Shown one piece after another: positions 1 through 64,000 of a stretch of DNA of 64,000 nt. Both the position numbers and the translations under genes were made by a program. Under the pieces are notes generated by a model that saw only the letters and a program-made list of their open reading frames with translations, had not been told where the DNA came from and searched no databases. The DNA comes from Gordius sp. MW1 (lineage: Eukaryota; Nematomorpha; Gordioida; Gordea; Gordiidae). The DNA is taken from contig OZ038526.1 in NCBI GenBank assembly GCA_964036665.1, forward strand, positions 4,836,001 through 4,900,000, read 5' to 3'. Numbering within the stretch: the first letter of the stretch is position 1; each line of letters begins with the position of its first letter.

Positions 1-3000
1 TAAAGTAATTTAATGGATCAAAAATAAATATGGCCCAACTGTTGTTATTAAGTAAATCAGTTATTTAATCTTAAAGTTGAGAGTTTGTGAAAAAAACTTC
101 ACAAAAGATATATAATTACGATGTTTAATAAAAGTGGTGACTTTCAAGGCAACATTTACACTTAATATATATAACAAAATATAGTTTAAATATAAAATGA
201 AATATTTTTTAATGATAAAACTTTATTGTAGCAGAATAAAATAACTTGTTATAAAATAAAATTAGGCAAATTAAAATTTAACAAATATATGAATATCATA
301 AAAGATATAAATGCTTGAACCTAGTTTGGCATTACGTTTTTAAGTGTGAATATCTTAACAGATATATTAGATCTCCCTACTTTGCAATAATTTTTTGAAT
401 AAATCCTAATTCTATAAAAAAATCATTTTTTTTTTAAATTCTATCAGTTAAAAGCAAAAAAACATTAACATTAAAAATTGGCATAATTTAGTGGCCCTAG
501 GACACTTAGCAGCAACTTCATAATAACAAATATATTAAAAAATGATTGCAAATAGTGTTATTTAAGCACACCTAGAAATAAGTTGACACCTTTTAAAGAT
601 AACATTGGGTAATTATGCCCAAAATTATTGTTATATTAATAAAGAAAGGGATCAAAACTTGATCATATTTTTAATAATTTATAAAGATCTTATAAAATAC
701 CTTTCTAATTTGGTAAAAGTGTAAAATATATATAATTGTTTAATTTTAGTTGCCAATTACATCACACTCAGGCCAAATAAACTGGGGCTTCTCACCATTA
801 ACATTTTCCAATTCACTAACAATTAAAAACTATTGCTAAAACAATTTATGAACTTAAGTGAGCTTTATCATCAGTAATAAGTAAATTCATACAACTTAAT
901 AAAGCTGAAAACCAGAGATGTTAAATACATATTAAATTGGAGTAAGTAGTATAAATATCATATATTAAACATAATTTTTATAACAATAAATTCAGCAACA
1001 ATGATAAAAATATATAAGATGCAAAATATACAAATAAATAATTTAAAAATTGATACGATTTATCATAATTAGCATAATATCGATGAAATAATGTTATACC
1101 TTGCATTTGTTTGTTTCTTTATTTATTTCGCAATAATCTACTGGAAATAACCCAGGTAGGAATGAGGAAGTTAAAGTAAAAAATGTTACAAAAATTATTA
1201 TGGGCAACATTTCTTATGAAACGTAGCAATTTAAAGAACGTATGTTCTTAATAGGGTGGTACAAATCAATATGATTCCAAATGTTTAAAGCATGTCAACA
1301 ATACATATAAATTATATGTAGCAAAACTTGTATATAGAATTGCAATTATCACCAATAGATAAGATAGTCACAAATAATATTGTAAGTTAAAAATCCTCAA
1401 TGATTCCTTGTGAGGTAATTTAAATATCTCAATATATTGTTATATTGTTTAATATTAAGCTTAGAACACGGTAATATGACATAAATATTTTCTAGAATAA
1501 CTCAAAGAAATCAAAAATATGAGAACACAAAAATGTGTTTTATTTTTTTCGCCAATCTTTCGTCCTTTTTTTGAACTAATTTTCCATGTCTATGCCCTCA
1601 CCAACTGTGATGATTAACTAACCTACTTTCTTAAGCCATTTGTCTAATTTTTTTTGCCAATACTTTTTCTTCCAGTTGTAATTTATGGTAAAACTAATCG
1701 ATTTTTATTCTTCAGTTTTTTGTCTAATTCCTTTTACCGATCTTTTCTCTTCCTGTTGTATTCCAAAAATCACAAATACAACAATAATATATTAGTTATT
1801 ACTAATAACAATTTTTCTTTTTATTGCTAAAAGGGTAAATTATATTATTAAAAAATATTATACAAAGCAGTAGAAATAGCATTATTGTTTTCCTGTCCTA
1901 ATAGGAGGCGCATAGAAACATGAAGATTCTGTAAGATCCACGTCGGCTGCCTTTTAATAATTTTATTGAAGGTTAATACTAAAAACATGGTCATTAATAT
2001 AAAATCACTTCTAGCTTGCAATATAGCACAACATTTACAAAAAACCATAAAAAATGAAGTTACAAATCTTAAAGCTTCATATTGGATTTCGCTAAAATCG
2101 ACAAGGTGTGGAAGGGTTGTGTAGCAAGAGTTTAACTATAAAAAACATAGCAAATGGCTTTTCACTGACTTTCACTGTTGGCGTGGTATTATTAACACAT
2201 TTTTATTTATCACCTAGTCATATATATTTTAATGCAAAGAAGAACTTATCTTGTGAAATTAAGTATTTAAGATTTCAACAGAAGGTTATCTTCTATTATG
2301 ATACAATGTTTGGAAGTTTGTCAACGTCTACAATACTCTGTGCAGTGCCAATGGAAATGTGGTGCTTAAACTGGGGATTGATATTTTTTTTTTATCTATT
2401 GCAGCCAAAGCAGATTACAACTATCTGAATGATTATCCAAATCCAAATATATGTTAGCGCCAAATAATTTATTTACAAAAATCTCTTTGTTATGTATAAT
2501 TATAAGTAACATTTTTTAAACACAAAATTTTATGTAGAAAAATTAATTTTACCTAATCAACACAATAATATGCTCTTCTAATCAGACGCTCGGGGGGACA
2601 AGCATTAAATTTGATCAAGAGACAAGGGGGAAACGGTGGCTGAAACTTTTTCTAAAACCTGTTTTTCAAACTAAATGGCCAAATGCTCTTTCATGTATAT
2701 TCTCCCCTCATACGCTTGTGCAGACTCAAAATCGTATTTTTTCAATCCTTATCAATATTTTATATTCAGGTCTTTTTAATTTAGTTTACCTTCGACCTAC
2801 ACCTTAATCAAGCCAAAAATCCGCAGCTATTTTTTTAAATTTTATATCAATAAAACATTTTTAAAATAACAACGGTAATATGTAAAAATTAGCTTTTGCA
2901 AAATACAAAATGAAACCGATGAAGACTAAAAGTATGACAATTTTGCAACTATAGGGAGGTTCCATCACTCCTCGAGAATCCTCGCCTATATAATAAGACT

Positions 3001-3813
3001 GCCCTAAAAATACTAATCTTCACACTAATTTATACCCTTAACAGCATGCTTATGGTGGAGTTTTTAAGCCTTATTTATATCAGATATACGGTGGCAACAT
3101 TTTAATGCTTCTTCAAATCTGAGACACTTGAAAGGCGGAATTATATATAATAGTTCAATAAAATTTTGTTATTGGAATACAATGTGAATCAAGAGTACGG
3201 ATGGAAGTTAATATATTAAGTAAGCTTTATCCCCAATAATAATTAAGGTAACACAACTCCCTAACGAATAGGTCAATACGTCTTTTATCCGATTTAAATA
3301 AATCTATAAAATCTTGGGGATTTTTCGCTGATCTTGTCCAATAGAGCTCGGCCTGGCCTTAATGGATTTTGAGGGGCTCTTAAAAAATTAAATCGGCGGA
3401 GAGCCGCATGTGCCAAGCAAACTTAAGTAAACCATCTGAAACAAATTTTCCGAAATTTACACGACTTTTTAAATTAATATTACAACGTTCCTTTTATATA
3501 ATAATATTTGCACATAACTTTAAAAAGATTTTAATTACAAATATTAAATTTGCTTGAATTTACGAGAAAAAATGTTAGCGTTTAGGTCGGGCTAAAATAG
3601 AAGACATTTCAGGCTCGGGTCTAGTTCAGATGGTTCTAATTGGATCTCAATCTTCCATTGGATAAAGGTCTATACGAAGGGTCTTTCTGTTATTAATTGC
3701 TATGCAATTTTTCATTCATGAACAGAATTAAATGAATAAAAGCACCGTTTCATAGCCTTTCAGAACTCACCTTTTACTAAATTAACTTACCATAATAGAA
3801 TTATTAGCTACAA
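1..3813. other. AT-rich non-coding region
   Basis: No gene is recognised here. The sequence is strongly AT-rich with stops in all frames. The longest open stretches, near 1848-2048 on the minus strand and 2108-2428 on the plus strand, have no recognisable domain and no convincing splice context. Confidence 0.6.
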
Positions 3814-4530
3814 GCATAGGCGTAACTAAGATTTGCTCAAAGGGGGGGGGGAGGAAGGTTATAAAATTTTCAAGGCGAAATTTTTTTGTAACTATTTTTT
3901 TGGATAAAAATGTTTTTTTCCTAAAAGTTTAAAGTAACAATATCGTAAAAATATTAAAATACTAAAAGTAAAATTCCAACAAATATTTATTTTTATTAAA
4001 TATACAATATAAAAATTATATAAATTGAAGATCATGGGAGGGGTTCTAACCCGAAAACCACCCCCTCTCTTCGCCATTGGATACAAGGTATTATTCGGAG
4101 CTAAGTATTCCTATTGCGAGTAGAGTTGTTAAATTGCTAACTTTCTTCAACTCCAGCTATCATCTGCTCGAGTTTCTGCGAGCATTTTTATATGCTACTG
4201 TTCTGCCTAATGCACCGAACAGCGAGCACATATTGTGCTAACGCCCATATTAAGCAACTCAGTGTGCGTGCTCGCGTCTGGAGTTTGAAGAAAGTTAGCA
4301 ATTTAACAACTCTAGTTGCGAGCTACTGCAAAACAAAGTGGAAAAATAAGAATATCAATTGGAAAAAATCGGCTAACTTAATTTAAATATATATAAGTAT
4401 AATTATCATGATTGATTTCTCCCTAAATAATCAAAAAATGGAATAAAAATTTTAGCTTGGGGGGGGGGCCGAAGGGGCCAGGATTTTGCTCTTGGGGATG
4501 GGGGACCTTGGCCCCACCCTAGCTATGCCA
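3814..4530. mobile_element. Degenerate MITE related to the CATGGGCGTAGCCAGG family
   Basis: The left end reads GCATAGGCGTAACTAAG and the right end reads AGCTATGCC, a decayed version of the inverted ends of the recurrent CATGGGCGTAGCCAGG elements in this window. G-rich tracts typical of that family lie just inside both ends. A second inverted-repeat element is nested at 4121-4314, which explains the unusual length. No clear target duplication was seen. Confidence 0.45.
4121..4314. mobile_element. 194-bp MITE with TAGAGTTG/CAACTCTA ends
   Basis: The element begins TAGAGTTGTTAAATTGC and ends with its complement, GCAATTTAACAACTCTA. The inverted arms extend about 35 bases, through a shared CTTTCTTCAA segment. 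The flanking octamers are attgcgag (4113-4120) and gttgcgag (4315-4322), which match at 7 of 8 positions. An 8-bp target duplication fits a hAT-type element. Confidence 0.65.
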
Positions 4531-4901
4531 CTACTTCTAATTACGCATACATTTTAAGATAGAACGCAAAACAAGGGTTTAAAATGTCAAAAATTCAAAA
4601 GATTCAGAGAAATGCATTTTAATGATCCCTTGGAAGAGTAGGGCAGGGAAGTGGGGATTAAACATTATTGGCAAATAAGTTTCAAAATGATTTTCTCATT
4701 CCTGAAATTGTGGCTTGTTAGGCTTGTATACTCTAAATCAGGGGTAGGCAACGCGGCGCCCGCGGGCGCCATGGCGCCCCCGATCGATTTTTAATGCGCC
4801 CTCGCTGGACTATTGTAAATATATGATATGAGCGTATCTAATAACACGCACGTATTTTTAGTAAGTGTGTGATCGTATTTCAAATAGACCACGCGTAGAC
4901 C

Positions 4902-5276
4902 GTGCACTTAATATACCAAGTAATCCGAAATAATTCTTTTCTTTCAAAACCCTTCATGGATGAATGTAAAAGAAAAAGAACATATTATTTTAACGATGAA
5001 TGGGAACATTTATTATGTTTCGTTGATTACAAAGGGAAGTGTATTTGTTTGTTGTGTAATAATAGTGTTGCGATTCCCAAGAAAAGTAAAATTGAACGAC
5101 ATTTTAAGACCGTTCATACAAATTTTGATAGTTACTATCCAATGAACTCTGAAAGTAGAAGAAAAAAAATTCTTTCTTTAAAATCTTCAAGAACTAACCA
5201 GAAAGTTTTTTTACTAAACCACTGCAACAACATAAAGCAGCAACGATCACGTCATATAAAATATCGCATTTGCTAG
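4902..5276 (+). pseudogene. BED-type zinc-finger N-terminal fragment of a hAT transposase
   Basis: The 124-codon reading frame contains FNDEWEHLLCF, then CICLLCNNSVA and ERHFKTVH. This is the C-x2-C...H-x4-H pattern of the zinc finger at the N terminus of GTF2IRD2/ZBED-like hAT transposases. The following RRKKILSLKSS matches the usual linker position. The RNase H-like catalytic region and the C-terminal dimerisation domain are absent; the element ends about 500 bp downstream. It is a decayed or internally deleted transposase, not a host gene. The first ATG may not be the native start. Confidence 0.7.
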
Positions 5277-5424
5277 CTAAGAATAAAAAACCATTTACAG
5301 ATGGATTATAAGAAATTAGCTGAAAATAGGGACCTTAAGTTTTACACTGAATTATATGTATCATTATGCATGAGACCAACAAAATAAAGTTATAAGAAAT
5401 CTGTTTTTTTAATGCCTATTTATG

Positions 5425-5676
5425 GTATCGTTTCAAAATGTCACAGTCCAAAATGTAACAAAGCCACATCGTGAGATTCGCGAATCTCACGATCGTGAGA
5501 TTCGCAATTACTCATTGCGCAAGAGCATAATTTCCATTGGGTAGTGTTTTAGGTCAGCGTTTTAGGTTAGGGGTTGGGTTAGGATTCGATGTACATCAAA
5601 TTCCCTCCCCATTTGAGATTTAATTTTTCGTGATATTCGTGTGACATTTTGGACTGTGACATTTTGAACCCAAGAC
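5425..5676. mobile_element. 252-bp nested inverted-repeat element with 10-bp target duplication
   Basis: It sits inside the hAT relic. Both ends carry TTCAAAATGTCACAGTCC in inverted orientation. The flanks are cctatttatg at 5415-5424 and again at 5677-5686. A 9-10 bp duplication is typical of Mutator-like elements, so that is the likeliest class, but no transposase is present to confirm it. The interior contains the short palindrome TGAGATTCGCGAATCTCA. Confidence 0.7.
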
Positions 5677-5788
5677 CCTATTTATGACTGTTATCTGTAA
5701 AATATGCGCCCTCGATGATTTTCAAATTTAGTATTGCGCCCTTAAGGACAAACAGGTTGCCGACCCCTGCTCTAAATCAAACTGATCA

Positions 5789-5875
5789 CATGGGCGTAGC
5801 CAGGCCCCCCCCCCCACCCTAATTGAACTTAAAACGATCCCCCCCCCCTAATCCAAAACCTGGCCTTTGCCCATG
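5789..5875. mobile_element. Short CATGGGCGTAGCCAGG-family MITE
   Basis: It starts CATGGGCGTAGCCAGG and ends TTGCCCATG, with C tracts inside. It is 87 bp long and lies 11 bp after the hAT target duplication. Confidence 0.6.
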
Positions 5876-8029
5876 GGTACTTATATTTTTCTTTGGGTAT
5901 AAAAGCATCTTTCATTTTAACAGACCCAAACATTTGGTCTGTTTATGTTTAGTCGACTAAAACCAAAGGTTGACCAAATAAAACCCAGCCGTTTTAACAA
6001 CACTAGGATGGACCTATAAGGTCAAGCATCCTTGAATGCTATCATAAAGCATCTTTGAATCCATGATTTTTAAAAAATAAGTTCTTTCTCTACTTTTTCT
6101 AATGATTAAGGCCTTATATTTATAACTTTTAATCTTATAGCCACAGTGGACAAGAAAGAAAAATTGCCCAACTTTTCACTGGGTACCAATAATTTTGTCA
6201 AAACTAAATTTATATTACAAAAACCATTAATTTAAGGACAAAATAAATAAAATTTGGGGGCAAAAAAGAAAAAATCTGTGCATGCTTATATCAATTTGAA
6301 AAACTATGCGCTTTGCTATGATTTTATAAAAAAAATGATATTTAAAATATTGTACTTATACAAGCTTTCATATACTATATTTAAAAGTTTTTTAAAATTT
6401 CATAACATTTTAATTTAAGGTATATAATTTTGGTACATTTTTTCTTCTAATAATTCAATCCTAAATATTATAATTTGGTATAAATATTATGGACTTTATT
6501 CATAAATTTTTCAAATAAACTACATGAAATTTTTTGCAAAATAATCCCTTAATACTAACCCATAAATTGCATAGCAATTAAAAATAAGCTCTAAATATCA
6601 CAATTTTTAATCTTCCATTTCAAACATGTTAAACTTTAAAATGTTTAAAATATATCACATTTCAGTCAGGTATATGACAAAATATCTTCTAAAAAAATTA
6701 TTGATTTAAAAATTATTAGCAAAATATTTAATAATAATATTCAAGGCTTTAAAAAACCTATTTAGGTTTTGCAGATTCTCATCAAAAAAGTTAATGGAGT
6801 TGCTAAATGAATACAATTCTTACTAAAAGTTCCCATACAATAGTTGAGAAATATTTACCTAACCAGTTTCTTAATAAAACCATAGTCTAATTTGTTAAGT
6901 AATGAGATATTTACATTGTAGCCATTATAAATAATATTATTGTCAATTTAATGTTTGTTAAAGTTCTTAAAAGTTTCAAAAAATGCTGCTTAATATAATC
7001 TGATTAATTTGTAGTTGGCTCAAACTAATTTTAACAAACATATTAATTGAATAAAGTTAAGCTATGCAAACTTTGGCATTTTGAGGCAATATTAGATTAG
7101 CTTGTATGTTATTGTTAGCTATTCAAAATACATAAATAAAATTAATTTTGACTTTTTGTCAAAAGGGGAGGAGGTATACAACTCCTGATTGGTATTTTAT
7201 ATAAAATCTAATTTTGAAGATACATCAATTACAAATTGACCCCTAAAATAAATAAATAATACAAGCAAATATATCATATAGGAAATTATATGAAAGCTTA
7301 AAAATAAAAAATAACAATTTATTTCTTAAAAATGCAAAAACCTAATGCTGTAATTAATTTTCAATGCTTGTTACGAATTATTTATATGATCTGACAATAA
7401 TTCATTATAAAAGTCTTACGTATAAAAAATATTTGAAAGGCAATAAAATGTAATTATAAATAAACTTACAAATTTCAAAGGAAATTGGTAATCAAATAAA
7501 CATATAAATAAAAACTTCCACTTGTAATATTTTATTTAACCCATTTTATAGCCATCAGCTTATTTACATTAATATATATTACAATTTCTTTCATGTATAA
7601 ATCGCTCTTTTCAAAATTTGAAGAGAATGTTCAATTATAAATCCATGGTTCTAAGTTAAATGATAAATATAGCATAAATGTATTACCAATCGCTCTTTTT
7701 CAAATTATTTGCAGAGATGTAGTGATAAAGGACTACAAGGAGAAATAATGATACTCCCAGTATATTAACGAAAACGGCTAGCTGGATATCGGTAATCATC
7801 GAAGCAAACGTGTGATGGTTAAATGAACGAATGACTTTAAATTTAACGTTTTTAGGTGTTCGGGTTTTAATTGTTTAATAGAGATCTCAGATAACAATTT
7901 TTTAATTTAAACATATTTAGGTTACAAGAATCTAATAAGTTATTGAAAAAGTATGTTACCTTCTATTAAAACAATCAAATTGCATAATGCAAACATCCTT
8001 TTAATGTTTGTGCTATCTATAGAAGCGCT
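5876..8029. other. AT-rich non-coding region
   Basis: No gene is seen. Positions 5930-6002 hold a fragment related to the foldback element at 36225-36404: they share the TTTAGTCGACTAAA block and the AAAACCCAGCCGTTTT end. Confidence 0.5.
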
Positions 8030-8164
8030 TATGGGCGTAGCCAGAATTGGAATTAGGAGGGGAGGGGGCAAAAATGATTATTTTTTAATATTTTAGCCAT
8101 TTAATAAATTTTAACCAATTTTTGTATTTGGAGGAAAGCAGCCGCCCCCCTGGCTATGCCCATG
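8030..8164. mobile_element. CATGGGCGTAGCCAGG-family MITE with exact 8-bp target duplication
   Basis: The left end reads TATGGGCGTAGCCAG and the right end reads TGGCTATGCCCATG. The identical octamers gaagcgct flank it at 8022-8029 and 8165-8172. This is one of the copies that show this recurrent family makes 8-bp duplications. Confidence 0.85.
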
Positions 8165-8172
8165 GAAGCGCT

Positions 8173-8987
8173 AAAGGCCTAATTGGTAATATGCAGGCAA
8201 GTTATTGCCAAATGACGAGGACTTCACAATTAAATTATCTATGTGTTTGATGTTGTTAGAATGTTAAGATGAAACATGGGAGGGGGCATAAAACATCTTG
8301 TCCTCCTTTCAGTCAGTATTTACAAACGCATTAGTTACTTTAATGCTTAAAACAAATAAATTAAACCCCTTTATATATATAAAAACGCACCCTATTAATA
8401 AATTTTAATGTACAAAATACCTTTATTAGTTCCGCTCTCCTGATAATTTTATTTTTAAAATTCTGCACAAATACCTTAAATTTTATAACTATAATAGTTT
8501 TTTTGCGTTTCTTAAGAAATTTAAGATATTCAGGATACATGACGACGTCAGAGTATTCACGCCGTACCAACTATCCTAGTCGTTGAACAATTTCATAATC
8601 TACTATAGTGGAGATACAATAACTTTATTTGTATGAAAATTGCAAAATCTAAGCGATAGAAAATAAGTTTAACACATAAATTGGGCTTTGATAGGAATCA
8701 TACAAGGAAATTAATTTAAGAAAACACATCTATTAATTTACTATTTTTGATATAGTGTGAGCAAAAATAAATTTGGTGAAAAACAAAAAAACAAATCGTA
8801 TTCTGTATTCTAAATGTTGATAAATGACGAAAATTTAAACAATGATAATTTAATCTATAACACATAATGTAATTGTATTACCACATTAATATAAATTTAG
8901 TGTAAGGAGATTTCTGATAGTTAATAAATAAATAAAATTAAATTGACTAGAAAAAGAGACAATATGGTATAGGCATAGAATGAGGCT
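8173..8987. other. Region downstream of ERMP1
   Basis: AT-rich sequence between a MITE and the ERMP1 stop codon; it should contain the ERMP1 3' UTR. No coding feature was recognised. Confidence 0.4.
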
Positions 8988-11300
8988 TCAAATGGAATAA
9001 TGGAGATATCTGGCAGTGTAGGGTACACCGTAAATCCAGGGTGGTAATTCTTTCACAAAATGTACCAATTCATCTGACGAGCTGTAAGGTCCAGTCATGT
9101 AATGCAAAGTTAAAGTGACGTCTACCATCCCAGCTTCTATATTCAAGCCCCTACCCACGAGCTATTTAAAAAGAAAACATATCAATCCAAAAAGGTCATG
9201 ATCGTTATTTTGATTAAGAAACTAATCAAATAGTCAAAACCGAGACGTAAAACGTCTTTACGTAGAAAAAAAGCTGATGGCCACCCCTATTGAACGTCTT
9301 ATTTTCCAAGTTTTGCAGTATCAAGTGGACCAAAATTAAAAAGTATTCATACGGATGAAGCGAGCCTAAATAAAAACCGGACAAGCCAGACACGAGCCTT
9401 TTAACATTTGCAGGGCTAAAAATAACTATAGTTAGCCAAAGGATTGCATTATTTAAGAAACTACTTCAGAAAATAATTCTAAAGATTAAAGAAAAAATTC
9501 ATCGCAATTTTTATACCTTGGTTAATTCTAAAGTGAAGGTGTATGGATTCAAAATACTAAGGTCTTCCTCCCCGTTAACGTATATGGCGAAATGCGTCTG
9601 CCGGCCCTGGTATTGAAACTTAAGGGGGAAGGGTTGACTGTTGGGGGCCATCGTAAATTTTGTCACGTTCCAACCATGTTGGGGACAAATAATCACTGAT
9701 AGCTGCTTAACATCTAACAATTAATGGAATCAAAATTTTTGCTGTAAAATAAGAACAAAAGTGGAATAAAAGAATTTAAAATTCAATTTTTGCATTATAA
9801 AAAACTAAAATTGATTTCTAAACTTTTGTCTAAGCCACCTCTTCTTCTGTTGTAAAGTTTTGTTTAAAATATCATGGTTTTGGAGTTGGTTTTACTTGCC
9901 GTTTTACGACCGGACGCAAAACGCTGCACATTTTGCCCCTTGGGACCGTCCCTAAGCTCATTATTTAATATTTTTTCAAAAAACTGAGGGACCTTTTAAA
10001 TTTTTAAGTTAAATTACATTTAGAACCTTATTATTAATAGTTTCATGATAAAATCCCAAACTAAACAAATCTATTGTTAACCACTGGACTTAAAGCTCAT
10101 TTGGCGCTTTGTGCAAGGTGCAAAGTTTCAAATAAAACCCCAACCTGATATGGTAAAGCTAAAGCTTTTGGTTGTGTCATCAACGTCGGTGCTGGAGATT
10201 TTAACAGTTTCGGGAGGCACGTTAACTGAGATTGCTGGAATGTAGAGCGTTTTTCTGCAGCAATAAATTTGATATTTATCACCCAAAATCTGATTATATC
10301 ATTCAGGTTAAGTACTAACTCCGACAAATATAGATCTTATTTAATCATATGCATGTTTTAATTAGTAAATTTGTAAAAAAAAATTCTTTATCATTCATTT
10401 AAATTTAGGATATAAACCATATTGGGGTGGAGCCTTGTTAATTGACTTAAATGTATTCAATTTCTCAAAGCATTTCATACATAGCCATCTCTATCAAAAA
10501 TACATTTTATACATTCCCAAAATTAGTTTGCCCTTACGTACACATCACCTCAACATATAATTTATATGGAAACAAATATTTTAAAAATTTATAATTAGAA
10601 TGACTTCACGGCTTAAAGAGAACAGAGTAGTTGGCGAGAGGATTACTTAATGTTACTCCGTACGGGGAGCCGGTAGGGCATGCCGCAATATACCCATTTC
10701 TCACAATCGACCACGATATCTTGGTGTCCGGCTGCGTTGGAACCGTCGTGCTTAGCTTCGAGGTGACGTTTAGCAAGATATTGAAACCCGAACGTGTCCA
10801 AAGGCATGACCCATAAGCCGGAGTCGTTGGAATAAATGTTGTCGAATATCCAAGGTCCGTTGTTGGCCGAGAGCCGATGAAATTCCCGATTAGTGTGCTA
10901 AACAAGGATAACGGAAGATGAAATCAAGCTTTTAATCTAAGTGAACCATCGAAATTATTATTGAAGTCAAATAACGGCGAGAGAAAGATGGTATACCGTG
11001 CATGTTACGCCGCTGGTGGCTTGCTTCAAGTTATAATTATTTCAGTAGACCAACAATTCAGATCTGATAATTTTGATTAAACGCTATATTTCGTCACAAA
11101 AATTTAAATTTTGAAAGTTGAAATGGCAACTAAAGACTCACAACTACGTATTGTCGACTGAGGACGGGTGAATCGGGATTCGAACTGAATGGGAAACCCA
11201 GTGGCGTCATGGTGGCCAAAGCTAGGCTTAACAGACTGACACCAAATAGCAGGGAAGCAATCCTTTTCGTATCGACTTTTTCTTTGTAAGCGAACGTAAC
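8988..11300 (-). CDS. ERMP1: ERMP1 exons 9-13: last membrane segment and C-terminal luminal domain
   Basis: Exon 9 (11300-11142) ends the membrane region with LLFGVSLLSLALATMTPLGFP. Exon 10 (10897-10647) holds SGLWVMPLD and CEKWVYCGMPYRLPV, conserved in ERMP1 C-terminal domains. Exon 11 (10254-10145) and exon 12 (9713-9517) continue the beta-rich domain, with NVTKFTM and FAIYVNGEED. Exon 13 (9161-8988) encodes VDVTLTLHYMTGPYSS and ends PPWIYGVPYTARYLHYSI before TGA. The acceptor of exon 9 (GGAAAG/GTTACG) is the least certain. Confidence 0.85.
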
Positions 11301-14300
11301 CTTTCCAACAAAATTGATTATGTTTCAATCCACGATCGGTTTCTTCAAATTAATTTATCGCGGCGTTGTCACAAGTAAAACTAAAAAAGACATCATGGGT
11401 AAATCGATTTGTTTATTAAGTGGCAGCAATGTTCTTGTTTTTTTGATAAAAGATAGGTTACTGATGATGTATATCTGATTATAACACAATTAGTTTAAAA
11501 TACAACAAAATATAATATTATAAAAAGAGCGTTATATAGGAATAAGTATTCATCTTTTATTTAAAAAAGGCCAGAAATCGAAAAAAATAGATATTTATTT
11601 TGCAATTAAAATTGCAATTAATTGTTTTAATAAAAACGCCGGGGAATATTTAGAAGGAGGGGGTCGTCTGTCTAGTTTTTAAAAAAAATCCTACGCAATT
11701 TTCCACAAGATCCTTAACAGGAGGAAACGATTAGATTTAAGCGTATAGAACGGATTGGACGAAGTGAGCATAATAACTATACTTACATAAGAACTATGTA
11801 ACGGGTTAAAATTTGGCAAGTCAGTTCAAATACTATCCCTAGCTTAAACCGACTGCTTTTTAACGCATTCCCAACTTCATGGGCGTAGCCAGCATTGGAA
11901 CTAGAGCGGGGAAAGAGTTATTCAGAGAGGGGCAATCAAGAAATTTTGGAATTATAGGGGGCAGCCGCCCCTCCCTGCCTACACCCATGCCTAACTCTAT
12001 CCAAATATTCATTTAAACCACACTAAAAACAAGAATTATACCACTCGTATCAATCGTACACCGTAAGAAGGCGAACCAAACTTGATCCCGCCTCAATTAA
12101 TTACAGGGCAATTCATTGAGTTTGAGGTGCCTTACAGGGTAATAAAACAAGGCAATGACTTGGAGGGAGCACAGCGCAGCTAGCAAGTAATCGGGTTTGA
12201 GGGTGTGTCCCATGAGACCCATGATGGGGATGGATGCAGTTCCCATCACAAAGTAAACGTAGATGAAAATCCAGGTCGGAACCAGGGTGGGAAGGAGCGC
12301 GATAGCTGTTTGGGCTGACAGTTAAACGGCCACAAATAAATATAACTCAGAGATAACATCATGAACGCATGGAAATTAATCATGAGATTACTATATGTTA
12401 AAACTTGGAAGCGAAAATAGTAAAAAACAACTTTTCAGAAGATAAGTGCCAAACAGGCTATAACAAAATTTGTGCGCAAAACCAGGGTTGGTTATTACTG
12501 GAATTTAGGGTTCGAGGCGTGGCGCATTTAGACTTAACGGTCATGAGGAGGGGTCCGAGGACGGAGCACAGCAACCAAAACCAAAACAAATTCCCAAGCT
12601 CAAGCCTGTAATAACTGAGCCCAGCACAAAATAGTGAAGCGCCCAGCACCGAAGCGTCGTATATCAAATGATCGGCGTGCGGTAGCTAAATCGACAAATA
12701 TGAATGAACTTTGACATAAATATATATAAAACAGTGAAAACTGGCTATGGCCTTCAAATTGTTTTACTATACAAATGTTCGTTGAAAGGATATTATAGGT
12801 TTAATTGCTCTTCAAAATCGGTTATTACTTTGTGCAAGGGATTTAGGGTGCCCCCCGAATGGAAGGCCAGCAATCCCACGGTTGCCGAGGCGTGGTAGAG
12901 GCCAACTATGAGGAAGGTATGATTGAACCAAGAGAGCACGCAACCGGTCAAGAATAGAAACCAAGCCACTGATAGAGCGGCGCCGAAACACGAGACCCAA
13001 CCCAGTATGAGTGAGGCACACGCCAGTGCCAAATTCTAAGCCAAGGCATAAATACTCATTTTGTTAGTTATTTTTTTCTTTTGGGGGGGGGGGGGTCACT
13101 TTGTACCCCACGTCATAAAAAAAGTCCCGAGTCCAACACATTTTAGGATTCTTCTGGCACCATTAAGCTTTTGCACATTAGATATAAAAATACCGACTAA
13201 AATCAATTAAAACACCTCGCAGGTCGGATTAAATGATAACAAACAACAGAGTGAAACTTGTGATTGTGACTAAAGGAAAATATGCCAAAATTCTAACAAA
13301 ATAAATGATCTTCCCAACATTACATTTTGCACGAGGGTCAATAGCAAAGTTTTAATTATCTGTAATGGTTGAAACGGTTTTCCGGTCGGGTCGAGATACA
13401 ACCAATAATAGGACCGCTGCTTGATTATTTGCTCCTTAATTCGTAGGACTTTGAGGTCTTAGACGAGCTAGCTAATTTTGCCGGCACAAATTACCTTTTT
13501 TAATGCAATCAGTGAGAACGTAGGACGCGTTTACAATAGGTTAGAGCTTATCGAGGAAAATGGTCTAATAACTGGCACCTTGTACTGTTGTTGGGCGTTG
13601 GTCCGAGGCCAGGGTCGATAATAGGGGTCGACGGGCTGGTCGTCGCTGTGTGAGGGGGGCGAGAGGGGCGATTTAACGTTGGCGTACACGTAAAGCCAAG
13701 CGAGTGCACAAGCGACGCAAGTCATGAGCCGATCTAACCAAAGCGGGTACGCTATGAATTTGAGGCCCAAAAAGTCGAGGGTGTACGTGGTGGAATCGGA
13801 GTTTTGACTGGGGGAAAGCGAACCGAGATCTGGCCCGTTAGCTATCTCCTTAGCGAGCGCCAATAGGTCTTCGCCTGTGAAAAAAGGAGGAGGAAATGAA
13901 TGTTAACTTGGCATAAGGGATTACGGACAATTTTATATAAATTTGGTCATGGGGTCATGGGCCCCCGGAGAATTATACGAAACTGCGAAATACCTTGATT
14001 GCGGCTACTCATTTTGTCAAAATATTTTATATTCGTCATCATTTGATAGGATATAATCGGATACTCGCTATCTCATTCCTTATTTTATAATGTGATCGTG
14101 ATGTGAATACATATATATCCTTTTATTTTTGAGATAAGAAATAACAACCCCCAAGAAGAGTGGTGCAGATAGAAATTATAGTTGCACGCCGAAATTAATT
14201 TAAAAAAATAGTAATTTTATAAACTCCGTTTGTACCGATGTATTTCATTCAAATAAATAAATAAATTTAATTCATAAATGCTCAGTTACTCGTTTTGAAT

Positions 14301-17262
14301 CAGCAAATTTGCAATTTTCCACACAAAATTATTTAAGACCTTTAATTTAAAACCGCACCAACGTTCAAGCTAGGCAAAAATAAGCAAGCCATCAGCACCC
14401 AAACGTTGTCTTGAAGGATCAACGACACCATAATAAAAACCATTACCCCGCCAGAGTATTCGTGGGGTATTTTGAAACCCCACGCAAATTATAAATTAAA
14501 ATATAAAACGCAGTCTAATGAATTTGGTCTTTTCAGTAGCTTAATATTTTATCAAGAACTAGGTTAGGTAAAAATTTCATAGGTTTTGGCACAAATACTT
14601 TTTAAAATATAGAAGCTTTTTTGGCTCGTGGGGTTCTGTTTACCCCACGAATGCTCTTACGTAAGTTTTTTTTTGTTTGAAAAAATGTATGTATTATTTT
14701 TTGTATGATGATATCTTTTACAATTTGTGTTTTTAATACATTTTGAACATTCTTATAATAAAAAATCACGTTTATTTTGATTTATTTTGAGGTATATGAT
14801 GTCAAGAGGTAAAATGAGGGGAAGCTCTAAAATAACCAAAATAAAAATGGGGGTCCAGAAAATTGTTAATAAGTTTTGTAATGTTGATTAGATTCATATC
14901 AAAATTTATACCATCAATCTTAAGACCTTTATAAACACTTGTTTAAAATTTGAAAGGTTTTAAAAGAAGGTTTTAAAAGAATACTTTGAAAGTTATAAGA
15001 AGTTAAAAAGCGGGGTAAAGTTATACCCCACGAATGCTCTCGCGTTCGGGATTTTCAGGAATACTCTCGAGGGTTAATAAAAATATCGTCGATTGCCTTT
15101 AATTAAACAAAACCCCAATTAATATAATCATTTTTTAATTTTAGATCGAATTCGAGAGGGGTCCCCACCAAATGCCCTTCAGCATTCTACTTTCCGATCG
15201 ACTAATTTCATTTCGAAAATAATAACTATCCTAGTCCCTAAAACAGGGCTTCACGAGTCACACTTAAATAATAACTAATCACAAAAAATTCAACTCAGTT
15301 TCTAAAACTGGTAATACGAAACGGCACAACGACAATCAATGAAAAAACGAAAAGTGGTATCGAGGGGAGGGGATGGGCCTGACCCGCTGACTGAACCCCG
15401 CGCCCGTCTATGAAACGGGGCAGATCGTATTTGGTGTGGTAAACGTAGTTGTTTTGGACGAAGGCGAAATCGAGGCTCGCTTCGATGTGGGCAACCTTGT
15501 GGAAGATGTAAAAATCGGTTTGCATCGGGATCAAGCCGGTGCGGTAGAGTGTAAGGAGCGCCCCACCGCCGTACGGATATTTAGCGACTTTGGCGTAGGC
15601 CTTCAGCATCCAGCCCTGCCCACCTTACATTAATTTCAAGCACTTTCTACATGTATGTTGCGGAAAAATACGGGGAGTGGGGGGGGCCTTAGAGTTTTAA
15701 GACATTTATTGAGGTGGTGACTATGAAAAGTGTATTTAGTTTAAGCGAGATCTGTGTTGATTAAAGTATTTGTATGCTATTGAATAAATTACCAACTGAA
15801 CCATCAAGTCAACTTAAATAATAAAACTTGAGAAAAAGTCAAATTTGGCCATGTATCAATTAAGTAATTTTTTGGACATTTACTAACTCAATATTAAGGA
15901 TCTTGTAATGTAATAACACTCTTAAATGATATATTATTAATTTATCTCCATTATTTAAGATAAAAAAATTATTGTATCATCAGATTTTAACATTATAATA
16001 AAGTAATAAGGAAAATAAATTGGAGGAGGCAAAAATATTTAAGAAAGAATCAAAAATATAATTTTCTAATTGGAAGGGGGGGGGGCAACTGCCCCTCCCT
16101 GCCAGGCTGAGCACATGATATCATCATATAAAACCTGATTGAAAAAGGAGAAGGCGTCCAGGGGTCCCACATGCATCCAAATTTATCACAGCTCTAACAC
16201 TACGTGCTAATCGATGATTGCTAATAAACCCATGACTACCCTTCAAGTGAAATAAATTTTTTAACTCTCATACATATTTTAACCAATTAGACTCATAATG
16301 TAGGAGCCCTGTTGGAAAAATGTTATAATTAAGTAAGATTTCATGGTCAAAAATTTACTTATCAATAAGTGACAAGGCATTTATTAATTAATTTTACCAA
16401 GTGGTGATCATTAAAATTATAACCTAAAGTACAAAAAAATAATATGTAAGTGTACATAGTGAATAACTCAATTTGTATATCATAAAATAGTCAAAATTTA
16501 ATTAGAAAATAAATAGGTTTTGTAAAATGTTAGATAACTTCTCCTAAGTTGCAATAAGCTGGCATTTAAAAGCAATATGATCGACTAACTTGCAAGATCA
16601 TTTCCTCGGCACCATTGAATAAGAATATAATTGAATTTTTTAAAGGTTGTTTAGTAGATACCAAAATTTTAATAATTTGAATCATTGTAAAACAATTAAT
16701 TGCATCATCACTTGCTCCTAAAGAATCATTTAAATTCTATTTAATGAGACTAACCAGAAGCTCCTATAACACTGTCATAATGGCAGTTGATAAGTAATGA
16801 AGGCATATGGTGTGGCCCAATTTGCATTATTATATTTGTCACATTTGAATATGTATTAACAAACGATTCTAAGAAGTTAATAAAAAAGGCACCCTTTGAT
16901 TTTTGCTTATCTAAAGTTATTTCATGATAACTGTCCAGAGATTTTAGTTTAACTAATTCTTCATAAATTAATTGTGTGGCCATTGCCAAATTTGATGAAC
17001 CGGTAAGTCTTTCCCCAGTTTTATCAATAAATGCCTCAAGATTTGAGATTGCATGTTGACCATTAAATGCATTTTCATTTTCTCTAGACAATTTTATAGA
17101 AGGCTTAATGTTAGATATCCACAGAATACAATAATAACTCAACACTATTATACAAATATATATTAATAATGTTCTGTATCTGTAATTTCGTGGCGTTGTA
17201 AAATTATTATCCCTGGTACCATCATCAAGTTCCATATGATTCATTTTTCTTTTCCTCAACAT
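8988..17262 (-). CDS. ERMP1: Endoplasmic reticulum metallopeptidase 1 (M28 family), 13 exons
   Basis: The gene encodes a membrane-anchored zinc aminopeptidase of the ER with its catalytic domain in the lumen. Coding exons, in transcript order, are 17262-16755, 16717-16590, 16240-16135, 15623-15384, 13874-13579, 13035-12829, 12685-12499, 12314-12136, 11300-11142, 10897-10647, 10254-10145, 9713-9517 and 9161-8988. They total 2,742 nt, 913 aa plus stop, close to the roughly 900 aa usual for ERMP1, and every junction keeps frame. An N-terminal membrane anchor precedes the M28 domain with HYDS, GASDD, NGAEE, INLDA and YHTKYD motifs. Several membrane segments and a C-terminal luminal domain follow. 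Intron 1 is only 37 nt. The first two exons are AT-rich while later exons are GC-richer. Positions of some splice sites could be off by a few bases. Confidence 0.93.
11878..11989. mobile_element. CATGGGCGTAGCCAGG-family MITE in an ERMP1 intron
   Basis: It starts CATGGGCGTAGCCAGC and ends with a degenerate CCTACACCCATG. The flanking octamers cccaactt and cctaactc match at 6 of 8 positions, an aged target duplication. It lies between exons 8 and 9. Confidence 0.65.
12136..13874 (-). CDS. ERMP1: ERMP1 exons 5-8: multi-spanning membrane region
   Basis: Exon 5 (13874-13579) encodes GEDLLALAKEIANG, which completes the peptidase-linked helix, and then a membrane segment near LMTCVACALAWLYVY. Exon 6 (13035-12829), exon 7 (12685-12499) and exon 8 (12314-12136) are almost continuously hydrophobic, with runs such as ALSVAWFLFLTG, FWFWLLCSVLGPLLM and VPTWIFIYVYFVMG. 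For exon 7 the donor TTCCA/GTAATA keeps frame with exon 8; the earlier ATGACC/GTTAAG does not. The long intron between exons 4 and 5 contains inverted repeats at 14453-15040. Confidence 0.85.
14453..15040. repeat. Inverted repeats AGAGTATTCGTGGGGTA / TACCCCACGAATGCTCT in ERMP1 intron 4
   Basis: A copy of AGAGTATTCGTGGGGTA at 14453 is inverted relative to two copies of TACCCCACGAATGCTCT, ending near 14657 and 15040. Each copy also carries an adjacent inner CCCCACG or GGGGTAA palindrome. The arrangement suggests a MITE with a duplicated right end, or two nested copies. No target duplication could be settled. Confidence 0.5.
15384..15623 (-). CDS. ERMP1: ERMP1 exon 4: end of the M28 domain with the last zinc ligand
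   Basis: It encodes WMLKAYAKVAKYPYGG, then TDFYIFHKVAHIEASLDFAF and YVYHTKYDLP. The His of YHTKYD is the last zinc ligand. I chose the acceptor TAAG/GTGGGCAG because it keeps frame with exon 3; the nearby CAG/GGCTGG does not. Confidence 0.88.
16000..16125. repeat. Decayed half of a CATGGGCGTAGCCAGG-family MITE
   Basis: The GGGGGGCAACTGCCCCTCC core and GCCAGGCTGAGCACATG resemble the right half of the family, but the left terminus is not recognisable. It lies immediately downstream of ERMP1 exon 3, in the intron. Confidence 0.35.
16135..16240 (-). CDS. ERMP1: ERMP1 exon 3: SHGF and INLDA motifs
   Basis: It begins GSHGFISNHR and continues to VRAVINLDACGTPG, the conserved segment with the fourth acidic metal ligand of M28 peptidases, then LLFQSG. 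The acceptor is TTGAAG/G and the donor CAG/GTTTTA. Phases 0 and 1 match the neighbouring exons. Confidence 0.9.
16590..16717 (-). CDS. ERMP1: ERMP1 exon 2: GASDD and NGAEE catalytic motifs
   Basis: It encodes about residues 170-212. GASDDAINCF holds the bridging aspartate and FLFNGAEEMILQ holds the general-base glutamate and a metal ligand. The donor is CAA/GTTAGT. The exon is strongly AT-rich in codon use. Confidence 0.9.
16755..17262 (-). CDS. ERMP1: ERMP1 exon 1: start, membrane anchor, first zinc-ligand motif
   Basis: The ATG opens MLRKRKMNHME. A hydrophobic stretch around residues 30-50 (LLIYICIIVLSYYCILWI) is the N-terminal membrane anchor. The exon ends inside the M28 metal-binding segment CHYDSV, where the His is a zinc ligand. 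The donor is G/GTTAGT, and the intron that follows (16754-16718) is 37 nt. Without splicing the frame hits TAG at once, so the intron is required. Confidence 0.9.
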
Positions 17263-17675
17263 GTAAATAATAGAAAATCAACTTGGGACATATTCGACAT
17301 TTACCGCCATTGAGTGTCGTGTCCTCAGAGATTAATACGTGTCCTTGATAACAGAAAAAGATACAATTTTTCTCCATTGTTTACGGAATTACTTTGTACT
17401 ACATATGGCACACAAACCCTTTTTTTTAGATGAATGCACAATAAGACTCTCTAGTTTCTCCTAGAGATGAGCTCGCCACAACAATAAAGGTTAAAATAGA
17501 GGGCGTTTCCCCTTACAGACACGAAAATACAATTCAATCTAAATCCTTGTTATTAACACTACAATTATCAGGTTGAGTAAGAAATTTGTTTTTCTCTCAT
17601 CGTGACTAAATAAATGTCCAAATTAATATAAATAATCGCAATTTTTGAAAATACACTTTTAATATGAATCCAATA
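17263..17675. other. ERMP1 upstream region
   Basis: The 5' flank of ERMP1, presumably with promoter and 5' UTR. No TATA-type or other element can be assigned with confidence. Confidence 0.35.
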
Positions 17676-17846
17676 CATGGGCGTACGCAGGTTTTGAATT
17701 AAAGGGGGGCAGATTAAAATCTTCCTGCGACCAAAAAAAAATCCAAAAATTTTCCTGAGAGCTAAAAAAAAGGTCTCGACTAAAAATTGGGGGGGGGGGG
17801 CAGCCGAGCCCCCTGCCCCGCCCCCCCCCCCCTGCGTACGCCCATA
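17676..17846. mobile_element. CATGGGCGTA-family MITE with exact 8-bp target duplication
   Basis: It begins CATGGGCGTACGCAGG and ends CCTGCGTACGCCCATA. The flanking octamers atccaata at 17668-17675 and 17847-17854 are identical. G-rich and C-rich tracts sit just inside each end. It lies about 400 bp upstream of the ERMP1 start codon. Confidence 0.85.
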
Positions 17847-17854
17847 ATCCAATA

Positions 17855-19604
17855 TGTAAAATATTATCAAAGTGTAGGTACCTAACAACTGTGTTTGGTT
17901 TGGTGGCAAAATACAAATTCCCACCCGTCTTCCTCTGAAAATTTAATTCACAAACATTTTTAATCCCTCCTTTCTGCAGTGAAAAAAATTCACTTGCTTA
18001 AAAGAGAATGTAATAGAAGCCTGTAGATGTATAGAACAACGTTGATGCCGCTTCAGATCGAGCCGCCTCTAGGAAATATATGAGATTCTACTTGATATTT
18101 GTTCGAATTCAAATTTTATTTATTATGTATGGAGTTTATATTTATTTGCTCAAATTCAAAAATCTGAATCAAATTTTTAAATAAATATTGTAGTTATTTT
18201 ATTTAAGGATTTATGAAAAAGTTCCCTTCCACCCTCCCGCATTCCATTTAAGTCAAGAATTAAGGTATACATACATTTTTTTATCGTAATTGTTGTTCAT
18301 AATAATTATTGTCATTGAATTCAATAAAGAAAACTATAACATGTACGGCATAAACATTTTTCTTTAAATTCTGACCATTTCATCTTAAAAATAAAGGAAG
18401 TTATTGAGTATTTTTAAAATTGCATTAGGGTTCGGTAATGGCATAGACAAATGGTATATTTAAATCGAATATAAAAGCTAGTGGTTTAAAGAATATGGTA
18501 ATCTTTTTTAACAATTATTTTATTATTTGTCACAAACTAATATATTGTAAATAACGGGCTTAGTTTAATGATCAATTCAAAACAATAAGGGAATAATTTC
18601 TAAGGCACTGGGTAACAGTCTAAGGGCTAGTCTTAATGTCGGATTTGACTGCGCAGCAAAAATCGTCGTACGCGTTATAACATAGCCGTGTTTTGGCTTT
18701 GAATTCACCGCAGATTTACATTTCAGACGCATAACAGAGATTTTGTAAGATGCAAAACTTTTCCTAAGCATAAATGTTGTATGTTTTAAAATTTTTAGTT
18801 ATCAGCAAAGTTTGGAGTTAATCTCAAGAGTTGAAATAAACAAAAAAAAACGTTTTTAACTATCAAAAACAAAATATTAATAATTACAACCGAGTTTGAC
18901 CCATGAAATTGAATAGGATATTTAGAAAAAGATAAATTCGCGCGATTTGAATCTGAATGAGATATTGAGACAAGCCCTAACAAAAATTATTTTTAAAAAA
19001 TGTGCCTTTTTAGCATCCCCTCGATGACTCAAACACGTGAGAAAACTCATGGTTCCGCCGTATACAGATGGATGAAAACCATCTAGAATGCTAAGATGAT
19101 GCTCTGGTAAAATTTTAAAGCATTCGATCGATAACTTTCCGACGTGCGAACAAATTAAGGCGCGTTATATATACATAAATTAACGCAACAATGATGGGAA
19201 GATATAAAAGAGTCACTGGGCCACGTTTCAAAGGACTTTAGAGTATAGGCCTGCCTGAAATCCGACCTCGTCGGTTTGTATTTAGGGAATTTCTCAGGTC
19301 GAAGGTTAGAAATCGTACAGAAAATTTTACAGAACATAGAAGATATATTATTGAACGAACTACTTATTATCTTTTAAAATAATGCTATTATTTTAAATGA
19401 TATTTAGAAATTTAATATTGAAATATTTGCTTATATCATTCATGTAATTGATTTCTTTTCCTTAATTAATAATTATAGTTTTAACGTCCATTTCCATTTT
19501 GACTTAACAAGGTAAAATATATCGACATTACAATTTGATGTATTGGCATGAAACGTAATTTTTTTTCATTAGTTTAATTGTTAAATTATATGAATAATTA
19601 ATTA
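17855..19604. other. Intergenic AT-rich sequence
   Basis: No gene is recognised. Short open frames here lack domain or splice support. Confidence 0.45.
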
Positions 19605-20304
19605 CACTGGTCAACAAATAATGGACCTTTGAAATCAACCGACAAACTGTTTGCAGATTCTGGTAGAGTTTTTCACGGTGAACACATATATGTCTTTAAT
19701 TTTTTCCCTATACGTCAAGTTTTTTAGATATTCGCTGTCAAAGTTGCCAAAAACGCGATTTTAGCGTTTTTCAAACGTCAATAACTTCAAATTAGTTGAT
19801 AAAAATTTTGTTTAATAGATTCAATTCGTAGATATATGGGAGAGAAATGTATTCACAATTTTTTTTTATCCTAGCACTTTTACTTTTTAAATTATATACA
19901 AAATTAACTATCCCTATCTTTTACATTGACAAATTACATCAGACTTGAGGGCCTCCTTTCTCTTCAGTCTTCAACACAAAGTCTATTTGTCAATGTAAAA
20001 GATAGGGATAGTTAATTTTGTATATTATTTAAAAAGTAAAAGTGCTAGGATAAAAAAAGATTGTAAATACACTCCTCTCCCCTATATCTACGTATTAAAT
20101 CTATCAAATAAAATTTTTACCGACTAATTTGCAAGTTATTGACGTTTGAAAAACGCTAAAATCGCGTTTTTGGCAACTTTGACAGCTAATATTTAAAAAA
20201 CTTGACGTATAGTGAAAAAACTAAAAACATATTTGTGTTCACCGTGAAAAACTCTACCAGAATCTGCAAACAGTTTGCCGGTTGATTTTTCTTGTTGAAC
20301 CGTG
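19605..20304. mobile_element. 700-bp foldback element with arms of about 320 bp and a 52-bp loop
   Basis: The left arm (19605-19935) is repeated almost base for base in reverse complement at 19989-20304. Shared blocks include CAAACTGTTTGCAGATTCTG, TTTTTGGCAACTTTGACAG and TTTACATTGACAAAT. The ends read CACTGGTCAACAA on the left and, reversed, CACGGTTCAACAA on the right; the left arm carries about 10 extra bases near its tip. The outermost bases resemble Tc1/mariner-type CACTGGTC ends, but a clean TA duplication was not seen. There is no coding capacity. Confidence 0.8.
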
Positions 20305-21494
20305 TTATATATACTTATCTTTTTTTATTATGCAAGCATCTTTAACAATAACTTTTAGTATAAATAATCATTATTTTATTATGCAAATTTTAAATGCAAT
20401 TTGTTCACTTATCTATAAAAATATTCATGTTCAAAATTACAACTATAATATAGCTATAACACATTTAATTATTATCTTTTAAGAATAGAAAAGGCTGAAT
20501 TTGGCCTTTGAATTTATAGTTGCTAGTTAATGTCTACCTAACTATAATAAATCTTTCAAATAAATATAGTACTATAGCAAAAATTCGTTTCTTAAATTTG
20601 TGGCTTTAATTTTTCAGTTAAATTTACATTCCGCGTTTTTTTCTTAAATTCGGGCAGAGTACGGTTAAAAATTGTTTAACTGATTTCGGCTCAGGTTGAG
20701 AAAAAGTGACTTTACAGGTCTCTAAGAGCGGGTATATATGAAATACATAAATATATATTTAGATAAATCTAATTTTAAAATCCATTTTCTTAAAAACAAC
20801 GATTTCCATATTAAATTTTGTTGGCATCAACGCAAACAGGTTGAGATGTTATTAAAATTATCCCAAAACCTGACGCAAGATACATAGTTCCCCTAAAACC
20901 ATCTTCAAACTAAATTCAATGGGTCGATATAAAATTTATCGAATTTAAAAACCACGACGAATAGTTGTATTTGTTGTATCGTACGATTTTGTGTGCATAT
21001 TTAATAAGTATAATTTCTTTTCTAAAGGTAACGATTTCGTTAAAATACACATGGAAATTTGATATGATGTGGATATTTCATGATTTAAAAAGGGTTGTGT
21101 TAAAAAAGTCGTGTGTAAATAGATAAAACAACGAGATTGGTGGTGATTTGGGTAAAACAAAGAATCAAAAAAGAGATAAACAAGGAGATAAGATTCTAAG
21201 GGTAACATGTACGAATGTCAACAGATATCAATCAAGGTCGCGTCTCCCTCTCCCCAATCACATATAAAGTTAGGTGTAGATTAAGATTTGCTATACACGG
21301 GGGCTATACATAGATAGACACGGCTAGTAATGAGTGTAAGTAACGAGTGCGCCCCTGGACGGATGTTTTGTGTTTGGTGTGATATAGTCATCGCTAGTGC
21401 CTGCTCCCTATTGTGTGTCAAGCACAAAGCCGAACGGGCTTTTGGAGAAAAGGGCGAGCTACAACTACTACAAAGACCAAATGGTGGTGGTTCC
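20305..21494. other. Region downstream of the Ig/FN3/DB gene
   Basis: AT-rich sequence that should include the 3' UTR of the minus-strand gene ending at 21495. No other coding feature was recognised. Confidence 0.4.
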
Positions 21495-22556
21495 TCAGGC
21501 AATCATTCGCTCGCGCTTTGTAGGGGCGTAGGAGGAAGAGAGCGACGAGGGGTGAAGGATGGCGGTACCGTCGTCGTCGTCAAAATCATCGGGGGTCAGG
21601 ATGGCCGAATTTTCGAGGTGAGATGATCGGGCAGGAAGATGGGTGGGGGGTGAAGTGGAGGGGGACGAGGAGGAGGCGTGGAGGGAAGGCAAATGCCACC
21701 CGCTCACCCCGTTCAAGGGATCGTCGGGACCGGGCTTGGGGGTAATGGTGGCTAGGGAGGAGGCCGAGGAGCGACGGGCGTTGCTGTTGCCATGGTTACC
21801 GTATGGGTAGGGTAAAGGTGCCTTGGCGGGCGACACGCGTCCGTAAGGGGCGCTGCTGAGATCCAGAGTTCCACCGAAAGCTCCGTTCGAATAGGGCGAT
21901 GGCTATGTAAATAGTATTTAAAAGTGTTAAAACGATCAATTGATCGCATACAGACGACAAGGTAACTAAATAATACCAACTTTAAATTAAAGAGTGCCAC
22001 TCTCACGCTTAAAAATCTATAACGGGTCGTTTTTAGGTCGGCCCTGTTTATTCTTTTTTATGCATTCCATACCAGTAAGATTCGTTTAAAAAATTTCGAA
22101 ACAAGCAGCACCCCACCAGTTATTTTTTATGTTAAAGCCTGTCCCTACCAACCCAACCTGCCTGTGTATATCACTAAACGTCCTGTAGCTAAAATAAATA
22201 TAATCGATTAAGGCGAAACTAAGCGTATGCAAGATGTTGATTTAGATAAAGTCTAGTCTATTTTAAAGCTCAAACAGTTACTTATCTTTAATAAAAATGA
22301 TGTATATTACATTCATATCATCTAAAACGTGCTCCTTTTCGTAACCAGGGTTGTCGAACGAAACGGGGTGATTGAGGTGGGAAAAGCGCTTCCTAATATT
22401 TAATATAAAGAATATAAACCATATAAATGCTTAAAAATTACTTGTACAGTATATACAGGGCGAGCCCCAGCACCGAAGCCAAGAGGGTAGCACCTATGAA
22501 GCCCAAAGCCATCGTAGCTGGTTTAGAATCTTTGTGAACTTTTTGGTAGACCGCAA
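21495..22556 (-). CDS. Exons 27-29: transmembrane segment and cytoplasmic tail
   Basis: Exon 27 (22556-22442) encodes a transmembrane helix, TMALGFIGATLLASVLGLAL. Exon 28 (22392-22311) encodes RFSHLNHPVSFDNPGYEK, a juxtamembrane motif. Exon 29 (21902-21495) is a long Ser/Pro-rich tail with an acidic run (DDFDDDDG), ending RERMIA before TGA. The donor of exon 27 is AA/GTAATT, so retaining the 49-nt intron would stop translation at once (AAG TAA) and give a nearly tail-less form. Confidence 0.85.
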
Positions 22557-25500
22557 CTATAAAGGAAGATATTAAACTTATTGGATATCTTAAATGGAGA
22601 ATTAAAACGATTTTGGCAAATTTAAGAGACGACTAATACATTTATTCCATGAAATTTAAACTGTATTTTCGAAAGAGATCTGACATTTATTAGTAGCAAA
22701 AGTAATCTAAAAAACTTTCGATTGCCATAATCAAAGGTTTATTGAAAGAATAATTAAATAATTTAGCTATAAATTATTATTAGCAAGTTAAGAAACCTTC
22801 GGAGCCGGTGTAAAGGGAGATGATGTTGCTCCTTTGACTCGAGCCGTGCCCGTTGCCTGCCACAATTTGAAAGTAATATTGCGTATCGAAGTCCAAATCA
22901 GAAAATCGGGTATTCGGAGCAGTCACCCTTTTCTAATCCAAAAATTAAATGTAAAAATTTGTGCACATTTTTAAGGTATTAATAAAAGTGAAAATTGTGG
23001 GAGTAAATAACCATCTTCCAAGACGTATCTTTGGCCGAACGGTAGTAAATGGTGTAGTACTTAACGTTTCTGGCGTATTTATCAGGCGGGTTCCAGCCCA
23101 GCTTAACGTGGTTCCCGTGCATGACTTCGGCTTTGACGTTAGTAGGGACGGTGGGAATAGTTTCTAAAATTTGGATAAATTTCACTTAGTAGATTATAAT
23201 ATTAAACGAGAAATAATAAGAGGGTCGCTATGCGGGTACCTGAGCCGTTGTAGTAGCAATCGATTATAATTTTGGCGTAACCGAGGCAAGTGTCCATGTA
23301 GGGCGAAGTTAGGGGCGGTATTTTGCCTTGACAAAACCTCCGACATTGACCGGGGACGTTGCGTTTGTCACAACACATGCTGTGATCTCGACCATCTAAA
23401 CAATAGATAAATGCACATATAGTAATAACAAAAAGTAACCACGCTTCTGTATTGAATGTTCATAAACAAAAGCCACATTAATCTCATAATAAGTCAGCTT
23501 ATAACCCACCAAAAACAATAGTAATCTTTTCCAACTGGGCTGAATTTAGAATCCGAAAACAATTCTATGCAAATAACACAAAAAATGTTTGAGTAACAAA
23601 AAACTTAAATAGATTAAAGGTCCCAACAATGCAAATCTAAATTTAAAATGTAGGACTTAGCAGGTCGCCTTAGCCTTTTCTCTCTTTTAAATAGTTAACA
23701 GCAATATTTAAAAGTGTGTGACCTGCGGAGCAATGGACAATTTTGGAGAGGTCGGGTAGGCATTGCAATAAGCGATTTTGATTGGATTGTAATAGGGCGT
23801 CGAGGTTGTCATCGTAGAAGCAAGCGGGTAAGCAGGCGGGTTTGACGTTAAGCCGTTCGCAACATTCTACACAAAATAAACATATCACTTATTATTATAT
23901 TTAAATGGGAATTATTCTTTCAAATCAAATCTTATCCCTCAAACTTAATAAAAATTGCTGATCACCGACGTTAGCAAACTACAAGCAACGAACACAAACT
24001 AAGACTGACCAAACCACAACCATATTGCCGTAACATCGGTATAACCCCAGTACACCTAAACTGTTTGGGGTCACATAGACCCCAAACAAGATGGCTAACC
24101 AAACGTTAGTAAATTTCAAGCCTTTTGCAAGATCTTACCGGACACGTTTCGCACGAGGCTAGGTTTGAGGGGGTCGACGGGATCCCGTTGTCGCACCTCG
24201 ATCGTGTCCTTGTCGGTTCCGTATTTGTTGGTGGCTTGACATACGTAGCGCCCAAAATCGGTCGGTTGCACATTTTTAACCACGAGAGCCATGACACGGG
24301 TATATTTATTGGCCCCGGTCTCGTCCGGAGGGTATATGAAGGATTGGTGTGTGGCCTCGGGATCTCCTAAATTTACACGTATACAAAGTTAACATATTGA
24401 TGAGAATTGAATTTTCTTCAAGAGGTAAAACCTGCGTTGCTGCGTGGGTGACCATAAACCCCACCCAAAGTCGGGTAGAAAATTGGCTTTTGCAAAAGAC
24501 TAGTCGGGCATAGAGATAGCCCGATTCCTCGGTCCCAGTAACCAAAAACCAAATTTAAATTCCAATTATGATTTCAGCCTTAACCCATTATTAATGGTAC
24601 ATAAAAAAATGTAATAAGGAGCATTAATTTAACATAGGCGTGGTTTAAGCTAGAACACTGACCCGTTATCAACAGTGCATGGAATCTGTTAAGGGTTTAT
24701 AAAAGCCTCTTTGAGCAAATCTCAAAAACGCTATTAAATGCCGAGCTTATTATCTAAAAATAACTAGATCAAGCTTTTAAACTAATGCAAAAATATGATT
24801 GTAATGATAGAATATGGATTAGGTCGAGCAAAATTTGAAAAATTCTACGTTAAATTTCTAAGAGTAAGAATTAGGACTCGGCCGAAATGTGATTTACAGA
24901 AAAACCGGTATAAAATTCTTCAAACGCCGAACTCACCTTTAGTCAAAAACTTGCCGTCTTTGTACCAGATAGCAGCTTTGGGGGTGATGATGGGATAAGC
25001 TTCGACGGTACAATTAATCCGCAACGTTTCGAACCGTGATATGTAAACGGGTGCGTTTTTGGCCATGACCAGAGGCCAAACTGTAAATTAGAAATGAATA
25101 AAATGTTTTTTAAAAACAATAAATTCAATAATTTAATGTTGCAGTAGGCTAGCCATAAACATCTTAAGGCTGTCTAAATGGCACATAAGAAAGCTGTAAT
25201 AATTATATAAATGTATAAGAAAAATTTAAGAGAGCGATAATCTTGAGTTTACATGCGACTTTGAGGAACACGAAATCCTTGCCGTTCGGTAAAATTCCAT
25301 TCCGAGCCACGCATTTGTACTGACCCATGGCCGTGCGATGGAGGTGCGTCATGGTGAAATTTTCCTCGTGCCATATGGCTTGTTGGAAATTGTCGAGCCT
25401 GATTAACGCCCACAAAAAATGAATCAATATTAGATTCTTGATTAACCCAACTTCTAAAGTGCAATGGGGTGTATTAAGTACGATAAAAATAATGTACGCG

Positions 25501-28500
25501 ACCCAGAATTAAGTATTATAATTATTGCGGGTACACTTACCAATGATACCACGTAACTTGCGGGGCAGGGGTTCCCGTAGTCAGGCAGCGCATGGTTACC
25601 GTTTTACCAGCTTCCACCGGATTAGAGGGCACCACGATTATACTGGCTTGCGGCGCAGCTATATACGAGACGCAAATAGCGCAAAATCCAAAATAAAATG
25701 CCGAACATTTTTAAGTTTATGTATGGTCGACAATCTTAAGAAATTTAGCTAGTTATTATTTATTCCTCTACAGTGGATATTGATTAGGAAAATAAGTTTA
25801 TCAAATATACCGTGTTGAGCCGCCCGAACGATGATGGTCTCGGAGGGCAAGCTTTCGAAATTCTTGTTCTCGGACGTTATAAATATTCTGTACCTATGAT
25901 CGGGGGTCAGGTTAGTTATGTTGATGAAGGGTTCGGACACGTTGATCTAAAAACGATAAATTAATAATAACAAATGTAGCCTAGCTCAAAGCTTAACGTA
26001 AGTATGGCCCAACAAGCTCCTCAAAATAGGTATTTCTAAGATATGATAATATATTTTTAAACTTAAAAAATCGAAGCATTCAAATACTAAATTGATGTTT
26101 GCTGTACAAAAAAGATGCTTTGAACTGGAGGAAAGAACATACCGAATGATAGGAGGGTAAGAATTTAGAGATGAAGGAAGAGTACACGAGATCGGCGTTG
26201 CTGTTATTGCTGTCCGGGTCAGTTGATAGCTCGGTATAATAAACCCTGTATATCCAATCCTTATTTTGGGGCTGGTTGGTTTTAGCCACTTTCCAAGCCA
26301 GAGTCAAGAATTCCGTTCCCACGGCCAAAACCTCGATTTCGATGGGCCGAGGCGGACTCTTTGGTTCTTCCGCAGTTTCGGCTGGTTCGGGCTGGCGCGT
26401 TGTTGGTCCGTACGGAAACAGGGCTTTGGATGTTGTGGTGAGCTCTTCGGGGGAAATAAGCAATTATCGAAAAGTTATTGAATCACTCAAAATTTTTATT
26501 ATAAACAAAAAGCGACACTTTATTTTCGACAATACTGCCTTCCACATAACAGTAAAGCCCTCGACTAAAGGACCATATAATCGCCAATTCCAACATATTT
26601 AAAATGTCTTAGTTCGAGCTAAAATTATAATACAAATTTATTTTACAAGTTGCGCACCTACCCGCATAATTGTAGACTGCGATCATACATATGTGTGTGC
26701 AATTTTAAATTTGAACTTTATTGAGGTAAAAAGAGAACTAAATCATTTTAATTTATACTGAAGTTAATAAAAAATAACGATGAAAAATACTGGTGAGTCT
26801 GGGTAAAGTTGTGGCCAGGATGACGTATGACGGTAGACTAGAACCGTAAGAGTTGAGTGCTTCCACGGAAAGTCGATAAGTCGTGTTGGGCGACAGGTTT
26901 ATTAAGGTGTAAGTGCTATTACCCGTAGGAATCTAACACGTTAAAATGATTCAATTAACTGAGCAAGTTAAAAAAAGGCTTTTATATTTATTACGTCTTA
27001 AATTACTAAAACTTAATACACCATAATAACGTATAAATGTAGTTTATTTCCTCAAAGTTGCGTAAAAAAAGTTATATATATGCGCGAGTTACTGTGGTTG
27101 GTATGTGTAGCTCAGATGAATAGGTTATTTTGTAGGTGACGTTTAGGGGGTTAATTTGCGGGGCTTCCCAGGCCAGTGAGAGCGTGTCCAGGGAACGATT
27201 GGTTAAATAAAAGTAGCGAGGTGGAGAAGGCAATGTCCCTAAACGAGCCGGAAAAAAAGTCGTTGAAAAAAAAGTACAAAAGATGAGGGTGCAACACTTG
27301 AGGGCAGTTGAAAAAGTTGTGACAATTTGTTAAAAACACAGCTTCAAACAGCTAATCTCATTTGAAACAAATTTAGGAATGCAAAATAATTCTTTCTTTC
27401 GACCCCCGTTTCAAGCGTATAATGAGTAAGCCTCTTTGAAAATAATTTTTCGTTAAAAATTGACATTACTTAGCCCGGTTTCGAAGCATTCCAGTATTTC
27501 AAAAGAATGCTCTATGCAGGACAGGGCCAGTCGCAAATCGGAGGGCAATTGAGCCTTGCACAGGGGCAGGCACGAGGGTGCAACGCTCCGCGATTCGCAG
27601 CAAACGGAGTGGTCCCGTTGATCTAAACAAAGTGAACGCGTTAAGTTTGGTAAATGGGTTCAGATTTAGATTTAAATCAATTTAACTATACATTAATTTT
27701 CGAATACAACACTTGATTCATAAAAAGAAGCGTCTAAAAAGTGACATTTCCAGACTTGGATAATGAATGGTTGGAGACCGTTAGCAAACTATATGCAAAA
27801 GCGGGGTTAAAAGAAGGATTCTCAAGTAATTTGATATTTTTTGACAATATTAAAAGGCGTAAATAACATATTTTACTATACAATCAAATGAAGCTCACAA
27901 GTCAAATTCATTTAAAAGGCGTGTAACCAAGTAGATATAAATACCAAAATGCTCTAAGCCACAAAAAATTATCCCCAAATCTACTTTTCGCAATTCGTCC
28001 CTTACCCTATAATACATAAACGCTGATCCAACCAAAACCGTAAAAGGGCCATTCCATGACATATTTAACAGTTTCGGCCCACCATCTCAGATCGAGCTGA
28101 TTTTTTGTGAGAATTTAGACCCTATAGGAAATAGTAATTTCTGAAAATTTTAGCCATTTTGGGCCAATACATTTTAAGTTATGGACGCTAAAATGGCCAA
28201 AATCACGCTCGAGTGAGTTTTACAAATTTTACTATTATTGCCATAATTTGAGAAGTATTTGTGCTAGCTTCGTAATTTTTAGTGCATTTTAATCCTTATA
28301 AAATTCTATACCAGAAAAATGTAACCGAAAACCTCAAACTTTTGTGGTTAAAGTTTTGTGGTCAAATTTGTGAAAAATTAAAAAAACCTACTTCGCGACC
28401 AGCTATAATCACCAAATTCACCATCGGGATTCCCCTATGCCCAAATATCAAATTTCTAAAATAAAAAGTTTGGGGACGGCTATGGGGTGGTCAGGAAATC

Positions 28501-31500
28501 ATAAAACACAAATAAATTAAATTAATTTATAGGAGGCGCTATAAACAACTATTACGAATCAGATATTTTAACTATACTTTATTACTAAAGGGCCACATCA
28601 AGATATATCTGATAAATAAACAAAGATGGAATATAATTTTATGAAAAATTCTTAAATATTGACTTAATTAAAAACAAATTAAAGGAAATTGATATTACAT
28701 TATGACTTTTTATCTAAATTATACAGGGTTAGGGTAAACTTTGTCTTCGAACATTCGTTCAAGATATACCGTAATAAATAATTTTTATTATCTAATTCAT
28801 GTTCAATAAAAATTGTATAAATATACTTTATTATAATAAATAATAAATGTCTTCTCAAGTTAGATTTTATGTAGTTGCGTAGTAGCCAAATCCATTTCTT
28901 GTGCAGAAAGTGTGTAACTACGTCCCGTGATTGTGTACGGAGACATTGTCATTATAACATCCGATTTTTTAATGTTTATTTTATTTAATTTTGACGGGAA
29001 AAAAAAAGATTTTGCCGGACCATTAGGATGTAAAAGATGAGCGACAATATATTCGTTTATTAGATCCTTGTCTACAATTAAGGCTAACCACCATTTATTC
29101 TGGTATCTACATACCACGTAACCATTTAGATTTTCAGAATCAATTTCATTCGCTATTTGAATTTCTTCCTCAAAATATTCACTTGAATTAGAATACGTCT
29201 TTGTTTTAATTATCTTTCTGTCAATAGGTATTAAAGCATGTAGCTTTTGCATCCCAGAAATAGGTTTTGCTCGATTGAATCGAGAGGTAAGTTTCAATTC
29301 CTCTTGTTTAAACTCCTCATTCGTCATATAACCAAAACTTATATTAGCAAAACTACTTTTCGCCCATTCAAACAATTCGAAAGGCTGTGTTATTTGATTT
29401 TCGAATGGTCTTTGTACTCTCGCCTTATAAGCCAAACGTTTTAAAGTACCGGCAGCACCATCGCAAGGACTTTTGCCATGAGAAGTTGCAAAAAAATGCC
29501 ATTCTGCCTTGATCCCATAATCATCAATGTGATGACATAAATTAATTGTATTCTTTCTATTTTTATATTGAGCGGCCGATCCATCTGAAAAATAGTAAAA
29601 AAATTTTGGTTGAAAATCGAGCTCTTGCAATAAAAAATTTATAAAACGCTTTTGAAATGCGCTATAGCTGGCAGTATTATGCTGCAGACATTCGGATATC
29701 ATAATGAATGTTGCACATTTCAATTCATCGCCCTTTTTATAGTAAGCAACAAAGGGATGTATTGTGGCCTGGACATTGGTCCAATGATAGGCCTGAACCG
29801 AGTCTTGCACCACAAAACTATAGTTTTCCGCAAAATCATTCAAAATTATTACTTCAGAGCAATTTAAGTTAAGTTTCAAATTTTTTAAAAACATTGCTTG
29901 TTGTTCGGCTATGAAGGAATGATATAATAAATGACCAATTTTCTCGCAAAAATCCTCTAGAAAATCTTAACTATGTTTATTTTAATTTTCTAGGTTGTCC
30001 TATCTACACTTAGCCATTGTTTATATTTGATTATTCTATATCTGAAGATTTAAATATTTCTGATATTCGTTGTTTAATATGAATGACACCTGGACAATGT
30101 AAACACTTTCCTAAATAACAAAGTGGTAGAGGCGGATTACAAATAATTTTTGCTAATATATCCTTATATGTTTTGAGAGGGTACATGTCAGTGCTAGTTA
30201 ATTTATTAAAATTTGCTCCGATCATCATTAATTTGACATTCTGATGGTATTGGCAAACACAGACATTGTGACTGCCACTTACTCCAGCTAAAATGCAATT
30301 TTTGGGCCTTAAATCTGCAAACTTTGAAAAGCCAAGTTGAACACTGGGATTCGCTTCTTTAAATTGTAAATAAAGATCTTTCAGATTTAATAAAACTAAT
30401 CGTTTTTGCACTTTAGTCTTCCTCTTATTAACAAGCATAGAAATAAAATCATTCTTTCCTGCCATTACTCGGGAGAAATCATCTGATAAATAAAATTGCT
30501 CGACTAATTCTATCTCAAAACTGCTTAATGTTTTACCTGGCTGCAGATTTGGGGTAGATAAAATTCCTTTTTCTAATTTTAATTTTTTAGCCCGTTTTGC
30601 CATATAGTATGAAACATTAAAAATTGTCTTGATTTTTTGTGACGTCCAACTATCGGGGAGTAGTGTTTGAATCCGATATTTATTACTTTTGTTTAATGTA
30701 TGAAAACTAGATTTCATACTATCTAGTAATTCAGAATCGACCGATAATTGATTGTTTTCCTCGACGATTTCCAAGGTTGTGGCAAGGCTTTTTTTAATTT
30801 TTTCTAATTTTCTTGATGGATATTTTTTTTCAACGAATCTCTTCATTTTAATCGGGGATTCGGCAATCATAGATAATGAGGTATTAAGGGCTTGAATAGA
30901 TGTTCCTGCTTTGTCTATAATTTCATTTATTGGGGGTGGGGAGAAAGAAGGATCAACAGACGGATTAATATTTGGAATATCCCGGCGTTGATAAATTAAT
31001 TTGCGACATGTGTCACATAATTTCGCATTGGGATCTAAAAAGGTCATCCATTTAGAAACAATTCTTATTCCTTTGATTTTACCTTTATGGGTCTTAAATG
31101 GATTACAACAATAAGTGGTTTTAGGCATAGAAATTAATTGACACGAAATTAAAGTATTTTAATAAAATTATAGCCAGTTGAAACAAATAAAATTAATATG
31201 ATATCGATTTTGTGTTTTAATTAATAGCGTTGTTGCACATATGGTTTTAATCATTTAATTGTAGAAAGCTAGGATGATCTGCCAGCTGCGATTTTATATC
31301 ATTTAAGGCAATAAAAAGCCAAGCAATTGTAATCTAACCCTGTAAAATTAGGTTAAAAAACAGAATGTAATATCAAATTCTCTTAAATTGTTGTTTTAAA
31401 TTCAGTCGATATTTAAAAATTTTCCATAAAATTATATTTTATCAGATATATCTTGATGTGGCCCTTTAGTAATAAAGTATAGTTAAAATATCTGATTCGT

Positions 31501-34500
31501 AATAGTTGTTTATAGCGCCACCTATAAATTAATTTAATTTATTAGTGTTTTTTTTGATTTCCTGACCACCCCATAGCCGTCCCCAAACTTTTTATTTTAG
31601 AAATTTGATATTTGGGCATAGGGGAATCCCCATGGTGAATTTGGTGATTATAGCTGGTCGCGAAGTAGGTTTTTTTGGTTTTTCACAAATTTGACCACAA
31701 AACTTTAACCACAAAAGTTTGAGGTTTTCGGTTACATTTTTCTGGTAGAGAATTTTATATGGATTAAAATGCACTAAAAATTACGAAGCTAGCACCAATA
31801 CTTTTGAAATTATGGCAATGATAGTAAAATTTGTAAAACGCACTCGAGCGTGATTTTGGCCATTTTAGCGTCCATAACTTAAAAAGTATTGGCCCAAAAT
31901 GGCTAAAATTTTCAGAAATTACTATTTCCTATAGGGTCTAAGTTCTCACAAAATATCAGCTCGATCTGAGATCGTGGGCCGAAAATCGTCTTTTTTGATC
32001 GAAACGACATGGAATGGCCCAAAAATTAATCACAATTTCCATAATCACAATGCAGTGAGCTTAAACATTCGAAAGGCGCAATTCAATTGTATGAAATTTC
32101 TAGCTAGGAGACTAAATCCGAAATGAAGAGGTTGTCCATTTTAAAGCTCGCGCACCAAACATAAAAACGGACCATAACCTACCAGCCAAACAAGCAAGCA
32201 CAGATTGGAGGTGGGTCGGACAACGCGGGAGTAGGTCGGTCGCTATATCAACTGAGACCGAGTAACTGCAAAGCGGCAAACAACGCGAATCCACGCGATG
32301 ACTTTCGCAACAAGCTACGGCCCGCGTTTCGTTGCCGGCTGGGCTCGTGCTCGGTCCGATAGTCGAGCCTATTTGGGAAACTGTGGTCGGGTTGGTTGTA
32401 CTAAGACCAACTTTGGGCGGCCGGGTGAGTAACTTGAGGGCGCCCGAGGGTAAGCTAGAACCGTTGAGAGCGTCGGCTACGACAAACAATTCGTACCATG
32501 TGTCGGGGTGCAGGTCGGACAGCTGATATGTCGTGCCCGTGAGATTGGTAACCTAAGTTGCGACATTGTCACCAAAATATTAACTCTTTAAGTTCGTATA
32601 CAACGCGAAATCATATATGAAGACCATTAGGGCGACGCATAAATTTTTAGAGCATTATGAGCAGTGCTTAAAATTGTAATTTTTTGATATTTCATTCTTA
32701 TTTGACTTTTTATACGAATTCGATCGCAAAATCGTTAGGAACACAACATAAAACTAGTGTATCGAGAGCATTATAGAAGCATTTATTAATCAAAAATAAA
32801 AAGGCTGTCCTAAATCTCTAATTTTCTTTCAGTATCCATTGCAAGAGGTGTTTTGCATTAATAAAATAAATTAAACTCATTCCCATAACACTAATTTCCC
32901 CGGTTTACAAAGGCTTCATTTTCACTCACTTTGGTAAAATATGTATAATCGAGGATGGAAGGGGAAGGGTAGGGACTACTTTCGCGGTAGTAGATACCGT
33001 AAGACCTAACCATGTCGGTGTTACGGTCGGGCGATTGCCAGGAAAGAGTTACGCTGTGGTCGTTGGTAAACAGGGATTTGAGGTTGCGCGGCTCGCTGGG
33101 CAGTATTTCTAGAAATAGGAGGGCCCCATAAATAAAATGCATAGATGTTATCTAAATATTATACACGGCTTAAAAATGACATTTTACTCTGAAGCCTTGC
33201 AAAAGTCAATTCTAAAACTGTTTTAAACGAAAAACATATGATCAAGTCATTTAAATGCTCAAATATGTGAGACGCCATTACAACTAGCTAGCAAAAAAGA
33301 AGATTAATGTGCCATATTTAATTTTTCAGACACATTCCAGCATAAATTATAATTGCATTCCCAAAAAGTAGAGTCCCGAATTCGTACCGTGGCCTAGTAT
33401 TATGCAGGTGAGGATCTGAGATGTTTCGAGCAGGCAATTCGCTTCCCGAAAGTCGATGACCAAATTGGAGGTACCGTCGCAGAAGCCGTAACACCAAGGC
33501 GAGATTCGATTTTTGATGCAGCACGACGTATGATTCCTACCATCTAAAAGCAATGCCCCCCAAAATTTCAAAATTATTATTTAGATAATATTCTAAAGGG
33601 AGAGCTTACGAAAGATTTAAAATTTAGGCATATACAAATTACATGTTGTTTCAATTAAATTCTTAAGCCTTTCAAGTGATAATCAAAGTCAACGTAAAAA
33701 TAAAATATTTACTAGTGTTATATAGCAAATTTAAAAATTAAAGCGACCGCCTTGAGATACATAATGTGTCAAGATCTAATTTGATTAAAATTATCCGATC
33801 GATCGTGAAGCAAAAAATATATTAACCTAAACATTAAAAAAAGAGACTTAAAAAGGGCTTTCAATATGGAGGAGATCAAATCAAGCAGCATTAATTAAGG
33901 CTACAAAATGACAAAAAACATTACGATTCGGGGTATTTATAACTTGTGTCTTTAAACAACCCTTGTCGAAGCTTAAATTTTGTCATCCTATTACGCCACC
34001 CCCTGTCGTGATTTTTCGAATGTCCTTTGGCCATTAAAAACAGGACTTAGAACAATATTGCAAATGCGATAAAACAAAGTGTACTATTAAAACGTTAAGC
34101 CATTGAGGAGGGGGGGGGGAAGATTATTACCAATTATGCACTTCATGGCAGTTTCGAAATGTTGGGCGCATTGAATAAGGGCCTGGCTCGTGTTGGAGGC
34201 CAGGTTGTGGATTTGGCAGAGGAGTGGCATGCATTCCTCCGGGATCCCCGAGTCCGTGCAACATTCTGCATAAAAAGGAAAATAACACTTGAAATTTTCA
34301 AAGTTAAAAGTAAGTTTATTGATATATCTAATCATAATATAATATAATATACTAAAACTATATTATGATAATATCAAAAAACATTATATGAGTGATAGAT
34401 CTTCATCTTCCCAGAGGCCAGAAATCATAAATAGATTTAAAATAATTTGGATATATATATATGTTATGTTTTGAAAATTTGTTCCTGTTTAATATAAGAA

Positions 34501-37500
34501 TGGGAAATATATAACAAAGCTTCCAACGAGATAAAAAGTCTATAAAAACTAAACGATTTCCTAAAAATTAAAGCACATTATGATAAACAAGGCCCCTTGA
34601 AAAAATATTAAGGTAAGGGGAAGGGGATGAAAAAACATGCCACCTATAAAAATTAGGCGGAACATTTTGTGTCTTCAATTTACATTATATGCTAAAGCAC
34701 GCTTGACTTCCCCGTTCAAAAACCTTAGTAAAGTCGAAACAAAATGTGCATGTCAAGCCCAGTTCCCTAACCACGTTAAAATTTAGGGTTGACATAAAGT
34801 TCGTCACATTCTTGTAGCGATTCAAACAACAGTCTTACTGGTAATGGAATCGTGGGTCATGGCGGGTGGCTTGGGTCTTTGCGGGCTGGGGACGTTGGGA
34901 GCCTCAGTTTCGGCCCGAGGCGAACGCGTGAAAACTTCGACAATGTCGGAGGGCAAACTAGACCCGTAAACGCTGTGGGCCTGCATGTATATTTCGTAAG
35001 CCGAACCGGGCGACAGGTCGGTCAAGACGTAATTTAAGGAATTGGCCGGAACCGTGACCTATTAATTTGACCAATTTGCATTAATTTCTAAAATTAGGGT
35101 ATGAATACATATAATTCACGCTGCATGTTAAATAGTTTGACACATATGAAATACAAATGATGATTTTGCGAACTGCCTCAGAGTAAATGCGATTTTTTTT
35201 GCCCATACTACACCATGGCATTTGCCAACCCGAGAACGCCACATATTATTTATTAAATAGGCTAAGTGTAGTTGCACAATTACATTAATTGTTATATTTT
35301 AAGATCAACCCGACCCCAAAACTCTACCGTTAATAGGAGTTTTCTTAGCCAAAAAAGGCTAATTAATTGTAAACGCGATTTGATCAAACTTACCCGAGAT
35401 TCGTTGCGGGCCTGCAATATCATTTTAGGAGAGGCGTCAAAGGAATCGTAAGATATCCCAAATACCACAGAATCTAAATCGTAAAATACAAGAATTATGT
35501 GTGGTGTACATGAACAAACTATGTAAACATTTTGCTACTTAGCTAGAAACTTTGCCCTGTTAATTATTTTAAAGCGGCTTTTACTTAAAGGACAGGTACA
35601 AAAAGATCGTATTTAAATTTTATTTTATTTGGCGCTCGTTTTATTTGTTTAAACATAATTTTGATATATATCTAATGCACGAAGGAGCTAAATATTAACT
35701 ATAGCATAAAGATTCAAAACGTAGTAACGTTTTTAAATTAGACTGATTGATAAAATCTTTAATTTATAAATAAATAATAAATAACGCGTTTGCGGTTTAA
35801 AATTATATATGAAAGAGAAAGCAAATAAAAAAAAATATATTTTATCCGACCTCGCATCTAGAACAATGAGAGGCTAAATGAAAAAAGTTGCTAATTTCAA
35901 ATAATACCGGGATCGTGGGCCACGGAGTAGACATCGTGGGTCGAATTTGAGGATGATAAAGTAGCGTTGATATATTGTCCTCCCACCACTTCGAGCGGTT
36001 GCATTTTGGCCACGGACGACTCGAAATTAATTGAAGCCGGTAACTCGATTCGAGCAAACACGACGGTATAACTTTGCACGAGGTCGGGGTTTGAGGCGGG
36101 TGGAGACCAGGCCAACCTCACGCTGGTTCCGTTCAACGTTTCGGCCACCACGTATCTGGGCGGGCTCGGCAACGAGTCTAGAAAGATGGGGGTTGAAAAC
36201 AAGTGGCGCTTCAGATGTGATGTACTGTTGTAAAAACGGCTGGGTTTTATTTGGTCGCCTTTGGTTTTAGTCGACTAAACATAAAAACCAAAGATTTTTT
36301 GGTCTGTTTTCTTATTCGCATAAATAAACCGAAGGTTTTTTATCAAAACTTTTCGGGTTTAGTCGACTAAACGACCAAACAAAACCCAGCCGTTTTTACA
36401 GCAGCACAGTGATGGTCAAGTTTTTTATAATACACAGGGTCATGTTTTAAATCGATAAATTGGGCAAAGTAGATATTTATCGAATGAAAACACTTTTTCA
36501 TAAGCCAGGCTTACTCATACTAAAGCTAAAATGCTTTGCCAGACTGGCAACATGAGTATGAATAGGCTTTACAACGCAATAACGAATATTCTTAAAAACG
36601 AAAAACGCTTTAAAATCTTATAAAATCGACTTTGTTCAATGTTATCATGTAGCTATTAGTAAGCTAGTTAGGTCAAGGAGAGAGGACGAAGAGCGACTTA
36701 CAATGGCCCTCCTCGATGCATTGCAAAATTTCGGGGAAATGAGAGGCGCACATAGTGGCGAGGGCGGGGTCCGAGAGGGCGTGAGTGCACAGGTCGATGC
36801 AATTGTCGGGGACCAGGCGTCGACGGCAACAACTGGTGTGATCCTTACCATCTTAAAAACACATTCGTTTTTTTTCAACGTTTTCCCAAAATTTATATGC
36901 AATAAAACAAGCTCATATTTAAAAATATCGTAGTATTTGTAACATGCGTTTGAATTACATACTTATGATGCACATATCGATCTTGTCCACGTAAGGTCGG
37001 CACGATTCTTTGAGTCCCAACTGGCCGACACAAGATGTACGACATTCTTCCGACACATTTTCGGACACACAGCAATCTGTCGCAAAGGAAAAATAGTGTC
37101 ACGCACAATGTCGCGTTAACATAAATATCCCGTCCCAAATGACGAACCTAGGCTCGGTAAAGCCGAGGCATCTTATTAAATTATGTCGTAATATAATAGA
37201 GTTATCCGCATTGGTTCGACTTTTTTGCAAAATTTAAACGCGCCCATGCGATTGCGTTTCAAAGAGATCATGTCAAAAAATATTGTAAACTAGTAGGGCT
37301 CGGGTGCGATCTAACTTAAGTTGGGTTGAAGAAATTAATACGCACTAATTGAACCAATTCAGGTAACTTGCCAACAAAGCATTTATACAAATTAGAATCT
37401 TTATTTATCGTTCAACAAAAAAGCTGGACGAATTTAGGGAACTATTGAAAAAACATTTGTTAAGTATATTAAGGCCTTCCAGAACTCTAAAATTCTCAAA

Positions 37501-40500
37501 TTCGAGATATTTTAAGAAACTTGTGACTGTATGGTTTTATCTATTAACTTATAACCATTTTTAAGCACTTAAACAGCGTTTAATTTTCCAGCAAGTACAA
37601 ACCAATTGACCGTGGTAAAACCGTAAAACTGGGGAGACATCTCGCCAACTCGACGATAACCTTCGACGGAGATGAAAAGTGTCGCTTACAAAGTACAAAA
37701 TAATGCATATTAATTCGTTCTTCACGAGATGACACTTATGGCTGGAGGCAAGCCAAGCCAAGCCAGGGCTCGACGCACCGAGTAGACGGGGGCGGGGGTG
37801 GTTTTGCCATTGAGATGTGCCAAAATTTTAACATTGTTGTCATGATGCAACGGAGAGATAGATAGATAGATAGATGGCCTTTTAGTTATTTTAAAAAAGG
37901 CAAGGGGTAGAGGTGGTGCCAAAACCGAGCGTACTACTTACTACTAAGCGAGCATATGCGAGACTGGTTAGGTTGCTGGCGGGGAGTGAAAATTAAAATA
38001 ACGCGGCGGCTCAAATTAGCATTACATACATTCAAAATTAAAGCTGGGCAGTACCCTAAAAAATAAATGTGACATGAGAGTAGGTAATGACAAAGTTCTT
38101 AGATAAGCCCCCAAAGTAAATTCAATAACATTTTAAAATTTTAAATAATCACGCCCGATTTGACGAAGGTTTCTTAATCACTATTTTTTAATCGACTTTT
38201 GCCAATCAGTTAGACTTCTGAAAAATTTTACTTGCAAAAAAACCCGTAAACTACATACGAGCATGGGTTTTAATAGCTTCCGCACACCCTCTGGCTCGTC
38301 CAACAAGTGAATCAATTTTTGGTGACGTCCAACATTGTAATACATTCCATTACATACCCAGCTAAAAATCATCGATCTAATTTCTAATCAGACTGATTAA
38401 AACCGTTTCAGAAAAGATGAGTAGGCGATCCTTGTCAAATATTATGCTCAAAAAGGGGATTCGCCCAAAAAACATGAAAATGGGGTGGCAAGAATATGTT
38501 TAATGCACGTTTAAGCGTACCCGTAACGTTGATGTTGAGGGAAAAGTTGGTGTAAACGGGGGCGCTGGGCGTTCGGAGATTGTCGGTAATTCCCGTGCTA
38601 GATATGATTACCTCCCGCCTCGGTTTATCTTCAACGAAATGACGCGTAAACAATTTTTAAGATTAACAATGAAAAGTAAAGTTATTTTTTTGGAAAGTAT
38701 AGCGAAAAACTTAGCGCCCCCGACCTAAGACGTTTAAAGTAACCGTGGTTCGATTTGCACCGTTGTAGTAGCAGGTGTAGGTGCCGATGTCGGATTTGGT
38801 GACATTTTTGAAGAGCAATTGGAAGGCGCGAACTTCGACACTTTCGCTAAACGAGTTCCCTGAACATAATCAATAAATTTATATTATTAAATTATTCACG
38901 TTGTTTTTTTAAATTTGACATTTAAACAGTAATTGTTTATTAAGATTTTTTAATTATAAACTATATAGAATCCTGTTGTCAAATTTATAAATGGGGCCAT
39001 TTATTATAAAAAAATTGTGGATTTGAACAAGGATAAAGGCAACAAAAAACATAAAGAAACAATTTTTCATCTATATTTATAAAGTCCGGGGCACTGCCCC
39101 CCCTTTAAAATGAAGTCAAATAACAACTTTAGGGGCAAAGCATTTTCCACGAGAAAATCAATAAGAATCAAATTTCGTAATAGGGGGGGGGGGGGGCTTC
39201 GCAGTCCTTTTAAACCATTTTATGTACGTTTATTGTCAAACCGATTAAATGTGTAGGGAATTAGGGAATCACATCTCAACTTTGATGCCGTTTGTTATTA
39301 AACCAAATGTATCCAACCAAGCTGGTTAAAGATTTTTCATCGGCAAAATTCAAGATTAATATTTTATGACAAACAAACATAGTTTATAAAAACAAGTCCT
39401 GGCCTCAGGTTAATATTAACGAATTTCGAAGGTAAAAAATGTGGTTAGCTTAGGTACTAGCTCAAATTACGGCATATCAAGCCGATGGACGGACACGCTC
39501 TACCAGCAGCGATCTTCTCTCACTTTAAAATGCGATTGCTAGATAGCAAATGTCCGTCGATTTCATGGGCGTAGCCAAGGAAGAAGGGGGGGGGGGGAAG
39601 GGGCGGTTGCTCCAAAAAATTTGGTGAAATTTATTAAAATTATGGCTAAAATTTCAGAAAATGATCATTTTGCCCCTTCCTAGATCATTATTGTCCCCCT
39701 CAAATTCCAATGCTGGCTACGCCCATGGTCTATTTAATTACACCTCAACCATATACGACATCATGCGTTATTTCTTCAATATCCCAATTAACTTATCACA
39801 CAGTACTTCACCTAAACGGACGGAGACCCGTTTCGATGACAAGAAACGATAACTTTTCCAATAATATAAATTTGCCAGAGGGGTGTCATCGAAGGTGCGG
39901 CAGGTGAGTCATGTAGTGTCGCGCGAAATTTGGGGACACTTTTAGGCCGGGGGGGGGGCGGTAGTAGGTATCACTGTTCAAACACGAAAAAGGAGTTGAA
40001 ACAAAAAATGAATGTTAAACTCTACACGGAGTGTAAACTACACACACCACACGGCGGGTGGGGTAGCCCTCGCGTCGGTTGGGAAATGGGTCCAAGGGCA
40101 TCCCCTTCCTCCCTTCCCCCCCCCAACACTAATTACAAAGAGAAGCGCACTTTGACGCCGACCATTAGTCTTAGTTGAACCAAAGGGCGACAAAACAAAA
40201 CCCCGCCTTTTTTACAACGACACCACACGCGTACTTTTCAACGAGGGTTGGGGAATTAGTGGTGCGTACAAAAGCTGGCGAAAGTTGGAAAATGTATATA
40301 TACACGGATGTGGGGGGGGGGGGGGGGGGGGAACACGGGGGGGGGGGGAGGGCAAACTTGCGCAAAAAATCATAGTTTTGAAGGAAGTTTTTGGAATCTG
40401 TAGAAAAGGGACAATGTTTATCGTATCTCTCCGAAAACTATCAATAATTTTTCCCCAACTTTGAGCCTTTTTACCTTATAAATTTGATTCAAATTTAGAT

Positions 40501-42986
40501 AATTACGTAAAATTTGCGTTATAAATGGTAGCGGCAGTCTAAATGACCTGGGCAAGAACGAGGAAGTGTTAAACTACTAACTATAAAAATAACTGATCGG
40601 TAACATTGCGAGGTAAGTGAAGCGCCCATCACACGGTGCCTAGATGTGATGTGATTTGGCGAAACATAGCTGCCTTATAGCTCCCTTCCAAATCCACCCA
40701 CATGGGCGTAGCCAAGGGGGGGGGGCAAAGATGGGCGACTGCCTTCTTCTAAATCCAAAAATTCCTCAAAATTTAATATAATTACGACTGAAATTCCTAA
40801 AAATTATCATTTTGCCCCTCCCCTAAATCATTATTACCCCCCCCCCTTCTAAATCCAATCCTGGCTACGCCCATGACATCATCGTGTGAATTGAGAATAA
40901 TGGGTTTCCTAGGAATTGGATATTCAAACAACATTTAAAACCGAAATAAAAAAGTAAAAACTCCCAAATTAGATCCCAATCAATATCCGATTGGTTAAAG
41001 AGATCGAATTTACATCGGGTTAATCAGCTTAAAATGTATCGATTTAGCAAGGTCGTTCATAGTAAATTTTCTCGCATATTGCTATTAAAATTATGTCCCC
41101 CGGGTCGATACCTAAGTTACGGTCGCGATAAATTTTCGGGACTGCTGACGGTGACGGGTTTTAATTAAAGGCTATTCAAAAAAGGTCAGATGGCTTAAAT
41201 AATCGCGATTTTGCAACAAGGATTGGGCACTCCGAAACGATGATAACTTTCGTTTAACCCTATCTTAACATAGAACTATATATCATGGTCGTAGCCTGGC
41301 TTGGAATTAGAGGGGGGGCAATAACGATATAGGGAGGGGCAAAATGAACATTTTTTCAAATTTTAGCCATAATTTTAATAAGTATCATTAAGTTTTTGGA
41401 TTTAGAGAGGGGGGGGGGGCAGCCGCTCCTCCCTGTCCCCCCCCCCTTGGCTACGCCCATGAACTATATCCCGATTTTTCTTGATCTAAGCTAAAATCGC
41501 ACGGAAAAAAACCCACAAAATTTCCTTCATATTTTGATGCATGCAAATTGCAAACTACCAAGTTTCACTATCTCTCTCACGCTCTCGCCATCAGGGGTAT
41601 ATCATTCCTGCACCAGCAAGTGGCGCGAATCCCACAAAATCTTATCGTATAAACATAAAGTAAAGTGTAAAGACGAACTTCGGTGATGGAATAGTGGAAA
41701 TTAAAGGAGGGGGAAATAGGGTATGCGACTACAGTGTCGCGTTGTCGCGTTTTCATTGTCACACTGAGGGTCCCCAGTCCCCCCCCCACCCACCTCGTGT
41801 TTGTCGCGCTTGTACGAGGGTGCGGGAAGGGGGTATAAAACCAACAAGTAATAATCGTAGCCACATCATTGGAGTAGTGGTTGTAAGAGAGGGGGGGGGG
41901 GGGGGAAAGTGCATGTTAATGAGCCATGGATGAAAGTTATTGCCCCCTCGTATAAAGAGGGCTACATAAACATCATTATTTCACTTTATCGCATTAAAAC
42001 TACAACCTAAGGTCATACATAATCAATATTTTCCCCAAAAAAATTCAGCACCTAATGTTAAATATTGTCAAAAATTTATATTTATACAAAATCACTGAAA
42101 ACTTGTGTTATATAGAACTTTGCAAAACTAATCAGTATATAAATTATTAAGATTTTGGTTATGTATAAAGTTTAACAGTTTTCTTTTACTTGGTTCAAAA
42201 GAGGAGTGAAAAAGCAAATGATTTTAAGCTATCAAATTTTAAACCTTTATAAATGTAAAAAAATTATAAAAAAATTTAGTTCCCAATTTTTACTTAAGAA
42301 AATAAAAAACAAAATGTTTTAACTATCTTTACATTTATTATATTCAATTATAACCATTCTCTTTAATAAATTATTATAACATCAATTATTAAGAGTAAAA
42401 CAAAATTATTAATTTTGTAAAAAAATTGCATAGCAATTAATAAATATTAGTGTTAAAAAAGATATGAACAATACACATGTGCAATAAATCATGTAATTAT
42501 AAATAAAAACCTAAAATAATATTGTTAGTATTAATAAATGTAATAAAACGTGTTAGCTTAAAATATTTTATTCACAACACAAGCACATTAAATATAAATA
42601 TCCAAAAGTTTTGGTTTACTATTAAAGCTTATTTAAAATAATAAATGAAAATAAACAAGCTTTTATTATGAGCATACTTGTTTCTATAAGAATTCTATAG
42701 TTTTCATTTTGGTTTGTATCAAATTTGAAAATATTCTTTCCTTTTTGCCAATAGGCCTAAATTGAATATATCATTAATAATGATTAATTCATACATCATT
42801 CTCTATGCTTCTATTATCTTTTTTTGCTAAATTACAGTTTATAACATGCTCGTCACCAACATAAGCAATTTGGGCATTGTCTACTATAAAAATTTTAGGG
42901 AAAGCTCCTTTATCCTTACGAAATTGAGAAGATAGTGATGAGAGATATAGTAATATTACGAATAACCTAAACTCTTTATAACTCAT
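21495..42986 (-). CDS. Ig/FN3/DB-module type I membrane protein, 29 exons
   Basis: This is a predicted cell-surface adhesion or receptor-like protein of the Ig and FN3 family with DB cysteine modules. Exons are 42986-42795, 42756-42678, 38859-38725, 38628-38521, 37076-36963, 36851-36702, 36177-35908, 35473-35394, 35058-34839, 34265-34131, 33543-33388, 33108-32930, 32552-32183, 27622-27470, 27238-27093, 26932-26791, 26444-26143, 25946-25811, 25658-25541, 25398-25253, 25080-24937, 24366-24139, 23866-23723, 23395-23240, 23163-23012, 22932-22797, 22556-22442, 22392-22311 and 21902-21495. They total 4,896 nt, 1,631 aa plus stop, and every junction keeps frame. Domain order: signal peptide, Ig, linker, DB, FN3, DB, FN3, DB, FN3, FN3, Ig, Ig, DB, FN3, transmembrane segment, cytoplasmic tail. 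The ligand is unknown. Confidence 0.9.
22797..23163 (-). CDS. Exons 25-26: membrane-proximal FN3 domain 5
   Basis: Exon 25 (23163-23012) encodes VPTNVKAEVMHGNHVKLGW and YTIYYRSAKD. Exon 26 (22932-22797) closes with FDTQYYFQIVAGNGHGSS. The internal junction is phase 0. Confidence 0.87.
23240..23866 (-). CDS. Exons 23-24: DB module 4
   Basis: Exon 23 (23866-23723) encodes ECCERLNVKPACLPAC and exon 24 (23395-23240) encodes DGRDHSMCCDKRNVPGQC. Both exons are phase 1-1 and match the other DB modules in cysteine layout. Confidence 0.9.
24139..25080 (-). CDS. Exons 21-22: Ig domain 3
   Basis: Exon 21 (25080-24937) has the first cysteine in LRINCTVEAYP and the tryptophan in AIWYKDGKFL. Exon 22 (24366-24139) has the signature DFGRYVCQATNKYGTDKD, then a linker. 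Both exons are phase 1-1. Confidence 0.88.
25253..25658 (-). CDS. Exons 19-20: Ig domain 2
   Basis: Exon 19 (25658-25541) encodes ASIIVVPSNPVEAGKTVTMR followed by the first Ig cysteine (CLTTG) and the tryptophan in VTWYHW. Exon 20 (25398-25253) carries the Y-x-C signature MGQYKCVARNG. Confidence 0.88.
25811..27238 (-). CDS. Exons 15-18: FN3 domains 3 and 4
   Basis: Exon 15 (27238-27093) opens LPSPPRYFYLTNRSLDTLSL with the core LAWEAP. Exon 16 (26932-26791) adds YTLINLSPNTTYRLSVEALN. Exon 17 (26444-26143) begins with a Pro/Glu-rich linker and then IEIEVLAVGTEFLTLAWKVA. Exon 18 (25946-25811) closes with FINITNLTPDHRYRIFITSE. The mid-domain junctions (15/16 and 17/18) are both phase 0. Confidence 0.85.
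27470..32552 (-). CDS. Exons 13-14: FN3 domain 2 end, linker and DB module 3
   Basis: Exon 13 (32552-32183) finishes FN3 with YQLSDLHPDTWYELFVVADA, then a Ser/Thr-rich linker, then the first DB half ACCESHRVDSRCLPLC. Exon 14 (27622-27470) encodes DQRDHSVCCESRSVAPSC and LECFETG. Unlike the other modules, the first DB half here is fused to the FN3 exon. The 4.56-kb intron between the two exons is almost entirely a DNA transposon (28046-32020). Confidence 0.85.
28046..28732. repeat. Left terminal inverted repeat of the 4-kb transposon
   Basis: 687 bp, matching 31334-32020 in reverse complement with scattered substitutions and small indels. The outer 450 bp are the most similar; the short frame 28282-28464 is mirrored at 31592-31774 because it lies in the repeat. 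Confidence 0.85.
28860..31128 (-). pseudogene. Broken transposase of the 4-kb element, two frameshifts
   Basis: The first open part (31128-30031, 365 codons) begins MPKTTYCCNPFKTHKGK with a Cys pair and a later CDTCRK, a likely zinc-binding region. The second open part (29894-28860, 344 codons) holds acidic motifs that probably form the catalytic triad: LNDFAENYSF, YYFSDGSAAQYKNRKN and HGKSPCDGAAG. Between them, near 30045 to 29950, coding similarity continues in a third frame (KYKQWLSVDRTT, then a stop) and in the frame of the second part (FCEKIGH, HSFIAEQQ). At least two frameshifts and some stops therefore break one original gene of roughly 740 codons. This is a widespread arthropod and cnidarian transposon protein type; I do not give it a family name. 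Confidence 0.8.
31334..32020. repeat. Right terminal inverted repeat of the 4-kb transposon
   Basis: Reverse complement of the left arm. It ends in GGAATGGCCC followed by the AAAA target duplication. Confidence 0.85.
32930..33108 (-). CDS. Exon 12: FN3 domain 2, N-terminal half
   Basis: It opens LPSEPRNLKSLFTNDHSV with the tryptophan in LSWQSPDRNTDM and the tyrosine core SYGIYYRESS. The donor AAA/GTGAGT is phase 0, the mid-FN3 split seen repeatedly in this gene. Confidence 0.85.
33388..34265 (-). CDS. Exons 10-11: DB module 2
   Basis: Exon 10 (34265-34131) encodes KCCTDSGIPEECMPLLCQ and ends AMKCII. Exon 11 (33543-33388) encodes DGRNHTSCCIKNRISPWC and ends TCIILGH. The cysteine spacing and the G-R-N-H-x2-CC motif match the other DB modules, and both exons are phase 1-1. 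Confidence 0.88.
34839..36177 (-). CDS. Exons 7-9: FN3 domain 1 and Pro-rich linker
   Basis: Exon 7 (36177-35908) opens LPSPPRYVVAETLNGTSVRL, the standard FN3 start, with the domain tryptophan in AWSPPASNPDL. Exon 8 (35473-35394) is a short insertion-like piece. Exon 9 (35058-34839) completes the fold with YVLTDLSPGSAYEIYMQAHS and adds the linker PSPQRPKPPAM. Exon 7 is unusual in running well past the normal mid-domain splice site. Confidence 0.82.
36225..36404. mobile_element. 180-bp foldback MITE next to exon 7
   Basis: CTGTTGTAAAAACGGCTGGG at the left is mirrored by CCCAGCCGTTTTTACAGCAG at the right, and TTTAGTCGACTAAA occurs in both arms. It lies about 47 bp upstream of the exon 7 acceptor. 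A partial relative is at 5930-6002. No exact target duplication was found. Confidence 0.7.
36702..37076 (-). CDS. Exons 5-6: DB module 1
   Basis: Exon 5 (37076-36963) encodes DCCVSENVSEECRTSC and exon 6 (36851-36702) encodes GKDHTSCCRRRLVPDNCIDLC, ending LQCIEEGH. The pairs of adjacent cysteines and the G-x-D-H-x2-CC signature are those of the DB module. Both exons begin and end in phase 1. Confidence 0.88.
37857..37875. repeat. GATA tetranucleotide microsatellite
   Basis: About 4.75 tandem GATA units in the intron upstream of exon 5. Confidence 0.8.
38521..38628 (-). CDS. Exon 4: linker between Ig1 and DB1
   Basis: A phase 1-1 exon encoding DKPRREVIISSTGI and VYTNFSLNINVTG. It has no cysteine and no recognised domain, and contains predicted N-glycosylation sites (NFS, NVT). 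Confidence 0.75.
38725..42986 (-). CDS. Exons 1-3: signal peptide and first Ig domain
   Basis: Exon 1 (42986-42795) begins MSYKEFRLFVILLYLSSLSS, a good signal peptide, and reaches the first Ig cysteine in HVINCNL. Intron 1 is only 38 nt. Exon 2 (42756-42678) supplies the Ig tryptophan in AYWQKGKN. After a 3.8-kb intron, exon 3 (38859-38725) supplies DIGTYTCYYNG with the second cysteine. Exons 1 and 2 are AT-rich whereas exon 3 is GC-richer, but the split domain and matching phases (0, 1) tie them together. Confidence 0.85.
39564..39727. mobile_element. CATGGGCGTAGCCAGG-family MITE
   Basis: It starts CATGGGCGTAGCCAAGG and ends CTGGCTACGCCCATG. The flanks gtcgattt and gtctattt match at 7 of 8 positions. 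It lies in the 3.8-kb intron 2 of the Ig/FN3/DB gene. Confidence 0.8.
40312..40348 (+). repeat. Paired poly-G tracts (20 and 12 G)
   Basis: A run of 20 G at 40312-40331 is followed after AACAC by a run of 12 G at 40337-40348. Long G runs also occur nearby at 39183-39196 and 41891-41905. These may form quadruplexes, though sequencing error in such runs is also likely. Confidence 0.7.
40701..40875. mobile_element. CATGGGCGTAGCCAGG-family MITE
   Basis: It starts CATGGGCGTAGCCAAGG and ends CTGGCTACGCCCATG, with the typical AATTTAATA and TTTTGCCCCTCCC interior. No target duplication is visible. It lies in intron 2 of the Ig/FN3/DB gene. Confidence 0.75.
41284..41461. mobile_element. CATGGGCGTAGCCAGG-family MITE
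   Basis: It starts CATGGTCGTAGCCTGG and ends TTGGCTACGCCCATG. AACTATAT follows the right end and also occurs just before the left end, two bases away from the terminus, so it is a probable 8-bp target duplication. It lies in the same intron as the two preceding copies. Confidence 0.75.
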
Positions 42987-43181
42987 AATGAATAGATTTT
43001 TAGACGAGGTTTCATAGTAACATCAAGCAATACTAACATGCTACTAAGTACCAGGTAAAAATTTAACTGTACATATGTAACCCAAGGAAAATCATGAAGG
43101 GTAAATTAAAAAATAGTATGCTTTTAAGACGTGGAAGTGGAGACATTTAACTCGTCCTCTATAACCTTGTATTTATATTAT

Positions 43182-43341
43182 CATTGGCGTTTGGCGTAGC
43201 CAGGGGGTGGCAGAAAGGAGCGGCTGTCCCCTCTAAATCCAAAAATCTTTTAAAATTCAATATTAGGGCTAAAACTTTAAATTATCAATTGCCCCTTACT
43301 AAATCATCATTGCCGTCCTCTAAATCCTGGCTACGCACATG
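43182..43341. mobile_element. CATGGGCGTAGCCAGG-family MITE with exact 8-bp target duplication
   Basis: The left end is rearranged (CATTGGCGTTTGGCGTAGCC); the right end is CTGGCTACGCACATG. The identical octamers tatattat lie at 43174-43181 and 43342-43349. It is about 200 bp upstream of the start codon of the Ig/FN3/DB gene. Confidence 0.78.
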
Positions 43342-43497
43342 TATATTATAATATTACAACCCACAGAGCTCTACCAAATATTTGTGGCCCCAGATTTATG
43401 AGTGCAAGAATATAAATTTTTTTGACCTATATGTGATTGAGGCCACAATTTTAGCGCCTATTCTACTATGGAACAAACAAATAGGCACATAAACAAG

Positions 43498-43631
43498 GGC
43501 GTAACCAGAATTAGAACCAGAGTGACGCAATTGTGATTTATGGAGGAAAATGGCAATTTTTAAAATTTTAGCCATAATTATTTAAAATTTTAGAGTTTTT
43601 GGATATAGCGCCCTACCTGGCAACGCCCATG
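43498..43631. mobile_element. Degenerate CATGGGCGTAGCCAGG-family MITE
   Basis: GGGCGTAACCAGAATTAG on the left and CCTGGCAACGCCCATG on the right are decayed inverted ends. The interior has the AAAATTTTAGCCATAATT segment shared with other copies. Confidence 0.6.
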
Positions 43632-45057
43632 TCTAAAAATGATGGTGATAGAAAATTGACTTACCTTTAATTATAACCGGTGTTTAGAATAAGGTAATTA
43701 TAAGCCTTATATATTTGCGGCCGCATAATTGTGCATGGTCCACAGTATATTATACAGTTTAAATAATGCGAATAATAGATAATATGGACCAGGAAACAAC
43801 TATAAATAGGGGACTAAGATGAGTGTAATTTTATTTTTTGGATACAAATGTTGAACTTTAATTAAAAATTTTGATGAACGTGGTGATAAATAAAAATATA
43901 AGGAGGCGTTGCTGATAGAAATCAAAGGTCTAATTATATCTTGTTTAAATTCAATACTGTTCACCTATTCCCTCAATGCCCACATATCCAAAATGATTTT
44001 CAAACATATTTTTTAAAATGCAATTAACAATTATGTTTAAAACTGAAGCCAAAGCAACATCAAAATAATCCCTGCGTATTTGATTTTTGTTCTTCTACGA
44101 TATTTTAGGGTGTTTTTTATATTTTGCAATGAATATCTCAAACATTTGATTTTTTATATTAATATAATGTGGGTTTCATGAAAATTGGGATTTGCAGGTG
44201 TCATTTATTGTTTAAAAATGATACAACACCCCTTTTAATAATTGAATATTATGGAGCTAATCAACCCTATTAAAATTTAAAAATCTGAGATATTTTATAT
44301 ATAACATCATAAGTCCTAATTCATAGTCGTTCAATAATTTTTTCATTTCTGTTTGTGAATATTTAAATTACCTAATCTATAATTAATTATGTCAAAAATC
44401 TAATGGGTATATATAGTATATTCATTGGCAAAATAGATTAAGATTTATCGGATCGCTTTCTTTTGTAATATAAATTTAAGCTTACTAAAAAACGTTGACT
44501 GAAAACTACTTTCCTGAAATATTCAAACTTATAGAAAATTAAAATCATTTTGTGTTTTTAAGGGGTCGATAGAACGTTATATCTTTGATATTAAGAAAGG
44601 ATGGGGTAATATTAATAAATTTCCCAGGTATAATTTAGTTTATCCTATTTTTCAAGTGTGTATTATATGTGCTTTGAGAGGTCAAAAATTAGAGGCCACA
44701 TGTCACCGCATTCTTACAAAGTCAAATACATAATTATTTAAAAGCTTTAGTTTGAACCAGACCGAACTTGACAAAAATTTCTATAAAAACGCCCTCCAAA
44801 TCAAAATGTAAAAAAACAGGAGGATTACTAATACAAAGAGATAAATGTCCTTCAAATCGAATTTGAAGAACCCGTTAAAATTGTTTTAAAGTTTTAAACC
44901 CAAACAGTTTTTAAAGAGTTGCTAACCCGCGACTATTATTCAGTAGCGATAGCTAGAGCGCTTCACTTTCAAAGAAATATGTAGCTTTAGCGCGCTACAT
45001 TTCTTCAATCTAGCGACAGAGTAGTGCGCTTATTGCTTTACAAATAAAACCCCCAGC
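43632..45057. other. AT-rich intergenic sequence
   Basis: Nothing coding is recognised. The last 120 bp, rich in TAGCGC-type words, may be the 5' edge of the RTE-like relic that follows. Confidence 0.4.
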
Positions 45058-46646
45058 TCATTAAGGTGGAGACTAAAGGAAAAAATTCAACATTTTCGGG
45101 AACAAGTAATTAAATCTGCCGAATTTAAGGAAAATACTTCGTGTGAGAATCAATGGAATGGTATAGCCACAATGCGAAAATTGGGGCGTCAAATATTAGG
45201 TGAAAGCAAGCCTACTACAAAAATTCTCAAGGAGAAGTGGTGGTGGAATGAAGAAGTGCAAAAATGTATCAAAGAAAAGAAGAGACTTTACAAAGTTCGG
45301 TATAAAAGCGAGGATAGTAATGAAATGATATGCAAGCTAACCAAGTAGTTAAAAGATCGGCTAAAAAATACGAAGCAAAAGCTAAAAACAAGGTCGATGA
45401 TATAAATGTACAACTAACCTCAAAGGAAGGAGAAAGATTGATCTACAAAATCGCAAAGTCAAGGGCCCGAAATTTTAAAGATCGCGTAGAATGCCGGCTA
45501 ATCAAGGGACAAAAGGGAGCAAATACTCACACACGAAAGCCATATACTACAAAGATGGTACGACTATTATAGGGATTCATCAATTGAAAGGGGGCTTGTA
45601 GTCGAAGACATTAACCAGGAAAATACAAAAGGAGAATTTAACACAGCGGATTGGATCACGGAAACGGAGGTAAAAGTTGCTATGGGCAAACTAAAGTCAG
45701 GAAAAGCTCTCGGACCAGACAACATAGCAATAGAAGACTTTAAGGCGTTAGGCATTACTGGTGCACAAACCCTCGCCAGACCTTTCCACAATATCTTGAA
45801 AACGGGTAAAATGCCTAACCAGTGGACGGATAGCTATATGATACCGATATACAACAGGGGATATTCAGGATTTTAACAACTGCAGAGGGATAAAGCTTAT
45901 TAGTCACACCCTCAAGGTGTGGGAAAAAGTGATCGAAAAACGGCTTCGGAGTTTAGTTCAAATACGAGATAACCAACTCGGATTTATGCCGGAGAGAACA
46001 GTGTTAGAAGACTAACGGAACGGTTTAGAGAAAGGGAGCAAGATTTGCACATGTGTTTCATCGATGTAGAAAAAGCATTTGATAATGTCTTTCGTACTTT
46101 AGTGAGAAAATATCTTAAAAAAACAATATGCCAGAATTATCCGTTAGAGCCATAAAAGATATGTACAAGGAAAATAGAACATACGTTAAAACAACAATGG
46201 GGACTACAAAGGGTTTAGCCATTTACACTGTAGTCCATCAAGGCACAGCTCTTAGTCCCTTCCTATTAATAATGATAATGGATAGTATTACCACGGATTT
46301 GGGCGAGGAAGCTACTTGATGATATTTGCAAACGATATAATCCCCTGGCCAAAAGTGAACAAGAATTGGCTAATATTGTAATTAAATGGGTAAATGCAAT
46401 AGAAGAAAGTGGTCTCGGGTAAATCAAAAGAAAACAGAATACATGAAGACAAAGTTTAAATCAGATGAAAATCAGCTATGTGCATCCCTTACTTTAGGCG
46501 ATTGGCAACTTACAAGCGTGGATTCCTCCAAATATTTAGGGTCAACACTTCAATCGGATGGTGGAATGGATAAAGAAATCCAAGCAAGGATAAATTCCGG
46601 ATGGCTCAAATGGAGAGTTTTAACAGGCGTTTTGTGTGACAAAAAC
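45058..46646 (+). pseudogene. RTE-type LINE reverse transcriptase relic, part 1
   Basis: Coding similarity runs through several frames: a linker region (WWWNEEVQKCIKEKKRLY), KSGKALGPDNIAIEDFKALG, VWEKVIEKRLR, then motif A FIDVEKAFDN, motif B HQGTALSPFLL and a damaged motif C FANDI, where an active enzyme has FADD. Several stops and frameshifts separate these pieces, so the copy is dead. An element inserted at 46647 splits it, and the frame resumes at 50201 after an 8-bp duplication (acaaaaac). Confidence 0.8.
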
Positions 46647-47195
46647 CAGAGACCAGAAGTGTCAGGCCCGCCCGGCTCCAACTGTCTTAAATTTTAATTT
46701 TCGGGCGGGCCCGGGCGGGTACGCTGATAAGATTCGGGCAATTCGGGCATGCCCAAAGATTTATCAAATTATTTTCCTCGAAAAAAACAACTTTTTTAGT
46801 GAAAAATTTGCTTATAAACAATTTTGGGCCATAATAAATTTGACTAGATTTTTTTCAATCGCTTAAATCTTCATTGTACGTTTATATAATGTCTTTTTAA
46901 TTTCAACTAATTAGTATAACTGATTGTTAATTTTCAGATTATATTATAAAGAATAATCACGTAATATAATAATATCCAACGATTTAAACTGCTAATTTAA
47001 TACTATGGAAGAAACCATTTTACTCCCTGGTAGTAAATTATTTTGTTACTTTTATATCGCGTTCGCGAATGCTGCCACCCTCCATGTTAAATCTTTGCCC
47101 CACTCCATTTCTTTCAGATTCCTAGATAGCTACTTTTATGGAAAGGATTAAATTATTTATATTTATGTAGCCACTTCATTTTTCGCAATACACAC

Positions 47196-49116
47196 CAGAG
47201 ACCAGATTTGCCCGGCCCAGCCCGCTGCCGGGAACTGTCTTAAATTTTAATTTTCGGGCGGGCCCGGGCGGGCACGCTGATAAGGTTCGGGCAATTCGGG
47301 CATAGTTAAATTAAAATCATAGTATATTATCTTGTTACTTTTTTATTAGATTGTAGCGAATGCTGCCCCCCCCCCACTCCTAGTTAAATCTTTGCCCGAC
47401 TCCATTTCTTAGCTATGTTTATGGAAAGGATTGAAATATTTATATTTATGTAGCCATTTCATTGTTCGCAATACACATGTGTGCGGTCTAGACTTAAAAC
47501 AAAATGCCATAATTTTTTTAACAAATAAAATTTGGTTCAATTCGCCTTTTTATTCCCTAAACTACGCTATTACTTATTTATAATTTCTATAATAATTAAT
47601 TTCCATATCATTCTTTTTTTGTCCCATTTCTTTCGTCCTTTAAATTCCCTTATCTACGCTATTAGGGGAAACCGGGGCTACTTTAGCCATAAAAAATTAA
47701 ATCGCGTTTTAAAAAAAACTTAAAACAATTATTCCAGTTTTTTTGTTGGAATATATTTTTAAGGTCTTTTTTATTATGATGAAAAAGTTTGGAGGGAAAG
47801 TCTAAAAAAACAAAAATCCAAAAAATTTTGAAAATTCCCGGAGGATAGTCATAGCCGTTAGATTAACTCTGACGTTTTCACTTCTTATTAGTGTATGCTA
47901 ACTCAAATCAATAAAAATATTGTTTCATTATAAAAAATGTAGAAAATGCAAATGTAATATGATTATTTTTTTTATAAAACAAATAAAAAAAGTGTCAAGA
48001 TGACAATCTGACTTAGGAACACTTACGGATTTAGCAATGGAAAATAACTTTTAGTCGTTTTATAATGTATAATCATAGTCTATTTCTATTCCAAATAACA
48101 CTAAGTTAGATTATTAAACAAATTTTTTTGTTATTTAAATTTTGTCATTTGTAAGACACAATGAAAAATGGCTAGAACTAGCCCCTCTCCGACTAGCCAC
48201 GACCCCTATTTTCATAAAAAATTAAAAATTTAAGATGTTATATTGCACATTAAAATTTAATCATTAGACGGTTTTTATATAAAAAATCCCTTTATAAGAT
48301 GAAAGTTAAATCAATCCAAAAAACTCAGCCAAAAAAATTTCATGTGCAAAATAAATTTTTTTGTAAGGCTACTAATAGCCCCGAAAAATCGTTTTTTCTC
48401 AATAAAAATATTAAATTTTATTTTTTCTAAACAAAAATATTTTTACTTATGCTTTATGGAAAAATACACATATGGTTTAAATTTTGATTTAATATCATTA
48501 TTATTTTAGAAAATAATTAGAAAGATAATAGTAACCCCGGGCTACGACGAGCCCCGGTCTCCCCTACTTATTTTTATAACACATAATTAATTCACAACCA
48601 TTCCTTTTTTGCTTTAAGTAAAAATTTTCTCCATTATATTCTACAACAAAGTAAGTATTACTAATTGAAATAATTTTATACTAACCTAAATGCATTAGCA
48701 ATTAATATCTCTTAAAATTGTGTGACCATTTTTTAATAGTGGTTGAAAGATTTTGGGATTGCATAAATTTGGGTCTAACGGGTATATTTAATTAATTAGG
48801 CCGGGCAGCTCTAATGGTTCGGGCATGGCCGAGCGGACACTTAGAAAGGTTCAGGCGGGCAATTTGGTTAAAAATTTGAACCCAGCCGGGTTTGGACAGA
48901 AAAATTTAAACAAATCTGACCTCAGTTGGGATCGCATAAATTCGGGATTAAGAGGCAAATTCAATATTTCGGGCCGGGCAATTCGGGCAGCTTTAACGAT
49001 TCGGGCGGACCCGGGCGGACACTTAGTTGGATCAGGCGGGCCCGGGCGGGCAATGAAGTAATAAAATTTTATCGGGCCGGGTTCGGGCAGAAAATTCCAA
49101 ACAAATCTGACCTCTG
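47196..49116 (+). mobile_element. Inner copy of the same GC-ended hAT-like family, nested in the outer copy
   Basis: It starts CAGAGACCAGATTTG and ends CAAATCTGACCTCTG, flanked by exact octamers atacacac (47188-47195 and 49117-49124). Removing it joins GCAATACACAC to ATGTGTGTGC, and the uninterrupted version of that joint is present inside the inner copy itself (GCAATACACATGTGTGCGG near 47470). A second terminus-like CAAATCTGACCTCAG at about 48911 shows that its right end is partly duplicated. Confidence 0.85.
47665..48564. mobile_element. 900-bp TA-flanked element with GGGGAAACCGGGGCTA ends
   Basis: The left end reads GGGGAAACCGGGGCTAC and the right end, reversed, reads GGGGAGACCGGGGCTCG. 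A TA dinucleotide flanks each side, as for Tc1/mariner-type insertion. The outer hAT-like copy shows the matching empty site (CTACTTATTTTTATAA near 49250). No transposase frame is present. Confidence 0.7.
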
Positions 49117-49573
49117 ATACACACATGTGTGTGCTCTCTCGACTTAAAACAAAGGCTCATGATATTTTTAACAATGCGCATATAAGTCTTTAATTCTAAT
49201 TCATTTAATTTTTTTAACAACTAAAAATTCGTTCAGCCTTTTTGATTCCTACTTATTTTTATAATACATAATTAATTCACAATTATTCTTTTGCTTCAAA
49301 TAAAAATCATCATTCTGTAAGTAATACTAATTTAAATTTTTTTATTTATCTATTAAAATTGTATGACCTATGATTGGTTTTGTTAGCGATGATGTAATAT
49401 TAAAAAACTTTGCCCAAATCTTTTTGCATTAATTTAAGAGATTTCATTTGTTTGTGGTTTTTAAGCTTTATATTTTTAAATCTTTTTATTATATAAAATA
49501 TCGTGCTTGATCTTAACTATTAATTAGTTTAAAATTTACAAACGCTAATAGAATAATATATTCAAATTCTGCT

Positions 49574-49903
49574 ATTAGGGAGGCCGGGGCTAGTCGTAGC
49601 CCTGGGTTACTATTATCTTTGTAATTATTTTTTTAAATAATAATGATATATAGTTAAAATTTAAACCATATGTGTATTTTTTCATAAGGTATAAGTAAAA
49701 AAGTTTTTGTTTAAAAAAAATCAAATTTAAAATTTTTACAGAGGAAAAACGATTTTTCGGGGCTATTAGTAGCCTTGACAAAATTTTGCATTTTGGACAT
49801 AAAAAATTTTTGGCTGTATATTTTGGACTATTTTAAATTATGTCTTATAAAGAGGTATTTTTTATATATTCTATAATTAAATTTTTATTTGCAATATTTT
49901 ATT
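49574..49903. repeat. Half copy of the TA-flanked element, opposite orientation
   Basis: It begins TAGGGAGGCCGGGGCTAG and follows the reverse complement of 48566 back to about 48250, sharing AAACCATATGTGTATTTTT and TTTTTCGGGGCTATTAGTAG. It ends without a second terminus. Confidence 0.65.
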
Positions 49904-50200
49904 AATCAGGCCGGGCAGCTCTAATGGTTTGGGCATGGCCGAGCGGACACTTAAAAGGGTTCAAGTGGGCAATTTAGTTAAAAATTTGGACCCGGCCGGG
50001 TTTGGGCAGAAAAACTAACAAATCTGACCTCTGTTTGGATCTCATAAATTCGGGACTAACGGGCAAATTTAATATTTCGGACCGGGTTATTCGGGCAGCT
50101 TTAACGATTCGGGCGGGCCCGGGCGGGCAATTAAGTTAAAAAATTGAATCGGGCGGGTTCGGGCAGAAAATTCCCAACAAATCTGACCTCTGACAAAAAC

Positions 50201-50302
50201 ATCCCAAGAAGACTAAAAGGGGAACTGTATAGGTCCCTCATACAGCCAACAGTCATGTATAGCTCGGAATCATGGGCTATACCTAAAAGGGAAGAGCAGC
50301 GC
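50201..50302 (+). pseudogene. RTE-type LINE relic, part 2
   Basis: The frame resumes directly after the 8-bp duplication with IPRRLKGELYRSLIQPTVMY and SSESWAIPKREEQ, the segment that normally follows the RT domain of RTE-like ORF2. It is then cut off by a different retroelement relic. Confidence 0.75.
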
Positions 50303-50822
50303 CTTGCGTCCATAGTGTCGCGGTCCGTTGCTTACCTTCTCTCGACACCACCAAACAGCATTGCAATCTTAGGTTATTGGCTTTTGACCAATCCGGTCAT
50401 GAATGGCTTGAAGCTTACCTTAGCAAGTTCTCGGGAATGCTCTTAGAGAACCCCATTTTTTCCTTCATTTGACGGTACGGGACTTGACCCATGAGACAAA
50501 GGCCTTTTTTAAAATGGGACCACACTTGTATTGACTTGTTTGCACCCTTCAACGTTACTCACGATCACGACCCCCTAGGATCGAGCATAGAAAATCCATA
50601 AAATACTCAGCTTTATCAGAAACCTTTATTTTTATTCCTAACGTTTCGTCATGCTCAAAGACATTAGGTAAGAGCGCTTCAAATTATTTTAAAGAGTTTG
50701 CTAAACGATTTTCTACAAAGACAATCAATCGCCATTGCGATCGCTAAATCCACTATCTACTCCCTGATGGATTCAATGCCCATTCTAAAAGAAGACGAAG
50801 AAACGGATAATGTCTTTATTTA
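50303..50822 (+). pseudogene. C-terminal relic of the R2-like retroelement ORF
   Basis: Segments in shifting frames match the ORF at 53460-56102: SRSVAYLL, then FDQSGHEWLEAYLSKFSGML, then LKWDHTCIDLFAPF (putative endonuclease region) and SIAIAIAKSTIYSLMDSMP near the C terminus, ending in TAA. It is a truncated and frameshifted copy inserted into, or recombined with, the RTE relic. Confidence 0.75.
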
Positions 50823-50829
50823 AATAATT

Positions 50830-51063
50830 TTGCTGGCTGGAGGTGGGCCTACTTATAGCTATGTCCACCCCACGTTTGGGTACTTAAAGCTCGTTCCGAC
50901 AAAAAGCCCATTCATGGCCGCTACGTTTAGGGACCATCCCCAGGACAAATTTTATAATATTCACTATGCCGATGTCAACTACACTTTCTTTAATAATTGG
51001 CTAAGCCATGATCATCTAAGAGAAACTTTACAAATCAACTTACTAAATTACAAGGATTATTAA
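50830..51063 (+). other. Unrecognised open frame or exon
   Basis: A 77-codon frame, protein-like in composition, encodes GGGPTYSYVHPTFGYLKLV, then SPFMAATFRDHPQDKFYNIH and ends LLNYKDY before TAA. I do not recognise a family. It could be the last exon of a plus-strand gene or a fragment carried by the neighbouring relic. No clear acceptor or upstream exon was found. Confidence 0.35.
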
Positions 51064-53027
51064 TTCTAAGTTAAATTTGACCACTAATATCTACAAAAAA
51101 ATTAGCACCCTCAGTTTTTAAAGAAAATAGATTTCAAATTAAGTTTAAAAATGAAGCCTGACTCTGCATGAATGAAGCATGCGAAACGCTTTGTAATATT
51201 ATCCTTTACTTTGAGAATTAATTGTATTTTAATATTATGCATTTCTATAGTAAAATTAACACTCGCATTTCTAACAACAAGGAATTTAAAGTAAGTTACG
51301 TTAAGTAGATAAATAAAATCATTGATTAACTTTATAAATTTACATATTAACATTTTATTTTGGAAGTTAAGTTAGTTTTTTTTAATGAATTAATTAAAAA
51401 TAGAATTTCTTTTTTTTAAACACGCACTAGGGATGGAATTTTTGTATATCTAAAATCAATTATCGTACTCAATTATTTCTATAAGTGCAACACAGTGAGT
51501 TTTTTTATATAAATCGGAGGAAAATATAAAACATTTGTCTCTGGCCGAAAACCCCCTCCTTGCCTATGTCACTCTCCCATCTTTAGCCATTTTTCGCATT
51601 CTCTGTGTTTTAATTAAACACTAGACTTTTATAAGGATTTCTTGATTTATTAAGATCTAGGAGTAGGAATACGAAAAAAGTCAATACGTTACAATTTTTT
51701 AAAAATAACTTTTTTATTAATAAATATTGAAACGCATATCAGGTTAAACCAGTTAGTCGGAAACTAATGATATGTATGAAAATATATTGATGCCTTGAAT
51801 TTCTAACTACGCATTGTGCTAATTAGATTGTCATGGAAACTGGACAAAAGTGAAAAATTGTGCAACTAATCTCATATGTATTAATGAAAATATTATAAAA
51901 GCTGGATTAAACAATATTATAAAAGTAAATTAAACAAAATTCACTCGCATTTTTGTATGAGTTGACTAAGTTCAATTTTTTTCAAGTTTTAAGACCTGGA
52001 TCGCCCCAATTGCATAACTAATTAAATACTGTTTCTTTACGTATCATAAGAGAGCCTAGGCTTAATTTCCGCCAAATAAGCCCGGTACCAGAGGCAGAGC
52101 CCTTCGCAAGGTCCTAAGGATTGGGTATCTATATTAATATATGTTTTTAAAGTGTAAACTAACTTTGCCATTTAAAATATCTTATTTTTGCATTTTCATA
52201 TCAGTTAGAAAATATTTAGTGTCGAGGAAATCAAAAGCAAATATATCTTGCCCATGCAATCTCTATTTTACTTAATAGGATAAAAAGTTCAATTTTTAGC
52301 TTTTTCGTTGTATTTTAATTTCAATATCATCTCCCATTAGCTCATTTAGATTATAAATCGACTTAACATTTTTAATGTAGCTAATTAATTCTTCAAAAGT
52401 AACAAATTATTGTGATGAACATTAGTTAAGTCCGCTGACCTGCAGGGGCAATACTTAACCTGACACAGTCAAAAAATCAATTGTCAAGTTTTAGTTAAAA
52501 AAATTTAAACCGAACTTAAACTTGTGATGAAAAGGCAAAAAAAATGCGTTCTCGAAGTTGCTTCCAAGACCGTTGATACTTTTAAATTTTGTACAACCAA
52601 ATTTTGGGTGACAATAGATTGTTCTTCGAATAAAATTTGGTATTGATTTTAAATTTCAAGTATTGCATGACTTAAGTTTAGATCCATGCCAAGCTCGGAT
52701 ATGCTTATGAAATATCACTTTTGTATCAAATTAACAAAAGGCTTTTCACAGTGAAATCTCATGTCTAATAGTCGACGTAAAATCTGAAACAATTAGTATA
52801 CATTCACCATGGCTAGATTGATAAATTTCAGTTGAACAATCCATACATGAGCGGAGACCGGGGAATAACAGCTAAGCAAAACTAAATAGACCAAGGTTAT
52901 AATGTAAACATTTCAGCAGAGCGAAGGTATATTAGCAATGTGGGGAATGCAGAAATGTTAACTATATTTAACGGTTTCAAATGTTGTAGAGAACGCGTTT
53001 AAATAAAATTCCGGTCTTGTAATGGTA
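51064..53027. other. AT-rich region between transposon nests
   Basis: No gene, tRNA-like structure or clear transposon end was recognised. Confidence 0.45.
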
Positions 53028-53353
53028 TGAGGGTGGGAATTTGTTAAAGGGCGAGCTGGTCATTTTGTGAAAACGTGAGACGATAGTCAGCAACCGACAA
53101 GTTGTGGACCAAGTAACAATAATACCCCAAAGTAAAAGAACATTACATCTGGAATATTACTAATAAAATTTAGAAAAAGGATGGTAAAAATTATTATAAA
53201 TAACTAAGTTTTAAGGGGGATGGTTGATTTTTAGGGGCAATTCTGAGTTTTCTCCTAAGCTGAGTTGTTAGAATTAAAGATGTGAACGAGAATTTAAGTG
53301 CATAGGGCGGCGGTAGGCATATGAGTGCATTACATTATTTAATAGCTATAATT
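53028..53353. repeat. 326-bp direct repeat, copy at the 3' side of the retroelement
   Basis: Begins TGAGGGTGGGAATTTG and ends AATAGCTATAATT. It matches 56288-56613 at a constant offset of 3,260 with about 4 mismatches by eye and no indel. Read on the element strand, it lies immediately after the poly-A end of the element. Confidence 0.9.
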
Positions 53354-56287
53354 TTTTTTTTTTTTAAATGTATATATTGTTTATTTGAACGTAAGAACTT
53401 TATAAAAACGAAGTGTCAAAATTCGAAAAATATAGCGGATGTAAAACAAAATAAAAATATTATGATTCAAAAATGTCGCATGTGTCATCTTGTAAAAGTG
53501 GCCAACTGTCGGCCAGGGATTTAAAATTGTACTTAGCTATAAAAATACCAATTTTTTGTTTAAGTAAAAAATTAGTGGAATATTTAGAGGGCGGGCAGCG
53601 ACGGCTGATTTCTTTAAAAAGCTTAATGGCGGCCGGACCAAAAGTCCCAGAACACGAGGCAACGATAGGGGTAAAGATATTAGATGGTAGGAGAGCCTGG
53701 TATTTAACCGTTTTGCGGTGTTCGGCGAGAGTCAAAGCGTTGTAGTTTTGGTTAGAGGGAGCGAAAATGTCTATGCAGGTGAAATCCCATTTAAGGGGTA
53801 GACCATTTTGCCAAGGGATAAGGGTAGAGCCGTCTGGTTGCATCCTTCCCTCCAACGAAGGGTCTGACGGCTCTAAAACGGAGGGAATGTTGGCTTTTTT
53901 AAAAGCGGCTTGGATAAGGCTATTCACCTTTTCGTGCCTTATGTATTTAAATTTATTGTAAAGGCAGTGTAGGGGATGTCTTGCATAAATGTCTATGCTC
54001 TGGGAGCAGTTGCGGCAGGAATATTCCTTTGAAAAGGGAATTCCTAGTCTGAGGGCGATGGCGTATGCTAGCTCTGGGTCCTCCAACATCAATCCAGAAA
54101 GTGAGCTAGGATAAGCTTCAAGCCACTCGTGACCCGATCCGTCAAAAACTAAAGATTTAAGGTTGAAGTGCTGGCGGGCGTCGCAACTCGATAAGAGGTA
54201 ATCAACGGAGCGCGATACGAGGCCAGCATCCCAATCCTTTTGTCTAGAGGTTATGGGGAAGGGGGTCCCTGGGTTGACGTTGGCTGACCAGACGTCTAGG
54301 GCTTCTACAAACGACGGATCCTCATTTGTTGTGATTAAACGGTCGATCAATCCTTGGGCAGATTTATAAGAAGAGATAAAAGGAGCTAACGAAATTGAGG
54401 TAGCTGGGCGTATGCCCAAGCCGCCAGCTTTAGTAGGTAAAGAGGCTTGGAGCCACGAGGAAGTGCTGAATTTGATATTAAGAATTGCTTCTAAAGTATT
54501 CTTCATGAAGCTATCGTAGCTTTTTAAAATCTCGGGCAATAAAAAGGCTGAAGAAGACCGGAAGCAGTGTTGAATTTTTGAGATGTTGAAATAGTTTTTA
54601 ATGATATAAAATGCGTGGTGTTTGGGGAGGGTATTAAGAATATCCATCTTCGATGTAAGAGTTGATAAGTGGCTATGTAAAAATTCTTTTAAGGCGATTT
54701 GCCCACCTATTGGAGAGCCTAGATGAGTAAAACTCATCAATTCAACTTTTAAAAAGGGCTTAAAAATGGGAAATTTGTTGGTATCCGGGCACTGATATAT
54801 CTCGCATTTAGAGATATTCAATCTCAAGTTTAGGGAGGTTTCATAATGTTGGATTAAAAGAATGGCCTTGGAAATTTCTTCAGGAGGGCCGCATAAAATA
54901 GCATCGTCCAGGTACCAGACGTTTAATGATAATGAGCATTGGTTTGAGAGGGATTCAGTTAAATTTTTGATCCCAAGACAAAACAGAGGTGGACCTAGGG
55001 GGTCTCCCTGTTGAATACCTTCTGCCGAATCAATTAAAAAGTCCCCAAACTTTAGTTTTGATATACAACCGTAACTTAAACTGATGTAATTTGAAAACTT
55101 TGGAAACTCATCAATGAAGGTATTTATTATCGTTTCTCGGCGAATATTATTAAAAGCATTGGCAAAGTCCAGTTTAACCATGCAGTGATTGGAGGGAATT
55201 TGTTTTAGACTTATCCGCGCAGCGTGACTGGCAGCCTCACAGCCGCCTTTAACCCCAAATCCTAATTGATGAGGAATTAACTTGTCGCTTAAACTGGATT
55301 TGATTGTCTTACAAATGAGTTTTGATATTATACGTCGAAAAACACTGCCAATAGCAATGGGTCTCACCGAATTATCAGGTTTTTTGATAGCGATGAGTTT
55401 AGCGCCGAACAATATAGGGATTATTTCGGTAGGAATATTACCGTTGACAATTAAATTGCATAGGGACGTTATAGAGTTGAGTAAAATTGCAGCGCTCACA
55501 TTTTGGAGGTTAATCAGGTCTTGTAAATAAACAGGGCGGAAACCATCAAGGCCTGCTGCAGAGTCGATGGGAAAGGAATTGATGGCTTCCCGAATGTCGG
55601 ATGAGTCTAGTTTTATGGAAGAGGCTGAGGTAGGGAGTCGATTTGCCGATGAGGATGGGGGATGTTTAGATTTGAGTTGTTGGTATGAATCAAGGGAGTA
55701 AGGAGCAATTGAGTCATTGTCATAAAATATTCTTAGAGCACTTTTGGGGTTAAAGTTATCAATTTTTTTAGAAATTAGTTTAGCAGTTTGCTTGGCAGTG
55801 GAGGAGTTTGGGGATTGTTTGTGCTGGGGGGTATTTTTAAAAATATTATCAATATTGAAATTTAAAAAGGAGTCTTTAATATGTTTGGACAGATTTTCAG
55901 CGTTGGGTCCTCTTACATATAAGGTGTGAAAGGTAAGCCTGAAAAGTTTATCCCAGTTAGTAAGATTTGAGGGAGAGTTTGTTATGGAAGTTATAAGGTT
56001 GATTAAAAACTGTTGAGAAGCCGGGTGAGCTCCCCTAGGGATTCTTGAAATAGTATTGGGGAAGGTTAAGGCTAAAAAAGAATCACTCCAAGAATAGTCC
56101 AAAGAAGTGGTAATAATGGGGCTGTCTAAGGATTGAGTATCTGAGTTGGACGAGCAAGGGGCATTATGAGGAGCATCCTCTATTATGGAGGCAAGAGGTG
56201 GAATAAGAGGGCTAGCAGGTGGGAATTTCCCAGAGGAGATACAACGAGCAGAAGGGTGGCCATGTATTATAAAACAGTTATTTTTTT
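53354..56287 (-). mobile_element. R2-like non-LTR retroelement, 5'-truncated, between 326-bp direct repeats
   Basis: On the minus strand the body carries one long ORF, about 94 nt of 3' UTR and a terminal run of about 14 A (T run at 53352-53365; its exact border with the repeat is ambiguous). The direct repeats abut both ends. The reading frame stays open right up to the 5' boundary and meets a stop about 20 nt into the adjoining repeat, with no ATG in the N-terminal 300 codons. This suggests a 5'-truncated insertion. The high identity of the flanking repeats and the intact frame point to a recent event. Confidence 0.8.
53460..56102 (-). CDS. Reverse transcriptase with zinc knuckle and putative restriction-like endonuclease
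   Basis: 880 uninterrupted codons are shown, and the frame stays open upstream to about 56305 without an ATG. Residues below count from the displayed start. RT motifs: AGLDGFRP at 183-190, VRPIAIGSVFRRI at 246-258, motif A LDFANAF with Asp312, motif B GIQQGDPLG at 362-370 and motif C YLDD at 397-400. The C-terminal part has a zinc knuckle C696-x2-C699-x9-H709-x3-C713, then QPDG (Asp757) and KWDFTC (Asp773), the pattern of the restriction-like endonuclease of R2-type elements. It would catalyse target-primed reverse transcription. Clade assignment within the early-branching non-LTR elements is uncertain. The displayed first codon is TTG, so the true start is unknown. Confidence 0.85.
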   Translation of the reverse strand: MDYSWSDSFLALTFPNTISRIPRGAHPASQQFLINLITSITNSPSNLTNWDKLFRLTFHTLYVRGPNAENLSKHIKDSFLNFNIDNIFKNTPQHKQSPNSSTAKQTAKLISKKIDNFNPKSALRIFYDNDSIAPYSLDSYQQLKSKHPPSSSANRLPTSASSIKLDSSDIREAINSFPIDSAAGLDGFRPVYLQDLINLQNVSAAILLNSITSLCNLIVNGNIPTEIIPILFGAKLIAIKKPDNSVRPIAIGSVFRRIISKLICKTIKSSLSDKLIPHQLGFGVKGGCEAASHAARISLKQIPSNHCMVKLDFANAFNNIRRETIINTFIDEFPKFSNYISLSYGCISKLKFGDFLIDSAEGIQQGDPLGPPLFCLGIKNLTESLSNQCSLSLNVWYLDDAILCGPPEEISKAILLIQHYETSLNLRLNISKCEIYQCPDTNKFPIFKPFLKVELMSFTHLGSPIGGQIALKEFLHSHLSTLTSKMDILNTLPKHHAFYIIKNYFNISKIQHCFRSSSAFLLPEILKSYDSFMKNTLEAILNIKFSTSSWLQASLPTKAGGLGIRPATSISLAPFISSYKSAQGLIDRLITTNEDPSFVEALDVWSANVNPGTPFPITSRQKDWDAGLVSRSVDYLLSSCDARQHFNLKSLVFDGSGHEWLEAYPSSLSGLMLEDPELAYAIALRLGIPFSKEYSCRNCSQSIDIYARHPLHCLYNKFKYIRHEKVNSLIQAAFKKANIPSVLEPSDPSLEGRMQPDGSTLIPWQNGLPLKWDFTCIDIFAPSNQNYNALTLAEHRKTVKYQALLPSNIFTPIVASCSGTFGPAAIKLFKEISRRCPPSKYSTNFLLKQKIGIFIAKYNFKSLADSWPLLQDDTCDIFES

Positions 56288-56613
56288 TGAGGGTGGGAAT
56301 TTGTTAAAGGGCGAGCTGGTCATTTTGTGAAAACGTGAGACGATAGTCAGCAACCGACAAGTTGTGGACCAAGTAACAATAATACCCCAAAGTAAAAGAA
56401 CATTACATCTGGAATATTACTAATAAAATTTAAAAAAACGATGGTAAAAATTATTATAAATAACTAAGTTTTAAGGGGGATGGTTGATTTTTAGGGGCAA
56501 TTCTGAGTTTTTTCCTAAGCTGAGTTGTTAGAATTAATGATGTGAACGAGAATTTAAGTGCATAGGGCGGCGGTAGGCATATGAGTGCATTACATTATTT
56601 AATAGCTATAATT
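56288..56613. repeat. 326-bp direct repeat, copy at the 5' side of the retroelement
   Basis: Near-identical to 53028-53353. Beyond it the flanks diverge (GTTTTGCC here, the poly-T run there), so the repeat edges coincide with the element edges. Confidence 0.9.
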
Positions 56614-58130
56614 GTTTTGCCTATTATACTAGGAGAACTTTTTAAGGTGATGACTTAATTGCTAACTTGTTAATAAATATTGATTTTTAGGATACTCGCA
56701 AGACAAACAAATACGCTTATCTATTAATATACTCTTACCACATAGGACTTTTTATCCATTAATTAATTAGGCTAAAACTAGCCGAAATACGGCCATTCCA
56801 TTTTTCAGGAAAGTTTTTGGTAGAAAATGCAGCGTTTTCATTTGAAACTAATTTTTATTTTGAGTCAATGAGAGCCTTTTTATAACTAATTATGTCATTA
56901 TAAGGATTATACAAAAATAATAAAAATTCACTTATTTAAGCCTTTTACTATTTGACATCATCGTTCGAGTAATGAGCCTGTTGATAAATTATGGGCCCAT
57001 ATAGCTATTTAAAACATATAGCGGCTTATCGTGAAATTACCATGGGATAATGAAAGCATTCAGGATTTAAATTAGTGAGTGGGGTTCAAGAAGGTCAGTC
57101 AGGCTGGGCAAAATGATAATTTTGTAAAAATCAAGTTGCATTGTTGAAAACAACAACAATTTTTTATGCATATAGGGTGAGGTAAAGCTTCTTTAGCTCA
57201 TTGATCCAATTTTGATGATAAAATTTAAGCAGGTAATATATAGGATTTGCTCGGGTCACTTAGAGTCCTCACGACGTAGGGGCGAATCTAAAGTAAAAAT
57301 TAAAAATTCATGCATTTATACAAAGTTAATTCAAATTAGTTTTATGGGGTTAATTTGATCTCTTATAAAATATTTAAGATAGAGCTCCTCAAAAAATTAG
57401 TGATTTTAAACAATCTTTGACGGATTATTTTATTATAGGGCCGATCGTGTAGGAGTCTGAAAAGATGAAGTGGGTGTGAGCTGTGATGAATTTTAAAAAA
57501 CGTGAATAAAAATTATATGTTGAAAAATTCATAACATTTCTAATTTGATTTGAGGATTAATAATTCTTATTATTAAGAAAAAGGCTTAAATATATGTGTA
57601 TTTGCTTTTAATTAAGAGTTTTCAAATTAATAAATATGGAATATATGAATAAAAAGTTAATTTTTTGGGTTAAAATTTTTTCAATACTTTCTTATAAAAA
57701 TATACACTTTTACGTTATCGCTAGTAGATGGCATATTTCAGATTAAACCTTATAATAAAAAAATCCAATTGTCAAGTTTATAAAAATGATTAATATGTAA
57801 ATACACTTAAGAACAAACACAAAAAGACCATTTAGAACAAATAATATATAAAATTGTATTGTAAATGATCCATAAACGCATTATTATAATATATAAATTG
57901 GCATTGAAATATGTAGTAATTGTTTGATAAAAACGATACAATGTAAAAACAATTTATTAACTCAAATTATTGTAAAACATTTATTAACGGGGTTTAGGAG
58001 TACCCATTGTTTTGTCGGTCTTAGTGATAACAAAAATTGTATCTAAGAAATAAAATAATTATTATATATTTGATATATGACCTTTAATTTTGAAGTTAAA
58101 AATTTTCCAATTTTTTATAGGACCTTTAAA
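56614..58130. other. AT-rich intergenic sequence
   Basis: No gene is recognised. If the small gene at 58131-58563 has further 3' exons they would be here, but none could be identified. Confidence 0.45.
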
Positions 58131-58563
58131 TTAAATTAAATTATTTTTGTAAAAAATTAATAAACTACATTGGCACAGAATGTCACAAAACTCACAAGGT
58201 GGTTTCGAAGATTGGGCCGCTAGTTCTGATTCTCGGAATTGATCGGGATTTAACACCTTTCGTATGTCGGGGAAAAATATAATTGTCGCCTCTTGTTCCG
58301 GATATTCAATGGTAATGGGATCTTTATTGGAATTTATGTGCCTTTCGAAATAATCCAATAAAATCGGGTCATACTTTCTCATTACTCTTTTCTCTTTCAC
58401 CCTTTTGACGGGTTTGAGATCTGCAAAAAAAATTAATTAGGGCCCGCTTGTTACTTAGTTTAGATTTCCCAAAATTACCTGCACTTATCTTAGGGTAACT
58501 ATGATCGTGTCGCACACATTTTTCCAAGTGGACGCGACGTTTTTCTTCATTAAAATTCTCCAT
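58131..58563 (-). CDS. Small two-exon gene of unknown function
   Basis: Exon 1 is 58563-58479 (MENFNEEKRRVHLEKCVRHD...) and exon 2 is 58420-58131, joined across a 58-nt GT-AG intron with a good acceptor (TTTTTTTTGCAG). The joined frame is 375 nt, 124 aa plus stop. It is rich in charged residues, with a basic stretch RVKEKRVMRKY, then DPILLDYFERHINSN, and a C-terminal cluster CEFCDILCQC. There is no signal peptide and no membrane segment. CCAAT/GTAGTT near the end could be a donor to a further exon, in which case the last 13 or so residues would be replaced. I do not recognise the family. Confidence 0.6.
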
Positions 58564-59794
58564 GCAAGCGAGGATGGTGCAAAGTAAATTAGGAAAACAG
58601 GAAAGAAAGTTTCAAAGAAAATATATAGGACCGTGATCCAGTTTGACCACTTGAGTAATGAGTTAATTAATTTGAGCCGAAAAAGTTATAGGTTTATGTA
58701 CATGGGGGTAAGTGTAAATGGATAGAAAAATATTGGAATTAATTTAATTGAGGTGAATAAGCTTCAAAGGTTATCCCCTTGGCAATTAATTATCTTTATT
58801 GCAAAATAATTTTGACAGGTTGCTGCACCACGTGAATTGTTCTCCTGGTATCCTCAACCTTGACTTGTGTATGAAAATTTAAAACAATGGATTTTTTCCA
58901 TGGAGTTTATTCAAGTTCATCCATATAATAATGCCAAATATTTATATGGGGTTGGTGGAGGGGGTATTTTAAATTTTAGTAGTTGTCTAGACTTTTATAA
59001 TAAATCATATATAAATAATACACCGAGCCTTAGGAATAAACGGATGCTTGGTTAAATAAATGATTATTAATTAATTTTAAAAGGGGCTTGGATCACTTAA
59101 TCTTAAATAATTTTAAAGTAAAGAGGGTAACTTATTAGTTTACGATTTAAATGTTAAGCTTCCTTAAACTAATTTAGAATAATAAAGCAAATAACAATTT
59201 TTGACTGTAAAGATTTTTATCTTACACTTTGTTAATATTCTTGGATGTAAATATAATCAAAAATTACATATCCATAATATTTGATACACATACGAGCTTT
59301 AACTTGGGAAATATATAAGTTTTCTTCATAATTTCATTTAAACAATTTTGTAATTAAGGTTTAAAAGGATAGTCATCCCCACCATTTCAAATTCAAAATA
59401 TAATTTTTAGTAAATAACGTTGGTTCAATTTAAATACATTTAAAAGTTTGAAATGCTTTTCCTATGAAATCCTCCAGTTTTTAAAATATTAACATAATTC
59501 GGTAAAACACATTTTTATATAAATATTCTACCAAATGTTGAAAATAGGAATATTAAAATTTCTCCTATAAACGTAATAAGTTATACTAATCATTGCTATG
59601 TCTGTTTCAGGATCCATGAAATGTATGAGATTTGCGACGAAAAAAAAACACGGCGATAATTTAGGAGAAGCAGAGGCTAAAAGACGTTCTTATAATAAGG
59701 ACTTTTATATTTTGATCTAAGACATTATTGATTTACCTAGGCAAAATCACATTGCCTTTTTAAACCATTCAACCTCCACTTTTAATATTTCTAT
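58564..59794. other. AT-rich intergenic sequence
   Basis: No gene can be supported. A possible plus-strand micro-exon after TTTCAG near 59611 is listed under rejected items. Confidence 0.4.
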
Positions 59795-60607
59795 CAGAGG
59801 TCAGATTTGTTAGGAATTTTCTGCCCGAACCCGGCCCGGTTCAATTCTCTAACCTCATTGCCCGCCCGAGCCCGCCCGAACCCTTCTGGTGTCCGCCCGA
59901 GCCCGCCCGAAACATTAATGCTGCCCGAAATGCCCGGCCCGAAATATTAAATTTGCCTGTTAGGCCCGAAATTTTGCTACCTCAAATTCTTTCAATATTT
60001 AAAAGTCGAATAATTTTTTTAAATGAAACTTTTGTACTTTAATTTTAATCATAATTGGTTAAAAAACGTAGTATTTGGTCTTTCTAAAATATTTGAGCTT
60101 TGCGATAGCGATGAGTGATAAGGGAATAACAAAGGCGAATTGAGAAGCCTTGTTAAATCATTTGTTAAAAAAATTAAATGATATTATAATGAAATTTAAC
60201 ACTTTCAGGCGTTGTATCAATGGGCGTGACGATTTTGTACTATGTATAGACGGCACATGCGAATTACGAACAATGAAAGGGCTGCATAAATATAAATATT
60301 TTAATCCTTTCCATAACCTAGCTAGAAACTTGATGGAAATAAAAGGGTTCTGGCAAAAATTGTAAAAATAACTTGGGGACGGATGGCGATTTTTTAGCAT
60401 TTTCATATGCAATTTAATGAAAAGTAACAAAAAAATACACTATCTAAAAAATCTCATTAAGCCCGAATTGCCCGAATCCTATCTTCTTCGTGCCCGCCCG
60501 AGCCCGCCCGAAAATAAAAATTTAGGACAGTTGCCCGGCCCGACCCGGCCCACGGGCCGGGCCGGGCCTGTTCGGGCAGCGGGCCGGGCCGGGCAATCTG
60601 ATCTCTG
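59795..60607 (-). mobile_element. 813-bp GC-ended hAT-like element
   Basis: It starts CAGAGGTCAGATTTG and ends CAATCTGATCTCTG, inverted ends shared with the elements at 46647-50192 and 47196-49116, in the opposite orientation. Both ends carry dense CCCGCCCGA and GGCCGGGCC arrays. The flanks (atttctat and ttccgttg) do not form a target duplication, so one side may have been altered. There is no transposase. Confidence 0.78.
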
Positions 60608-62522
60608 TTCCGTTGGGTCTTGTTAGCTAACAAAATTAAACACGGATTGCTGATTATTTTACAAATTATTAATAAAAATCAAAAGTAGAGCCAATATTTG
60701 CTAATTGGTGATTTTTTTGTAAAAATATTATAAGATTTTTAGCCTTGCGAAGATGTAATCTGCCTTCACCCACATAGTTAAAAGTTAATCATCTTATTAT
60801 GGTTAGGTATAACATGAACAAAAATAACCGAGGTGTAAAAGAAATTTCCAAATAACACGTGTTAAGGAAAATATTTTTGAATTGATTATTAAATTATTCA
60901 ATATTCATTTTAATTGTTTGTCATCTAAGCTGGTTGTCAGTTCTTTGAACATTAATTCCTTTCTCCTCTATAACTTATACGATAATTTTGTAATTCTCGG
61001 AACCAAGCCCAAAAATACTTTGTAATGGTGCGGACTCTTGCGGTTAAAGAAAAGACATTTGTTGGTTTTTTTAAATGTTTCGTTATTATCTTTTGTATTA
61101 GCGAGGCACTTAGTGAAGGGTCAAACTTGGGCCGTAGGGGAAATGCAAGTGCAATGATTATAGTGCATACCTACAAATTTAGCGATACGTGTTCGGTTCA
61201 GTGCAATATTCACCAAATAATTTGAAAAAACGCAGGAAGTTCAGTGTTATATACACTACTAGTTCTGTCAAGCATTGAAAGGCAATATATCTAACCTGTT
61301 TCCCCACACAAACAAAGAGAATTGATTTTCATCAGCAGTTTGTCAATCAATTTACTAACGTCAACATTCTGCACATATCCCACCTTTTGAGGCAATCATG
61401 TCAGATCGTCACATGTTTGGTCGATCCACTCAGATTCTTATAACATTTGGTTAGGCTCTAGAAACATAATATTATAAAATCCGAAAGTGTTACCGCATTT
61501 GAACCCCTAATTTTTGATTGGTGATCAAAGGTCAAAATCGCTCTTTAAAAAAATCGGAACGAAAGACAAACAATTAAAATTGTTTCCACAGCTGGTTATA
61601 TAGCGCCTTGAAGTTTCGCATTATTGTACGCGAAGTTTAATTTTGTTACATTATAAGTTGAACAATTTTTGAATTTTCCTCCCCCTTGAGAAAATCCTGG
61701 CTACGCGCCTGATCTAGGCGTTTCATAAGATTGAAATATAAATATATGTTTTTTTAGTGCCTAAAATGCTTATTCTTTAATTTTAGAAGAGTTTTATAAT
61801 TTTTAAATTTATTTCTTATGCCATAATTTGTATTTCATATATTTTTTTAGCCATTTACCTGATGAGCACTTGGAGGTATGGGAGAAAAAATAGAGTGGAA
61901 GATAAAAACAATAATTTGAATCAACGCCGAACTGAAAAGCTCGGTGGCCGTTTATAATTTATTAATAGGTAACATGCGGAAAATTAACAGGAACTACTTG
62001 CGCAACTTGTGACGAGCCTAAATATTGCCTTATTTTCTTAGTTGAATTAGAAAGCTAATTTTCGGCGTAAAGCAATAAAAGCCAATACCTATTAAAGTAG
62101 AATTGTAAAAAAATGTATGTGATCCGAACCAAATTAAGGTAATATTGCTTAAATTGTCTTCACATATTTGGCCATATAAAAACCAATATTGCCTTAACTA
62201 TGGCATGAACATAGGTGTTTGCCTAAATGATAATTTAAAAATACTATACTTGTATTTACTTTTTTATACTTAAATCAATAATATGGAAGCATACTTTAAG
62301 AGCAAATGATATTTTCAAGGATTGGCTCTCTAGTAAAGACAGTTAAGACATGTCTCTGTGTTTATTATGACCGAAATGGTCAAAAAGTCATGTTAAGTGT
62401 TGAAGCCGCCTTAATCTTTTGATATGTATAATTGATGTATCCATCTATAACACATTATGAAAGGAATCAAGTTGCTACTTTCTTTCGGGGATATTTCTCA
62501 TTTACATAACCATAGGAGGCTA
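60608..62522. other. AT-rich intergenic sequence
   Basis: No gene can be supported. 61680-61710 has CTGGCTACGCGCCTG, a decayed single end of the CATGGGCGTAGCCAGG family. Confidence 0.4.
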
Positions 62523-62684
62523 CATGGGCGTAGCCAGGGAAAGGCAGGGAGGGGCGGCTAACCCCCCCCCCCCTAAATCCTTTAAAATTTTACATAATCA
62601 TGGCTAAAATTTCGAAAAATTGTAATTTTGCCCCTCCCTAAATCATAATTACCCCCTCTAGTTCACATCCTGGCTACGCCCATG
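62523..62684. mobile_element. CATGGGCGTAGCCAGG-family MITE
   Basis: It starts CATGGGCGTAGCCAGGG and ends CCTGGCTACGCCCATG, with the typical TTTTGCCCCTCCCTAAATCA interior. No exact target duplication is seen. Confidence 0.78.
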
Positions 62685-63058
62685 CTTGGGCTAGGAGCTG
62701 GGGGAGCAACAACAAATGACTCAAGTATCTATTATTGGCTATTATTTCTATAACAATTTTATAATATAATTATTTATGATAATTTTTTATATAAATCAGC
62801 ATTAAAACCCAGATACCTTCAACATCGTTTAATAATAATTTAAGTTAACCCGACAGGGACCACTAATTTTTGCACGGTTAAATTTTATAAAAAAATAAGT
62901 TTCTAGGATCACTAGGGTATAGTAACAACAAATCAACTGAAATTTTTTTGAAAAATAATGACCCCGGGTAGATCGAGGGGTGTCACCTAAAAGTGACATT
63001 AGGAAGGCCAAAAATGCAACATTAAATTTTTTATTAAAATCAGCTACAATATAATTAA

Positions 63059-64000
63059 TTATAATTCATGATAAAGCGCCCAACATTTTAAATGCAATCC
63101 GGCGTTACAATATGAATATTTTAGGCGAGTGGCCTTCTTAAAAACTTTACAACGCCTCTGAAAACAGGGTTTTTTTTGATGCTTTGTTATGTTAGATTTA
63201 TATTTCGTTAAACTCGAATACACGTTTCTTTTAGGTTGAATACCATATTTCCTGAAATATGACATCACAATCGATCTTCGGAAGTTGCATAATGACTGAT
63301 AATTATTGTTTGAGTTGTAAATTTGCCATGCATTTTGGCAGGCCGCATCTATTCCAAATGCTAACAAAGGAAAATACCATTTTTTACCTCTGTAAGAAAT
63401 TCTTGTAGATTGTACGTTCTGATCAAATCGATCAACCCCACCCATATATTTATTGTACATTTGTACCATAAATGGGCAATCGACTTGAATTTTTGATTTT
63501 ACCTTATTTATTGAACCTATTCTGGATACTTTACTTATTGGATTGCTACCATGACAATATGATAGCATGTTGACAATGCAATTGTCATTCCATTGAATCG
63601 CAACTATATTTGAAGTTACTTTTTTAGCGAAATAGCCTCGGCCTTTTTTAAAGCACTTTCGGATCTGCCAGAGGACATTTAATTCGATTGACCCTGTTGG
63701 TTCCCGTAGCGCCTATGTTTTTTTTGAAAGAGCATTTAATAATTCTGTGCTTGTGAAGTTAAATATTATAAGGAGAATATTTATTTGGTAATTCATCCTG
63801 AATATTCATTATGACAGCTCCCCCTAAACCAAAAGTTTTTTGCTGTGAAATTAATAAGGTGCCCGACCTTGTTGCGGCCGTCCAGAGTTTATACCCAAAG
63901 CGCATTGGCTTTCCTTTTATAAATTGTTTCGTAGTATGGCGCCCATAGTAGGGAACGATGGTTTCATCCATTACAATATTTGAAGTTTTTACATATTTAA
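63059..64000 (-). pseudogene. piggyBac-type transposase, C-terminal part, frameshifted, runs off the window
   Basis: The upstream open part (from 63971 down to 63759) holds MDETIVPYYGRHTTKQFIKG, the DDE_Tnp_1_7 segment with the first catalytic Asp. The downstream part (63568-63059) holds YNKYMGGVDRFDQN, the segment with the third catalytic Asp, and a Cys-rich C-terminal tail ending LHLKCWALYH. Between them, similarity continues through two frameshifts near 63763 and 63655 (FTSTELLNALSKKNIGATGT, then GYFAKKVTSNIVAIQWND). The second catalytic Asp, normally in a DNFFTS-like motif, is not visible. It resembles PGBD-type elements. The 5' part lies beyond 64000. Confidence 0.82.

Follow-up and report, generated by a model that had tools for sequence, protein, structure and literature searches.

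R9 of bdelloid rotifers is a LINE of the restriction-like endonuclease (RLE) type that targets rDNA. According to PMC6895275, the two strand cuts can be staggered by 2 bp, as in R2Bm, or by 126 bp, as in R9; second-strand cutting during LINE insertion is described there as poorly understood. R2 of Drosophila is specific for 28S DNA, with a top-strand cut that falls mostly opposite the bottom-strand cut, and its 5'-truncated copies are reported to join the target at their 5' end through 1-5 bp of microhomology, with extra bases or deletions in some cases (PMC2718515). For human L1, duplications above 100 bp are reported in up to 10% of insertion events in HeLa cells, and a median of 1495 bp is given for NER-deficient cells, in which the second nick was suggested to be more random (PMC5223499). 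BLAG elements measure 3215-3669 bp, with an ORF of 2721-3219 bp and a 3' UTR of 132-241 bp, and occur in 3-6 copies per family; the main text of the BLAG paper gives no duplication lengths for comparison.

An element between two 326-bp direct repeats

The window, i.e. the whole stretch of 64,000 nucleotides analysed here (C8:4836001-4900000 of the Gordius sp. MW1 assembly), holds a poly(A)-tailed element on the minus strand, bordered on both sides by the same target sequence. The features of the insertion are as follows.

53028..53353, minus strand: 3'-side (downstream) copy of the 326-bp target duplication (pairwise match; genome search)
53352..53365, minus strand: poly(A) tail of 12-14 A when read along the element, of which the outer 2 may be target (sequence)
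53354..56287, minus strand: 5'-truncated, poly(A)-tailed, probable RLE-type LINE of 2934 bp, the longest relatives being ~3.45 kb
56288..56292, minus strand: CCTCA, a 5-bp microhomology shared by target and element where the truncated 5' end is joined (junction comparison)
56288..56613, minus strand: 5'-side (upstream) copy of the 326-bp target duplication (pairwise match; genome search)

Alignment of the two arms (53028-53353 and 56288-56613) gave 98.8% identity over 326 bp with 4 mismatches and 0 indels, in agreement with the count made by eye in the earlier note, and both arms lie flush with the element edges at 53354 and 56287. The match could not be extended beyond 326 bp at either end, and the bases that may belong to either element or target number at most 5 (CCTCA) at the 5' junction and 2 on the poly(A) side. 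The arm divergence of 1.2% (95% CI 0.5-3.1%) agrees with that between copies of the element. When the whole assembly (211.8 Mb, 12 contigs) was searched with the 326-bp sequence, 2 candidates were obtained, both being the window arms; the search method, applied also to the element pieces, can overlook sequence that is diverged or very common. Since the repeat was found at this locus only and the element is multicopy (see below), the repeat is best read as duplicated target DNA and not as a terminal repeat.

Elsewhere in the window, a 217-codon frame (63059-63712, minus strand) matches DDE_Tnp_1_7 (PF13843, E 1.4e-13) and is a transposase remnant, presumably of the piggyBac type. Two consecutive long frames on the minus strand (28860-29966, 368 codons; 30031-31158, 375 codons) had no Pfam match at 0.001. 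The window gave no Rfam match at gathering score and no rRNA match.

Open frame and predicted protein

The coding features of the element, all on the minus strand, are listed below.

53460..56303, minus strand: open frame from stop to stop, 947 codons, of which the first 4 are target DNA (ORF reading)
54792..55388, minus strand: reverse transcriptase with DFANAFNN, GIQQGDPLGP and YLDD (54903-54914) (Pfam PF00078 RVT_1, E 4.6e-20, residues 306-504)
53964..54017, minus strand: CCHC zinc-knuckle between reverse transcriptase and endonuclease, CX2CX9HX3C (motif)
53700..53942, minus strand: putative restriction-like endonuclease region with RH (IRHEK, 53928-53942), PD-x15-D (53784-53837) and KX2KY (KTVKY, 53700-53714) (motif only)

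The frame begins at 56303, 16 nt inside the 5' repeat and close to the ~20 nt proposed earlier, and its stop lies at 53460. The RVT_1 match bears out the reverse transcriptase that had been read from the letters, and the domain is of the LINE type. Of 8 PDB sequence matches at E <=0.1, three bear the name R2 (4e-5 to 5.5e-5) and two are listed as reverse transcriptase-like protein (E 0.0004 and 0.003); three retron/group II-type reverse transcriptases outscored the R2 proteins in this search.

Towards the C-terminus lie CRNCSQSIDIYARHPLHC, the residue pair RH, PD-x15-D and KTVKY. A PD-D spacing of this sort is a known RLE motif. The marks of RLE LINEs given in PMC5678591 are CX2-3CX7-8HX4C, RH and KX2KY, compared to which the knuckle in the window, CX2CX9HX3C, has its H one residue off within the same span. 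Because the C-terminal 330 residues found no sequence match in PDB, the endonuclease call is based on these motifs, and the restriction-like endonuclease suggested previously is retained as putative. Six longer copies (see below) have a single ORF lacking an N-terminal APE domain: the ~450-480 nt ahead of their frame start (MVSTKSFCCTC...) are interrupted by stops in all frames, which leaves no room for such a domain. Judged from these motifs, the element is probably an RLE-type LINE in the wide sense (R2, R4, HERO, NeSL and CRE group). The term 'R2-like' in the earlier note is appropriate in that wide sense, and fails in the narrow one, as the copies are dispersed and not rDNA-specific.

Other copies and the missing 5' end

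The element is multicopy in the genome. We took the best-scoring 40 of 930 first-look candidates from a search with its 3' end and the best 40 of 79 from a search with its 5' end, and the median identity to the window copy was 99.0% over 36 alignments longer than 1 kb, some of which come from one and the same copy. In 31/31 alignments (29 loci, selected by a search with the element's 5' portion), shared sequence continues beyond the 5' edge of the window copy, mostly as ...ACTTATTAG preceding CCTCAAAAAAAA. The 5' ends of other copies are ragged, the longest of them clustering ~500-525 bp further 5', and 12/47 surveyed copies reach this cluster. In the six longer copies the frame starts with MVSTKSFCCTCKKLISLKK or nearly so, with single differences between copies, from which a frame of about 959 codons is inferred. 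Relative to these copies, that of the window lacks ~0.5 kb at its 5' end, and with it the start and some 16 codons. CCTCA at its 5' junction also occurs in other element copies, and is the same kind of microhomology as that reported for truncated R2 (PMC2718515).

No 5' HDV-like ribozyme was found among 5 Rfam matches (E up to 5) at four loci with longer copies, all of them below gathering score, and 27 pattern matches to possible relatives in IMG/VR yielded 0 confirmed cases. Two copies, L024 and L040 (C8:24894124-24895785), stand head to head with ~0.9 kb between their 5' search matches. Three others, L014, L028 and L029 (C2, C11 and C6), represent one insertion in three copies, their 5' flanks being 95-100% identical over 150 bp; they sit on different contigs, one of 76 kb, as a duplicated segment or a repeated unit.

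Junction survey

Both junctions were read in 51 copies, of which 47 were counted after four rows had been dropped: L084 (5' flank beyond the stretch), L024/L094 (5' flank is an inverted element copy), and L028/L007 and L029/L044, which repeat the insertion already represented by L014/L042; a shared 5' flank was seen in no further pair. L031 and L032 (3' end beyond the stretch) and one-sided copies such as L015, L017 and L040 were not entered. Each search contributed its 40 highest-scoring candidates, out of as many as 930 at first look, so that the sample leans to young copies, and some 3' flanks of only a few hundred bases lower the duplication length detectable there. A flush repeat was scored when a match of at least 30 bp at E <=1e-6 ended at the 5' junction and started at the 3' junction.

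Such a match was present in 8/47 copies. Five are clear long duplications, namely those of the window copy (326 bp), L085 (~78 bp), L099 (66 bp), L072 (57 bp, exact) and L037 (42-48 bp); two lie in tandem arrays (L019, period 345 bp; L038, ~107 bp) and one, an 81% match at L034, is ambiguous. The remaining 39/47 have no long flush repeat, L022 among them with a 9-bp duplication. The window copy is the only one of the 47 with a clear duplication above 100 bp, which leaves the 326-bp event as a single, unreplicated case. A mismatched-pair control, setting one copy's 5' flank against another's 3' flank in 400 pairs drawn from all ordered pairs of the 47, gave a flush match in 1/400, and the sole scoring pair reflects a dispersed repeat common to L034 and L085; by this same fixed criterion, the flush match at the window exceeds chance. 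Long duplications were seen in 5/35 truncated versus 0/12 longest copies (Fisher p 0.31), i.e. with no significant link to truncation. Two further candidates were rejected: the 33-bp match at L065, considered as a partial long duplication, is by eye a pre-existing tandem repeat, and the 74.5% match at L073 ends at the 5' junction, begins 83 bases into the 3' flank and is too diverged for a young copy.

The earlier note had proposed comparing the repeats that flank other copies, and four of these differ from that of the window, each being locus-specific. Its favoured reading, a very long target duplication with 5' truncation, is upheld by these four copies, by the restriction of the 326 bp to this locus and by the 31 alignments, all of which extend beyond the point where the window copy ends.

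Uninterrupted paralogous sites and target choice

Some copies lie in repeats whose uninterrupted relatives occur at other loci that were read, permitting an empty-site comparison. L085, set against its uninterrupted relative in L034, has a net duplication of 76 bp, which confirms the long duplication of ~78 bp obtained by flush match. Short duplications were recovered for L020 (6 bp, three uninterrupted relatives), L019 within its array (5 bp) and L022 (~7 bp net). Against its paralogue, L087 has no duplication, and 7 target bases plus 22 bases of flank are left unexplained; the matches between L027 and its paralogue are too short and patchy to be informative. Taken together, these comparisons indicate that the duplications are real and their length variable. 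The 5' junction of L020/L063 contains 32 extra bases between target and element, as judged from the three empty relatives, which may be filler or a 5'-extended transcript.

Target preference was assessed in 41 copies, leaving out L084, L028, L029 and L024 as well as L012 and L039, whose 3' ends are unclear. The flank following the A run begins with TTA in 15/41 copies versus 6.8% of 1798 post-AAA places in the flanks (p 4e-8), and its second base is A or T in 41/41. The window site, TTATAGC, fits the TTA preference. Integration is dispersed with an A/T preference, unlike that of R2 or R9. In the window copy, L013 and L036 alike, TTATAGC follows directly on the poly(A), a likeness that exceeds the general TTA preference.

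Origin of the flanking repeat

We consider it very probable that a non-site-specific RLE-type LINE was inserted here by target-primed reverse transcription (TPRT) with microhomology joining, duplicating 326 bp of unique target DNA. The bottom strand would have been nicked at an A/T-rich site, with TTATAGC following the poly(A), a TTA-type site as preferred by the family. Target-primed reverse transcription would then have started, and cDNA synthesis would have halted before the 5' end of the RNA. The second strand would have been broken ~326 nt downstream of the first nick, by a late-acting RLE, a host nuclease or a chance nick, and the cDNA end may have been joined to the far end through the 5-bp microhomology. 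Fill-in would finally have duplicated the 326 bp of unique target DNA. Weighing against this reading are the origin of the evidence in one assembly, the single occurrence of a clear duplication above 100 bp among the 47 copies, the 39/47 copies without a long flush repeat and the L087 paralogue without duplication.

Three other origins were weighed. A 326-bp tandem duplication may have pre-existed, with the element landing exactly at the unit boundary; pre-existing tandem repeats did receive some copies (L019, 345 bp; L038, ~107 bp; L065, by eye), but here, apart from the microhomology, the repeats meet the element exactly at its two edges, the 326 bp were found nowhere else in the genome search, the window has no tandem array with a score of at least 150, four other copies have flush locus-specific repeats, and the paralogous empty site of L085 is single-copy, all of which makes this origin very improbable. 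Equally improbable is an assembly artefact in which two haplotypes were stitched so that the flank appears twice: the 1.2% arm divergence would also be plausible as heterozygosity, but the joint would have to coincide with the end of the poly(A), and four further loci have this geometry with repeats of different length. Terminal repeats intrinsic to the element, for which only the position of the 326-bp arms speaks, have a negligible likelihood: the genome search placed the sequence nowhere else, and the other copies that were examined lack it, having different repeats or none.

The earlier note had held that the same 326 bp at the ends of all copies would speak for an intrinsic repeat, and the genome search gave the two window arms only. 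Assignment to the LTR retrotransposons was likewise rejected: their terminal repeats are common to the copies, and this one was found at the window locus only.

Comparison with described elements

No new kind of element is needed, and what is unusual is the length of the duplication for an RLE LINE. To our knowledge, 326 bp is the longest duplication in such an element, the longest otherwise cited being the 126 bp of R9. The window family, probably an RLE-type LINE, shares a very long target duplication with R9 and differs in that R9, with rDNA as target, has one cited stagger of 126 bp, whereas the present copies are dispersed with duplications from none to 326 bp. Identity with R9 was rejected on these variable lengths and dispersed sites, a set 126-bp duplication at rDNA being absent. 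R2 proper was rejected likewise, as the copies occupy dispersed A/T-rich sites and not 28S rDNA, and the window has no Rfam rRNA match. R2 of Drosophila is similar in its truncated copies with 5'-junction microhomology and some extra bases or deletions, and unlike the window family in its 28S specificity and near-opposite strand cuts.

The present family (~3.45 kb, ORF ~2.9 kb, 3' UTR ~94 nt plus tail) may be likened to BLAG, by description only, in its single ORF, similar size, N-terminal zinc-finger-like motif and C-terminal CCHC, and also in its dispersed sites and 5'-truncated copies; unlike the 3-6 copies of a BLAG family, it has tens to hundreds. Human L1 is comparable in its variable duplication length, poly(A) and A/T-rich nick sites (PMC5223499), and differs in having an APE endonuclease and two ORFs, as a member of a different LINE group (PMC5678591). 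The spread of duplications found here resembles that of L1, an element of another LINE group. The oddity of a long duplication was overstated in the earlier note, such duplications being documented for L1 (PMC5223499).

Implications for second-strand cutting

The duplications range over none, ~5-9, 42-79 and up to 326 bp, and these varied lengths among copies mark a family without a fixed second-strand stagger, in which the position of the second break is probably not set by the protein. It is possible, and we suggest it tentatively, that RLE LINEs freed from site specificity lose their fixed stagger, the second break becoming uncoupled from the first nick and arising through chance or host nicks, with a broad natural range (none to 326 bp) of which 326 bp is the longest in a known RLE LINE. 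A young, multicopy, non-site-specific RLE family of this kind offers natural data on whether the element endonuclease or the host sets the cut, and complements the set staggers of R2 and R9 as well as the variable one of L1. Its value lies in the natural range of duplication lengths, one extreme of which, at 326 bp, exceeds the 126 bp cited for R9.
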